From positions 19,732,994-19,796,993 of the forward strand of contig CM046869.1 in the NCBI GenBank assembly GCA_025617745.1: 64,000 nt of DNA, given 5' to 3'. Below are positions 1 through 64,000 of the stretch, in pieces. The notes under the pieces were generated by a model. It was given only the letters and a program-made list of their open reading frames with translations, searched no databases and was not told the origin of the DNA. Positions within the stretch are counted from its first letter, which is position 1; each line of letters begins with the position of its first letter. The position numbers and the translations under genes were made by a program. The DNA is from Heliocidaris erythrogramma (taxonomy: Eukaryota; Echinodermata; Echinoidea; Camarodonta; Echinometridae).

Positions 1-270
1 ACCTGTATTATTTCCTAATAGCCTAGCCAGGCAATCTATAGGTTTGGAATGTGTATAGTCTTTATGGACAGCTGTTGTGTCTATTGTACTTTGTACCATT
101 TGAATACTTTCACTGGGTGTGTAAGCAAGGTAGCAAGGCTCAGGGCAGTCTTGATTTAGTTGCCAAACGAGTAGGACCATATTGAGGGTTCTGTCTCTGC
201 AGCAGGTTTTACAGCCGGCATGAGTAGGCGCGGCCAGCAGCCGCCGCAGCTTTACTGTTAGCAGCCAGCA
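1..270 (-). CDS. Partial open reading frame running off the left edge, unknown product
   Basis: Read on the minus strand, the frame is free of stops from base 270 to base 1, about 90 codons, and continues beyond the window. An in-frame upstream TAG lies at 271-273. The first ATG in the frame is at 178-180; an exon could also begin at an internal AG near 205. The translation is not low-complexity and has a Cys-rich start (motif GCKTCC) followed by a mixed hydrophilic segment with TPSESIQMVQSTIDTTAV. I recognise no family. The same DNA on the plus strand carries CAG/CCG-rich sequence with stops in all frames, so the minus reading is the more protein-like one. It could be an exon, a transposon relic or chance. 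Confidence 0.3.
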
Positions 271-724
271 CTATAGGGGCAGCCAGCAGCAGCCGTTTCA
301 GTGCCAGGTTGAGGTTCTCTCTCCTCAAGGCCGAATTGTAAGTTCTTTTGCATAAGTGATAATTATTTTATATCACCCTTCCAATACCAAATGACAATTG
401 TATTAGTTTTCCTACAAGTATTTTCAATCACTTTCCATTTGTAATGTCATATATTAATTATTCAATGTCATTGAATTATATCAGACAGTTAATGACTGAT
501 CATATTAGATTATTTGCAGCTATATTAAAGTCAGTATAGTAGGTAATGGCTCACAGCACAGGTTGAAGTGCTGACATAGATATAATCACTATTGGTGATT
601 ATTATAGGGTAATTTTAATGAAAGACATTTGAAATAGAAGGAAATTATAAGTATCAGTTTAATACATTTGAATTTGAAGTGTATATGGTAGGCCATATAG
701 TTTTGGAATGGTCATTCTCTTTAG

Positions 725-1215
725 ACGGCGGTTACTCCAGGGTCGTCCCCATGGTCGTCCCCTTCGTTGTCAGTATCGTCGATGTCATGGAACTGGGCAG
801 GGCCATATTCATGGTTATCACTTCTTCACGGTCCTGTTCACCATCATGATCACGTCCCTTCAAGCGACTTCGGGTCTAGACAGAGACATATCTTCAGGGT
901 TACGGTTTAGACAGCTTCATTTCTCACCGAGAGGTCTTCCTTCCCGTTTCTTCACGTCTGGACACCCGAGTGTCGTCGCGACATAATTCTTTTAGTTAGT
1001 CGTCCTTCGACAGACCATCTTTCCCAGCATCATGTTATGTAATACGTTTTCTTCTTCAATTCATCCATTGATAGACTTTGAACTGTAATGAACTGTCGGA
1101 TGTTTCCTTAATTATATTTTATTTCATTGAGAAACTCATTAAGTATATACTTTCGAATTATATAACTTCCAGAAGTATTTTATGTAATTATAATAAAGAC
1201 ATACCAATTATACTG
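725..1215 (+). other. Possible terminal exon or 3' end with poly(A) signal
   Basis: A good splice-acceptor-like tract (TCATTCTCTTTAG) ends at 724. The following 490 bases stay open in one frame to 986 (92 codons counted from the ATG at 708) and then lead into AT-rich sequence with AATAAA at 1192-1197. The protein reading is rich in Arg and His and matches nothing I know. The whole could be the last exon of a non-coding transcript, a retroelement LTR fragment, or chance. Confidence 0.2.
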
Positions 1216-1282
1216 AATTTGTTCCTGGTAATTTATTGGGTGGCTAAATAGCCCGTAGATTTAACAAAGTCAATGTAACTTT

Positions 1283-1394
1283 TACAGAGACCCTAAGCTA
1301 TCCAATGGTTTAAGTATTTCCTTAAAATATTTTGAAACATTCATTTGGGGAGAATTTTTCCAGTCGTGTATTTTTTTTCTGGGACGCACTGTAT
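1283..1394 (+). repeat. Fragment of mariner-type repeat (same family as the 43-kb palindrome)
   Basis: The stretch from AGAGACCCTAAGCTAT to the terminal CTGGGACGCACTGTAT is clearly homologous to 43718-43820, sharing the block TTTGGGGAG..TTTTTCCA and the same end. The terminus, read inward as ACAGTGCGTCCCAG, resembles the ends of Tc1/mariner-type elements. Only one end is present here. Confidence 0.6.
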
Positions 1395-2632
1395 TTCCTT
1401 TTGTTTTTATCCACATCAACTCACTGTTAAAGTTGTGTTTCCCCTTTAAGACGGCGCTAATCGTGCTTCTGTACGAGTTATGAACATCCCTCCAAAATGA
1501 AAGACGTCTGATACGTGACAACTTTCAGTCTCGTCAAAGCAACGAGCAGCTGTCACATGACAAGGCAACGAGTTCAAAGATCACGTGACACATCTTCTGG
1601 GTGGATCGTATGACTTCCTTTTTAATCGATTTCTAGGCATTGTCACAGTTTCGTCGCTGGCTATCAATATCATTTTCTTCTTTCGCTTCTCATATCTGAC
1701 ACCTTCGCTCAAAAATACCTTGGAAAAAGATCCCCAATAAAAATATTGAGTAACAGTGCAAGATTAACGTACTTCCAGGTGGCAATAATATGTTTTTCTG
1801 TTTTGGGGGTGTTTTTTTTTTCATTTTGCTTCGCTATCATGAAATATCGATTTCTAGCATTTTGTCTCGTTTAAAAAAAATGGGATCGTTATATTTATGT
1901 CTCTTTTCTGACGTTCAATCTTAGACCGTTCTATTTCACGTAAACTCCTTGCATCTAATTTGTTCTAGTATTACAAGTGTCCTGATTCAATTGTTAGATA
2001 ATAGAAATGTTATTTTCATGGACAGAACACCGACAGTGCAAGACTGCGCAAAATAAATAACCCGTAATTCATTTCGCTGAAATTTAAGTTTGTAGATCAA
2101 TCAATAATTTGATGAAATTCACCAGTATGACATTATCGCTTTCCTATCTTATTGATTTAAAAAAGAAAATCAGCTACTTGATTCTCCTTGGTTTGAATCA
2201 ATTTCATTATTACTCAAGACAGTCCCACATACTCACATTTCTGTAGTCTTAATGCAGTTATAGAGTCATTGCTAACAAAGCGATGTCTACCCATCCGAGA
2301 ACGTTTATAGGTGTTGTGTTGGTGGTGCGAAAGCATTTCAAGATCTATAATCTAATTTGGTCATGTGGGGGGGGGGGGGGGGGGGGGGGAGAGAACGACA
2401 TTATTGTTAAGAGATCCTAATTTCATTTTCCTATATCTAATTTGAAATATGTTTCCATCTCAGTAACAAACTTGATATTCATGGAATTTGTTCGCAATCT
2501 TGGGGAAGGATGTCATTGTAGGAGGGAATGCTTTAGGAACCTAGAAGTCATATCCTCCTTCTAAGCCTAGGTGACCCAGTTTGTAGTCAACATCACGCCA
2601 CGTTTCGCTGTGATGTATATATATATATATAT
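1395..2632. other. Anonymous AT-rich DNA with a 23-G tract and (TA)n
   Basis: No gene is seen. It contains E-box-like motifs near 1545-1595 (CAGCTG, CACATG, CACGTG), an uninterrupted G tract at 2367-2389 and a short TA microsatellite at about 2616-2631. Confidence 0.6.
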
Positions 2633-2633
2633 T

Positions 2634-3115
2634 AGTTACGTTCACACGATGGGAGCTAAACTTTAAGTTTCGCTTATAGTTTCATAACTTTAAGTTAACT
2701 TGTCGTTATCTTGTAGTTTCAGACCATATGAACGGACTCGTAGTTTCGAAACTTTAAGTTTACTTGTAGTTCTAGAACCACAAGTGAGCTCGTGGTTAAG
2801 GCCGAAACCACGACCAGTGGGTGGTCCACCGTCGAAGTTTTGCACCATGTGAACGGAATAAACTTTAAGTTGCGCAAGCTTGTGGTTAGAGATTACCTCG
2901 CTGTTCACGTTAAACTTCCGGGTTATGAACATAGGATATGTATGTGTACCGTACACACAATCGGTAGTATCTACTTCCTGGGTTAACCACGACGATCGCC
3001 CGGCTTGTAGTTTCAGCTCGTTGTTAAGGGCTCATGTAAACCCCCGTTGCGGTTAGGGAGTCGTGGTTTCGTTAACTTAAAGTTTCGAAACCCCTAGTCC
3101 CGTATGAACGTAGCT
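2634..3115. mobile_element. MITE-like non-autonomous element with ACGTTCA termini
   Basis: The ends are imperfect inverted repeats: AGTTACGTTCACACG at the left and CGTATGAACGTAGCT at the right. They are flanked by ATT on both sides, a possible 3-bp target duplication. Inside, the motifs AACTTTAAGTT and GTGGTT recur in both orientations, giving strong self-complementarity. It has no transposase. The superfamily is uncertain; a 3-bp duplication would fit a PIF/Harbinger-type element. Confidence 0.6.
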
Positions 3116-3529
3116 ATTATTAAAAGGCGGGGATGGTTTTGATGCAACACTGATACAACACTGATACAGAAAACATTATAAAACGGGTTCAAGAATGTAG
3201 CCATCCTGATTGGTCAAATAACACCACGTGACTGTGCAAAAAAGTGATAACATACGGCAAAGGGGTCTATTGCACATGTAAACATAAACATGTAAACATG
3301 ACAATACGACTCGATTTTGCTATATGTTTTTACACGCTATACCGTATACGCTATCGATATCGCGATATCGATCGTCGCGCTAATGTCAACAAATCAACAA
3401 AAACAACAAATCAACAAAATTACAGCTGTAGCGCTACCGCGGTCGGATCGGTGCAGTGCAGTACCGTAAATGAAAGTTTAAGTTTAATTTTTGACGATAG
3501 CAGCGTGTAAAAAATGGCTGTATCTTTGA

Positions 3530-3691
3530 ATCTCAAGTTTTGCACTTCTCACGGGGGAAGAACTCGACGATCTACTGAATGGGAAGGATTCCAACAGTAC
3601 GAAAAGAGCAGTGAAATTTGGATTTTCAAAGCTTGAAAGTTTCGCTAAACTCAGTCGCACGGACCTATCCACCATCACCCAACGTGCATGA
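3530..3691 (+). pseudogene. Relic resembling the N-terminal region of KIAA1958/Crypton-like proteins
   Basis: The frame 3530-3691 reads with LLTGEELDDLLNGKDSNSTK, then KRAVKFGFSKLESF, then an LSRTDLSTI-like end before a TGA. From memory of the family, the pattern EEL..LL..KDS..TK.....F, followed about 15 residues later by a second Leu-rich helix, is the characteristic N-terminal part of KIAA1958-like and other Crypton-derived (tyrosine-recombinase-type) proteins. An ATG at 3514 is in a different frame, so the start is frameshifted, and the downstream recombinase domain is absent. The assignment rests on motif memory only. Confidence 0.4.
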
Positions 3692-3858
3692 GTTAGAAAC
3701 CCGCATGACTTGTGTTGGCTGCGCTGCGCTTCTTCTGTGATGTCATCCAGGAAAGCAAATGGCAGCCTCCATGACTGTGCGACTCTTGGCTTTTCTATGG
3801 GGTTCGTAACCATTTTTATAGACTTCATAACCATATTGCCGACCCGTTTTTATTAATA

Positions 3859-4007
3859 CATGGTTGTGAGTTCGTGCATTAGTGCGATCTGGCAACACGC
3901 AGGTTTTTGTCGTGGTCTCAAACACACTCGGCTTGCGCCTCGTGCTCATAGTACACCAGATAAAAACCTTTGTGTTGCCAGATCGCACCAACGCACTCCC
4001 AACCATG
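3859..4007. repeat. Hairpin end of dispersed repeat copy A
   Basis: About 50-bp arms pair: CATGGTTGTGAG...GCGATCTGGCAACAC on the left and GTGTTGCCAGATCGC...CTCCCAACCATG on the right. The loop contains CACTCGGCTTGCGCCTCGTG. The same hairpin occurs at about 36908-37187, where a MITE interrupts the left arm. Confidence 0.75.
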
Positions 4008-4657
4008 TATTAACAGTATATTGTAAAATGCTGCATGGAACATCTTACATTACTACTAAAAGTCATAAGATCTATCCATTCCTGTATCTCCTATAGCGTT
4101 TTTCATTCATAAAAAATCTTATGCAATATTACAGAAAGTTATTTCAAAGACGGTCCGATATGAAAGATTTGTTTGAATATATCTGAAGTGAAATGAGGCA
4201 AAAATAATTCCATGCAAAGGAAAGTTAAGAAAAGGAAGATAATAAAAATGCCTAAAAATTTGTTTACAAAGGAAGATAATAATGATAAAGAACATCGCAT
4301 CAGTTGCTTTTTCTTTTCATTTGAGAAAAAGCTGTAAATAATACATTTCTATTTCTCTGATACAAAACAAGCACAGTTTCACAAAAGCAAGTCAAATTTA
4401 CGATAGTTTTCTAGGGGAAGTTTTACTGGGTTTGGGTGTCGAGGGTTCAATGTATTAGTTGTCATTAAGGTACTTTTGTGGGATTCTAGAGGGTAGTTGT
4501 TCGGGGGTAGTGTTCCGGATGGTAATTGTACTTGAGGTATAGTGATTCAGGTGGAAGTTGCAATGTTCGGAGATGATTAGTCCATGGATAATCGGGCTCC
4601 TCCTATTTTCTATTAACACACGAGGTGAACGAACATCATTTTCCTTGAGACTCTCCA

Positions 4658-5147
4658 CACTGTAAAAACTAAAGTGCTACTTTTCGGCGCATGTATAGTG
4701 ACTGCACCTGAAATGCTGTTTATAGCACTTGTAGTGTGCTAATTTACCAGCCAAAAAAAATGTGACCGTGGCGAGCCTCGAACCAGGTTCCGCTGATTGA
4801 GAGGCGCTGACGTTACCGATGGACTAACGAATGCTTCTTGCAATCCACTTTAGTCATGGGAGTCAAGTAGATAACATGAACTATGCGGTGTCGTAAATTC
4901 ACTATGTAACAATATGATCTGCTCTAAATCGTACGATGTGAGTTAGTCTGGCGGTAATGCCAGCGATTCTCGATCAGCGGACCCTGGTTCGAGGCTCGCC
5001 AAAATCACGATTTTTTGTGTGTGAATGTTTAGCAGTTTAAGGAGCCGGTCCAGCTCCCGTGAAAGTGCTGAAATAGCACGCTGAGTGCAGTCCCTATGCA
5101 TGCCCTCAAAAAGTGCTATATACAGCACTTTAGTTTTTTAGAGTGCA
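4658..5147. mobile_element. Large inverted repeat with tRNA-like B-box arms
   Basis: The left arm (about 4658-4845) and right arm (about 4935-5147) are diverged reverse complements, sharing AAAAACTAAAGTGCT at the outer ends and GGCGAGCCTCGAACCAGG farther in. The right arm read forward contains CCTGGTTCGAGGCTCGCC, a good polymerase III B-box and tRNA T-arm. The element is either a pair of tRNA-derived SINEs inserted head to head or a foldback element built from one. The centre (4846-4934) is unique. Confidence 0.6.
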
Positions 5148-6834
5148 TATTATGCATTTTCAAGATCTTAAAATAGATTTATTCGTAATTTCAGAGATTG
5201 AGAGAGCGCAAGACCTTTCAAAAAGAAAATAAATATTTACCATTTTGATCGACAACAACAACAAAAAAAGATCAGAACGGATAAAGAATTATTTTAGTGC
5301 ACTCTATCTCTCATGAGTATTGCTTGTTATCGCAGTGATCTCCCAGTGGAGTAGAAAAGAGCTAAGAAAGTATGGGATATGATAGGGAAGGATAAATGTT
5401 TGAGGAAAACAAAGTGCCTGCTGGAAAGATTTTCTTATCGCGGGAAACGGGTAATGTTACAAGAAAAACGTGATGCTCGCGGGTAGCTCGTTATCGATCT
5501 TTGGAAAGCCCCTCTCACACTTTTGCCGAGTTATGTGTGGAGTGGTGCTATACGTGTTAGTTCGGCATACGTCGAAGAGAACTCGGGGGATAACTCGGGA
5601 TAGTTCTGCATGATTCGTAATAACTCATACTGATTAAAATTTTGCTGTGTTCAAAATATTTACAGTGGGTAGTATACCATGTGTTGGCAGTTTGTAGTAT
5701 AAAACTCGCAGTACAGCAAACAACAGTAGTCACGATGTTTCCGAGTTAATCCCGAGCTTGTTACATGTTGGATGTGACACTGACTTTGGATAAGTCGTAG
5801 CCAAAACTAGTAGCAAACTCAGCTTTACTATAGTGTTGCTTTACTAATCTCGTACAGGTCTTGTTCTGAAATTGTTGATGGTTATTTCCGAGTTCGTATA
5901 GAGTGCGGGAGACGTCAGAACCCAACCTGGCAAAATTAGAGTGGGGCCTATGATATCGATCTGTACCTTGTGTGACACTTATAGGCATTCAATGTGAAAT
6001 AGTAACAAAATTATGGGAACGGTGTAGTAACATCTTAGATCTTCCCATTCTTAAAGACATGATTTGGAAGGAAGTTCACATTGGATTAGAGGAAACAACT
6101 GAAGATAGGCAAATGATCAATCATTTTATTTTTATTTCATTTTATTAATTAAATATTTTTGATATATCTTAGTCGGGAGAAAAATAAGCCTGCAAGTATC
6201 GAAGAAATAGGAGAAAAGCTGCTTAAAATTAAACAAGAAGAAAGAAAGATTGCTACCGAACGGGAATACTTTGACACTACACTATAAGAAATGGGAACAT
6301 TTCAGAGTAACACTCATATGCATGAAACGAAAACATACAATGGGCATGATGGGTGAGGAGTGGAGGGGTCCGCCTGGTTCGCGATCGTGTGGAGTTGACT
6401 GCCCTCATCTATTCTCTTCTCTTAAATTCTTTCTTTTTGTCTGTTTTGCTTGTTTGTGTGTTTTTTGTTTGTTTGTAGGGGGAGGGGGAGGCTTTGATTC
6501 ATTCAATATAATTAATTTGAGTGCACTATGTACTATACATGTATTTAATTATATTATGTATTGCTGAAGACTGTATAATTTTCTTTACTTATGATATGTT
6601 ATGTACATGAACTAAAATAAAGATGTATGATTTTTCATTTCTACTGAATGAATGCAATAAAGAATGCTACAAAAAACAACAACAGATGGTTATAGGGGGA
6701 GTCAGAATAGTTTTTCTTTTCTCCGACTCATAAAGGTGTGTCTTAATTTCTACTGAACGGAATTTCATCCTCCATCCTTAATACTATGTAACTTTTGTTG
6801 TCTCACACAATTCTTTTAAGATTTTCGGCTTGAA
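5148..6834. other. Anonymous DNA with sparse CGAG-motif repeat
   Basis: No gene is recognised. Between about 5460 and 5960 the motifs CCGAGTTA, CTCGGG and CCCGAG recur at loose spacing and echo the denser repeat at 20395-20830. From about 6420 to 6500 it is T/G-rich low-complexity sequence. Confidence 0.4.
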
Positions 6835-7035
6835 GGAAGCGAGGAGTTGTGTTGGTGTGTGTAATTGGGTTTTTACAGACGTGTATCAATCAGATATGAT
6901 TATTTACGTCTGGGACCGACCTTTAACGTCACCATCCGAAAGACGTGACTCAGTCTCGAACCTGGGTCCGCTGAATCAGTTTTATAACTTCCACTGGTAG
7001 CTGGATTACAGGCGCACGCCACAACGCCCAGTTCT
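6835..7035 (-). mobile_element. Candidate SINE with a 7SL RNA-like head
   Basis: Read on the minus strand from 7035, the sequence begins CTGGGCGTTGTGGCGTGCG, then CCTGTAATCCAGCTAC, then GGACCCAGGTTCGAGACTG. These are the order and spacing of the Alu domain of SRP (7SL) RNA, including the UGUAA motif. It continues into CTTTCGGATGGTGACGTTAA, a tail motif I associate with invertebrate SINEs. No clear terminal duplication or A-tail is visible. It could instead be a tRNA-headed SINE with chance similarity to 7SL. Confidence 0.45.
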
Positions 7036-7728
7036 GGGCACCGTCTTATAAAGAGTTGCGATTTACCATGACAATCATGCAGTGCAATCGGTTTTTAACC
7101 GTGACAATCGGAGCAATTAGTTTTTAATTCCCCTACTTCTGTCTTTTTCTTTCACCTCTTTCATTTCCTTGTATCTCTCCCTGCCATTACATTTTTTCTC
7201 TCCTACTACTCTCTCCTCTCTTTTCTTCATTCTTTTCCCTTCTTTCCTCCTCTCGTTCTCTTTCTATATTTTGCTAACTTTAATTTTTCCCTTTTTTCTC
7301 GTTCTCTCTAGCTTCCCATATCTCTTTCCCTCTCCCTGTATTTCTTCCCCATTCCCCTCTCTTTCTCTCTTGCTCCCTTTCTTTCTCTTTCTCTTCCCAT
7401 CTTCACTACTTTTCATTTTTTCCTTAAGCATTGTTATTGAAGCTTGCTATTGTCATATTTCCAAAGCTGTGTATATGGAGAATGAATTAGCAGTTCCATA
7501 TTATTATGTTCCTTTGTATATGATTAATGTTGTGTTATCTTTTGTAAAAAACAAAAAATCAATTCAGCCAAAGAGCCGCGAATGATTTTTGAAAAATCAA
7601 TAAACCCTTTTAAATAAATAAATAAATTGACTTGAAGCTATCGCAACTTCTTTCTCTTAAGTACGGAGTCGTGATTAATTAAGTTGCGATTGATTTAAAT
7701 CAAACGCAACTCTTTATAAGACGGGCCC
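7036..7728. mobile_element. MITE with GTCTTATAAAGAGTTGCG termini
   Basis: Inverted ends read GGGCACCGTCTTATAAAGAG (left) and GGGCCCGTCTTATAAAGAG (right, complement), extended by TTGCG. The interior is heterogeneous: a CT-rich block (7138-7420), then AT-rich sequence ending in AATAAACCC and (TAAA)n at about 7600-7625. That looks like the tail of a retroposed sequence inserted into the MITE. The 138-codon frame from 7169 is a translation of the pyrimidine tract. Confidence 0.65.
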
Positions 7729-8824
7729 TGGGCTCTCTTACATAAGATGTTCCGTTTGAACACAACTTCAAAAAATAACCGAAATCCGAGATATGCTATT
7801 CTAGTTGTTTAAATTCAGGTTGATTTTAATTCTTAGGTATTGCGTTTAAACACAACTCATTATGGAAGAGGCCCCTGGAAACGGTTGATAAAGGGTAGTC
7901 CCCTCTGACCCTGGGCCTGCATACAATGAGATGGGGGGGGGGGGTATTTGATGTTTCTGTCCATCGATGGATACGCCACTGCGTTGACAATAATCGTCTA
8001 CTCCTGCAAGTTCAATTTCAGGACATTTCATTGATTCTGTGATAACGTCAAAACCAACACTCAGTAAGAAAACACAGACTGTTGATGATAATCTTCCTGT
8101 TCTCACAATGGGTTCAAACTAAGGACACGTAAGTCAGAAAACAGCGATTATATACAAGCAAAATCATCGTACACTTGTTTATCAAAAAACATTAAGTACA
8201 TGTTTGTCGAATCTTTATATCATATTGATCGGGAAAGAAAATATTTTAATCACATCTTCCAATGTCAATGATAGTCATGTAAGTTCAATCAAAAGTCCAA
8301 TATCGAATTTTGAATTAGATATCGATTGTAGATCTGAAAAGAAAAACTGTAACCATGGTAACAAATGTACACATTGTGCACTGTTTAATCTATGAAAAGA
8401 CCGACTGCAAACAAAACGCCTCCCTTGGTTTAAATTAGTTTCACTTATCAGCATTAAATCAGCATTAAATTTGCCAGGACTTTTTTGTCTGTATAGACTT
8501 TCGCGCACTCCAATGTCTCTTTCAGTGTATTTTTTTTTAAATTCTTACATGTACATTAACAGCAACTCAGAAATAAATTGTGTCATTTTTTTCTTTTAAT
8601 CTTCAATTTCTTTCAGGTTTGTGTCTACTTTGACCTAAGTGACCTTCCATGCTGTAACGTATCAATATCAATTTGTATGGCAAATGTAATTGCAAACAGA
8701 ATACAACGGAAAGAAACTTCAGTTACACGCAAAGTAATGAAACCATGCATCAAAATTAATCATACTTATATAAACATTAAAAAACATTGGCAAACACCGG
8801 CTCAATTTCAGGGCTTTAATCGAC
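7729..8824. other. Anonymous AT-rich DNA
   Basis: No gene or clear repeat is seen except a 10-G tract near 7934-7943, followed by GGATACGCCACTG at about 7970-7983. That sequence is the end of the hAT/P-like MITE family also seen at 35781-36051. Confidence 0.5.
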
Positions 8825-9225
8825 TCTTAGTAAGTCTCATTTACATGACGCAGACATCTGTTGATATTTGATAAAGTGTATACATAATATTTATTATCTG
8901 TAAGTGAAATAGATACAGATCATATTAAATTGGGGATTGTGCTTCGGCAGGTATTTGTGATCATTAATTCATTTAAGTCTCAGTTGCATTAGTTGCAGGC
9001 ATCTGCTAATATTTGGTAACATGTACGCAATTTCGTCAGACTTTTATTTGGACGTGAAATGATGGATACCAAATCAATTTGGAGAAGAAAGAGAAAATGT
9101 CCACGAGGCTATTGAGCAATACGAGCACAGGTATGTATCCACTCACATTACCTATTCAAGCAAGTCTCCATTTCATAACTTGACGCAAATATTTGCTAAT
9201 ATTTATTACCTTGTAAACATGATTG
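8825..9225 (+). repeat. Three diverged tandem copies of a unit of about 160-190 bp
   Basis: The motif AAGTCTC, then about 10-15 bases, then GACGCA.ACATCTGCTAATATTTG and ACATGTA recurs at about 8832, 8977 and 9163. Each time it is followed by a conserved GTGAAATA/GTGAAATG segment. Divergence is high, so this is an old duplication of unknown function. Confidence 0.5.
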
Positions 9226-9299
9226 GCAATTCATGGTCTGATCGTGAAATAAGTACCAATAAATTCAGATGGAATAAATGACGACGTCATATGATATCA

Positions 9300-9422
9300 C
9301 AGTCACACCAACAAGACCGATACTAGACCGATAACAGACCGAAGAAAAAAATGACATTACCAACAATGGCCAAGAATGGATCGGTTTGGAGTCGGTGTGG
9401 GGTCGGTTTGTCGGTGTGACTG
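9300..9422. mobile_element. Short MITE with CAGTCACACC termini
   Basis: A 123-bp element with inverted ends CAGTCACACCAAC and GTCGGTGTGACTG. The interior repeats GACCGAT/ATCGGT. It is homologous over its whole length to the split copy at 56269-56542, which is in the opposite orientation. Confidence 0.75.
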
Positions 9423-9502
9423 GGGTATTTAGGGATTGCCGGTACCAACTGATAGGTGGTTAATTCATCCCAGAACTAAAAGATATATACCCAACAAACC
9501 TA

Positions 9503-10114
9503 AGGGCCATTCTCAGTCACGTGCGTGACGAAAATCCTGAAAAATAGTTCCTTTAAACGTAATTCTCCAGTATTTATTATGGGTATTTATCTTGTAGTAC
9601 AAGTCTCTCATTTTGGATATTTGAATAACAATCCTACCTCCAACAGATGGAGGGTAATGATCTGAAATGAGAGCCAGTACATCATTTTCTTTCAGAGGTG
9701 AACATTAGGTCGGTCACCGTGTGTGACCTCGCACAAAAAAGGGTCTTACTTGTTGGTATTCAAACATACTTTTATAGCATTTCCCTTGGAGTGCAAGTTT
9801 TCAGTTTTATTGTTATGATGGAATTGCTCTGACCAGTTTGAAATCAATTTTCAATAATTTAGTGAACTTTTTTTCCTTTAGAGGTGAAAATTGGGTAGGT
9901 CACTTTTATGACCACTCAATAAAGGGCGTTTTTAAATGTCTCTGTAAAAACATTTATGGTTGGGAAATGACCTTTTCTAGTCAAATCATTTTTATATAAG
10001 AAACAGCTGGTAATATAAAAAAATCAATAAAATATAATCGGATTTTCCGGCAATGAGGCAAAATTAGATGGTCATGTGTGTGACCGATACTTTCACTTTA
10101 CAAAGAATGGCCCT
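9503..10114. mobile_element. TA-flanked non-autonomous element with AGGGCCATTC termini
   Basis: The ends are AGGGCCATTC and GAATGGCCCT, with TA on both sides, a Tc1/mariner-type duplication. Subterminal GTCACGTGCGTGAC and GTCATGTGTGTGAC also pair. Internally, a block around AGAGGTGAA.ATT..GT.GGTCAC is present twice (about 9694 and 9881), a diverged tandem duplication. There is no coding capacity. Confidence 0.7.
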
Positions 10115-10155
10115 TAACTCTAAATTTAACTAAAACTCAGTAGCGCTCCTACACC

Positions 10156-10333
10156 TAATGCCTGTTGTACATGAGGCGCCATTTACTGACGTAGCATTGC
10201 GTCAGAGACTGGCGCAATTTTTGACGATTTATGTGCTTTGAAGTACTGGAGTGCGACCTAATTGTCTTCGTAGGCTCGCATAGCGCAGGTAATGACGCAA
10301 TCGATATGACGCATTGTGCACAACAGGCATTAC
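10156..10333. mobile_element. Small MITE with TAATGCCTGTTGT termini
   Basis: Inverted ends read TAATGCCTGTTGTACA and TGCACAACAGGCATTA, 178 bp apart, with further pairing of the GACG/CGTC and GCGTCA motifs inside. It overlaps an anonymous 126-codon minus-strand frame (10155-10535) that I do not accept as a gene. Confidence 0.6.
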
Positions 10334-10763
10334 CCGGCACTTTTGACAGATTAATAAAGCTCGGACCAAATGTCGAAAAGCAAATTAATGTCGAATCACC
10401 CCAAGTAAGGCATTTTCCCTCAGGGTATTGAATGCAGCGCTCTACAGGTGAAATGAAGCGTAGACCTCGGGCAATCGCCTCGTCGAGCACGACCGTCACG
10501 CTAACTCTCCCAGGTACGACATAGCTATTCGACATCGACTTCCAATGTCACTCCATTGTCCTCAAGAAATGCGTGCATCTATGATCGTCAGCAGTGACGT
10601 AGGAAAAGAAAACACCCCCCCCCCCAAAAAAAAAAAAACAACAAAAAAACAAACCACCCCCAAACAAAACAACAACGGAGCAAAACAAAAAGTATGACCA
10701 CGATGACGTATCTATTAGCCTTGCTTTTAAGTAGGGATTCCTGATGATTATACATCATATTAT

Positions 10764-10898
10764 CAGGCGCGGATCCAGGGGGGGGGGGGGGCACAGCCGG
10801 CCCGTGCCCCCCCCCCTTTTGTAAGAGAAGTATGAATTTTTACCATAGACGATCGCCCATTTCCTCGATTGTGCCCCCCCCCCCTTTTATAGTGAAGA

Positions 10899-10938
<40 letters not shown>

Positions 10939-11089
10939 TGTCAGGGAATTATGGAGGGAAAATGAACCCCATAACCCCCCACTGAGCGACTTTTCGAGAA
11001 GCTGGCGAGACCAAAAAAATACGGGTCTACCTTTTCACAAACTTTCATTTTTGTGCCCCCTCTTTTACTCAATCCTGGATCCGCGCCTG
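10764..11089. mobile_element. hAT/P-like MITE with perfect 7-bp target duplication
   Basis: The ends are CAGGCGCGGATCCAGG and CCTGGATCCGCGCCTG, a perfect 16-bp inverted repeat. ATATTAT lies immediately outside both ends (10757-10763 and 11090-11096). The interior has G and C tracts and a 35-T tract at 10901-10935. The ends look like hAT-type CAGNGGCG termini, but hAT usually duplicates 8 bp; 7 bp would also fit P-type elements. A second member lies at 35781-36051. Confidence 0.8.
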
Positions 11090-11096
11090 ATATTAT

Positions 11097-11420
11097 GTTC
11101 CATGAAGGTAAGAATCCCTCGCCAAAACTGAATACTTTGATATTAATTATATCATATATGGTAGCCAACAGTAGAAATACAAATTTCTCGTGCCCCCAGT
11201 TGCCCCCACGTGCCTCCCGAAATTTGAATAAGTATGGAAACTTAATGCTTAGTAACACCGTTGTAATGCATAAGAATGGCAAGTATCAATAGTTTAAAAA
11301 AATGCATTTTATTTTCTTTTTGTCGTCACGCTCCCTCTCTCGGAAAATATCTAATTTTGTCGGTGCCCCCAGAAAAGGTGCTCCTTATTCTAAAAAAATC
11401 CTGGATACGCCAACGATAAT
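11097..11420 (+). repeat. Fragment related to the CAGGGGCG MITE family
   Basis: CGTGCCCCC motifs near 11190-11220 and 11362, and AATCCTGGATACGCCAACG at about 11397-11415, match the right half and terminus of the 35781-36051 element. No left end is found. Confidence 0.45.
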
Positions 11421-11774
11421 AAGAATTATTATAGGAAAAAGAAAAGAAGAAGGCAAAGAAGAAGGCAAACGGAGAAGAAGAAGATAAACTAGAAGACCGA
11501 TTTACAACGCATCACCTTTATTGGGTCTATAATTGGTTGAGAACCGAGTCCAAACCGAAAGTGACCGGCCGATAACTGACAAAATCTTGGTTTCAGGTAA
11601 TGTAGTTATTGGCTCCATCTCATGTCAGTATAATGTTGGTCTTATCGATTTGATTGCATGGAATATCACTCTAATATCAATATGAAATTTGCTACTTTGT
11701 TTATATTTAACATTATATACAAGTATCGTGGTGACAAAAGTGTCAGTTACGAAATTATGAAGCAAATATCATGC

Positions 11775-11802
11775 CACGTGACTGTCACGTGCTGGTCACC
11801 TG
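11775..11802. promoter_or_regulatory. Three E-boxes spaced exactly 11 bp apart
   Basis: CACGTG at 11775-11780, CACGTG at 11786-11791 and CACCTG at 11797-11802 fall on the same face of the helix. These are bHLH-type core motifs. No adjacent promoter or gene is visible, so function is not shown. Confidence 0.3.
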
Positions 11803-12236
11803 ACCTAGTTTGACTCGGGTGTCGGTGAAACTCTGGACAACTGTCAAAGGTCCAATAATAATGCGATGTATTACTTTTACAGACCTGAAGAGATGCTGGA
11901 CAGGGATAGCCTGCTATGCAACACACGTAAACCTCACGGGATATTGAAATGCTTATGTGACACTGTTCTGAATTTTTGAAGCTGCTTTTAATAATTCATC
12001 CTAAATGGCAAGTTGCTTGCATTTCAGGTATTTTCGAGTATTTGTTCTGATCTGAAATTGACAAAACTATGAACATCAAATACTGACAACGACTTTTGAA
12101 CGCTACAAGAAAAAATAGAATTCGACTGAATATAATTTAAAATTAAAAAAATATGCTAGCAGTAGTGCTGCTGCTATTTCGGCAGCATCAACGAGGTTGT
12201 TGTTGTTGGTGATGGTGTCATGGTTGTCGCAGTTGC

Positions 12237-12334
12237 GACAGTAGTAGTAGCAGCAGTAGTAGTAGTAGTAGTAGAAGAAGTAGTAGTAGAAGTACTTGTA
12301 GAAGAAGTAGTATTTGTAGTTATAGTAACGGAGG

Positions 12335-12365
<31 letters not shown>

Positions 12366-12535
12366 GATGATGTTGGTGATGATGATGATGATGTTGATGA
12401 TGATGATGGTGATGAGGAGTAGGATGTTGATGGTGTTGTTGTTGATGATGATGATGCTGTTGATGTTGATGATGATGATGATGATGAGGATGTTGATGAT
12501 GATGATGATGATGTTGATGATAATGAACACCATTT
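12237..12535 (+). repeat. Compound microsatellite: (GTA)n, (GA)n, (GAT/GTT)n
   Basis: (GTA)n lies at about 12237-12320, (GA)n at about 12332-12362 and imperfect (GAT)n to about 12528. Every reading frame here gives long homopolymeric protein readings (His/Gln, Ile/Asn, Ser/Thr, Met/Val). These are shadows of the repeat, not genes. Confidence 0.95.
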
Positions 12536-12631
12536 ATAATAGGACGCCATATTTTATTGCTGTTAAACATTCAAATCGCTCCGAGTCAAGAAGAATCAGA
12601 TGGCTAAAAAAGGAGAGAGCTTTATAATTAG

Positions 12632-12635
12632 TGAG

Positions 12636-12666
<31 letters not shown>

Positions 12667-12670
12667 AGGT
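12632..12670 (+). repeat. (GA)n microsatellite
   Basis: A run of GA dinucleotides with a few interruptions. Confidence 0.9.
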
Positions 12671-13185
12671 GGGAGGGGACAGACGCAGAACAGGCAAAGG
12701 TAAAAAGAGGGATGCGCATAGACAAGGATAGAAACAGCTTTGTGGTCTGCATTCTCTTTTTGAACGCATTATTATTCCAGATCGATTGTAGCCTTACCAA
12801 TTTCACGCAAGGTGTTCTCTTTTTGTTTTCAGAAATACAAACAAGTTTGAAGAAGCGAGGTCAAATTCTGACTATTAGCTGAAAGTAATAGAAATTTTTG
12901 AGGTGCTTCCTCAAATTTGATAGGCCTAATGTACATCGATTATTCAAATGAGATCCCTGAATAACCTTAATCAAAGAAATTAGTTGTTTTCGCATAAAGG
13001 CCTCGGCATTCTCCGCATAAAGAACTTAAAAAGAGCAAAAAAGCATATACGTAAGCAAGACCGATTGATTAGACGTTCTCTTGAGTACACTTCAATCATT
13101 TTGATTTTGTTAAATATTACAGTTGTAAAGAAAACACGTAGATATGCTAACTGGAGTTATGCCTAATTAATAAACATGTAAACTA

Positions 13186-13390
13186 GTGTTCTTTGGCAAG
13201 ACATCAATCTACACTTGCCACTCTCCACCCAGGTGTTAAATGGTTACCGTTAGGAAGGAATTCCTTGAATGCTGTGAGCACCGAATTCGGTAGCCTAGAG
13301 AGAGCCAGGGTAATATTGGAGCGCCTTGAGCACCTTATACGTGGTATATATGAGCGCTATAGAAATACCCAATATTATTATTATTAAACA
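13186..13390 (+). mobile_element. tRNA-derived SINE, body and 3' tail only
   Basis: It contains TTTGGCAAGACATCAATCTA, CCACTCTCCACCCAGGTG and AAGGAATTCCTTGAATG. It ends in GAGCGCTATAGAAATACCC and (ATT)n. The tRNA-like head is missing. The GGAATTCCTTGAATG segment marks a sub-family shared with the copies at 22615, 48038 and 55905. Confidence 0.8.
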
Positions 13391-16300
13391 TATTCACAGA
13401 TACGGAACGGAAAATCATCATTACAAGTCTAAATTTTCTCTCCTGTGCATGAAGCGGCAGATAGAGTTTCATGAGCAGGCAAAGGACACTGAATACCATG
13501 GGATTTGAACCTGTCCTATAGTTGATTCATCATCCCTTTGACCGCAACTTCTCTATCATGTCTAATATTTCTATATCAACTTAAATGAAATAAACAGCAT
13601 TTATTTTCATTTTGAAATGAGGACTTACTCTCTGAAAACCGGCAGCTAATCTTTGTATGTCTTCCATCAGCTCTTGAGAAGAGCCGTTTACTCAGTCTTC
13701 TATTTCAGTGATCTCAAGGAATTTGCTGATTGTTTCTTTGTTTTTCTTATGTAGCTCATTATTCTTTATTACTTTATTTCGATCTTTATTTTTCTGGAAA
13801 TCATAGCAAATGAAATAAAAATAGGTGATAATATTCAAAGTCGGTTTGTTATTCGGCTTCGGCACACATTGGTGATCGGAATTTACTGCCTTTCCCCGAG
13901 AGATATAAATATTACATTAGTTTATTGGAAAACGGCACCAAACAAGGCTTTGGAATGTGTAAATAACATCCTCGATCAATATTATTCTTTGTAATTCTAT
14001 TTTTCTTCCTCCCGTGACTATTCAATTATTGTCAGAAATCGTCCCGTGAAGACATTTTGTTAAGGTGAAGAATTCTGGAATAATAATGTTGTGAAAGTTT
14101 GCTTTTCTCCGTACAAGCTGGACCAGTTGCGGGTTTTTAAAGGGGGAGGTAAGACCAGCACGAGACCCCTTTTAAAACCCAGTGTGGCACACTTTAAGTA
14201 CACAGAAACATGCCCCTATTGTGTTACTGTGTCCCCTTTCAAAGTTTAGACCACAAGGCACCTTTAAAAAATGTGATAGTACCCCCCTTTTAATGGCTTC
14301 TCAGAGATTTTTTTCAGAGATTACCCCCCCCCCCCATCCATTTCACCAATGGGTAATGATTGCCGCAGAAGACCAGTGTTATTGATATAATTATCTTTAT
14401 TGATACTAATTCTGCCAGGCAAGGGTTGTTTAAATTGAAATTATGTCTTTTCCCAGGTAAGGTGTGACGGCTAGATAGAAATTATAGACACAGGCGTGGG
14501 CGTCTCTAGCCTTCACTCATTATTACCTTATCCAACTCCAGTGGGATTTCTAAGAAATAATGTCAAATAAACAGAGAGATAAATCAAGAGTTCATGACTA
14601 ATTTATAATATTTTCTTAAACTCTCTCGCCTGCATACGTGACTGGGAGGGGGGGGGGGGGGGGGGGAGAACTACATGTAACCGATATTCTGGTAATCATC
14701 ATCGGTTCAGTGTAGCTGGGTCTTTACTCCAACCCAATCAGTCACCTACAATCAGAGATATCTGGTATGTCATAATGAATAATTGGTGATTGACTGTCTC
14801 AATAACACTCTTCCCAAACTTGAAGGATGGATTTATTATAAATCATTCCTCTAGATCGCTTCTATCGTCATGAGATAAGTACAGATAAAACTAACACTTG
14901 AAACCTTTTGACATTTGAAATGACATATGTCGCGATAGCATCGAGGTATTATATTATTTTGAAAATAATAAGTGCCTATTCTACCTGCTTTAACCAGAAC
15001 TTGCGTTAAAAATGAAGCAGAAAAAAATGAGAGAAAAAAAGGAGAAAAATCCTTTCTCTTAAACTTGTCAAAGATATTATTCAAATCCATTTTGTTCCAT
15101 TTAGCACAATCAAACATTTTCAAGAAATCACCTTTCGCGAATTTCAGTACCCATCGCATTGCCTATAGAGCATTATAGAAATCATGTTCGGATAATGTGA
15201 TATGTGATTATAGCTCAGTGAGATATATGTGATGAACAAGGCTATTAACATTGCGAACTGTTTATATATTTCTCAAAATTATTTGTGTGATATTGTTATA
15301 TTATAACAAACACACAATTTACATAACTTTGCAATTCAAAGTTTTTTTATGAACAATATAATGGACAAAAAAATAACTTTTTAGTAGATTCTTTTTATTT
15401 TAATCGTATTATGATTTATCTGTATATTTTCATTTATTCATATTAACTATACGATGTAACAACTTTACTTGACAAATGTATTAATGTTTGTTTGTTTTGT
15501 TGTAATCAGTGTGTAAAATATGTTTGAAGAAAAAAAAAGATTACAAAGAGAAATAAATAAATCTAAATCAAATCAAAATCTAAACAAATTTTACATTGCA
15601 CATGGATGTCATTGTTATCTGTTTATGATTGAGGAAACGAATAAACCCATCGTCGTGAGCGAGCTTGATTTATTACAAGATGGATTTTTGTGTCTGGGGT
15701 TAAATATTTTGTTCGTGTCATTTTTCCGTTTGTTATTCCGAAGCTCAATAATTGGGAGCGAAAGCAGACCGTCAGGGGGCCGATTTCACGTAAGACTGGT
15801 CAATAATTGCCCATCATTTCTTGGGTTCATAAAAATCAAGTACGCCATAGGGTATATTCATCATCGGTATCTATAAGGCACCAGGAATGCGTTAACATTT
15901 TTTCAAACGGAAAGACGATTAACCGATTAACACTATCGAAGAAGTAGTGCCGAATATAGAAATTGATAAATGAGGCGGGGGGGGGGGGGGGGGGGGAGGA
16001 GGGACGAAGGAGCAGAATCCTCTCACAAACTAAGAGCAGAATGTATCGGGGCAGCCCCGCGTCCCGCAAACGGACTGCAAGCTGTATTGGCTTTTTATAT
16101 GCTGGATGGAACGATTTGAATATAGTTAATAACTAAGTAAAGTACTAATAAAAATCCGGTAGCCAACTGGTCCATATGAGGAGGGGTGGGCCATATTAAC
16201 AAATCGTTAATAACTGTAAAGTGATATGTTGTGTAGGAACCGACAAAGTTTGATTTCTGAAAAATATAACATAATTTTGTACTTTTGCAATTTTTTTTCT

Positions 16301-17690
16301 TTTGCAATTTAAGGATTGTGGTCATTCACTTTGCACCAAGATTATTTTTTTTTCGCCAACCGTGTCTTCATGGAAATCGTTCACATGTAAACACACTTTA
16401 TTTTGTTTGCGGGTCAATGGGTAATGCTCACGTTAAATCATTCCCAATGGTCTTTACGCAACCGTGACATTGTCAATTATGCAAATTCGAATATTAAGAG
16501 AAGACTTTACCGAAGAAAAGCGTGAATTATTGCTTCGGTCGACGAAAATTACGAAAGCTATAGACATCGATTAATGAACCCGAAAGCGTGAAAGGGTCAA
16601 GATTTTCATTAACTAAACAGATGCTTTGATTTTGTTTTGACGGAAGAGATTGAACTTCTAAAAAAGAATAAAGCGAGAAAAGCCTAATGTAGAGTAGACA
16701 GAAAGGCATGTACAGTATGACCCAGAAAAAAATTACAATCGGCATTTGGGTATCGATTACGAAAGAAATCAGTTTGCAATATAAAAAGTCATACTGGATT
16801 ATAAAACCATAACTATTTCTCTACGATTCAATGAAGACCCCGTCCAATTTGGTCCAGCAGTCATAAAGAAATAAGGATTTTTGTAAAGCATGCCATGGGT
16901 CCCTTTCTTCCATCATTTGTCACTTGGATGTTCTAGGCATCCACATGAATGGAAATATTTTGTTCACTATAGACACGTTTACTGTTTAATGTGAGGAGAC
17001 CTAGATTCCTTTCTTTTCATAAAATATTTTATTCAAAAGCATACAATATGTTATGTATTTCTAATTTTGCCTCGCAAGATTACTATTTTTATTCACTTGA
17101 AGGTCGGCAGGTATGCAACGTGTTTAAAACTCTGAAAACTGCTTATCTTTTTACATTCATAATTCATTTTGTTTGCCCCTAAAAAATAACAATAAGACGA
17201 ACTATGATCATGATGATGAATGAAGCATTGCCATATTAATTATATCAGATAAAAAAACACAGTAATTTCCCGTTCGAACCATTTGAAAGGAGTGTGGAAG
17301 TGTTCATTGTGCTTTGTGCGCCTTCCTTGTGTCCAATTTTGGATGGAAGTGACTTATGACATACGTTACAAAAATCCCTATTTCTTCATAACTACTGAAC
17401 CAAATCGGATGGGGTTTTTGATGAGATACAGATAATTAGCTATCGTTTGACAATCCTGAACCATATTCAGATTAATTCACAATTTGAAAGCTATTGATGC
17501 TGAAAGTTCGATTGTATTTTGGGGGGACATACTGTAGTTCTCATTTTGAGTTTCTATAAAAATAAGTTTGGATGATTTCAAGCATGGACAAATATTGTGA
17601 TTTATTGCAATTTTACGCTACCTCTAATTCCTGTCTTATAAATCTAGGAAGAAAATCATGTTTGGGTCACTGTGCATTGATTTATTTCCA
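13391..17690. other. Anonymous AT-rich DNA with G/C homopolymers
   Basis: No supported gene. A degenerate tRNA-like B-box sequence may lie on the minus strand near 13490-13550. C or G tracts lie at about 14323-14335, 14648-14666 (19 G) and 15977-15996 (20 G). The 118-codon frame starting at 15520 has no recognisable content. Confidence 0.5.
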
Positions 17691-18215
17691 GAACGAAATA
17701 TACTTTGGCGTAATGAGCCCAAACAAATTTAAGGGGGCTGAACGTGGGCATACGCGGCACCATTCTGAATAATTGCGAGCTGGCGAAGCGAGCGAGCAAA
17801 AAAAAAAAATCGACCTTTTCTAATGAAAGTGTAATTCTGTCATAGATCAAGACCCATATCCGGTAGGTAATTTTTTTTCTTTCCCCCTCCACCCCCTTTT
17901 TTGGAGCTTGGAACCCAAGGCCCGCACACCCCCCCCCCCCCCCCCTCACCAGTACGCCAGTGCCCGCATGCATGAGAAAGAAAATATAATTGTAGAAAGA
18001 TGTAGGGTCCCAAAAAATTGTTCTGGGGTAAATGTTAACAGTAACCCCCCCAAAAAAACAAAAAAACAAACAAAACAAAACAAAACAAAAAACAAAACAA
18101 GACAACAAACAAAAACAAAAACAAAAACAAAACAAACAAACAAATAAAAAAACAAAAACAAAACAAACAAACAAATAAAGAAACAAAAACAAAACAAAAA
18201 AGCAACAACAAAATT
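17690..18215. repeat. Low-complexity block: A, C and (CAAAA)n tracts
   Basis: It contains GCGAGCTGGCGAAGCGAGCG, an A tract, a 16-C tract near 17931-17945 with CCAGTACGCCAGTGCC after it (remnant of the CAGGGGCG-type MITE end), then C(A)n repeats from about 18050 to 18205. The 178- and 101-codon minus-strand frames are translations of this tract. Confidence 0.7.
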
Positions 18216-20394
18216 TATGCCACCCCCTCTCCCTCGCAGAACGTAGAGCAAAATAATGGTAATGATACCAGTTTTATTAATAGTGAAACGAAGCGAATCA
18301 AGTATCCACGAAACTCGAAAAAAACTTAACTGTCACCTTGTTTAGGGGATGAAAAAAACAACACAAAACAAAACAAAGGAGTGGGTATAATTCAGAAGAT
18401 TTCCTGACAAGAAAACAAAATCATTAGCTTTCTACCCCCAAAGTCTCTGACAATAATAATTTTAAAAAAAATCAAACAAAAGCAAAAAAAAAAAAAGAAG
18501 ATCATCTGATCAAAAGGGGGTCTATTTCGGGGATTGTGTACTTGAACAATATCACACGGGTTTCAAAGGGGACGGGGAACGGGCCGGTTGTGCTCTCCGG
18601 CTATAATGCATATTCCGCCATGCAGTAAGCCCGTGACCCTGTCACACAACACCGTCTTAAACGAAGCCATCAAGGTATGCTCAAGGTATGTGAGGTAAGA
18701 TACAATTTGCAGATTTTCTTTATGACGTCTTTCAACATCTCCACGGGGACAGATCTTCAGCTCTCTTTACCTGCATTCCTAGCTTGCATTACACCATTAT
18801 CCCATATCGATGGCGTAGATACGGGGTGCACGAGGGGGTACGTGCTCCTCCTCTCCCCATTGAATGGCAAACAAAAGGGGTGAGAAAGAGCGAGGGAAAG
18901 AAAACAAACACTTAAAGTGGAAGATGTCATGACCCCTCCAAAGCCTCCCTTGTATTTTATTTACCTAGTAAGACAGATGCCCGCCCCCCCCTCCCCTCCC
19001 CGAGCCACCTTCCCATATGACTGGACGCATGCTACGCCACGCGCTTGGGTTGCCCTCCACCAATTTCGAGCGAAGTAAAGCTCTTGCACAAAATCAGAAA
19101 ATCTGTGTCGCTCTAACGAGACACAAAACTCACCCCAGGTTTCATTACCACGGTATAAGAAGCGCCCTTCTTTTCACCTCTCTCTCTTGGTGAAAATTAC
19201 ATAAGAAATCCATCATTGTGTTATAATGAATCAACGCAGGGCATAATTCATTCTATTACAGCAACGTCATTGAATAATCGTCTTATGAATCAAATATCAG
19301 AGGCGATTCCCATTTGTAAATGACAAGTTCTTATAATAGCAAGATTCGTAAAAGATTGATTTCGTTACCTGGTTATCATGTCCTATTACGTCAGTCCCAA
19401 CCATTTGCTTTTGTGTTTCATCACAGGTGTCGTTCACCCCCTTGCGTATTCAATTTTCAAATCAATCTTCTCAATCAATTTTTTCCTTCTAATTCCTTGA
19501 ATATATAGAATCATGCACCTACTATAGAGACATGATAGAACGCATATGCATTCATTCTTTTATTGCAACCATAGTTTGGATTTTATGCAAATGTATAATT
19601 GTACACTATCTTGTCATTGGGTTACGTTTAACCTGCAGTCGGGCCCCTGTTTCATTGCTTTTAAAGGTTGTACATCGGACTTGTTCAAAGCTCATGATAA
19701 GGCGCGGAACAAAAATGCAAGGGGCTCTGTTCATAATTATGCAGGAAATGGACAACTCGGGCCCGGTGCTCACGACGCTACGTCGCGACACCAACTGTAT
19801 AATATTTCAGCTCAATAGAATTCAGTAAGCAGTGTACAATAGGCCCGTAGCCCTGTACAGATGGAGACAGATATGCTTAGCCGAGATCGCGCCTCCAGAA
19901 ATTAGAGTTCTGCTCGTATTCACTGGATTTGTGTAGATTGCTACGCTATTTGTGCGCTGAAACTCTGTTTTTGACTTGTCAGAGTTTTTTTGGTGCTTAT
20001 TTTCATTGTAGATATGTACTTATACAGCGCAATGTATTGCAACAAACATGGACCCCAAATTTCCAGTGATATTTGCACTTCCTGCTCATGTAGTACAGGT
20101 GTAATATTTATAGCATTTTGGACCAAAGATAATGCAGACATGTCTCTAAAAGGCGACGCTAAACTAGCATGCGTGTCTTCAGGGCCCACATCAAAGATTT
20201 ATAGACGCCAGTATAGCTACGCTACCATTTTAGAACACATTTTCATGTAGCGCCTGGTGTATTCGACTGGGGGATTCCGCTGGCACGCATCTGCTCATTT
20301 TATATATTATTTAATAAATATTTAACCACAATCGTTTGTAATTATCAGTTTTGGTACATGGCCAGTTGAAAAGAGAGAAAAAGGGTCACACTGA
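18216..20394. other. Anonymous DNA, no gene recognised
   Basis: Mixed unique sequence. Opposing open frames of about 82-98 codons around 19532-20250 have no known motif and no flanking gene structure. Confidence 0.45.
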
Positions 20395-20830
20395 GCCGAG
20401 TCGGATGTAGAAGTTCCCGACTACGCGTTGCTACGAGCCATGAAGATCTATACCGCGTTGATTTGTGATTCCTCTACATGAGCTTTACCGAGTTAGTCCT
20501 GCAGAAATATATTCACGACTTTCTACGGCGATACCGAGCTTGCTTTCAAGAGATTTCGAAGAGCGAATTTGAAACAGCTGGAGGTGTTTCACGAGCTCTC
20601 TATGACGGTTGCCGAATTATCCCGAATCTTTTCATGAGCCCTCCACAAGCTCAGTGTGTCGAGCTATCCATAATCTTCTAAAGACCTCTCTACCAGCTAT
20701 GTTGAGCCATCACTAGTTTATAAAGTTCTTTACAAAATTTACCGAGCTACCCCGAGTTTTCCCCCGAGCTCTTTACGAGTTCTACCTAGCTAGTTCAAGG
20801 AGTTATCCTTGGCTATTTCGGCGCCATCTC
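20395..20830 (+). repeat. Degenerate tandem repeat of a roughly 45-bp CGAG-motif unit
   Basis: Units of the form TACCGAGCTATCCCGAG, then TTTTC, then CGAGCTCTTTACGAG recur about every 45 bp, best aligned at about 20608-20655, 20656-20703 and 20737-20790. Two further weak units lie upstream. The same motifs occur loosely at 5460-5960. Confidence 0.5.
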
Positions 20831-21575
20831 CGCACCAAAATCGGTAAAATGAGGGCTTTAGCCAAGTTTGTCTCTTCCGTCTCCGTTCCACTTACCTACA
20901 TCTTCGCCTCGAGTGGGAGGAAAAAATCTTTTATTATCGACTTTTTTCCGACTCCTTCCAAATCGACTTTTTCTCCATGTTCACAGATTTCGTCATTCGA
21001 TACGTGTACGTCGGGGGCACGAACGCTGAGCACACGTCAAGTTACAGCTGGGCTTCCATATCGTACCTCCCACATTCGTACAAAACAAAATTTATACGTT
21101 TCAGCGGTGAAATAACACTGCTTTAACATGAATGTGCTGGAAACAAGATTTCGAACGGCACATTCGCTTGAAGAAATGAAATTGTAAAAGTGGTAAAAAA
21201 AGATTTTCGATTCTATTCGCGCTGAAAACACGTCACGTCACGGGAAGAAACTCGTATGAAAATTGATCTGGTTCCCACTTCAGTTTCTGTACAAACTGGT
21301 ACTGAGCATGTTGTTCAGAGATTTGTGAAAGACTTTTCAATGTGTACAGCAGTGAGGCTTTTCCATATATTTATAAGAAAATTAAGTTTTTGTTCCAAAT
21401 GGTCTATAATCGAAAAGGAAGCTCCATCAACGAACGTGCAAAGTATAATTTACCTTATACAAACTGTTCTTTTATTTATATTTTTTTAATTTTGTTTTAC
21501 TTATTTTTTTATTGAGGGGGGGGGGGGGGGAGGAATTATTAAATACGGTATGTCCTGTATTTGTGAAGTTACATA

Positions 21576-22373
21576 TTGCTTTGTTTGTATTGTCAGCTAT
21601 TCAATGTGATACGATTAAATTTAGTTGAATTATTTACGATAGTATACTCTTGTTTGATAAAGCAGGAATTTTTCTTTAGAATACTTCAGATCGACATTCT
21701 ATCATGTCTATTTTTACAAAATTATGAGGTTTATTTAAATAGCCTAGAACCACCGACGTCAATAAAATGGCACACTGCACCACCACCGCCACCACCGCCA
21801 ACGATAGTATACTCTTGTTTGATAAAGCAGGAATTTTTCTTTAGAATACTTCAGATCGACATTCTATCATGTCTATTTTTACAAAATTATGAGGTTTATT
21901 TAAATAGCCTAGAACCACCGACGTCAATAAAATGGTACACTGCACCACCACCGCCACCACCGCCAACGATAGTATACTCTTGTTTGATAAAGCAGGAATT
22001 TTTCTTTAGAATACTTCAGATCGACATTCTATCATGTCTATTTTTACAAAATTATGAGGTTTATTTAAATAGCCTAGAACCACCGACGTCAATAAAATGG
22101 CACACTGCACCACCACCGCCACCACCGCCAACGATAGTATACTCTTGTTTGATAAAGCAGGAATTTTTCTTTAGAATACTTCAGATCGACATTCTATCAT
22201 GTCTATTTTTACAAAATTATGAGGTTTATTTAAATAGCCTAGAACCACCGACGTCAATAAAATGGCACACTGCACCACCACCGCCACCACCGCCAACAAC
22301 AGAAAAAATGTTAAAGGCAATGACATACCCAAACATATGCAAAACAGTAAACATGTTTGTCAGAACGCTATGA
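21576..22373 (+). CDS. Uncertain ORF of four 55-residue repeats with poly-proline linkers
   Basis: Because 165 is divisible by three, an ORF of 265 codons passes through all four repeats. Each repeat reads as a hydrophobic, Leu/Ile/Phe-rich 40-residue segment (with YSCLIKQEFFFRILQIDIL) followed by EPPTSIKWHTA and PPPPPPP. One unit has Y for H. About 20 residues precede the array and about 24 follow. I recognise no domain, and no splice sites, promoter or homologue are visible. The base unit alone is open for 55 codons, so an array of any length would stay open. This is therefore weak evidence for coding, and the array may simply be a minisatellite. Confidence 0.2.
   Translation: MLCLYCQLFNVIRLNLVELFTIVYSCLIKQEFFFRILQIDILSCLFLQNYEVYLNSLEPPTSIKWHTAPPPPPPPTIVYSCLIKQEFFFRILQIDILSCLFLQNYEVYLNSLEPPTSIKWYTAPPPPPPPTIVYSCLIKQEFFFRILQIDILSCLFLQNYEVYLNSLEPPTSIKWHTAPPPPPPPTIVYSCLIKQEFFFRILQIDILSCLFLQNYEVYLNSLEPPTSIKWHTAPPPPPPPTTEKMLKAMTYPNICKTVNMFVRTL
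21636..22295 (+). repeat. Tandem array, four copies of exactly 165 bp
   Basis: Units start at 21636, 21801, 21966 and 22131 and are identical except for one C-to-T change at 21936 in the second copy. Each unit ends in a (CCA/CCG)n run coding for seven prolines and contains AT-rich unique sequence. The near identity implies very recent amplification or gene conversion. Confidence 0.95.
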
Positions 22374-22614
22374 CCTTGAGACAAGATTAGCACTATAAGT
22401 TCTGATTGTAATTAATCATTTGGGACTCACCACGAAAATTGTCGAAATATCCTTAGCATGCTTAGAGGACATAGAATTGCTTTTGTTTAGAGTTACAAAT
22501 GGAGAAAAACAACAACAATGTTGCATTTACTTTTGAGGTATGGTGAATGTTGTACAAGGATGCCTTTGAAAGCCACAAACATGTTTATAAGAAAGAGGCA
22601 GATGTCGTCCTTTA

Positions 22615-23045
22615 GCATTCTTTGGCACGACATGAATCTGTATTTGCCACTTTAGATCCAGGGGGTGTTTCACAGAGAGTTAAGTTTGACTTAAAGTCGC
22701 GCTTAAATTCCTAGTTGCGTGCTGTATATTACGCATCACCGCATTGGTCAGATCATGCTCAGGGGACGCGCGTTATTGGGTAATCTACCAATGAAATTAC
22801 GCGTTTAATGCAGTATGCGCATTATTTGGCACTTACGCATGACTTTAAGTGAAGCATTAAATGTACTTTGTGAAGCACCCCCATGTGTAGTAAATGGGTA
22901 CCTGGTACGGTTAATTCCTTGAAATGCCCTGTGCACTGATGATGTTTTCTGCGCAGCTACTCGAAGCCTGGCTAATTCTTTCAAATCACTTTATGCCATG
23001 ACTAATGTGATATATATGCGCGCTACAGGCAAGAACGGAATGTCG
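22615..23045 (+). mobile_element. tRNA-derived SINE (headless) split by a MITE
   Basis: The left part (TTTGGCACGACATGAATCTG, TTGCCACTTTAGATCCAGG) ends at about 22660. The right part resumes at 22883 (GTAGTAAATGGGTACCTGG) and runs to TGCGCGCTACAGGCAAGAAC. Removing 22661-22882 restores the usual SINE order CCAGG-TG-TAAATGGGTACC. Confidence 0.75.
22661..22882. mobile_element. MITE with GGGGGTGTTTCACA termini nested in a SINE
   Basis: Inverted ends are GGGGGTGTTTCACAGAG and TTTGTGAAGCACCCCC. Subterminal TTAAGTTTGACTTAA and ACTTTAAGTGAAGCATTAA are also related. The element is 222 bp with no coding capacity, and it is younger than the SINE it interrupts. Confidence 0.75.
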
Positions 23046-23253
23046 AGGTTAACACGATTAAAGATCACATTGCAAGAAAATTCCATCAAAATAAATATTG
23101 GCTTAATACTTATTATTGCATAGATGGCATAAATTAAACAAGGTTATCCAAATTCAACGCTTGGAAACATTTGAATTAATGATTATTATCAATTATAAAA
23201 CGGTAAAATACAGCCCCCGATATAGCAGCTGAAGAGCTCCTTGAACGCTGCTG

Positions 23254-23810
23254 AGATGTGTGACGACACACGAAGGACCAGTCCTGTCTAAGCAGACGAT
23301 GTCCCATAACATCTTACACATTTTTCAGTGCCTGTTTTGTCATCTCCTCTTCACTTATTTCTCTTACTTGACTAGCGTCAGTCTTAATGTTAGTCTGTTG
23401 CCTCACTCTTAACTTCGTGTATGGTATTATTTTGATGAAAAATGCAGCGTTAAAAAAAAAAAAGGAATCAGTCACTTGTGAACAAAATAAGACGCCATTG
23501 CTGCTTGCACCGGGGCATGTTCGGCGTTTCAAGAGGGAACGAATACAATCCATGCTATTATTCGGAGGGCTTTTCAATTTGAAAATGAGGTTTATTTTAT
23601 TGATCATTGACCCTTCTCCTGTGTATTTACAATCAAACGGTTTTAGTTATCAGAATCAGTTTCACTTTGCCTTTTAGAATGGTGTGAAATAAGGTCATGT
23701 TAAATATACCAAACTCTTTATAATTTGATAAATAATTGCATTGCAATTACGTTCATTCATTATAGGACGTCGTCTGCTTAAGCAGGATCGATCCATTGTG
23801 TGACGACATC
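23254..23810. mobile_element. MITE-like element with roughly 55-bp inverted ends
   Basis: The left end (GATGTGTGACGACACACG, then GGACCAGTCCTGTCTAAGC, then AGACGATGTCCCATAA) pairs with the right end (complement: GATGTCGTCACACAATGG, then GATCGATCCTGCTTAAGC, then AGACGACGTCCTATAA). The interior is unique and contains two overlapping opposite open frames with no known content. Confidence 0.55.
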
Positions 23811-23939
23811 AAAACATCGCTATATTTCTGGCGAATCCTCGGATATTCCAGATGCTTAGAAGAGCTTTTATTTATGTTGTTTTTATAATCATCAGATACG
23901 CAGTTGACATAAAACTTATGCGATTGCCATCTGTAAGGT

Positions 23940-24350
23940 TCCCAGTTTCTAGTGATATATTAATTGCCATATTTGTGATTTTCTTGCAATGTGAGCTTTA
24001 AAGAGAAGGTTGAGCTCTGTCATACGAGAAAAATAATTTGTGAGCTTTTTCCATTCTTGCTAACCTATATAACTGGCAGGACATCATAGTAGCAAGGTCA
24101 CATGAAAATATTTTCTCGGGAAAGGCGCCCATCATAACTAGAAACAGTCAAAGGTCTGGAACAAATTTGATGCCACTAGACTATGTAGTCCCATTGACCC
24201 TTATTTTTGTGCGGTGCTTTTAACTGCATGTTATGTTCACCAAAGCTGTGTCAATATGTCATTCCAAAACATTAAATTATACAAAGCACTTACATAATCA
24301 AAGTTTTCCGAAAGTTTCTCTTAAAATACATTCACATGACCAGAAGTCCA
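23940..24350 (+). repeat. Diverged dispersed repeat (copies near 58.7 and 59.8 kb)
   Basis: The block AAAGAGAAGGTTGAG, then AAATAATTTGTGAGC and CATTCTTG, then TAGTCCCAT and a GTGC.TTT region, aligns in order with 59850-60080 and more weakly with 58690-59090. It is old and non-coding as far as can be seen. Confidence 0.45.
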
Positions 24351-25392
24351 CTTTATATAGATTTATTACCTGATTACATACGATTCACAACAAAAAGATC
24401 AGCTTGTATTCTTTTGCAGTCAGATATGTCAGACGACCAAGGTTGTTTCTGATGGACCTTTTCAAACTTTTAAATATTCCTTATTTTGAATTATTTTAGT
24501 GTCTCTTTAAACCATTGAACTACCCCTGAGAGCCCTTAATGTTCCACACAACGTATAAGTGCCTTTTCTAAGTTTCAAAAACAACAGTATTGTGATGTGA
24601 CGGCTCTTAAAATAAGTGCTTGCCTTTCTCAGATTTGCAATTTGCAGGAGTTAATTTGAAAGTATTAAAACCGATTCGTCTAAAAGAAGCGTTTTTCGAA
24701 GAAGCTCGTACCCGGGGTTCCAAAAGAAGTTATTTAAAAGAAATTTCCTAATTCGTTTTAAATTGAAAAGTACTCACTACTCACTATTAAGTGCTCTTTT
24801 TTTAAATTTCGATCAAGCATGCCTTCGTTTAATCGAATCGAAGAGTAACTTTGCATGAAAAATATGATACTCTCTTTTATAGACCACAATAAATTTTGAA
24901 TATTATATTATATAATTTTAATCCTAAAAAATGCTTCTAAAGTGTAAAAAATGTCGAGTTTTAGACCATTTAAAGTTTCAACCGCCTTAATTAAATCGTA
25001 CACAATTTAGATTTTGAAGAAGTATTGGTCAATGCTCTCGCAAAACGTCCCTGTTAATGCGACCCAAGATGGCCTTTTAAAGTTTCCATGAGAATTTCCT
25101 TTGACATTGCTATAAAAAGACACTTCTTCAGTCGCATCCTCACAAGATGCCCTTAAGAAGTGTTTAAGAGCTTTATTTTGGTGAAAATAGTCACGCAAGA
25201 AAATACTAAATGGCTTCATAACCTTGCTATAGGCAGACCATCATGTGCAAAAAAAAACCACCACAAAAAAGAATCGTGACTACGCTTTTTGTCTTTGGGA
25301 AAAGGAAAAACCGGTAGGACTTTATTTTTATAGGTGTTCAGACAAATGCCACGGCGACAAAATGTTGTTCCGGGGCTTTATTTCCTCAAAAG

Positions 25393-25465
25393 TATAGGGT
25401 TAGGGTTAGGGTTGCGATTAGATTTTAGGTTAGGTTTTTAGTAAGGATTAGGGTTAGGTATTGGT
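25393..25465 (+). repeat. Short telomere-like TTAGGG tract
   Basis: Three tandem GGGTTA units followed by degenerate TTAGGTTAGG/TTAGGGTTAGG variants. A second short one (GGTTAGGGTTAGG) is at about 51035-51050. Too short to be a telomere. Confidence 0.6.
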
Positions 25466-26924
25466 CCAGGGTTGAAGTTTAAAATTCGATTGGTTTGCAT
25501 GGCTTCTCATATTGTTCTTTTCTTGCTGTTAAACTAAACTCTTCTATATTCCTCTTTGTGGTAAATGCCCCCTTTTTCAGAAAAGTGCCCTTCGCGTTTT
25601 TTGTGTTATATCCTGTGTCTATTCACTTTCTCTTTCATCCTTCCTTGTGTGGGAAGTGCCCCTCTTATCTAAAAATTGACCGTGCTTACATTATCACCCC
25701 CCCCCCCCCTTCACTATGCTCACTTTCAAAACTACATGTACATTTTCGGGGTTTTCTGAGCTGCCATCATCTTCGCAGTTCGCACAACGGAGTAAATTTG
25801 ATAAAAGCACATTATGCTTGTTAATATTATCAAAGCACAATCAATATGATCACTTCGACACATCCAATTCTACGCTCGCTTGCTCTTAAAGAATCACACA
25901 TCAGACTTGACGTATCACTTAGCGGTACTAGATATAAGAAATAATTTCTATTCTACGCAATTTAGACGCCATTTCATTACTTACCCCAATTTCATTGATC
26001 CTTTACAATACGTGATCGCAAGTGCGTTTGTCGCCTGTACATCAGAGAAATAAAAGAACTCTTCTTGAAAGAGTTATGATTGTATATGACCTTTTCAAAA
26101 TGAGACGAATTAAAAAGGCATTGGGGGCTCGTTTGTTTTTAAAGATGATCCTGGGATTGTTTAATCTAATAAGATCTGCGAGATCTTGGCATACGTCGAC
26201 CAAAATAATTGGAGGTGACGGAAGAGGGAAAATGGCGCCAAGAAGTGTAACGCCACAAGGACAATGTCCGCAAAAAATGACCCAAGCTCGCTTGGTTGGA
26301 TTCAATTTCGCATGATGATGATGAAGATGAATCAGCTTTTGTAATATATCTTTTCCATCTTTACTTGAGTGATGAAATTGAAGAGTTGACCCTTTCGCGA
26401 CATCACTCCACAATTTGTGGTTTGGCTCAACAACTTTTGATTCAGGGCCCTAAAAATAAGTAAGTAGAAAGAACAAAAGTTTTTACACACACTGTGTCCA
26501 TTTTTGGTGCATGACCATATTGCACTTGATGCCAGGAATTCAAAAAAAGAGAAGAAGATCTAAAATCTTTGGCGAACCATTGAGAGGTCCAAAAATCGTT
26601 GTGTTTGAAATAAAAATTTGCCACTTTAAAAACATTTCGACAAAGTTCCAAACCATGTATCTTGTTTTCAAAGACATTAAAATTTATTGAAACCATGTAG
26701 ACTAAAACTTCGACCCTGACCAAACACTATGCCTATTCCAAACGTTTACCATAAACTTAACCTAAAACCCAGTTGCAATCCATTTCCATAATCCCATATC
26801 TTTGTAGAAATAGAGCAATATTGTCGTATGAGCAAATGACGGATCGCCAACCCACAAACGATCTACACCCACGTGGTTTGTTGGTTTATTTTACATGACT
26901 GCTGAGAAAGCATGTGTGTGCTTG

Positions 26925-27045
26925 TAAGTAAGCAACCGGGGACCGACGGCTTTAAGTCCTCGCCGAGGGACTTGGTAATACGGATTAATGCCTTACCAAA
27001 GGGCACTAGCGCATCCACTTGGTTTCGAACCCGGGTCCTCCCATC
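26925..27045 (-). mobile_element. tRNA-derived SINE, second type, minus strand
   Basis: On the minus strand it reads GGGTTCGAAACC (B-box), then TTTGGTAAGGCATTAATCC, CAAGTCCCTCGGCGAGGAC and TTAAAGCCGTCGGTCC. The last junction is the unoccupied version of the site into which the 52055-52744 element inserted in the related copy at 51925-52790. Confidence 0.75.
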
Positions 27046-27317
27046 GCGCCTCCTTCAGTTTCCAGGGAATGTCAGGTGATTTACGAAACATCGTGAACAA
27101 CAAGCTAAAAATGTCTGGGAAACGGGAAAGGAGTCATACAATAAAGGGCTACGGATCATATTTTATTGTACAATGCAAATAGAGTTCCTTTATTTGTATT
27201 TTGTTGGACATGAAAAAATAAATATAAAATATGAAGTATGAAAAAATTATCGGAACTTTAAAAAAAAATCAGATAAAGAATAAGAAATTATAAATTCTTG
27301 AAGTTATTTCTTCCAAA

Positions 27318-27580
27318 TCATAATAATAATAATGACAACTTATATAGCGCTCATATCCGTCACGAAGTGACGCTCATGGCGCTTAGACATTATTACCCCG
27401 GTTATTTAGCCTAGCCGCAAAGGAACTAGCGCTCAAGCTTATGAGGTACCCATTTACACCTGGGTGGAGAGTGGCAAATGTAGATTAGTGTCTTGCCAAA
27501 GGACGTTAGTGCCGTGGTGGGATTCGAACCCCGTGATCTGCAGTTCTGTGACTTATCCACTATACCACTATACTTATATA
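27318..27580 (-). mobile_element. Full-length tRNA-derived SINE, minus strand
   Basis: The minus strand reads a tRNA-like head (A-box GGTATAGTGGATAAG, B-box GGGTTCGAATCCC). The body follows with GGCAAGACACTAATCTAC and GCCACTCTCCACCCAGG. The tail is AGCGCCATGAGCGTCACTTC, then GAGCGCTATATAAG and (ATT)n. Head, body and tail are all present. It would be transcribed by RNA polymerase III and mobilised by a partner LINE. Confidence 0.85.
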
Positions 27581-28586
27581 CACAATACACAATTATTCTT
27601 ATTTACCCTCAATCAACATTTCCTAATAATTTCTAGAAAATATTTTTCACAGCACAATCTCATGACCAATACACAATTTATAAATCCTTACATGTGAGTT
27701 ATCCCTCAAATATAATTCACGCGAAAAATGAAAGTCTTTCCACACAATCATACTGATTACCAGAAGAAGTGGTTAATATTACTATGGTTTCTTTTCTGAA
27801 CATATTTTTTAATTTGAAATCTAACGACCATTTTAAAATGTTAAACCTGAGGAGATTTTTTAATACAAATATACGTTTTTTATACGAATTTTCACATTTT
27901 ACATAATTTTAAATTAGCTGGTCTACGCAACCATATTTTAATACCTACATGACAACTTCATTTGAGTAGATATACGTTATCAAATATTGGTAAAAGTTAA
28001 ATTTTCCCGGAAAGTGCTTTCACTGCAAGTAGGCTTAAATATAGGGAAAAAATATGATAATAAAGTCGAAGGTTACCCTTTTGACAAAGTAATTTGAGAT
28101 AATCATTGGCTTTGATTCGTTGCACGCGTATAAACACGAGGAAGACACTCCGTGACGGAGACAATCAAACTTCAAAGGAGGCCGACAATTCGAATGTGCT
28201 CTTCTTCTGACACCCATGCTCTAGATTTTTCCGCCGAATGTTGCCGCGTCACAGCCAGTCGTAGTTTAACTTGACTTTAGGGCGTTTACAGGATGCGGAG
28301 TGGAAGGAAGGGTGGGGGGGGGGGCCCATTCTTCGGAATCAGACACTATGTTAATATCTGTTGATATCAATGAATTAGAAACAAAATCGGTACTAAAATC
28401 AAGCATAGATATGCTATCACTAACGTCATCATTATCCTCATCATTATCATGATACTCTCTATATGTTTTATATGTTTAGGAGTGATAATTCGCATTTTGT
28501 GTTAGGGATCCCTTCGTTAGGAGTGCGCGGATTCATTGCCCGAAATAATAGAATCCACTCTCAAAGGAGTAATTCAATCAACGCTT

Positions 28587-28713
28587 GGAGTGGATTCCAC
28601 TATAATTCGGAGTGGATTCCACTATGATTTAGAGCTAATACTATTATGATTTGGAGCGGATTCCACTATGATTCGGAGTGGATTCCACTATGATTTGGAG
28701 CGGATTCCACAGT

Positions 28714-28718
<5 letters not shown>
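28587..28718 (+). repeat. 22-bp minisatellite, six copies
   Basis: GGAGTGGATTCCACTATGAT units start at 28587, 28609, 28631 (degenerate), 28653, 28675 and 28697. Each unit contains the palindrome GTGGATTCCAC. It abuts (ATC)n at about 28713-28770. Confidence 0.9.
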
Positions 28719-28746
<28 letters not shown>

Positions 28747-28770
28747 TATCATCATCATCGTCATCATCAT
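28713..28770 (+). repeat. (ATC)n microsatellite
   Basis: Tandem ATC units with one or two interruptions. Confidence 0.95.
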
Positions 28771-29425
28771 GCAGGGTTCATGCAGAATTAATCCTGTAAT
28801 GATGGCGGGGGTGGCGGCGACTGCCCCCATACACCCCATCCCTCCCTCCTCGCGTGTGGACGTAGTATTTGTTCAGCAGTTGAATGGTGAAAAGGCATGA
28901 TGTTTCACGTGTTATCCTCTCACTATCCCTCTTTCTTCTCTCGTCCTCGGATCTGAATTAATGTAACTGAGAGGAAAAGTTCATGCATGTTTATCCATGT
29001 GTTGGTTAGAAGGCGTTGCCCCATGGGATCGAAGCTACATGATGCTATTAATATTGAGCGACGCAAGCGCCTCTACAAATTTGAAGCAGCGTAACTTTAC
29101 AGCTGCAAGCACATTCGTTTATACCTCCAACCCAGGCGTTAAAGAGGGAGGGGGGGGGGGCTATTCTATGATTCTTCCAACATGCCAACGAGAAAATCTC
29201 TCTCCCTTCGTTTTAGTTTTTTTCTTTTTCTTTTGTTTTTTTGTTGTTGCTTGTCAGAAGCATTTTTAAAGACCTGTACCCCCGTTAAAGAAATGGCACC
29301 GCCCCTGCATCTATCTATGGATACTGTTATCTAGTTTTAAAGATAAGTTTGGGTTTGTTTGCAGTTTAGTTGTAATTGGAAAGAAATGTCTGAAAGACAT
29401 CTGAACCGTTGAATATACAAAAAAA

Positions 29426-30029
29426 GGCACTCTTTATTGTTCAAAGATGTCATATAAACCGTCAATGAAATATGATGAATGATGTATCAAATTAAACAAA
29501 AATTAATACTCTACCAACATCAGTTGAGATCAAGTTAAGATCAAGTTTTGAACTTTCACGCTTTGATGGGCACACTTATTTAACCATTAGAAGGTCTGAT
29601 TAAGAAAAATGCAAAAATGGAGCAAGTAGCCATTTACACGTTAATGAACATGTGCATCTGTAATACATTCTTGTTCAACAATGAAAAGAAGAAAATGAGG
29701 ATTGAGCTCTGGGTGTCAACTGTAGTCTCTCGACGGCATGGTTTTGACAAGCGCAACCACAAATTTAAGTGTTTCTCAGGATTTTTGTTTTCATTGTTTT
29801 AATTTGACTTTATGGATGGAAGTGCTCATCAACATTTGCATGGCTACTTGCACTAATTCAGGGTTTTTTTTCAATGCAACCTTCTAACGGTTAAATGAAT
29901 GTGCCAATCCAAGCGTGAAATTTAAAAGCTTGATCATAAGTGATGTTGTTAGAGTATTTTTACTTGATTCGATATAGATTTTATTATAGCAGACGATTTA
30001 TATGAAAATTTGAAAGAATAAAGAGTGCC
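29426..30029. mobile_element. Foldback (palindromic) element of about 604 bp
   Basis: The ends are GGCACTCTTTATT and AATAAAGAGTGCC. The arms pair over most of their length: TTTCACGCTTTGATGGGCAC, then ATTTAACCATTAGAAGGT on the left, against the complement of 29868-29910. Inner blocks GCAAGTAGCCAT and AACAATGAAAA pair too, so the arms are about 270 bp with the centre near 29730. There is no coding capacity. Confidence 0.75.
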
Positions 30030-30624
30030 CACTTTCTCTCCTTTTTTTTGGATCCCTATATTATTTTGAACTACCAACTTATAGTAGGCATGTTTAAAAA
30101 CAACAAAAACTAATCTCGAAGAGTCACATGCATTTGAAATCCCCCATGCCCATGGAAATGATAACATGAGACTATATCCTTTATACTATAAAAGTATATC
30201 ACCGATTGGTCCACAGAATTATCTCCCTATTTCTTAGCTTATTCATACTCATCTAGTATGTTTTTAATCTTTATCATAATCTCTTTACTAGTTCACACAA
30301 TATTATTTAATTGGAATAGATTTTATAAGCGCCTCCAGAAATTTGCAGCAGTGTAATCATATCATCTCTTCTTAATGTTGTACCCAACAGACAATATCTT
30401 CTTTTAATCAGCTTTAACGCACAACCTCATATCATTCACAATTTTATTGTGAAAGCACATCTGCATGTTTGGGAATATTTAGCTTCAGGCAAATTATGTG
30501 GATCGCTTCGAATAGTTACTACATCTTTAACATTATTCATGATTAAGTTATCATGGTTATTGCATCTGCAAGCCTCTCTACGGGTTCCTCGTAAATCTAT
30601 AGCTAGAAGCACATTCGCTTTAAT

Positions 30625-31030
30625 ATCGGTTACATGTCGTTTTTCCGCAAGTTCATAATTCTGAAGGTTCGTATTTCCGAAGGTTCATTTACTCGGAAGG
30701 TTCATTACTCGAAATGTTCATTACTCCGAAGGTTCGTAAATCCCAAAAATTAAATAATATTCACAATTCCGAAAATGAAATAGGGTTCATAATTCCAAAT
30801 ATGGAATAAGGTTCATAATTGTGAAGGTTCATAAATCGGAAAATGTAAATAGAACCCTACATATTTTTTCAGAATTACGAACCTTCGGAATAATGAACCC
30901 TATTTCATTTTCGGAAATACGAACCCTATTTCATTTTCGGAATTACGAACCCCATTTCATCTTCGGAATTATGAACGTTCGGATAAACGAACCTTCGGAA
31001 TAACAGACCTTCGGAAAAACGAGTGCCGAT
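30625..31030. mobile_element. Foldback element built from a TTCCGAAGGTTC motif
   Basis: The left arm repeats GAAGGTTCATAATTCCGAA-type units (about 17-24 bp). The right arm (from about 30865) carries their reverse complements (TTCGGAATTACGAACC). The outer ends ATCGG...TCGTTTTTCCG and CGGAAAAACGAGTGCCGAT are inverted. The element is about 406 bp. The 60-codon frame inside is a repeat translation. Confidence 0.8.
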
Positions 31031-31404
31031 CATACTCTTACCTGGATGCCTGCATGTTAACCAGTTATAGCGCACAACATAATGTCATCAGCATTGATCG
31101 TGTATATGTGCTTCCGAACAGTGCAAGTTTGAATTTTGGGCACACGTTCAATTCCAACTTTATTATTGTAGAATTTTCCGCACCGAGGCTCAGAATTAGA
31201 AATATATACGGGGATAGACTCTGGCGGTTGTTATAATATGACAGTAAGAGGAGAAAGCAACAAGAAGGAATGAAGACAGAATTAAACTGTTGATGATTTC
31301 ATAATGCTTGTTTTCCTGGAGATTGTGTCCCCACCCCACCCCTAGGCCCTATGGACATCAGTCTAAGGTTAACAGGGTGACATGCCCGAACGTTTTTCGG
31401 CAAT

Positions 31405-31930
31405 TAGGTGGGGGGGGGGGGGGGGCGAAATTTGTAGCATTATGAGCGTCTGTAAAAAAAAAAAAAAGGGCGCCTGCTCGGCGGGTTGGACCACCTCTTT
31501 TTGTGTTCTATGTGTTTGTTTTGTTTTGTTTTGTTTTTTTGCTTGTCAGACAATATTTGGTGTTAATCAGCACCACCACCCCCCCCCCCCCCATTTTTTT
31601 GCTTGTGAATCTTATGAATTGGACCCCCTTTTACAAAATTCTGGAGCCACCCGTCATAAGCCCAACAACACACACACACACACACACACGCACGCAGTCT
31701 TGCACCTACACCCCCCCACACACACACACCCTTCTCCCCCATCCTGAAAATGGACTAATGCTACTGCAAACTTTCTCACTCTCTCTTTCTTTCTCTCTCT
31801 CTCTCCCTCTCTCTCTCGCGCTCTCTCTCTTTCTATTGGTCATAATAATTTGGATAGGTCACGAAAAAGGCAAAAGGGATGTAGCAGAAGAAACAAACAA
31901 ACAAACCCCCCCCCCCCAAAAAAAAAAAAA
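31405..31930. repeat. Low-complexity block: G, C, A tracts, (CA)n and (CT)n
   Basis: G tract at about 31410-31425, (GTTTT)n at about 31520, C tract at about 31579-31592, (CA)n at about 31668-31730, (CT)n at about 31778-31832, then a C/A run to 31932. The open frames of 121 and 161 codons here are translations of these tracts. The GCTTGTCAG and GCTTGTGAA words suggest remnants of the CAGGGGCG MITE family. Confidence 0.8.
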
Positions 31931-32559
31931 AACCCGACGGAGTAGCACTGTCGTGGAGTATGGGTGTTTGGATTCAGAAGGGCGTTAACTCCGTACAAAT
32001 GATGGGACTTAACGCCCTTCTGATTCCAAACAGACGAAGTATCAAGGCGGCAATGCGTCAAGCACTATTAGACCCCTGTTCCTTCGCCCCAATTAAATCC
32101 TCTTTCGCCACTCGTTGACGATGATGAGCATGGATGCAGCTCAAAGGCGGTTCAATGCCCCGTTCAAATAAGATGCGATGATCTGCCTTAAAGAAAGAGA
32201 GAGAGAGAGAGAAATACGCGACGGCGAAATAAAACTACAGAGTAAGCGTTTTTTTATATCATTTAATGACTTTAGGAGTAATAACGTTTAATTTTCAGGT
32301 ATCATAATGCACATGTATGTTCATATATTCAAATGCTCCACGTAAAGTTGAAAACATTGCGTCTCTTAAACTTGTCTAAATATAATACTTTTTGTATGTT
32401 AGCTCAAAAATCTTATTGTATGGAGTTGAGCCTTGCTTCCTCTGATGTATTCATTCATGTATGTCCTTTCTAAATGGTGAAGCAAATTAAAAGCATGTTG
32501 TTTCTCTTTTTGATCTTCAACCATTTCAATTTTATAACAATAAAAGAAAGTAAATGTGA

Positions 32560-32632
32560 GAATGCCCCGACCGGGATTCGAACCCGGGACCCTGGCTTAC
32601 ATGACCAGTGCTAACTGAGCTATCCGGGCTCC
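32560..32632 (-). mobile_element. tRNA-like SINE head (threonine-like)
   Basis: The minus strand reads GCCCGGATAGCTCAGT, then CTGGTCATGTAAGCCAG, then CCGGGTTCGAATCCCGG and TCGGGGCA. The acceptor stem pairs in six of seven positions, and the T and anticodon arms form. The anticodon triplet would be TGT, but position 33 is A instead of U. This fits a tRNA-derived repeat better than a working tRNA gene. The AGAAAGTAAATG words on one side recur at 32870, suggesting a second fragment. Confidence 0.5.
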
Positions 32633-33534
32633 CGTCGAAGCAAAGTAACAATCTCACATATAGCCCCTCTCTTTCCATTGAGCGCAGGGGGTAAATCCAT
32701 ACCAATTCCATGCATACGCTATATAATGGCCTACCAATGAGACAGGTCTTCCTTCTAAAGTCGGGCAAATCCATGCCAACGAATTTCTATAGAGGACAAT
32801 TAAATTCAAAATCATAATATCATAATTGATAGGATTGAAGTAAATTGAATATGTCATAAAGAAAGTAAATGTATTGGATGTAATGCCCCGAAGGGATTTA
32901 TAAATTGCAGGTTTCGTTGTCTGTACAGGCGGAACTACTTGTGTACTAATAAGACGGCAAGTGCCCATTAGAATATGCCCCTTGAATATCCCTTATGCAA
33001 AAAGTTGATTTCCTTTCACAACCCTTTGTCGAATGATTAGTTGAATAAATTATACAAAACCAAGTGATGGAGAACTTAGAACTGAATTTTATGTAACATT
33101 CGCGAAGTGGCAATGACCCAGATTCAACTCGTGTTTCATTTTGGTCATGAAAACATGTTTGCCATGCTCCTCGGAAGCCAGGCCTTTTCTCATCACCGAA
33201 TTAATCATGGGTACACGTATCAAAAGAGGCAGTTACTTGATTAAATTTCGCCTCTGCTGTTAAATACAGTAAAAGCAAGAAAGCACGTTTTCCATTTTCA
33301 ATTCGATTGTAGACCTGTCTTATGCATTTCACGTTTTTTCCCCGAGTAAATAGTACATCATCAGAGGTACTTTCCGTATTATGAGGCTAGCAAATTTTGA
33401 AAATTAGGTCAGTACTGTCCTTTCCTTTTTTCAACTGCTAAATAGATCAAGATGGTCTCCCCTTAATGAATTGGAAAAGCGAGAGAGATAAATGAATCTA
33501 CTTTCAAATGAGCTATCCACAAAGATGTACTTAA

Positions 33535-33775
33535 GGTGGAGGAGAATGGGATGGGAGAAAGGGGGAGGGGAGAGATCGGGAGAGAGAGAGAGAGGGAGCG
33601 AGAGAATGAGAGACGGAGAGGGAGAGAATACGACGAGAAAGAGAGAGAGAGAGCTAGGGGTTGATAGTAAATAAGAGAGAATGAGGAATGAGGTAAAGAG
33701 ACAGAGAGACAGAGAGAGGCAGACAAACAGACAGGCAGAGGGAGAGGGAGAGAGAGAGAGAGAGAGAGAAGAAAG
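33535..33775 (+). repeat. GA-rich microsatellite block
   Basis: Interrupted (GA)n and GGGA/GAGAC repeats. The 87- and 60-codon frames across it are repeat translations. Confidence 0.9.
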
Positions 33776-34035
33776 GGAAGAAGAATTGAATTGGTTTATA
33801 AAGATAAGTCATGTTGCTTGAAATCTGGTACTGTTTTACTGATCCGAAATGTTAGTAAAACGCAATCAAGATTTAATGATAAAAAGGGAGCATGACACGT
33901 TTAATATACCACAATACAAAAAGAACATCAATGTTAATAAAAATACCTGTTGAGAGCAAGGAAAGCGTTAGCTCATAAACTTTTACCAGAGAAATTTAAT
34001 AGTTAGCACCATTCTGAATCTTAGTAGACATAATA

Positions 34036-34316
34036 ATCGGTGTGGTGGTATAGTGGTTTGTTCACTTGATTCTCAAACAAAAGATTGAGGGTTCGAATCC
34101 CAGCCGGGCAATAACGTCATTTGGCAAGACTTTAATCCACATTTGCCACTCTCCACTCAGGTGTAAATGGGTACCCGATATGCTAGAGCGCTACATATTT
34201 GGCCGCCAAGCCTAATATGACCGAGGTAATAATGTTGGAACGCCATGCATGAGCGTCACAATGTGACGGACATGAGCGCTATACAAGAAGCCACCATTAT
34301 TATTATTATTATACTG
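34036..34316 (+). mobile_element. Full-length tRNA-derived SINE, plus strand
   Basis: Head with A-box TGGTATAGTGGTTTG and a perfect B-box GGTTCGAATCC, followed by CAGCCGGGCAATAACGTC. Body with TTTGGCAAGACTTTAATCC and CCACTCTCCACTCAGGTG. Tail with GAGCGTCACAATGTGACGG, GAGCGCTATACAAGAAGCC and (ATT)n. This is the best reference copy in the window, with both polymerase III promoter boxes intact. Confidence 0.88.
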
Positions 34317-34379
34317 TCAATCGTTGACATAAGCATATCTGGTTTCTTTGATGTGAAATGAATACACGTAGATCCCAAA

Positions 34380-35009
34380 TTATGATACTCGACTATGATA
34401 CTCATAATTATAATTAAGGTAGGGTGGTAGGAAGTAAATAAGGCAAGTTTTTTTTGTATAAAGGTATAAAATGTTTAAGAAAAGAATGTCTTTTACAGAA
34501 TATTTTGTTACAAAGTTACAAGTGTTTGGCTCGAGGTATAAAGCAGATTTTAAGCGACTCCCTCCCCCCCCCAAAAAAAAAATTATATATGATCTAATTG
34601 TCATGGTTGTGGGCGTTTTCATATAGGTAGCTTTAAAAGTATACTGCTTTATTTTCATCCAAGCAGAAAGCATTAAAAAAGATACCCCACGTTGAAAAGC
34701 CGCACTTGTCTTTGGGGACAACCGCACGCACACGACACGAGACAAGCGTAAAAACTGCACCACCCTTTCTACTAGAAAAAAGTATTCATTGTCTACAGAA
34801 ATATTCTTCTTGGAGACAAACAAAAAATGAAGGAAGGAAAAAGAAGACGACAGAGGGAAATGTGGGAAAGGCCCTGTGGGTGATAAATTTACATTTTCTT
34901 CTGTTCGGCGAATTTGACTGATTGCATGTTGATACGTATTGTTATTGCACAAAGCGATAATGGCAATTAGAAAAATGATCCATGTCTCCTCGCAACCCGA
35001 AGAATACAT
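34380..35009 (-). other. Longest anonymous non-repetitive open frame (209 codons)
   Basis: The frame is stop-free on the minus strand from 35009 to the stop at 34380. The protein reading is hydrophobic and Phe/Ser-rich. It includes FFLGGGG from an A/C homopolymer, and shows no domain, signal or repeat I can name. No splice or promoter evidence accompanies it. I list it because of its length; chance is the simplest explanation. Confidence 0.12.
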
Positions 35010-35577
35010 TGTAATCCGGGAGGACCTCTAGCCGGGCAATTTAATACGATTAAGTGCATCCCTCCAGAGCTCCTCGCGTTCTTTTTCTTTCAAAAAGTCA
35101 AAGTATCCAGACTTGTAGGCTTCGGTCCCACCTGTGCCGTGTCCCAGCAGAAAAAAAAGTGAGAAAAATATATGTAAGTAGGACTACCAGCGACCTATGC
35201 ATGACATCAAAGAAAAGAAAGGGGGGGGGGGGGGAGAGGCGAGATAAAATTAATTACATGTTGAAAAGGAAAGAGAAAGACTTTATTCAGGATGAATGCA
35301 TAAAATTCCATAAAGACACAAGTGCTTGTGTTTGATACAGTCTTGATCCATAATACATGTACAAACCAACATACATTTAAAAGAGCGATGAAGAGAATAA
35401 AATAAAGAGAGAGAGAGAGAGAAAGCGTGAGAGAGGGAGAGCAAGGAAAGAATCTCAACCAGTACAGGCGCTTTGAAAAATACCTCCTTGTCCTACAAAA
35501 TTCTTGTCTATTATTAACAAACCATCTGGCACAATCACTGCAGGCTTGACCCTTTGGAGACAATTGCCAATATTTTT

Positions 35578-36112
35578 TTATAGAGGTGCTGTGGTCTAGT
35601 GGATACGTCAACGGACTGTAGATTACAAGGTACGGGGTTCGAATCCCAGCCCAATGTCCTTTGGCAAGACATTAATGTACATTTGCCACTCTCCACACAG
35701 GTGTAAATGTGTAACTGTATTATGCTTGAGTGCTAGTTACATTGGCGGCTTGGCTATAACCAGTGTAATAATGTCTAAACCAGGGGCGTATCCAGGGGGG
35801 GGGGGCGCAACAGGCGCGCGCCCCCCCCCCTATTGGCCGTCGTAAAAAAAAAAAAAAACTAGCAAAAAAAAAAACCTCATGCCAGTTGAAAATATTGTTC
35901 ATTAAATAGGCTTCAAAATTGGTCACATATAGCACTATTTTGCATCTCAGCCCTTCTTCAGAAGCAAAAATTTTCCAAAGACCCCTCCCCCATGACGTCG
36001 ATCAATAATTCCTGGCGCCCCCCCTATTGGGAAATCCTGGATACGCCACTGTCTAAGCGCCACGAGCGTGACGGATATGAGCGCTACATATATGACCATT
36101 ATTATAAAATGG
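35578..36112 (+). mobile_element. Full-length tRNA-derived SINE interrupted by a MITE
   Basis: Head GTGGTCTAGTGGATACG and GGGGTTCGAATCCCAGCCC. Body TTTGGCAAGACATTAATG. The sequence GGCTATAACCAGTGTAATAATG then runs into the MITE at 35781-36051 and resumes with TCTAAGCGCCACGAGCGTG and GAGCGCTACATATATGACC plus (ATT)n. Confidence 0.85.
35781..36051. mobile_element. hAT/P-like MITE nested in a SINE
   Basis: The ends are CAGGGGCGTATCCAGG and CCTGGATACGCCACTG. The flanks TCTAAAC and TCTAAGC form a 7-bp duplication with one mismatch, matching the 7-bp duplication at 10764-11089. It has internal G, C and A tracts. It is younger than the host SINE. Confidence 0.8.
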
Positions 36113-36424
36113 TTTCAAACTGAAGATGAAAAGTTAAAGCCTTGAGTTCTAACTTTATTATATTGATGCAACTAAGACATGAACACCATTGAAATAAAAA
36201 TGATATAATACTCTATAATAATATAAGACACGGAGATTACGAAATGATATATTGAAGTTTCCTTGTTACCTTATACATTACTCGTCCTATAAAAATTAAT
36301 GTATTCTTATTATATCGCTCGCGTGCGTAACGTAATGATAGGTTTCGATATTGTTTCCAAAGATAATAGCACTGCTGCTAAGAGCTGCTAAAGATTCATT
36401 TATCCTGTCAGGTACCTTCCAAGT

Positions 36425-36545
36425 ACATCTTATCTGTTTGACCAATCATGCCTGGAACGATAGCGGCACACTAATGTAGAGTAATGTCTTGCCCTAGGAA
36501 ATTAGAGCAGGGCTGGGAGACGAACCCTCCTCCTGTAAATGTCAA
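36425..36545 (-). mobile_element. Degenerate SINE fragment, minus strand
   Basis: CACACTAATGTAGAGTAATG, CTTGCCCTAGGAAATTAGAG and GCTGGGAGACGAACCC are degraded versions of the body and B-box of the SINE family. Confidence 0.45.
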
Positions 36546-36631
36546 ATGAATGAACGACTGTGATTGACATTCTGAATGGATGCAAAAACACAGTCTATAT
36601 CTTGTGTATTTCTTTTAGATATTATCATTAG

Positions 36632-37208
36632 CTGTTATAAAACGGGTTCAAGAATGTAGCCATCCTGATTGGTCAAATAACACCACGTGACCGTGCAAAA
36701 AAAAAGGTGATAACACTTGGCAAAAAGGCTCTAAAGCACGGCTGAGCTGCACGTACGCGTACCTCTGGTGCGTGCAAACTTAAAACGCAATGAAAACGCG
36801 TAGTTAATTGTCATTTTAGCGCAGGGATTGCATGCGCGCACTGAAACGCGCATATGACTCTTGTTGGCTGCGCTTCTGTGATGTCATCCAGGAAAGCAAA
36901 TGGTTGAGTATTCGTGCGTTAGTGCGATCAGGGGAGCGTTTCATCAAGCGTTTTGTCAGTGATTTCTACCGACAACTGTTATAAGCTACTGAAATCCTTG
37001 CATCTGATTGGCTGAGAGCAAATTTGTCAGTAAAAATCACTGACAAAACGCTTGATGAAACGCTCACCTGGCAACAAGCAGGTTTTTTTATCGTGGTGTC
37101 AAACACACTCGGCTTGCGCCTCGTGCGTATAGTACACCACGATAAAAACATTTGTGTTGCCAGATCGCACCAACGCACTCCCAACCATGTATCAATAGTA
37201 TACTATGA
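36632..37208 (+). repeat. Dispersed repeat, copy B (partner at 3171-4027)
   Basis: The entry block (ATAAAACGGGTTCAAGAATG) and exit hairpin (GTGTTGCCAGATCGCACC, CACTCCCAACCATGTAT) match copy A. The middle differs and lacks the Crypton-like relic. Instead it holds a CG-rich segment with GCACGTACGCGTAC and ATGCGCGCAC. The left hairpin arm is split by a MITE at 36930-37068. Confidence 0.7.
36930..37068. mobile_element. GTTTCAT-family MITE nested in repeat copy B
   Basis: Inverted ends read GGGGAGCGTTTCATCAAGCG and CGCTTGATGAAACGCTC, with TTTTGTCAGTGATTT pairing inside. The core GTTATAAGCTACTGAAATCC and CTGATTGGCTGAGAGCAAAT marks the family. It lies between GCGATC and TGGCAAC, which are contiguous in copy A. 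Confidence 0.85.
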
Positions 37209-37225
37209 CTGTTATGAATGCACAA

Positions 37226-37430
37226 GTAGAGGTGTCGTGGTCTAATGGATAAGTCACAGGACTGTAGATCACAGGGTATGGGAATCGAATCCCAGCCCGG
37301 CACTAACGTCCGTTGACAAGACATTAATCTACATTTGCCACTCTCCACCCAGGTGTAAATGGATTCCTGATATGCTTGAGCGCTAGTTACTTAAACCGGC
37401 GGCTCGGCTATGATCATGGATAACGTAAAG
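37226..37430 (+). mobile_element. tRNA-derived SINE, 3' truncated
   Basis: Head GTGGTCTAATGGATAAGTC, B-box-like GGGAATCGAATCCC (one change), body with GACAAGACATTAATCTAC and CCACTCTCCACCCAGGTG. It ends after CGGCGGCTCGGCTATGATC without the usual 3' tail. Confidence 0.8.
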
Positions 37431-37735
37431 TGTAGAAAATAGTTTTGTCTGCACTAAGTACCACCACGATTTAATATGAAATAATATTATTATCTGAGGA
37501 TCTTTTGGAGAAAGTTTAGTAGTAATCTGGAGTTTTGATAATGGAGGAAAATTAATTTCTCAGGATTATAATCAAATTTAATGATCAAATCTATACATAA
37601 TTATAACTGATGAATATTATGTGCAAGACGCCTTGGTAGAAAGTGTGTAATATAATAGCGAAGTAATAAGCAATGAAAGATAACTAAATCGAGCTCGTAG
37701 TTCCGATAAATATGTATGATGATGTATCTATCCAG

Positions 37736-37873
37736 AGGGGTGTTTCATCGAGTGTCTTGTCGGTGTTTGTTACCAACAAATGTGCTCTCAGCCAATCAGA
37801 TGCAAGGACTTCAGTAGCTTATATCAGTTATTCCAATTTGCCATTCATGACAAGTTTTATGAAACAGGATCCT
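37736..37873. mobile_element. GTTTCAT-family MITE, opposite orientation
   Basis: AGGGGTGTTTCATCGAGTG on the left and TTTTATGAAACAGGATCC on the right. The core CTCTCAGCCAATCAGATGCA and TTCAGTAGCTTATATCAG is the reverse complement of the core at 36930-37068. Confidence 0.75.
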
Positions 37874-38079
37874 GATGTCACTCTGATGTGCAATATGAAT
37901 TTTTGCATATTATCAAAAGTTTTGTCGGCTTTTAATATTTTGGTCTATCGATGAGCCCAAGCATGAAAGACAAAGACAGATGACAATTTAAGGTTTACAA
38001 GAAGCTCACTCTTTTTTGATAGTTATCACGCATTGAATATTCAGTGAAGTAATAATGTATAAGCAGTATAATGGGGATC

Positions 38080-38214
38080 AGGGGAGCGTTTCATCAAGCG
38101 TCAGTGATTCTCACCGACAACTGTTATAAGCTACTGAAATCCTTACATCTGATTGGCTGAGAGCAAATTTGTCAGTAAAAAGTCACTGACAAAACGCTTG
38201 ATGAAACGCTCCCC
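38080..38214. mobile_element. GTTTCAT-family MITE
   Basis: Near-identical to 36930-37068 apart from a short deletion in the left arm (TTTTG missing after TCAAGCG). The ends AGGGGAGCGTTTCATC and GATGAAACGCTCCCC are almost perfectly inverted. Confidence 0.85.
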
Positions 38215-38316
38215 AGTTTTACAGGCTAATTTGCCTTTTACCATGTTTGATGATCTTTCACATCCGCTGCATATCCAAATCTTATTCATTCTGGGAATGG
38301 GTTGTTTTTATTCTTT

Positions 38317-38590
38317 GTATTTATTTATTTATTTATTTCTGATATTTAGACAGGGTGACTCATTATCACCAATAGTGGGGGTCTTCCACGAGACCCTGTT
38401 TGCAATAATAAGAAACAACAGTAAAACACTCACACAAAAACCCCACAACCAAATCATTAATATAAACTCAAAGAGCAACAAAAAATAAATCAGAGCATGT
38501 ATAAACATATATACAAAGTATCTGGTATCCTCGTAGTGAATGTTTTGTTTGTTTTGTTTTGTTTTGTTTTGTTTTGCTTTGTTTTTGTTA
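38317..38590 (+). repeat. Short (TTTA)n and (GTTTT)n microsatellites
   Basis: (TTTA)n at about 38317-38338 and (GTTTT)n at about 38545-38590, separated by unique sequence. Confidence 0.75.
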
Positions 38591-38856
38591 AAGTTAACGT
38601 TTTTGCATAAATATATAAATAACTAGATGGTAATTAGTTTTAAAACCCGATGAAAAGTAACTATTAGCATATTTAGGTATGTATTAGACTTTGAAAAAAT
38701 GCATCATGAACTTTTAAACGTATATTTTATCATGTTTTTTTTTTAAGAGATGCAAAATAATCTTGAATATTTAATCTTTTCAACACCAGAGATAAAATAT
38801 AACTTCTCCCGTCCTTTAACTTCTGGACATTCAGACCCTCCTGGGGCTGAGATCCT

Positions 38857-38990
38857 GGGCCCTGTTTCATCATAAAACATAACAAGTTGCAATAACTGTT
38901 ATAAGTTACTGAAATCCTTGCATCTGATTGGCTGAGAGCCAATTGCACTGCATATTCCTATGACAACATATTATGATTTCCCGGATGAAA
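38857..38990. mobile_element. GTTTCAT-family MITE, decayed
   Basis: GGGCCCTGTTTCATCATAAA at the left, the core GTTATAAGTTACTGAAATCC and CTGATTGGCTGAGAGCCAAT, and a poorly preserved right end. Confidence 0.6.
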
Positions 38991-41160
38991 AGTGAAATTG
39001 TATTGCACTATTTCAGGTGAATTCACAGTGATAGTCCATATACTGTCAGTAAAATAACGCACAGGGCGATTATTTCATTTATTACAACGTCGTAATTATA
39101 TTGATGTATTTTTATTTGATGAGTGCATTACCTCCTGGGGACGAAATAAAAAGTATGGCGTGTTTGTTTCTTAGCTTCAGGGATATAAGCCCATTTAAAA
39201 TCTGCTTGTTGTCACGTCTGTACGTATTTATGTGTTAAAAGGACAAAATGAAAGTATAATGAGAACACGTAGTGAGTCATTGACCTTTGCAAATAAGTGA
39301 GTAGGTGTTTTTAATGACAAGCTCCAGTGTTTATCTGTTTCTTCTCTTCTTTTCTCAATTATACTGCCTCTCTTTGTTGTTTTTTTTTCAGCTCCAACCC
39401 TCCTCAGAGAATAAATGAATTCAGCTCGCATGTAGGAATTGAGGCTTTGGTAATAGCACTGCATGGTATAGAGTTTGCAGTCACAAATCCTGTTTCGTCA
39501 TAACGCGTAACGCGTCTAAAATGTGAGACTACTCCTTAGATCTTGTACGGTAGCTACAGCCAGAGACTAACAAAGTTTGGCGAGGCTCTAGACCTGTTTT
39601 ATAGCATTGTGCTAACGAAAACAAAAACAATACAGGTGGGCTTGATGTTCTTTGTAATTCTGTAAGCACATGTTTTAACAAAACTTCAACAAATATCTTT
39701 GAACTTTATCGTTTGAGTTTTTAGGAATGCTTAATGTGTTCCCAGAAATGAAAATGCTAATATATTTTCAAAACTGACTTATATTACTCCTAGAAATTAG
39801 AATAATAATATATTTTTTTTGACATGTTTTACAATGAATACAACGATTCCCATTTAAATTTAATTATTTAGTTGTGATTTCTAACAGAAAACGTTTTGCA
39901 AAGCTGCATTTGATAATTCGAAATGAGCTGCGCTGACTGAAAAAACCGACACCTTCGTAGAAAAGTAAAAGCTTTGATTTTTATCAAAATAAAGGCTCTC
40001 GCGGATGAATTCATATAAATTGATCAAGCAGACTGAATATCGCGGCAGTTCCTCCTGTAACAGACATGAAATGTTTCAGTACATTTATAGATTGTCAACA
40101 AATTTCGGTTGTCCCTTGATAGTGAATGCAATTCAGCCTATTTCATTCATTTCCTTTGACATGTACGTTAGCTTTGTTTACAGATGTAATCTAACAGCGA
40201 TGCGACAGGCGAATACAAACATTTCCAACGCTCTTCAATTCCAAGAAGTAAAATTTAGTCAATATTGCGCTCCATAAGTGTTCGGAAATGGAGAACTCGG
40301 AGTATACAATCTCATCTGTGCAAAGTTGAACATGTTGAAAGAATGCTGGGGAGAGGCGGTTCCTGGAAATTTTAAGCTGTTAGTAATGCTTCATTACTTT
40401 CCATGCTGATTTGCTACTAAATTGGAAACCATTTGCCTTTAAACAGTACTCTCGAGTGGTTTGATCTCAGTCGCTTTTTTACTCTGTATGAGAGAAAATG
40501 TAGGACCGCTAAACTTTCAATGTCACCATACCCGTCATGCCGGCGTTTTCGTGGTATGATTCTTTCGCGAATTGCATATTTCAACGTTTTCCCCCTTTTA
40601 TTGTAAAGCAATAGATATATCAATAGAATCAAGACAGAATTGGAAAAAAATCAGATACAGATTTAAAAAAGAGAGTGTAAAAAGAACCCCCCCCCCCCCC
40701 AAAAAAAAAAAAAAAAAAAGAAAAGAAAAAGATACTAACTAACAAAATGATGCAGTATGCAAAAGAGAAATGTTATCGTAACATGAAACTTCTGCGCTTC
40801 TTGAAACTCGGATTCGCAAAAGTTTCTTGAAACCGGTAGTGTCTGGTTTTACCACGTTACATGTGATGTCATTTATGTTTTTAATCACCAAGTTTGGTAC
40901 CCTTAGAAATCTTTTCGTTATGACTGTACTATTAGAATGCCTGTTTTTGCTATACAAACAAGAAATCTCTTTCCTTATTGCATACCATAAGCATACGTGG
41001 GCGGTCTTTTTGATCCTGAAGCATTTCGGGTGAATGGATTTGCACCTGGAAAAGACCCACTAAAGTAATTATCAAACGCAGCAAGCACCTACTTCAGGTA
41101 CATGCGGTGTTTGGGAAAAAATCGTCTTGGTCTTCCCAGGTATTCTCTATGAAGGTCTGG
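38991..41160. other. Anonymous AT-rich DNA
   Basis: No gene or repeat is recognised except a C/A tract at about 40686-40720. The open frames (for example 90 codons from 40005) show no motif. Confidence 0.45.
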
Positions 41161-41171
41161 AAATTTTGAGA

Positions 41172-41175
41172 GACG

Positions 41176-41209
<34 letters not shown>

Positions 41210-41212
41210 GAT
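41172..41212 (+). repeat. (GAT)n microsatellite
   Basis: About ten GATGAT units. Confidence 0.9.
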
Positions 41213-41755
41213 GTTGGCAGACTGCAATCATCAGCAAAGTCAATTTCTTTGCTGTGTTGGTGGTGTATCCATATAGTGATAAGGGGGTCCTCTAGAGGGG
41301 AGGGGAATGTACAGGGGCAAGAGCGAAGAAGAAGATTGGGCGTATGCCGGCTCCATCCTATGATGGATACGTCACTGCCCTGTCGTCTTGCTTCGCCATT
41401 ACAAGGTGAAAGACCTTCTCCATCAAAGAATCCCTAGGAATAACTCCTTCAGTATATTAAACAGGTATGCACATGGTGTCTCCATTAGATGCACTCCGTT
41501 TCTCGAGACACTTTCTTAGAAGTTCTGAACTTTTTTGAAGAAATTTTAATGAAGATGACAGGTAGCAATTAGGTTCAAGTTTAGAGACTGGAATTTAAAC
41601 AAAATAATTATTTTACATAAAATATCTTTTGCACAAGTTGTGCCTTGAGCATTTGATCATCAGCTCATTATCCTGTTTTTTTTTTGGGTGTTTTTTTACA
41701 GAAATGGCTGTGGACGTCATGAGTTAAACTCGTTCGTATTTATTTATTTATTTTT

Positions 41756-41920
41756 TTTTTTAATTTTTTTTTTTTTTTTTTTTTTTTGGGGGGGGGGGGG
41801 GGGGTACTTTCAATGCATCTCTCTGTTTTTCCAGTCAATTCGAATCGTAATATTGGCCTTCAGTGCGCACGCAATAGTCTGGCTTTTCAGCCGTTAGAGA
41901 GCCCCCCCCCCCCCCCCCCG
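41756..41920. repeat. T24-G17 tract and an 18-C tract
   Basis: An uninterrupted T run (41764-41787) passes straight into 17 G (41788-41804). About 100 bp later come 18 C (41902-41919). Confidence 0.9.
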
Positions 41921-42304
41921 CACAAACATCCACACTCACGCACTGGCCCACACATTACTTTGTTCAGCTCTCATCCTCATCATTTTCATCTCAGCTGTCT
42001 TTGTATTCCAAGGTTGGTGTCTTTTTCCTGTTGATCATTGTAGTTAATTCTTTGGTTGAGAGGTAAAGGAAACGGAATGAAAGTAATCTTCGAAACCATA
42101 CAATATCATTCACAACCGGTAAGTAAAGGGAGCAAAATTAGACAGATGATAAGCAAAGGATGTATCACAAATGCAGGAAGAGTGCGTCATCTCAAGAATT
42201 AGAAGGAAAAAATATCTTAATTGCATACGATCTGCCGTTTGACTGTAATTAAGGACTGGTAGAAGGGCAGCAGTGACGAGTAAAGTATTCCTGCAGCCCA
42301 GATG

Positions 42305-42550
42305 CTAAGAAGTCTACAACAATAAAAGTTGTATACATTTATATTGCGCCCAAAATCCACCCTTAGGAATGCGCCGCAAAATATACTTCTATCACCCTGC
42401 ATGGCTTTAACCAAGCTGCCTTAAGACGCTGAAAGCATTTACTACTCCTAGGTTAAGAATGGCAAATGTAGATTAACATCCCGCCAAAGCACATTAGTGC
42501 CGCTGATGGGACTCGAACCGAGAACCGTTAGATTTACAAAAGGTGTGTAA
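42305..42550 (-). mobile_element. Degenerate tRNA-derived SINE, minus strand
   Basis: ATTTATATTGCGCCC (tail), GAATGGCAAATGTAGATTAA, CATCCCGCCAAAGCACATTAG and GATGGGACTCGAACCGAG (B-box) are in the order expected for a minus-strand copy. Confidence 0.6.
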
Positions 42551-42793
42551 AGACATTCAAGCAGGACTAGTCAAAATTTAGGAGGGGGAAGAGTGTCGCT
42601 TTTTATATTACAAAGTTATGCATAATTTATATTTTTTTCCCTGCCATCGCTTGGTAACATCACCATTAAATTCATTTCTAAAGGCTACGGTTGCAAAATC
42701 TGCGTAAAATAATCTTAAAGCATAATCTTTAATATTTCACATTTTCCTAATGAACTCAACATAAGGAAAGAAAAACTCGCTGTACCGTGCGTT

Positions 42794-42886
42794 CCCCCCC
42801 CCCCCCCAAAAAAAAAAAAATAAAAATAAAAATAAAAAATAAATAAATAAATAAATAAATAAAAAATACAAAATAAAATAAAAAAT

Positions 42887-42917
<31 letters not shown>

Positions 42918-42920
42918 TTT
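42794..42920 (+). repeat. C tract followed by (AAATA)n
   Basis: About 14 C, then A-rich AAATA/AAAT repeats to 42920. Confidence 0.9.
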
Positions 42921-42944
42921 AAAAAATCAGAATATTTTCAACAA

Positions 42945-43822
42945 ATATTAATTCTTGTAGATGGCCTAGCGTCTCTCCTATGCAATAACACCAACAAAAT
43001 CTGAATAGCAATTACGTTTGAGTAATCAAAACCCACTTTGTGAAAGGGTGCACAATTCAGACTTGGCAATAATTGGTATTTGTTTTGGCTGGTATGAATA
43101 AAGTTGAGAACCGTTTAAAATTAACAGTTGAAAAAGTTTCCCCAATTAAATATTTCCAAATATTTTCAGGAAATTTTTATACCTAATAGCATAGGGTCTC
43201 TTCTATCAAATGACACCAAAATATTTCACAATATTTTACGCTTGAGTGAGCAAAATCCATACTTGACAAATGTTTGTATTATGTTCTGGTTGGTAAAGGC
43301 TCAGAAATTTTATGTTCTGATCATTAAAAGACAATTTGTGAAATAACAGACTTTGTTCACTGTATCTCGTGATATATCCCATCAAAACTTTATGGTTTAG
43401 TAAGCCAGCAAGGTGAAATTAAGATATTCACCAATATTAACATTTTGAAACACTCAACAAAGTAATTAATTGCTCACTCAAGCATAAAATGCTGATGGGA
43501 TGTGTAAGATATACAGAGAACAAAGCCTGTTATTTCATAAATTGTCTTTTATCATGTTTATTGATCAGAATATGGAGATTTCTAAGCCTTTTCATGACTC
43601 CCAGAGCCAATATCAATATTGTCAAGTCTGGATTTTGCACCCTTTGACAAATTAGTTATTGCTAACTCAAGCGTAAAATGTTGTGAGATATTTTGGTGTC
43701 ATTTGATACAAGAGACCCTAAGCTATTCACAGGTATGAACATTTTCTTTCAATATTTTGAACAATTTATTTGGGGAGGCTTTTTCCAACTGTTGGCTTTT
43801 TTTTCTGGGACGCACTGTATAT
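42945..43822. mobile_element. Palindromic mariner-type repeat with duplicated left arm
   Basis: The right arm (43480-43820), read as its complement, runs from ACAGTGCGTCCCAG through TAGGGTCTCTTGTATCAAAT and TTTTACGCTTGAGT to AAAAGACAATTTATGAAATA. A matching plus-strand copy occupies 43118-43375, and a second, more diverged copy occupies 42951-43110 in tandem with it. The outermost terminus survives only on the right. The 1283-1394 fragment belongs to the same family. Confidence 0.7.
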
Positions 43823-44954
43823 AGTGCTCGGGGCTTTTCTGGACACCGTATAATCTAATCATTTGCTGGTCAGTGGCATGGAAGCATTTGAATTTTCCGT
43901 TAAAATGAATAACCAGGTAAGCAACCAATTTCAGTGCCAACATGCAATCTTTCGCTAATCACAGCAAGTTTCTTTTCTTAACATTCATTCAAAAATTCTC
44001 TTTCGAAACGTGTATCATTTTTTGCCACGCGAGTGCACATGTACACGTATCATTAAATTACTTTCCCCTTACATGATTTGGCTAACTCACTCTCAGTTTT
44101 AGGAACGCAAGAAAGAAAGCCCACAACATTCGCCTAAGGGTTCACTCGGGAAAGAAGACAACAGTGCGTATTTTCAAGAACACGAGAACAACTTTTTTCC
44201 CCAAGGTAACTTCGAATTATCGTACATTTTGTCAATCGTGTATCGATAGCGATGTAGTCGTAGCGATTCATTAGAACATAATTGAAAAAAGATTGGCATT
44301 TCGGGTTGCCTGAAAGGGGAAGATATGCCACTGAAGCGGTGAAACGTTGTGGTTAATTTCATTGACGTATTAGTTTTGTCTTTATTTGGAAATGATACAA
44401 ATGAGCCAGACCACATGTTGTATTTCTGTAAATCTATTTTACCGCCAGATAAACGGTTCAACAATCCGCGGGAGATTAGCGATTTGGATTTGGATTCATG
44501 ATGCGTGTATACAGCATTACAGGTGCATTGTATCATTAGATTACGGTACTTTATTGAAACAGCCGCATAAAATGAAAAACCACTGGAAGACGTTGAGAGA
44601 GACAGACAATTGAGAGAAACTGATAAAGGAAGAGGGCGGAAGGAAAATGAGAATGGGTAGCTTCTATACTCGGATGTTGAGCTAAATCGAATAGTTGGTT
44701 ATTCATGTGGAAGTTCGTGGTTGAATTCAACCGGACAGGTTTCCGGGATTAGATATCCCTTCTGGATTACATTTTCGAATCCCTGTCATCCCACTTATTT
44801 TTCTCTTTGTAGGTAACTGAGTCCACCCGTGTGTAGTAGCCATAGGATGCACTAGCTCGGCGCCACCTCCATCCCACTTGTTTGTCTCTGGTGACATTGG
44901 GGGGAAAGGGGGCATGGGGTAGGGGAAAACTGCTCTTTCTCAACATGACAGCAA

Positions 44955-45165
44955 AGAGAGAGAGAGAGAGAGAAGGGAATAGGAAGAAGACTACCTTTCC
45001 GCGGTCCTTCGTACTCCATCCACCTGTGGTAAGATGTCCTTGTCAAATGAAGAACGAGAGAGAGAGAGAGAGAGAATGAGGAAGGAAGGAATACCTTCCT
45101 CGGTCCGTCTAACTTCATCCAACTATAGTAAGAGATTTAACCTACAAATTGAAGAATGAGAGAGT

Positions 45166-45204
<39 letters not shown>

Positions 45205-45210
45205 GGGGGG
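44955..45210 (+). repeat. GA microsatellites separated by a duplicated spacer of about 75 bp
   Basis: Three (GA)n tracts (about 44955-44972, 45055-45075 and 45163-45201) are separated by homologous spacers that share ACCTTCC, CGGTCC, CTTCATCCAACTATAGTAAG and CAAATTGAAGAATGAG words. So the unit of about 105 bp, not only the dinucleotide, was duplicated. Confidence 0.6.
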
Positions 45211-45454
45211 GGAAGAAGAAGAAAGCGGGACCCAATTAAAACCCCCTTAGTATTTCACTCACCTAAAGAGACCATTGCCCTCGGCCTACCATGTTGGTGG
45301 ACGGTCACTACGCCCCTTGCCGAAATTGAATCTCTGACCATGCTTCGTTTGCGATTAGCCCTGATGATTATAACATCTTGAGTGCACATGGCAGCTTTAA
45401 TAATTTTGTGTTAAGAAATGATAACAGCGAAGCACATAAAGCAGAATAATGGGA

Positions 45455-45675
45455 TAACCTAGAGAGAGAGAGAGAAATAAAAACAGTATAGGTAAGTGGG
45501 GAAAGAGAGAAGTCAGAGAGAGGGAGGGGGGGGGGGGGTGAACGATGGGGTGAGACTGAGAAATATAGTGATGTGTAAAAGGAGAGATGATGATGAGAGA
45601 AAGGGGTGTGGAGTGGAGAGAAAGAAAGAGAGGGTGTATGGTGGTGGAGGAGAGGAGGAGGAGGAGGAGGAGAGA

Positions 45676-45706
<31 letters not shown>

Positions 45707-45715
45707 AGGGCGAGT
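45455..45715 (+). repeat. GA/GGA-rich block
   Basis: (GA)n, an 11-G tract at about 45528 and (GGA)n at about 45640-45665. Overlapping open frames on both strands are repeat translations. Confidence 0.9.
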
Positions 45716-45769
45716 TTGGAGGGGAGGACAATAATAACGATTGCATTTATGAATCAAATATTATTTAAT

Positions 45770-46060
45770 TCAGTCATCAATGTTTCTGTCTTTTTCTAGC
45801 AGAGCTGCATGGCGTCTCACAAGACCTTCAATTAACGCAAGGTGAAGAAAATCAGGATAAGATTTGAATTCATGGCGGACATCTGCGTCATCTAGAGGAA
45901 GTGTTGATGAACTCACAGGTACGCCAATGTATTTTCTAATATCTAATCCTCCCTCATCAATCTTCATCCAAGGGCCCATCTGACGGGCGGAAATCGTTCT
46001 TAAAACGTAGAGGGGACTCGAAGTTTTAAAGTTCTCTGACAACCAGATGAATAAAAACAT
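45770..46060 (-). CDS. Possible small gene or terminal exon, unknown product
   Basis: A minus-strand frame of 96 codons ending in TGA at 45770-45772, just beyond the GA block. The protein reading is balanced and not low-complexity, with GPWMKIDEGGLDIRKYIGVP, LPLDDADVRHEFKSYPDF and LIEGLVRRHAALLEKDRN. The second half looks like amphipathic helix. A pyrimidine-rich AG (TTTCCGCCCGTCAG) sits just before codons MGPW at about 45981, so the coding part could be a last exon of about 70 codons. I do not recognise a family, and no AATAAA follows closely. Confidence 0.3.
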   Translation of the reverse strand: MFLFIWLSENFKTSSPLYVLRTISARQMGPWMKIDEGGLDIRKYIGVPVSSSTLPLDDADVRHEFKSYPDFLHLALIEGLVRRHAALLEKDRNIDD

Positions 46061-46334
46061 CAGGATTTGGAAGCCGGCTAGGGGACATTAAACAGTGACT
46101 GTCATCGAATGGCGAAACTTGCTGAAAATAATTAATATCATGAAATGATTTTCCCAATGTAGCCTAATTAATCTGATTTTCAGATGCCCTCCTCCCTCTC
46201 TTCATTATGAGAGCATCATTAATCATGTTCATTGGTATTAATTTAGAGAAAGATCCACAATCCCTGTCACCATACATTAAGTACCTTATACTTTGGCGTA
46301 ATGTAGGTCCAGACATTGAAAGGGCATTGGCGTC

Positions 46335-46361
46335 GGGGGGGGGGGGGGGGGGGGGGGGGGG
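46335..46361 (+). repeat. Uninterrupted 27-G tract
   Basis: The second longest pure G or C run in the window after the 28-C tract at 51720-51747. Confidence 0.95.
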
Positions 46362-47003
46362 CGGTGAACTATTATTTTGATGAAATACGAGTGAAGAATG
46401 CTATCCGTACCATACGTTATCGATAATGATTTTGTAAAGCACATTGTTCATATTTCTTGTTGTTGCAATATAACCACCAGTTTATTTCTTACACATGCTC
46501 CAGCATTGTCGTCTGCCATCGATTATTTGGTTGCTTAGCAACCAAGAAGTAACCGCATGTACATTTTTATTTCATCACTGTAAAAAGCACTGGGTAGAAA
46601 ACACGCGTTACCCCCGCAAACACGGGACACCAAATCTGATCCCCTTACGTCGATTCAAACACAATTTGTTGCTTGTCAACTAATCGCACACGACCCCCTT
46701 TTCTACTTCGTTAGGCTAGTTCAGGTATGATGTGGTAAAGCTCCTAAAACGGAGCAAAAATAAAATAAAACAAAACAAAAACGAAACGAAACGAACCTAA
46801 AGCAAAGAAAATGAAAGAAAAAAAAAGAAATATAAACTACTGCGGCAAGACGAAAGCATTTTATGTGTATTGAATTCTCAGCATTTATGGAGCAATATAT
46901 TTAAACCAATAATAAAGTTGAATAAAACTTTCTGCGATCACAAGGGCGTACTTATTTATCCCTGCTTATCTGTGTGCTACATGATACAGAATAAAATTGT
47001 GAA

Positions 47004-47213
47004 CAGGGGTGGTTTTCTGAGATTTATTTTATCTTGATTTTAGTGAAAAGATTTTAATTGTCACAACAACTTTTAAATTGCAACATTTCATTGGTGTTTG
47101 CGCAGATGAATTCCGCGTACACAGCCACTGCGCCATAAGCGTACATTTTGTTATGACAATTAAAATTATTTCGCTAAAATCAAGATGAAATAAATCGCAG
47201 AATACCACCCCTG
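47004..47213. mobile_element. Palindromic MITE with CAGGGGTGGT termini
   Basis: The arms of about 65 bp pair: CAGGGGTGGTTTTCTGAG and ATCTTGATTTTAGTGAAAAG and TTTTAATTGTCACAACAA on the left, against the complement of the right end (CAGGGGTGGTATTCTGCG and ATCTTGATTTTAGCGAAATA). The central 80 bp is unique. No target duplication is evident. Confidence 0.8.
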
Positions 47214-47848
47214 CTCTACGATTGCGTCATTTTATTTCGCCGCACTGTTTTTTTGTTTGTTTGTTTGTTGGCTGGTTGGTTGGCATTTCTTTGTCGTTGA
47301 GGTGGTTTACCGTGTCACATGTGAACGAGGCTGTACAAACTCTGTGACCCCCGAGACAGAACCGGGTCAAATTCGAACCCTGGTTTTACTGATGCAACGG
47401 AAGACTCAAATTTCTCGCATCATAAGCATCTCCCAACATGGACGAGGCATTTAGATTAAACTTGACACTGATGACGTCAGAGGTGTATATATCGGACAAT
47501 AACCATTTGCCTGTATGGTGCATGGGACATTGGAAAAAAAACCCCACAACCCTAGACATCTGCGAGAAATATTATCCGGGGGTTTATCTGGGGAAAAGGA
47601 GGAAGTATCGGGTTACTACACGCGCTGTTATTGAGTGAACAACCTTGACCGATCCTGAGGCAACCCCTTCATACAACCAAAAATAATAATATGGATAATA
47701 AAGATGGAAAATAGAGGAAACTGCGCTGAAAGGAGATGTTTCGTCTTCTTTGAATCAAGTTCACATGTCCCGACTGATTTGCCAACAAAGCCAGTTCGTA
47801 ATATATAGTACATGTTACAAATGACCCTGTAATGACCAAAATTTTTAC

Positions 47849-47858
47849 GCGCATGCGC
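47849..47858. promoter_or_regulatory. Palindromic GCGCATGCGC (NRF1-type motif)
   Basis: GCGCATGCGC is the consensus core bound by NRF1. It is followed within 40 bp by GGCGCGCGCATCATGCAG, and the local CG density is higher than in the surroundings. No gene start is visible nearby. Confidence 0.25.
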
Positions 47859-48037
47859 ATCTGTTTTGGTGGACTGGCGCGCGCATCATGCAGGGTGCGC
47901 ACACTATGAACGCGTATAGAGGTATAAATGACTTTTGATAATACATGTATTATTAATAATAATAATAACAACATGTCTTGTTTGTCCAGGATAGCCTCAT
48001 CAGTATTATACTGTTCTCACTGAGGGTCCTGCAATCA

Positions 48038-48115
48038 TACTATTATCCCGGCTTTAGCCGAGCTACCGTCATGACCGTGGTGCTCAATCATTCAAGGAAT
48101 TCCTTCCTATACCTT
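48038..48115 (-). mobile_element. SINE fragment, minus strand
   Basis: CCGGCTTTAGCCGAGCTACC, GACCGTGGTGCTC and TTCAAGGAATTCCTTCC match the 3' half of the GGAATTCCTTGAATG sub-family. Confidence 0.55.
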
Positions 48116-48450
48116 TATCTGCACATGCGCAAATTGTAATTACGAACTGGCTGAGTGGCGAGGTAGACAATAAATTATGGCAGAACTAACAGTCTTCCTT
48201 TCGACGATCAGACCTCTCGATAAACTTGTAATTTTCTAATTTTCCTTCATGTCTCTCTAGTTATCTTCATAATTTCGCAGATCATATAGAAATATATACT
48301 GTCATGGGAGGGTCTGGTTGGAAATATGGTCCACAAGGTGACGTGAACCAATACTATTTTCATGAGGGGCGCAACCCGAAGGAAAATGGTCGTCTTACGT
48401 CACCGAGGGGACCATAGTTTAACCAGAGACCCGAATGTAAGCAGTATATA

Positions 48451-50134
48451 CACTGTTGGTCATAATGGTAGCATAATTTTTTTTTCTACCTTTCGTACAC
48501 TATTGACAATAATACGAGTCATTTTTTGGCAAAATAAAGCTTATATCTTCACCGATTTTATTGATAAATCTGTTCTCAACATATGAAATAAAAAATGTAA
48601 GACAAAAATTAATTCATACAAACTTTATACACTGGTTTAAACCACTTTTGACAAACACAATCATCCAGAACTTGGATTCCTTGAAAAAATGTATCGTTAT
48701 GGTAAATGTTTAACCATGATAATTTTATCGTGAAAAATAAAATCTTGGGATCTTTTGGTGATTGAAGGGAAGTGTTCCTCTTTTTAATCTTGTTGGGTCA
48801 CTTTGTACCTGGTATGGCCACCTCTGGCACGCACCAGTGCCTCCACACGCCGTGGCATACTGTCCACAAGGTTGTTGATGGTGTTCAAGGGCAGTGCATC
48901 CCACTCTTCGGTCAGTGCCTGGGCTAACTCCTGCACATTTTGAGGATGATTGTTTCTCTCATTGATGGCACGGCCCAATGCATCCCAGGCGTGCTCAATG
49001 GGGGTTCATGTCGGGGGAACAGGCAGGCCAAGGCATCTGCTGCACGTCCTCTGCGTCAAGGAATTCCCTCACCAGACGTGCCCTATGTGATCGAGCGTTG
49101 TCGTCTTGGAGCTGAAAGTTATTGCCATATACTCTTCTCGCGTATGGAAGACAATGGCGTTCCAGGATATCGCGGTACACGACGGCGTTGACGTTTCCTT
49201 CAGGTGCAGCCAATGGCGTTTTTCCGCCATAATGTATTCCGACCCATACCATCACTGAGCCTCCACCTGCTTGATTGGTTTCCTGGACACAGTCATTACG
49301 GAGGTTCTCGCCCCACAATCGTCGAACCTTCTGCCTCCCATCGGTGCGGTCAAGGATGTACCGGCTTTCATCAGTGAAGATTACATGGCGCCAGTGACCA
49401 AGCTGCCATCTTCTGTGCCTCCTAGCCCACTGGAGTCGAGCAACCCGGTGGCGAACAGTGAGACGTGGAACCTTGGTCATTCGCCGAGCTCTGTAGCCAT
49501 GTTGGACAAGTCTCCTGTTTACGGTTTCCCGTGAAACGTTCACTCCGAAGTGCCTCCTCCACAAGTGGCAAAGACGACTCGCTGGCATTCTCCGGTTCCT
49601 ACGGCACATGTTCAGCAGTTGACGGTCATCCCGTGCGGATGTTCTTCGTGGTCGACCTGTAGATCTCTCTGGACTCAAAGTACCCGCCTCTCGATGTCTT
49701 CTGAGGATGCGGCACACACAACTCTGCGATAGTCCAAGAATATCTGCAATCTGGGCCTGTGTCCGTCCATTCCGTCGGAGTGCAAGGACCCTCTGACGAA
49801 TTGCAAGTGCCGTTGGGCGAGGCATAGTGTAAGGAATCAATGTATCAAATTTGGTAGGAATTGATCAAGCTAACTCTGAAAACGGGCTTTTAACACACGT
49901 AGGCTTTCTGCACGAAATGGACAGCAAAACAACAGCAGAAAGGAGGCTCTGCCTTTCTTAGCACCAAACAATACGTTATGGAATGTTTCACTTGACCGAC
50001 TTTTACCTCGACAATACAAAATCATTATGTAATCAATGAACCTGGTCAATATTATCTATTTAGGCTTTTAAATATGATTAAATCAACGGATGACTATGAA
50101 AATACGAATTATGCTAACATTATGACCAACAGTG
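48451..50134 (-). mobile_element. Complete Tc1-like DNA transposon
   Basis: The inverted ends are CACTGTTGGTCATAATG, then GTAGCATAATT (48451-48478), and AATTATGCTAAC, then ATTATGACCAACAGTG (50107-50134). They differ at only about one position in the first 28. TA lies directly outside both ends (48449-48450, 50135-50136), the Tc1/mariner duplication. The 1,684-bp length is typical. The transposase lies on the minus strand with about 310-330 bp of flanking sequence on each side. The well-kept ends imply recent insertion. Confidence 0.95.
48784..49825 (-). pseudogene. Tc1-like DD34E transposase with one frameshift
   Basis: The ATG at 49825 starts MPRPTALAIRQRVLALRRNG. Two helix-turn-helix regions follow (QAQIADILGLSQSCVCRILR at about residues 23-42, then a second around NVSRETVNRRLVQHGY with a GRPRR linker between). 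The catalytic core has D152 in VIFTDES and D242 in LQDDNARSH. After SPDMNP the frame breaks. At 49000-49004 the plus strand has five G where four would keep frame, so the ORF ends H-stop instead of entering the segment with the catalytic E, which would fall 34 residues after D242. The remaining 70 or so codons are intact in the other frame down to a TAA at 48784-48786. The enzyme cuts and pastes at TA sites through its inverted ends. As read, this copy would be inactive. Confidence 0.93.
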
Positions 50135-50296
50135 TATTTTGTTTATATCCGTCATCTTGAACAAAAGCCTAATGCTACTAATCTACTTGATCATCTGCAC
50201 TGTAGGGTATGATGTCGTCACAATGTAGTAAGCGCTCAGGCTTAGCAGCTGCTTTTATTTTTTCCTTCGCGTCGCGAGTCGATTGAGGGGGGTAAC

Positions 50297-51040
50297 CTCG
50301 CTAGTCATAAGGACCGCTAGTCATAAGGATCAGTGGCTCATAAGGACCGCTAGTCATAACGTGTAATTTCCTATACCTGTAGGGTCGCTATTCATAAAGC
50401 GAAAAGGGGGTCACTATTCATAAACTCATAAGGAGCATTATTCATAAGGATTGCTATTCATAATATGAGAAGAGGGTCGCTATTCATAATCGAAGAAAAG
50501 GGTCATTACTCATAAGGGCCGCTATTCATAATAAGTCATAAGGGTCGCTATACATAATACAGATACAGGGTCGCTATTCATAATACCAAATCGGGGTCGT
50601 TAATCATAAGGGTCGCTATTCATAAAGGTCAATATTCATAAGGGTCGCTATTCATAAAGGTCAATATTCATAAGGGTGGCTATTCATAATCGGAGAAGAG
50701 GGTCGCTATTCATAATCAGAGAAGAGGGTCGCTATTCATAATCAAAGAAGAGGGTCGCTATTCATAATCACAGAAGAGGGTCGCTATTCATAATCGAAGA
50801 AGAGGGTCGCTATTCATAATCACAGAAGAGGGTCGCTATTCATAATCAAAGAAGAGGGTCGCTATTCATAACCACAGAAGAGGGTCGCTATTCATAATCA
50901 AAGAAGAGGGTCGCTATTCATAATCAGAGAAGAGGGTCGCTGTTCATAATCGAAGATGAGGGTCGCTAATCATAATCAAAGAAGAGGGTCGCTATTCATA
51001 ATCACGAAAGAGGGGCGCTGTTCATAACCGAAGAATAGGT
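50297..51040 (+). repeat. Left arm: tandem array of GGGTCGCTATTCATAATC units
   Basis: The regular part (about 50690-51030) has a strict 26-bp period: GGGTCGCTATTCATAATC plus a variable AGAGAAGA/AAAGAAGA/ACAGAAGA. The outer part (50297-50690) is shorter, irregular variants (CATAAGGACCGCTA, CATAAGGGTCGCTATT). About 25 units in all. Confidence 0.92.
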
Positions 51041-51924
51041 TAGGGTTAGGATTATTTGTCAAATATTATAATATGATTTTCATTGTTCAATGAACACTGA
51101 AATATGAAAGAACAAAAATAATAATATTGGATGGGATCTAGACACCCCACGGCTGTGTCGAGCCAATATGGGGACGGGCGATGAAACAAATACACCCCTT
51201 AAAAACAGGCGAGAGCGAAAAAGCGTGAGGAAGCGGAGGAAGAGAACGATAAAAGCTACGAAATTTGCGTCAGTATTCGCGCTTCCCGTGGGGAGGGGGA
51301 AGTAATTCCCCATCCATGCATCCACCCCTGATACATGCAGTGCAGCATTGCGTGGGTGTCGAACTAACTTTCCGCCTAAAAGGAGGTGCTAAATGTACGA
51401 GCCTTTATCTTTCTCTCAAATTTGCTACAAAACGTCTGAGGGACCCCCCCCCCCTCTCCATGCACCCACCCCTGTTACATACAGTGCAGTATTGCGACGA
51501 GCTATTATCTTAATCTCAGATTTGCTATAAAACGTCAGAGTTTTCGCACGGGAGGGGAAAACCATATAGTTACATACCCCTAACAACTCTATGGGGGAAT
51601 CTCCCCCTCCCTGCATCCATCCCCCTGGGGAGCACGCAAAGAGTGCTCATCACCAAATTGGCACGCTTCGCGGGCTCACAAACGCCCCATATTGAAAAAT
51701 CCTGGCTACGCCTGTGTCACCCCCCCCCCCCCCCCCCCCCCCCCCCCAGTCCGATCACGTTGCGCTTTTCTACCCATCTTGTTTCGGTACAAGCACATAG
51801 TACTGACAATTTTCGTCAAAGCAATTCATAAATGGCATAGTCTGTCTGTGGGTGGCGGGGGGGGGGGGGGGGGGGGTGCTGTAGTAGGTGTTGCCACCAG
51901 GTGTTGTTCTATCATGTCCATAAT

Positions 51925-52790
51925 CCTCAGAGATAGGCGAGATAGCTCAGAGGTCGAACAGTGGCTTTGTAACTGAAGGATGCGTGTTTGAAACCAGGAT
52001 GCACTCATGTCCTTTGGTAAGGCATTAACCTCAAGTCCCTCGGAGAGGACTTAACCCTAATAGGCCCGGGGGCGGATTCCCCCCCCCCCCCCCACCCTCG
52101 ACGTTTCGCGTAATATGTTCGCATTGCGAAAAGCAGTCACCACGCCGCTTCACTACTTTTTTCTTTCAAGTCTTGCGCAACTTCTGAGACCAAATTTGTG
52201 ATGTCCGCGCGTGCGGTTCCGGAGTTACCCAACATTTCGTAAGTGCATGTCAGACCCAAAATTGTTCAAAAACGTGATTTCGTGTACAAATCCAATCCAA
52301 ATTGTGTTTCCAGCTAAAATTCATAAATGTTTCATTATTTTTACTTTTACTGTTTAAAAACAATTAATTTTATGTTGTTTAGGATTAAAATAGTGTCACC
52401 GACAAATTCCATCGAAAAAACAATAAAAAAACATAAGAAAAAAAGGATTTTTACCGGTTTATTTGATAAGAATCTGACAAAGAGTCTCTATAACAAAGAT
52501 TAGCAGTTTTGGGGCTTTAATTAATTAATTAGAGCAAATTAATTTTATGCATAAATTAGCATAATTAATTAGTTATTAAATTTTTCGGAGAAATTGACTA
52601 TACAGTTTTGTAGATTACGTGGTCGGCGACGTGTGTGCCGATTTTCGTTGCGAATGCGCGGTGGACGGCCGAGATCTTAGGGGGCGGAATCAGCCCCCCA
52701 CCCCGGCTGTGAGATGGGTCTAAAATAACCCGGCTCTGTTAGGGTTAAAGCCGTTGGTCCTGTGGTTGTTTACATACAACCAATATGTTT
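51925..52790 (+). mobile_element. tRNA-derived SINE (second type) split by a TTAA element
   Basis: Head GAGATAGCTCAGAGGTCGAA and GTGTTTGAAACC (B-box-like), then CCTTTGGTAAGGCATTAACC and GTCCCTCGGAGAGGAC up to TTAA at 52051-52054. After the insertion it resumes at 52745 with TTAAAGCCGTTGGTCCTGTGG and TTGTTTACATACAACC. The minus-strand copy at 26925-27045 is uninterrupted at this site. Confidence 0.85.
52055..52744. mobile_element. TTAA-type non-autonomous element (piggyBac/Kolobok-like)
   Basis: The ends are CCCTAATAGGCCCGGG and CCCGGCTCTGTTAGGG, flanked on both sides by TTAA. GGGGGCGGATTCC near the left end pairs with GGGGCGGAATCAGCCCCCC near the right. The 690-bp interior is AT-rich with no open frame of note. 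TTAA duplication with CCCTA termini fits piggyBac or Kolobok elements; the autonomous partner is not here. Confidence 0.85.
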
Positions 52791-54261
52791 TACAGTATAA
52801 AGAAATGGGAATAAATTGGATAGAATTGAATTAAGATCAAACAAACATAGAAAATACATGATGCGCATGCCCTTGTAATGGGGGGGGGGGGGGGTGGCCT
52901 GTAGGATTGGCTTGTATCATCCCCCCGCAATAATTCACCTTCAATAAATGACATGATCAAATAATATGATCAGGAGGAGGAGGATGACCATGATGATTAT
53001 TATTCATAGGATCACGATCGATCAACATGGTGATAATTTTTGTCATGATTTTTGTTATGTTAGACCGAAATAAAGATTTCAAAGAATATAATGAAATAAA
53101 TAAGTTAGTAATTACCATGAAAGAACATGCACTCAAATGCTCTGAGAGGTGATTTTTAACTCGGGGAAATTTGAAAGTCCCAACCGTGGGAGGGCATACT
53201 TCATTCCCATCCATGCCCATAAACAGGGGCACACTGTAAAAACGGTAGATGCCAATGAATTGTACGTTACTAAAATCACGTATTATGAAAATATTACTAT
53301 CCCACCCCAAAATAAAAACGAAAACAAATTTTTCGCGGCAATTTCTAAGCCCGTATCCGGACAACTACCCCTACAACTAATCTCCAAGACAAATACCCCC
53401 TACGAGAATCCCACCCCCCCCCCCTCCTCCCCGCCCAACTTTCCCCTCATCTCCCCCCAAATGGACGATTGCTGGAACTTGAGATAAAGGCTAAGGATTA
53501 GGTCTTCACAGGAGTTGAGAAACGGGAGGATCTGGATGATTCAGTGATTCATTTATTGCTATGCAACAAGGATACAAATTGTGTTACAATCTGATTTCCC
53601 AATTTCAAGCATAAAAAATTGCACGTGATGGATAAGAATGAATACAGAAAAATATATTAATGCACATGTATCAAAATATATTAACACATTGAGAAAGAGG
53701 CATGACAATAATTATTCCATGATAAATCTACGTAAACAGTATACAAAAGGAAATAAGAGTACAAGCAAGAGGTCCATGTCTTGCAGAAAACCATGCAGAA
53801 ACAAAGAAACAAGAAGCTGGAAAAGGAAGGAAAGAGGAAAGGAGAGAGAGAGAGAGAGAGAGGAGGAAAAAGAAAAAAGAAAGAACGAAAAGGGTACATA
53901 AATAGACAACCAGTACTTCCCCTAACTCTAAAATAGGTGTGGCAATGACACTCCAATATTCAAAACAAAGCACATGTCTGCGTGTATGTGGGTGTGTGGA
54001 TGGGGGGGGGGGGGGGGGGGGGGGGTCCTCTCCTCCCACGTAGATGTATGGATTAGACATCGTTTTTTTAATTATTAAGGCACTGGCAAAGCGCCTTTCA
54101 AAGTGTGGGGAGTATTGATAAATATAGTTCACTTTTTTAGAAAATAGGGATATATTTGACAAAAACCGGAAATGCATTGTATAGAGCTTTCTTAAATACA
54201 ATACCGTTGGGCCTTGGGTTGTCCTTCCTCCATATCCCTTTCTTATTTGATTTAAATGACA

Positions 54262-54896
54262 ACCCTCTTCTTTGATTATGAATAGCGACCCTCTTCTGTG
54301 ATTATGAACAGCGACCCTCTTCAGTGATTATGAATAGCGACCCTCTTCTCCGATTATGAATAGCGACCCTCTTCTCCGATTATGAGTAGCGACCCTCTTT
54401 TGTGATTATGAATAGCGACCCTCTTCTCCGATTATGAATAGCGACCCTCTTATGTGATTATGAATAGCGACCCTCTTTTGTGATTATGAATAGCGACCCT
54501 CTTATCCGATTATGAATAGCGACCCTCTTCTCCGATTATGAATAGCGACCCTCTTATGTTATTATGAATAGCGACCCTCTTCTTCGATTATGAATAGCGA
54601 CCCTTATGAATATTGACCTTTATGAATAGCGACCTTTATGAATAGCGACCTTTATGAATAGCGACCCTATTTTCGCATTATGAATAGGGACCCTTATGAT
54701 TAACGACCCTGATTTGGTATTATGAATAGCGACCCTCTTTCCATATTATGAATAGCGATCCTTATGTCTTATTATGAATGGCGGTCCTTATGAATAATTA
54801 CCCTTATGAATAGCAACCCTTATGTCTTATTATGAATAGCGGTCCTTATGAATAATTTTTTTTTATGAATAGCGGTCCTTATGACTAGCGAGCAGA
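54262..54896 (-). repeat. Right arm: inverted tandem array of the same 26-bp unit
   Basis: The plus strand reads GATTATGAATAGCGACCC plus TCTTCTCC/TCTTTTGT-type variable octamers with a 26-bp period (about 54270-54600), then irregular CTTATGAATAGCGACC variants to 54896. Order and degeneration mirror the left arm: regular inside, irregular outside. Confidence 0.92.
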
Positions 54897-54940
54897 CCCC
54901 GATTGAGGGGGGGGGGGGGGGCTGGAAAACAAATAGTTTA

Positions 54941-55026
54941 TTTTTTCCCGCTGACGTCATCGAATAGTTCATTTTGTCCCTCTGATGGGAAAATATGATC
55001 TATTCGATGACGTCAGCAGGAAAAAT
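54941..55026. repeat. Perfect-looking hairpin carrying two TGACGTCA sites
   Basis: Arms of 40 bp (54941-54980 and 54987-55026) pair through TTTTTCCCGCTGACGTCATCG on the left and its complement on the right, with a 6-base loop. TGACGTCA, the cAMP-response-element palindrome, is at 54952-54959 and 55008-55015. It lies 30 bp outside the foldback element. Confidence 0.75.
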
Positions 55027-55200
55027 GAAGTAGCGGCAGGAAACGGCTTTTCTAGTAGAACTATTCATTTTCTTGTTGTGTACATGCACTCCTAATGCAA
55101 CAATCTTACGATGATGGATAAAATACCTATTATTTCGGTGAACTTGTCATTTCTCTATTTTTCTCCCTGTTTCTCGAGTTAACTTCTCGACTTTCTCCTT

Positions 55201-55204
<4 letters not shown>

Positions 55205-55235
<31 letters not shown>

Positions 55236-55250
55236 TCTCTCTCTCTCTTC
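55205..55250 (+). repeat. (CT)n microsatellite
   Basis: CT dinucleotides with CCCT and CACA interruptions. Confidence 0.9.
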
Positions 55251-55904
55251 CCCCTGCAATTCTCACCGTATATCTTTGATGAAATGAAATAAACCCTGGA
55301 GCAGTTGTCGCCGGACTATATGCCAGAACGCCTTTAAAAATATTTTAAATTCAGAGTTTTCCATGCATCATAACACAGATGACCTATGACTAAGATAAGA
55401 ACTAGACCATGTAGACCGACAGTAAGCCTTCATCACACACCGCATTTATTTTCACCACACTGAAATAATTTGGGTGAAAAATTACCCATCGATTGTTTTT
55501 CTTCTTTGAAAGAAAGATGTCATCCACCTCCAGTTAAAGCTAGGCCAACCGAGAAGGTATGGAGCCAATGTATGGAATAATTGATTTAAGAAGCAGTTTT
55601 GCCGGAAAGAGCTTCTATATTCAAAGTTGTGTTGATATCCCTCACCTTAAATTAACGCTGAGCATATTTTGTGTGTGAAAAAAGGACGGGGATATCCCAA
55701 ATAAAATATAGAATGGAGAGAAATAACTACACGTATAAAATGTCATTAAATTATCCATAAAATTCAGCATTTCAAGCGTCACGTTTTGTTTTGCACATAA
55801 AATGGGTAAACACAAAACACTAACTTGTAGAAAGAAGAAATTATGTCATTTTTTTAGGCTTATGTAATTTCGTAAATGTTTTTGTTTTGTTATTGTTTTA
55901 TACA

Positions 55905-56090
55905 TCTGGGGTATCGTAGCGGATACGTCATCGGACGATGAAACTCAAGGTATGGGGTTTGAATCCTACCACTAATGTCCTCTGGCAAGACTGTCAAGTA
56001 AAATGAGTACCCATGCAATAGGAAGAAATTCCTTGAATGGTAGAGCGCCTTATGTCATAATAGCTTGACTAAAGCCGGACCAAACAGGAT
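55905..56090 (+). mobile_element. Diverged tRNA-derived SINE
   Basis: GGGTATCGTAGCGGATACG (degenerate A-box), GGGGTTTGAATCC (B-box with one change), CTGGCAAGACTGTCAAG, AAATTCCTTGAATGGTAGAG and GCTTGACTAAAGCCGG. It belongs to the GGAATTCCTTGAATG sub-family. Confidence 0.65.
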
Positions 56091-56268
56091 GAAACGAATG
56101 AATGTACGAAACAACAGAAATGAAAAGAAAACAAAGAAAAAAAGAGTACCAAGTGGCTGCGAGCATGATATGTAATTCAGAAAAGTAAAGGAATATTCCA
56201 CATTTAACGCTATGACTGCATTGCAACAGTGATTTCGTCGTTTTGGGGTAATTAAAAAAAAAGTACTC

Positions 56269-56542
56269 TAGTCACATCGCCAAACCGTCTCCACACCGAC
56301 TCCTAATCTTGGCCGTTCCGGTCAACGCAATTGTTTCTTCGGTCATTTGTCGGTCAGGGCCCTGTTTCATAAAACTTGTTATCAATAACAACTGCCCCAT
56401 TTCTATGGCAATTTGCTCTCAGCCCATCAGATTCAATGATTTCAGTAGCTTATAACAATTATTGTAACTTAATTCTTATTGACAACAAGCATGACAAGTT
56501 TTATGAAACGGGGCCCTTGTGTCGGTCTTGTTGGTGTGACTA
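56269..56542. mobile_element. CAGTCACACC-type MITE, split copy
   Basis: The ends are TAGTCACATCGCCAAACCG and CGGTCTTGTTGGTGTGACTA. After removal of 56356-56517, the rest aligns end to end with the reverse complement of 9300-9422 (shared CTTCGGTC, CTTGGCC and GGTCTTGTTGGTGTGACT). Confidence 0.8.
56356..56517. mobile_element. GTTTCAT-family MITE nested in another MITE
   Basis: Inverted ends are AGGGCCCTGTTTCATAAAAC and GTTTTATGAAACGGGGCCCT, with TTGTTATCAATAA and GACAACAAGC subterminal. The core TTTGCTCTCAGCCCATCAGA and TTCAGTAGCTTATAAC is shared with the copies at 36.9-38.9 kb. Confidence 0.85.
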
Positions 56543-57139
56543 AAGTATAAGTGGTTTTCATTCAAACATTGCTTTGAATTTGGAGCATTTTGATAACTTG
56601 ATTTTGAAGTCACCCAAGCCTGTAGAGGTGTTTCGAACGTACTTTGAATTTTAGGGTATTATTGGTAACTTGATTATAAGTCACCCAAGCCTTGCATTCG
56701 CGATTCCCCTCTGTATATAAGACATCATCGATCTGACAAATATCAAATGTCACTGAGACGATACCTTCAAAGACACTTAAAGAATCAAATTTGGATCGAG
56801 ATCACGTGGTGTCGATGTTGTAATTTGATTGGTCGATGTCGCCTACGTGTTAAAAGAAAGTACAAGAAAGGCAAAACGCCCCCGACGTCTCATGTTGTCA
56901 TAATCAAACGATCGAATGGTAACTCGAGACCCCAGAGTTCGATATAAACACAATTTGCGCCTTGTTATGGGGTCACGTGATCGGCATGGGGGGCTCGAAT
57001 AAAGTGTCGTTGACCTTGGTTGAAATAAATGGGATCAATATTAGGGGATCCTTGTTTGAAAATGTAAGAGGAGAGGTCCGTCTTTATAATATTACGAGAT
57101 TGACATGCAAAGCCTCACTCCGACCTCCCTCTCTATAAT

Positions 57140-57285
57140 TCCTCCATCTCTCTCTCTCTCCCCCCTCTCCATCTCTCTCTCTGTGCATCATCTAACCATG
57201 CGTGGTTAGATCTATTTCTATTGACTATCTTCCCCTTTCTCTCTTTCTCTCTCTCTCTCTCTCTCACTTAACTACTTTCTCTCTT
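57140..57285 (+). repeat. CT-rich microsatellite block
   Basis: (CT)n and CCCT runs interrupted by a short unique stretch at about 57185-57230. Confidence 0.9.
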
Positions 57286-57301
57286 CACATTTGGAATAAA
57301 A

Positions 57302-57668
57302 GGTTCAAGTTTGCACCCTAAATGCAACACTGGCAGCACCTTTTTGGGTGCAATCTTGCACCCTACATGAAAAGGGTGCAAAAATGCACCTTTTTGTTCT
57401 TGTTTGCACCGTTTAATGCCCGTTTGCACCCTAAAAGGTCCAACTTTGCACCTTTAAGGGTGCAGAATCCTTTGCATCCAAAAGGGTGCACATGATTTGT
57501 ACCTTTTCTAAGGAGTACAACTCTGCACCCTTTAAGCATGTTAAGGGTGCAAATTGTAGCTAACTACACCCTTAAAGGTGCAAAAAGCTTCTTAGGGTGC
57601 AAAGTTGCACCCAAACAGGTGCTGCCAGTGTTGCATTTGAAGGGTGCAAAATTGTACCTTTTTTTTCT
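57302..57668. mobile_element. Foldback element built from a TGCACCCTTAAA motif
   Basis: The arms read TTGCACCCTAAATGCAACAC, then TGGCAGCACCTTTTTGGGTG on the left, and on the right, complement, TTGCACCCTTCAAATGCAACA, then TGGCAGCACCTGTTTGGGTG. Between them, TGCACC and GGGTGCAAA words alternate at roughly 15-30-bp spacing, so many sub-hairpins are possible. The total is about 365 bp. The frames from 57538 and 57644 only clip this element. Confidence 0.8.
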
Positions 57669-58679
57669 TAGTGTGTTGCATACTTTTAAAAAAAAACAAC
57701 AAAAATATCCCTCTTTCTTTCTCTCTCCTTTTTTCTCTCTCTATCTCTTATACTGCATCCTCAGCCTGTTTTATAGATCTATCTCTTGTCATGCTATCCT
57801 CAAAATACTTTTCAGAACAACATTCTTTAAAAAAATTAAAGCCAACTTATTCCAGGCTTCTTACAGCTTTCTCGACAATAATTGACCTCCAGACTTGCCG
57901 TTCTCCTTGCTCCCCCACGCTATACTTCCCAACCTCCAAAACAAGATCACTTCGTGCTTAAATGGCCTCCCTCCATTCCGAATATAAAACTCGATTTCCT
58001 AAAAGGGTGGGCTTTTATTAAGGCCCGACGACATTGATAATTAGGGCAAAGAAATGCTGTTTTTAAGTCGCCATCCGACCCGTGTCACGCAAACTCTTTG
58101 GTGATGTGTTTTCACACCAGGCGAGGCTGAGCGACACGTGTTGTTCCAACACTGCCTAACAACGCTTGATTCCCAACTCCCAAAGCCAGATTCAATCAAT
58201 GCCTTTATCATCATCACGGCGATGTCAGGAGAAGAAAAAAAAAATCTTGCAACAACTGACATTTTGGGACAACCCTGCCTGTCCTGTGTACCCGGCCGGT
58301 CCCGCAGGCGAGTGCGAGTGTGTGCGTACGAAAATCCGGACGCTGCTAGGTTGACAACAATAATAAACAGCGTTGTGATTGCATAAATCAACAACGCCCC
58401 GCTCACAGTGTAATCGCATTAAATGGGAGGGAAACAGAAGATAGACAATACTCGACGCTATCTTAAGTAGATTTGAATATACCCCGAGACACCTTTGAAA
58501 ACACAACCCTGTGAGCGAGATCCTTTTGCAAAGGCCTTCCATTACTCACCCCCTCCCCCCCCCCCCCCCCCGAAAAGGTCGCATAGTGGTATTAATCCGT
58601 CCCAGGCCTGATCCGTCCCCTTGTGAATTGAGAGGGGGGGGGGGGGGGGGGAAACAGGAAAGCGACTAAATAATGCAAA
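57669..58679. other. Anonymous DNA with C17 and G18 tracts
   Basis: No gene is recognised. Several overlapping open frames (57538-57961, 58041-58542) read through CT-rich or unique DNA without known motifs. C tract at 58555-58571; G tract at 58634-58651. Confidence 0.45.
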
Positions 58680-58689
58680 GTTCTCTAAG

Positions 58690-59090
58690 TGTATTTTGTA
58701 ATGGTAGTTCCTGCTTTTAAAGACATATAGCAAATTCTTCTCACTCCTTGTATGTTTGTTTGGAAGAACATCTTTGTAGAAATGTCTATCTGAAAAGGAT
58801 TGCTCCTCAATTGCCCTCATATTCGAATGATGACCAGAAAGAGCTGAAGTGATCGGGCAGAACGTTCATGCCACAAGTGTGTGCAGTCCCATATAAACCC
58901 ATTTCTGTGTGCAGTGCATATGCTTTTCAGCGAAATTTGGTCAGTTTCTTATCATTTTGATGATTCCAAAACCTCACATTTTACATCAATTATATTCTTA
59001 AGTAGACATGATCATACTTTCCTAATTGCTTTGAGACAGTTTCTTTCACAATATAATCGCATGATCAAAACTCAACTTTATCTTTAACGC
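58690..59090 (+). repeat. Diverged dispersed repeat, copy 2
   Basis: TTTGGAAGAACATC, GTCCCATATAAACCCATTTC, GTGTGCAGTGCATATGCTTT, CTTTCCTAATTGCTTTGAGA and CAGTTTCTTTCA occur in the same order as at 59925-60300. Confidence 0.55.
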
Positions 59091-59546
59091 CATATCTTAG
59101 AGTAGAACACTGGTAATGAAATTCATTACATAAGATGAAGAAGGGCCCAACTTCCTCAAAACAATGTTTACTTATTAAAAAAACAAAAAGACATTTTGAT
59201 AAGTTATAGAGACAGAATTATTTTATTTTCATGTGTTAAATGATATAATTACTACTTATAAAAAATTACCTGAAGATGAACACGTTTTGACTCTTTTTTT
59301 TTTAATTTGTTTATTCCTAAACAACTTTAAAAAGATTCATTTATGGAGTTAGGCAGTTCTTCCTCTCAATTGCGAATAGGAGACCGCTCGTTAAAATACA
59401 CGAGTGTCAGGGCAATTTATTAAAAGCCCGATTTGTCTAAATGTATATTTCTTCTCTACGTATACTCAGTTGGTATACAGATACTACCGCAATCGTTTGG
59501 TAAATATCATTCATATTTTTGGTATTGAACATTCAGTGCAAGTTTT

Positions 59547-59568
59547 GGGGGGGGGGGGGGGGGGGGGG
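59547..59568 (+). repeat. 22-G tract
   Basis: An uninterrupted G run. The 86-codon frame across it is not supported. Confidence 0.95.
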
Positions 59569-59799
59569 TTCTGTGAAAAATTATTTTCGGTCATGTCAAG
59601 AACTAAAAATTTACCTTTAAGAACGATAATTTTTGTTTCCGAATACATCGATTTCACGCATTAATAGAATAAAGGGGATTATTTTCCGTTTGACTTGAAA
59701 TTTAAGAAACTTTGTATTTTATATCATGGAAACTCCCTCCGTGCCTCATGATAAAAGTTTCAGCATGCTATTTAAAAACGACCAAGGACATCGTCCCCG

Positions 59800-60320
59800 T
59801 TTGCACCTGGCAGTGCTTGTGAATTTTACTTTGCATAAAAATCCACGAAGGGTAAAGAGAAGGTTGAGTTCCAGTAAGGGTGACAAATAATTTGTGAGCG
59901 TCCTCATTCTTTGCGTGTCAGTTTGGAAGAATTTCACAGAAGAAAATATCCCCTAAAATGGACTGTTCTGCCTTCACATACGAAATATGAAAAGAAATAG
60001 CCGAAAAGTTTGTAGTAAACTTTCATGTTACTTGTGGTTTTAGTCCCATAATACTTTTCTGTGTGTAGTGCATGTGACTTTCATCAAAATCGAGTCCGTT
60101 TTTTTTCAGTTTGATGAATACAATGAGTACAAACAAATTTTTATGCACTACATAATTTACAGTCAACCTTTCCTAATGGCTCCTGGACAGTTTCTTTTAT
60201 TCTGGTGATTTGGAAAAACTCCAAGTTTACACCAATTCTTATATGCACTGCATAATCAACTTTTCCCAATTGCTTCTAGACAATGTTTCTTTCAAAATGT
60301 AATCGGAAGAACCCTGTTGG
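59800..60320 (+). repeat. Diverged dispersed repeat, copy 3
   Basis: AAAGAGAAGGTTGAGTTCC, AAATAATTTGTGAGCG, TTTAGTCCCATAATACTTTT, TGTGTGTAGTGCATGTGACTT, CTTTCCTAATGGCTCCTGGA and CAGTTTCTTTTA. The 3' part is itself repeated (60060-60200 and 60230-60300: AATTCTTATATGCACTGCAT). Confidence 0.55.
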
Positions 60321-60739
60321 CGTCAGTAGGTGGAAAGCACTTCCTTATACAAGGTTAAAAAATAATGTAAGTGTTTATTTGGAATGGAATTATATGATTT
60401 GTTTGCTTTGGGGCAAATCCTTGCTTCATTGAGAGTAGGAAATCACTTTCATTGAGATCACTTCAACATGATCATCAAACATTCGGCTGTTATTTGATAT
60501 ACTTGAAACACTATGCGTTCATGATGGTGAGCCAGAAATTGTGAAGACGATATTTAAAAAAAAGGTCAAATTTCTAAATTTAGAAAAGCCCAACTTCTTT
60601 TAATAATATATAGCATAATTATTATCTGAAATGGGTTTTCGGTCATGTAAGTAAGGGATATGTTCGTTGCTTTAATCCTAAGAGACGCTGAGTAATATTT
60701 AATGCGAATAAAACATTGATCATCTGCCTCTAGAAAAGG

Positions 60740-60995
60740 GAACAAGAGCAGGAGAGAGAAAGAGAGAGAAAGAGAAAGGGAAATAGAAATGCATGTATAT
60801 AGAGTAAGAGAGTTGAAAGAGAGAGAGAGAGAGTGGGGGAGGGGAAGAGCAGAAAAGGAAGAAAGAAAAAGGGGAGGATGGGAAATACAGAGAGAGACAA
60901 AGAGAAAGGAGAGATAGATGGATAGAGATAGAGAGAAAGAGAGAGGGAGAACATTGCGAGAGAGGGGAATGAGACAGAAGGGATCGAGGGAAAGA
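60740..60995 (+). repeat. GA-rich block
   Basis: Interrupted (GA)n, AGAAAG and GATA runs. The 154- and 92-codon minus-strand frames are Ser/Leu-rich translations of the repeat. Confidence 0.9.
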
Positions 60996-62119
60996 GCGGG
61001 TAATACAAAGAAGAAAAAAATGTCAGTCACGCACAGAGCAGCTATATAGTCATTTTACTATGATAGGTCAAGGTCAAAGTTGATTACATCCTGTTTTCTG
61101 TTCGATCTGCATGGGCACCTTATTTTTATTTCTTTCAAAATTATTATGATAAAATAATTATGATTATGAGTAAAATAGGATGGAACAGGGTTGGTTATAT
61201 TCCAAAACAGACCTAGAGGCGTTTTCGTGACGTCAGCGTTGCATCTGCGTCTTTTCTCGTAATCAAATTACTTCAAGAATTTTGTATTGGAGAGCTGTCC
61301 AAAGTGAGAATAGAGGGGTTTGGGGAAATCCATATCCGATTCAGGTGCCGAAATAATAATAAGATCTAAATCTGATGTACCAAATGACCGTCTTCGCACT
61401 GCGACTAACCTCGGGGAAACAATCCAGGCAATATCCCAGCCAAATATCGGAAAATTCCAATAAACTATACATTTTAAAAGATTTTTCTTTCTTTTCTGAG
61501 TAATGATGTCAGTCAGTTATAATTATCTGTCACATTATGATATAAGGCACTTTTTTCATTGAAAAGGCAGACAGTTGATCTTTTAGAATTGTTTGATACA
61601 TCTATGAAAGTAGATCATTAAAATATCACAAAGTTTGCTATGGGATGTCTGCTCTTTCGAGAATTACATGATAATTCATTGAAAATAAATAAATAAAATT
61701 AGTAAATTCTAATTTTCGGAGTAGGGTAGAGTCATAGAGCACCTACAGATATCTCGAGTTTCGGGTCGGTTGCTTAAAGGGAAATTAACCTCAGCGTATG
61801 AATTAGCTTATTTTGAATGGTGTAGTATATGCCTCTTATTTGATACATGCAATTTCATGTAAAAACACAGGATATAGATATAAATCACTATTTTCCAGCC
61901 AAGTTATCGTCTGCTAGCAATAATAAGGGGGCTGCCATTACTTTATGTGTACACGAACATATTTTTCATCCCAAGTAAAATTTCCTTCATCGTTAACTTG
62001 TAACTGATTTTTAGAGGACAAATATATATTAGATAAAGTCACATATTCTGAAATGTAAGTTTAGTTTTATATATTTTTTAAAAGGTCTTAATTTGTTCAT
62101 AAAAAATATACTTCATAAA

Positions 62120-62315
62120 AAATATACGTCAAGGACGGAGAATTGACGTCAAGGACGGAGACAATCGTAACAATACCAAAACAAAGCGAGGAATCTGCTT
62201 TACAGGATGGCTATTAGAACTCATGGGTCGTCAATTATCTAGGCCCATGGCCAATAACAATCGTAATACAATCAGAACAAAGCGACGTATCTGTTGTAAA
62301 GGTAGGCTATTATCA
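62120..62315 (+). repeat. Two small tandem duplications
   Basis: GTCAAGGACGGAGAATTGAC with GTCAAGGACGGAGACAATCG is a short direct repeat. ACAATCGTAACAATACCAAA...AGCGAGGAATCTGC...GGCTATTA (about 62161-62216) recurs as ACAATCGTAATACAATCAGA...AGCGACGTATCTG...GGCTATTA (about 62257-62312). Confidence 0.6.
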
Positions 62316-64000
62316 ATGCATATGGTACCTAATGATCCGTGTCATGCACAAAATGGCAGCCTCCATGGAAAGACGTAGCAGACAATAGGTGCATCTAGAA
62401 TATCACGTGGGGTTAATTGTCCTTTAATTACTAATCTCAGTCATCTATCTATCTATCAAAAAGATTTTACGGAGCTTTTGATTACTAGATAAGGTCTTTA
62501 TTCCGGTTGAGAAATCTTGAAAAAATACACATTAAACTCGGTATAGTTCAAAGAAAAACTGCATGCATGGCATTTAAAGAAAAAACAGATTTGGGTGTTT
62601 CAAGGCTAATCTTAGCTCATCTTAATGCATCAGGATTTTTTTCTTACTTATTAAAATTGACAATCAATATAGGTATTAAATGGAAACAACCAATCAGGAG
62701 TACCCAATACAAGCTCCTGCTTAACTTTATGATATGCCTTCTTCCCTGTATCAGTTATGTAATTTTGTTCCGGACCTATGACTATGTATTATTTAAATGC
62801 TCTATAAAATGAAAATTATATATTTCTTAAATGAATGGAAGAAATTAACAGTTACTTTGAAGCAACAGTGATTTCCGACCATGAAATGATAGTAGGGAGC
62901 TAGGGTGCTGAAGGAGGAGGGGAGGGGTGGGGGGGGGGGGGGGTGTCATAACTGAACCCACATTAGCGTATAGCGGTAAACCGAGATCTAATCAGAGGAA
63001 TATATAGCGAGAGGGGAAGCTTAACATTTCAGTTGGAAATGGCCTCGATTCATATAAAATTAGCACACTTGCGACGATTGAATTAGCCTAGGGATCGCAG
63101 GTGCACTTCGTAACATAGGGAGGGGGCCCATAAGCCAGAGAAGGGAAGGACATGAAAAGGTGTCATGGATGTTTAGCAAGAATAATCATATGTGAATTCG
63201 ATTGCAGAATGATGCGCTTGTGCGCAGTGGCGCAGCGTGAGTCCAGCCCTTGAGGGGGCACTGGCAAATACTTTAAATAGTGTGAAGACAAATCATTCTC
63301 ACGTACTTCCGTAGTACATTCGGCAAGCGTAAATTGCTGTGTTAAAAAAAGCTCAAAAAGATATCTCATATTTTCTTGATGTTTCATATGTGTCTTTATC
63401 TTTTGCAAGTCTGATTTTTTGCACAAGAGGAAAGATGGATAGTTCAAAAAACATTCCGTGAACGTTTACTTTCAATAAATGCCACTATAAATTTACGGGA
63501 CTATACCTATTTTTGACAGAGTCAACTCGGATTTGAAAAATGATTATAATTCCCTTAGTTTTACCTTGAATTTATTGCAAATGTGATTTGAGACTCTGAA
63601 AAAGGCTTAATGACCTCAGCCTGACCGAATTTTGAAATATACACTTTATTCATCCACGGGGAGCTATATATTTTTTCTGAACAAATTGAAACCAACTTCA
63701 TGAGATTCCGTTTCCTGTGGAATGAGTAACAGCGTCCCGAATGTTGAGCCCCCGGTGGTTTTTCTGACGAGGGCCCCGTCTCTGAGGAACGCTACTTTGC
63801 GGGGGGTGAAAATTTGACATATCGTGTAGACGCACTTGGAGCTGTATACATGACATGTCGTCACACGTCTAGCGACCCCCTGCAGATTCCTCTCTTGTTA
63901 CGCAATAGGGAGGGGGCGGACCAAAAAAAATTATCTTTTTTATTTTTTATGGATAAACGGAGACGAAAATTTATGAATACCCAGGGTAATTATATTCTTT
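62316..64000. other. Anonymous DNA to the right edge
   Basis: A G tract at about 62929-62943, otherwise unique sequence. Open frames of 94 codons (63163-63447, minus) and 66 codons (63664-63864, minus) show no recognisable motif, and no repeat ends are seen. Confidence 0.45.

Follow-up and report, generated by a model that had tools for sequence, protein, structure and literature searches.

A non-autonomous foldback DNA transposon with arms of mixed 16- and 26-bp tandem units, and its dispersed relatives

The Foldback (FB) elements of Drosophila carry long arms made of short tandem units, regular on the inside and irregular on the outside. The element described here has the same organisation. 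FB differs from it in the sequence of its units, in their length (about 10, 20 and 31 bp) and in its 9-bp duplications. The TU element of sea urchins, the subject of a 1983 paper, reportedly has varied middle segments, 8-bp duplications and, in the outer domain of its long inverted repeats, short tandem repeats. The element analysed here could belong to the same family as TU if its host is an echinoid.

Tm1 of root-knot nematodes has arms of 13–15-bp tandem units in variable number, asymmetric terminal motifs of 7 bp (CGGTTAA and CCTACCC), and duplications that are mostly 8–10 bp long; Tm1-A carries a Phantom-type transposase (PMC3169594). The Tetris element makes duplications of 8–10 bp, and its internal arm repeats have seeded satellite arrays (PMC4079207). 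The tandem units of Galileo hold extra transposase binding sites (PMC3688188, PMC3573991). Foldbacks with satellite-like arms are already known, and the origin of such arms has so far mostly been inferred.

The window (the whole stretch of 64,000 nucleotides that was analysed) contains one copy of a non-autonomous foldback DNA transposon at positions 50289–54900, 4612 bp in length. An earlier note on this DNA had placed two facing inverted arrays here, and this is borne out by 47 matches to a 16-bp core when up to 2 mismatches are allowed (expected number, 0.01). The A1 arm (50301–51043, plus strand) and the A2 arm (54260–54888, minus strand) face each other across an interior of about 3.2 kb (51044–54259). 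The arrays had been described as consisting of a 26-bp unit, about 25 on the left and somewhat fewer on the right. This length holds for the inner arrays, but the unit is composite, a 16-bp unit GGGTCGCTATTCATAA being mixed with a 26-bp unit that consists of the 16-bp core and a 10-bp spacer. The counts are higher than had been given, with 32 core anchors in the left arm and 28 in the right. The arrays are indeed regular towards the inside, with about 14 pure 26-bp units in A1 and about 13 in A2 (14.1 and 13.2 copies), and irregular towards the outside, where spacings of 16 and 26 bp are interspersed, along with a few odd lengths, over the outer half of the arms. In their outer parts the two arms agree in unit order beyond what unit-order shuffles give, the observed score being reached in 4 of 2000 cases; in the inner parts no common unit order was found (1646 of 2000).

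When the ends are set at GGGGT and ACCCC, the target duplication is exactly GATTGAGG, read directly on both the left (50281–50288) and the right (54901–54908). A duplication of 8–9 bp had been proposed; it is present and exact, with a length of 8 bp. It is independent of the G tract, because GATTGA lies outside that tract. The A1 terminal segment GGGGTAACCTCG (50289–50300, plus strand) is identical in the further copies L017, L019, L020 and L021, and the A2 terminal segment, GGGGTCTGCTCG on the minus strand (54889–54900), is identical in L017–L020. The A2-type segment of L024 reads GGGGTCCGCTCG, and the A1 end of L018 has lost GGGG. The outer termini form an inverted repeat, as had been seen earlier, which extends further than was then recognised: it comprises GGGGT, three bases at which the two ends differ (AAC versus CTG) and CTCGCTAGTCATAAGGACCGCTA. 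The ends are asymmetric, GGGGTAAC versus GGGGTCTG. A 9-bp duplication modelled on Tm1 (CGATTGAGG, the ends then being 7 bp) was rejected: it fits the window copy, but the ninth base differs in L017, L019 and L020, while a length of 8 bp holds for all the exact cases.

Copies of the foldback are dispersed at unrelated sites of the genome. The exact terminal motif GGGGTNNNCTCGCTAGTCATAAGG, counting both end types together, has 2248 matches in the 1.06-Gb genome, and the reversed control has 0. Among the other long pairs, four of five (L017, L019, L020 and L021/L024) have the same ends and an exact 8-bp duplication, which was not seen in L018. Two further pairs of 4071 and 4572 bp, of which the flanks only were read, also have exact 8-bp duplications. 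It had been considered that the flanks might match only through the G tract, and this is not so: other copies have the duplications CACAATTC, CTTTGAAA and GATATTTT, which contain no G tract. Half of 20 consecutive further ends have a partner with at most one mismatch in 8 (5 of them exact), compared to 2 of 376 control pairings; four more have a partner only at 2 mismatches, and the other six have none within 2. Exact ends that face each other no more than 12 kb apart form 12 pairs, counted by eye among the 100 places listed; 6 of them have an exact duplication. The six without include two A1/A1 pairs, each of which may be two separate elements, and two others with only a shifted match (an AT repeat; CACGA).

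The foldback very probably inserts as one unit, its arms being its own terminal inverted repeats and not separately seeded satellites. Four dispersed copies (L017–L020) have the 3.2-kb interior of the window element, wholly or in blocks. It is present over its full length in L017 (94.7%) and over most of its length in L018 and L020 (94.8–97.7%, plus one 65-bp block at 100%), while L019 retains blocks at 78.5–92.8%. The outer unit lengths form a barcode that is identical in the window copy and in all four: 16,33,38,26,24,16,26,26,16,10,16,26 in A1 and 16,17,16,26,16,16,26,26,26,16 in A2. Same-side arms from six copies match at 92.7–99.2% (30 comparisons, mean 95.8%), as against 87.8–92.4% for opposite arms within one copy (6 comparisons, mean 90.3%) and 88.2–92.5% when opposite arms are taken from different copies (30 comparisons, mean 90.6%). 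Since each arm keeps to its own side and the interior moves along with both, the conclusion is that the element moves as one unit, and the question raised earlier, whether it does so or whether each arm seeds separately, is answered mainly in favour of one unit.

The interior was said to include a SINE with a further insertion, which is plausible. A SINE-like piece at 51977–52054 (plus strand) has a relative at window positions 27039–26952 (76% match), and is split by a TTAA-bounded segment of 690 bp with ends CCCTAA...TTAGGG (52055–52744), identified by eye. Rfam at gathering scores gave no match at the SINE-like piece. No transposase had been seen earlier, and a Pfam search of the 24 interior frames of at least 50 aa likewise found nothing above the family cut-offs and no transposase, whether PF12762 (DDE_Tnp_IS1595), MULE, or P-type with a THAP domain. 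Three matches below the cut-off, to PRIMA1 (E 0.011), Tmemb_55A (E 0.028) and SK_channel (E 0.099), are regarded as chance matches. In the window as a whole, the sole Rfam match is a tRNA at 32563–32629.

We suggest that a transposase acting in trans would recognise both ends, by the terminal GG and then by the arrayed 16-bp core, which is a putative transposase binding site. It would insert the entire 4.6-kb unit by a cut-and-paste type of reaction, making the 8-bp target duplication. One candidate source, put forward tentatively, is the Merlin (DDE_Tnp_IS1595) superfamily, whose members are described as having a terminal 5'-GG, 8- or 9-bp duplications and, in some, tandem repeats (PMC8101967). 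Consistent with this, both the A1 and the A2 ends start with GG, the exact duplications are 8 bp in the long copies and in some short ones, and the genome contains 52 matches to PF12762, of which 20 lie in frames of at least 350 codons with the match free of stops. Against it, the one Merlin-type locus that was read (L046, 3.7 kb) has neither an array nor a clear terminal repeat; what it contains is a core-like match standing alone and a single end-like match with 2 mismatches, on one strand. Where the listing of ends extends over C1, there is a single PF12762 match (C1:10311486), and the closest end listed is about 0.4 Mb away. In addition, the partner ends of short elements (best or nearest, n=14) terminate in CCCC in nine cases and in CCCG in five, so that the outermost G is not invariant; in short elements with an exact duplication, the partner end is GGGG in L026, L040 and L044 and CGGG in L036 and L043.

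The same element could, with comparable reserve, be served by a transposase from the Phantom group of the Mutator superfamily, like that of Tm1. The asymmetric ends resemble Tm1 in this respect, and the 8-bp duplications and long terminal repeats fit the definition of Mutator, a duplication of 8–11 bp with long terminal repeats (PMC6446971); for Muta1, duplications of 8 or 9 bp are likewise described (PMC5225508). However, Tm1 duplications are most often 9 bp, compared to 8 in the exact cases here, and the resemblance to the Tm1 end motifs, assessed by eye, extends over few bases.

The alternative that each arm is an independently seeding satellite, with facing pairs arising by chance or local inversion, is highly improbable and mostly refuted for the window copy: L022 (C1:4274996 region), whose 11 units form a bare array lacking ends, indicates that arrays can also occur alone, and the inner 26-bp arrays lack a common unit order as an independently evolving satellite would, but the side-specific barcodes, common interior and exact target duplications of dispersed copies argue against it, and arrays are not mostly single, as had been entertained, since five of seven array clusters are full inverted pairs with conserved ends (the clusters being drawn from 100 listed places with exact matches, on C1 within its first 9.55 Mb).

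To return to the foldback as a single unit, its relatives range from about 86 bp to 11.2 kb. Under one set of ends there are elements of about 86–333 bp with few units, elements of 475–663 bp, and foldbacks of 4.4–4.6 kb with 24–32 core anchors per arm; those of 86–663 bp have the same ends and core as the window foldback. One genome thus appears to hold a graded series of element sizes. Because the sampled sizes extend from about 86 bp upward, the arms probably arose in place, through tandem duplication within the element, and did not come as separate satellites. The 16-bp unit would have been tandemly duplicated, enlarging the terminal inverted repeats into arms, and a 10-bp insertion into it would have created the 26-bp unit, which was then multiplied on the inner side. 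We infer that growth proceeded from small to large, by slippage or unequal exchange.

A second foldback family, TAATTCCGAA, is present at 30632–31029 of the window, and also nested in L021/L024. It has different unit sequences and the same arm geometry. Both families have a 16-bp unit outside and a 26-bp unit inside, the latter being attributed in each to a purine-rich insertion of 10 bp at an identical position; both have asymmetric ends of 12 bp closing in TCG, and 8-bp duplications. The whole 26-bp units are not significantly alike (13/26, reached in 7665 of 20000 shuffles). The 16-bp cores agree at 11/16 in a fixed register, which we set from the position of the 10-bp spacer, and this is significant (5 of 20000 shuffles); the likeness is weak when any register or strand is permitted (403 of 20000). 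It is conceivable, though unlikely, that the 16/26 spacing, about one helical turn apart, is conserved for its function, as a phased platform with multiple sites for a single transposase lineage, and that the satellites are by-products of selection on this platform.

The unit-order barcodes make the gain and loss of units readable copy by copy. Together with the graded series, they make two ideas directly testable: that a minisatellite can originate inside a transposon end, and that its units are transposase binding sites.

Among the foldback literature, compared by description at the level of titles and abstract openings, no family was recognised as that of the window element. Eight IMG/VR viral contigs have the 16-mer once each without neighbouring units, and these matches are therefore attributed to chance. 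Tm1 (Mutator/Foldback family) resembles the window family in having non-autonomous copies, short tandem units that vary in number and differ between the ends, terminal motifs that lie outside the inverted repeat and are asymmetric, and MITE-like members; it differs in the sequence of its units, in their length of 13–15 bp as opposed to 16/26 bp here, and in duplications that are mostly 9 and not 8 bp (PMC3169594). Tetris, from Drosophila virilis, is likewise a foldback without transposase that has internal tandem repeats in its arms, but it has units of about 220 bp and satellite-like arrays up to kb size (PMC4079207), as against units of 16/26 bp and a single observed bare array here. Galileo (P superfamily) shares the change of arm length by gain and loss of tandem units, and differs in its 7-bp duplications, its F-group repeats of about 210 bp, and its known transposase (PMC3688188, PMC3573991).

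The foldback element at 50289-54900 has two facing arrays of one composite unit. Cut at the core CTATTCATAA, the left array (A1 arm, 50301-51043, + strand) gives 32 core anchors and the right array (A2 arm, 54260-54888, - strand) gives 28. The 16-bp form of the unit is GGGTCG CTATTCATAA, and the 26-bp form has the core of the 16-bp form with a 10-bp spacer, which is mostly TCNNAGAAGA in the inner part. Spacings of 16 and 26, with a few odd values, make up the outer half of each arm, and the inner part has only 26. The spacers are rich in A (51% A, 23% G; n = 195 spacers from 12 arms). The A1 end reads GGGGTAACCTCG, starting at 50289, and the A2 end is the reverse complement of GGGGTCTGCTCG, closing at 54900; inward of both termini lies the common sequence CTAGTCATAAGGACCGCTA. 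The target duplication GATTGAGG abuts the element directly on both sides, and is therefore 8 bp long, with an element of 4612 bp.

Several other features lie within the element or around it. A 690-bp segment at 52055-52744, within a SINE-like piece, is bounded by TTAA and has CCCTAA...TTAGGG ends; from its target and ends we take it to resemble a piggyBac-type MITE. A Tc1/mariner-type transposase reading frame (48995-49861, - strand), with HTH_Tnp_Tc3_2 and DDE_3 domains (Pfam), lies 0.4 kb to the left of the element. On the other side, a MITE-like palindrome (54942-55025, 87% over 85 columns) adjoins the right side of the G tract that comes after the element. Further away, a 165-bp tandem repeat at 21636-22297 has four copies of 99% identity within a single open frame of 268 codons.

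The host assembly (1,064,227,859 bases, 26 contigs, with the window at C17:19732994-19796993) contains 15745 + 16853 matches to an 18-base inner pattern at up to 2 mismatches (control 5 + 10), and 1101 + 1147 exact matches to the end pattern GGGGTNNNCTCGCTAGTCATAAGG (control 0 + 0). The copy-by-copy results concern the matches listed, 100 places per pattern and all on contig C1, and are thus a one-chromosome sample. The 100 exact array matches group into seven clusters, up to 9.55 Mb of C1, and all seven were fetched. Among the matches listed, five of the seven are pairs in inverted orientation, bounded by an A1 and an A2 end (L017, L018, L019, L020 and the 11.2-kb element L021+L024). Of the other two clusters, L022 is a bare array, and L023 is a small divergent foldback in which an A1-type end was found on one side only. 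Exact 8-bp duplications flank four of the five pairs: CACAATTC, CTTTGAAA and GATATTTT for L017, L019 and L020, and GAGGTGAC for L021+L024. The fifth pair, L018, lacks an exact duplication, and the GGGG of its A1 end is gone. The bare array (L022, about 1930-2250) is made up of eleven 26-bp units and lacks ends; as GCTAT occurs at both of its edges, gain of the array alone by microhomology is conceivable.

L017 matches the whole interior of the window copy at 94.7%. L018 and L020 cover most of that interior at 94.8-97.7%, with one further 65-bp block at 100%, and L019 matches it in blocks (78.5-92.8%). L021+L024 has three short interior blocks (82-86%), and so does the end locus L041 (72-83%). 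In six copies, arms are closer to the same-side arms of other copies (92.7-99.2%, mean 95.8%, 30 comparisons) than to the opposite arm of their own copy (87.8-92.4%, mean 90.3%, 6 comparisons); opposite arms of different copies give 88.2-92.5% (mean 90.6%, 30 comparisons). These identities are over aligned columns only, with copy-number differences uncounted. The window copy and L017-L020 have one and the same series of unit lengths in the outer part of their A1 arms, and another, likewise common to all five, in that of their A2 arms. What varies among these five is the number of middle 16-bp units and inner 26-bp units; L021+L024 has a simpler series. Side-specific arms, a common interior and a constant outer series together lead to the conclusion that each copy passes on its arms along with its interior, and that the arms change through gain and loss of whole units.

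Not every facing pair of ends is flanked by a duplication. Among the 100 listed ends, 12 facing pairs within 12 kb were counted by eye. This count leaves out the window copy, which is on C17, and also L018, since the pattern does not recognise its altered A1 end. The four already read (L017, L019, L020, L021+L024) all have exact duplications. For the other eight, flanks were fetched as 60-base pieces: two pairs (4071 and 4572 bp) have an exact duplication, and six (3954, 10110, 1590, 2138, 6259 and 7598 bp) do not. The flanks of the 3954-bp pair, which lies in an AT repeat, match only with a shift, and the flanks of the 10110-bp pair have CACGA in common, also shifted. The 1590- and 2138-bp pairs (G000:C1:24680556-24682145 and 24916033-24918170) each face two A1-type ends, and may represent recombinants or two adjacent elements; the remaining pairs without duplication may be different elements paired, recombinants or old copies.

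Short elements share the same ends. Nine of the first 29 listed ends belong to the five long pairs, and the other 20 were fetched and searched for a partner end with a duplication, tolerating a one-base offset. At up to one mismatch, 10 of the 20 have a partner (exact in L026, L036, L040, L043 and L044; one mismatch in L027, L028, L031, L035 and L037), rising to 14 of the 20 at up to two; the control, using the duplications of other loci, gave 2/376 and 4/376. No partner within two mismatches was found for six (L029, L032, L033, L034, L041, L045). Over the 60 bases compared, the left flanks of L033/L034 and of L038/L039 are identical, marking mutual duplicates, so that 18 of the 20 ends are independent. 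On C1 the two members are separated by about 1 kb in the first case and 58 kb in the second, as local duplications that carried the element along. The 14 partnered elements range in size from about 86 bp (L030, two mismatches), by way of 102 bp (L036) and 223-333 bp, up to 663 bp (L026). By eye, several of 220-270 bp resemble fused pairs, with an end-like motif in their inner part and a second start-like motif after it. Given this run of sizes under common ends, the long foldbacks are one extreme of a MITE-like family. Growth would have been from short to long, since short elements are commoner in this small sample and have few units each.

A degraded foldback of a second family lies at 30632-31029; its unit differs from that of the first family and its 16/26-bp spacing is equal. 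The 16-bp unit is TAATTCCGAA followed by GGTTCG, with AATGAAATAG between them in the 26-bp form. No duplication was recognised by eye around this copy. A LINE-type retrotransposon, with its reverse transcriptase frames in L021 (PF00078, E 4.1e-11 and 7.6e-17), contains a more complete copy and is itself inside the 11.2-kb first-family element at G000:C1:9543277-9554489, and both foldbacks of this triple nest have exact 8-bp duplications. The nested copy has ends GGTTACATGTCG and GGGGGCATCTCG, with GCAATCGG duplicated on either side; its left end is also present on the window copy of this family. Aligned in the shared register, the cores of the two families have 11 of 16 positions in common (5/20000 shuffles; 403/20000 when any register or strand is allowed). 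The common geometry is clear; descent of the units from a common ancestor is likely rather than proven.

By its architecture the window element is a foldback, and thus belongs to a known kind. To judge by its appearance, the window may come from a sea urchin; in that case the TU elements of sea urchins could represent this family itself or a sister to it, and its novelty would be lower. Terminal GG, terminal inverted repeats and 8-bp duplications suggest that a DDE-type cut-and-paste transposase acts on the ends, a reading that follows established knowledge of TIR transposons. As the interior frames of the window copy yielded no coding domain (24/24 frames of at least 50 aa examined), the transposase would act in trans. 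Merlin has GG ends and 8-9 bp duplications (PMC8101967), Mutator/Phantom has 8-11 bp duplications (PMC6446971), and Tm1 has foldback arms (PMC3169594); Merlin and Mutator/Phantom both fit as the source of the transposase. The Merlin-type DDE transposase domain PF12762 has 52 matches in the assembly, 20 of them in frames of at least 350 codons with no stop inside the match, and several score equally on different contigs; L046, the one such locus read, contains neither arms nor ends related to those of the foldback element. For Galileo, arm length is described as shifting through tandem-repeat gain and loss in D. mojavensis (PMC3573991), and extra transposase binding sites have been demonstrated within the arm tandem repeats (PMC3688188). 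Because Galileo arm repeats hold such sites, the 16-bp core is by analogy a putative transposase binding site.
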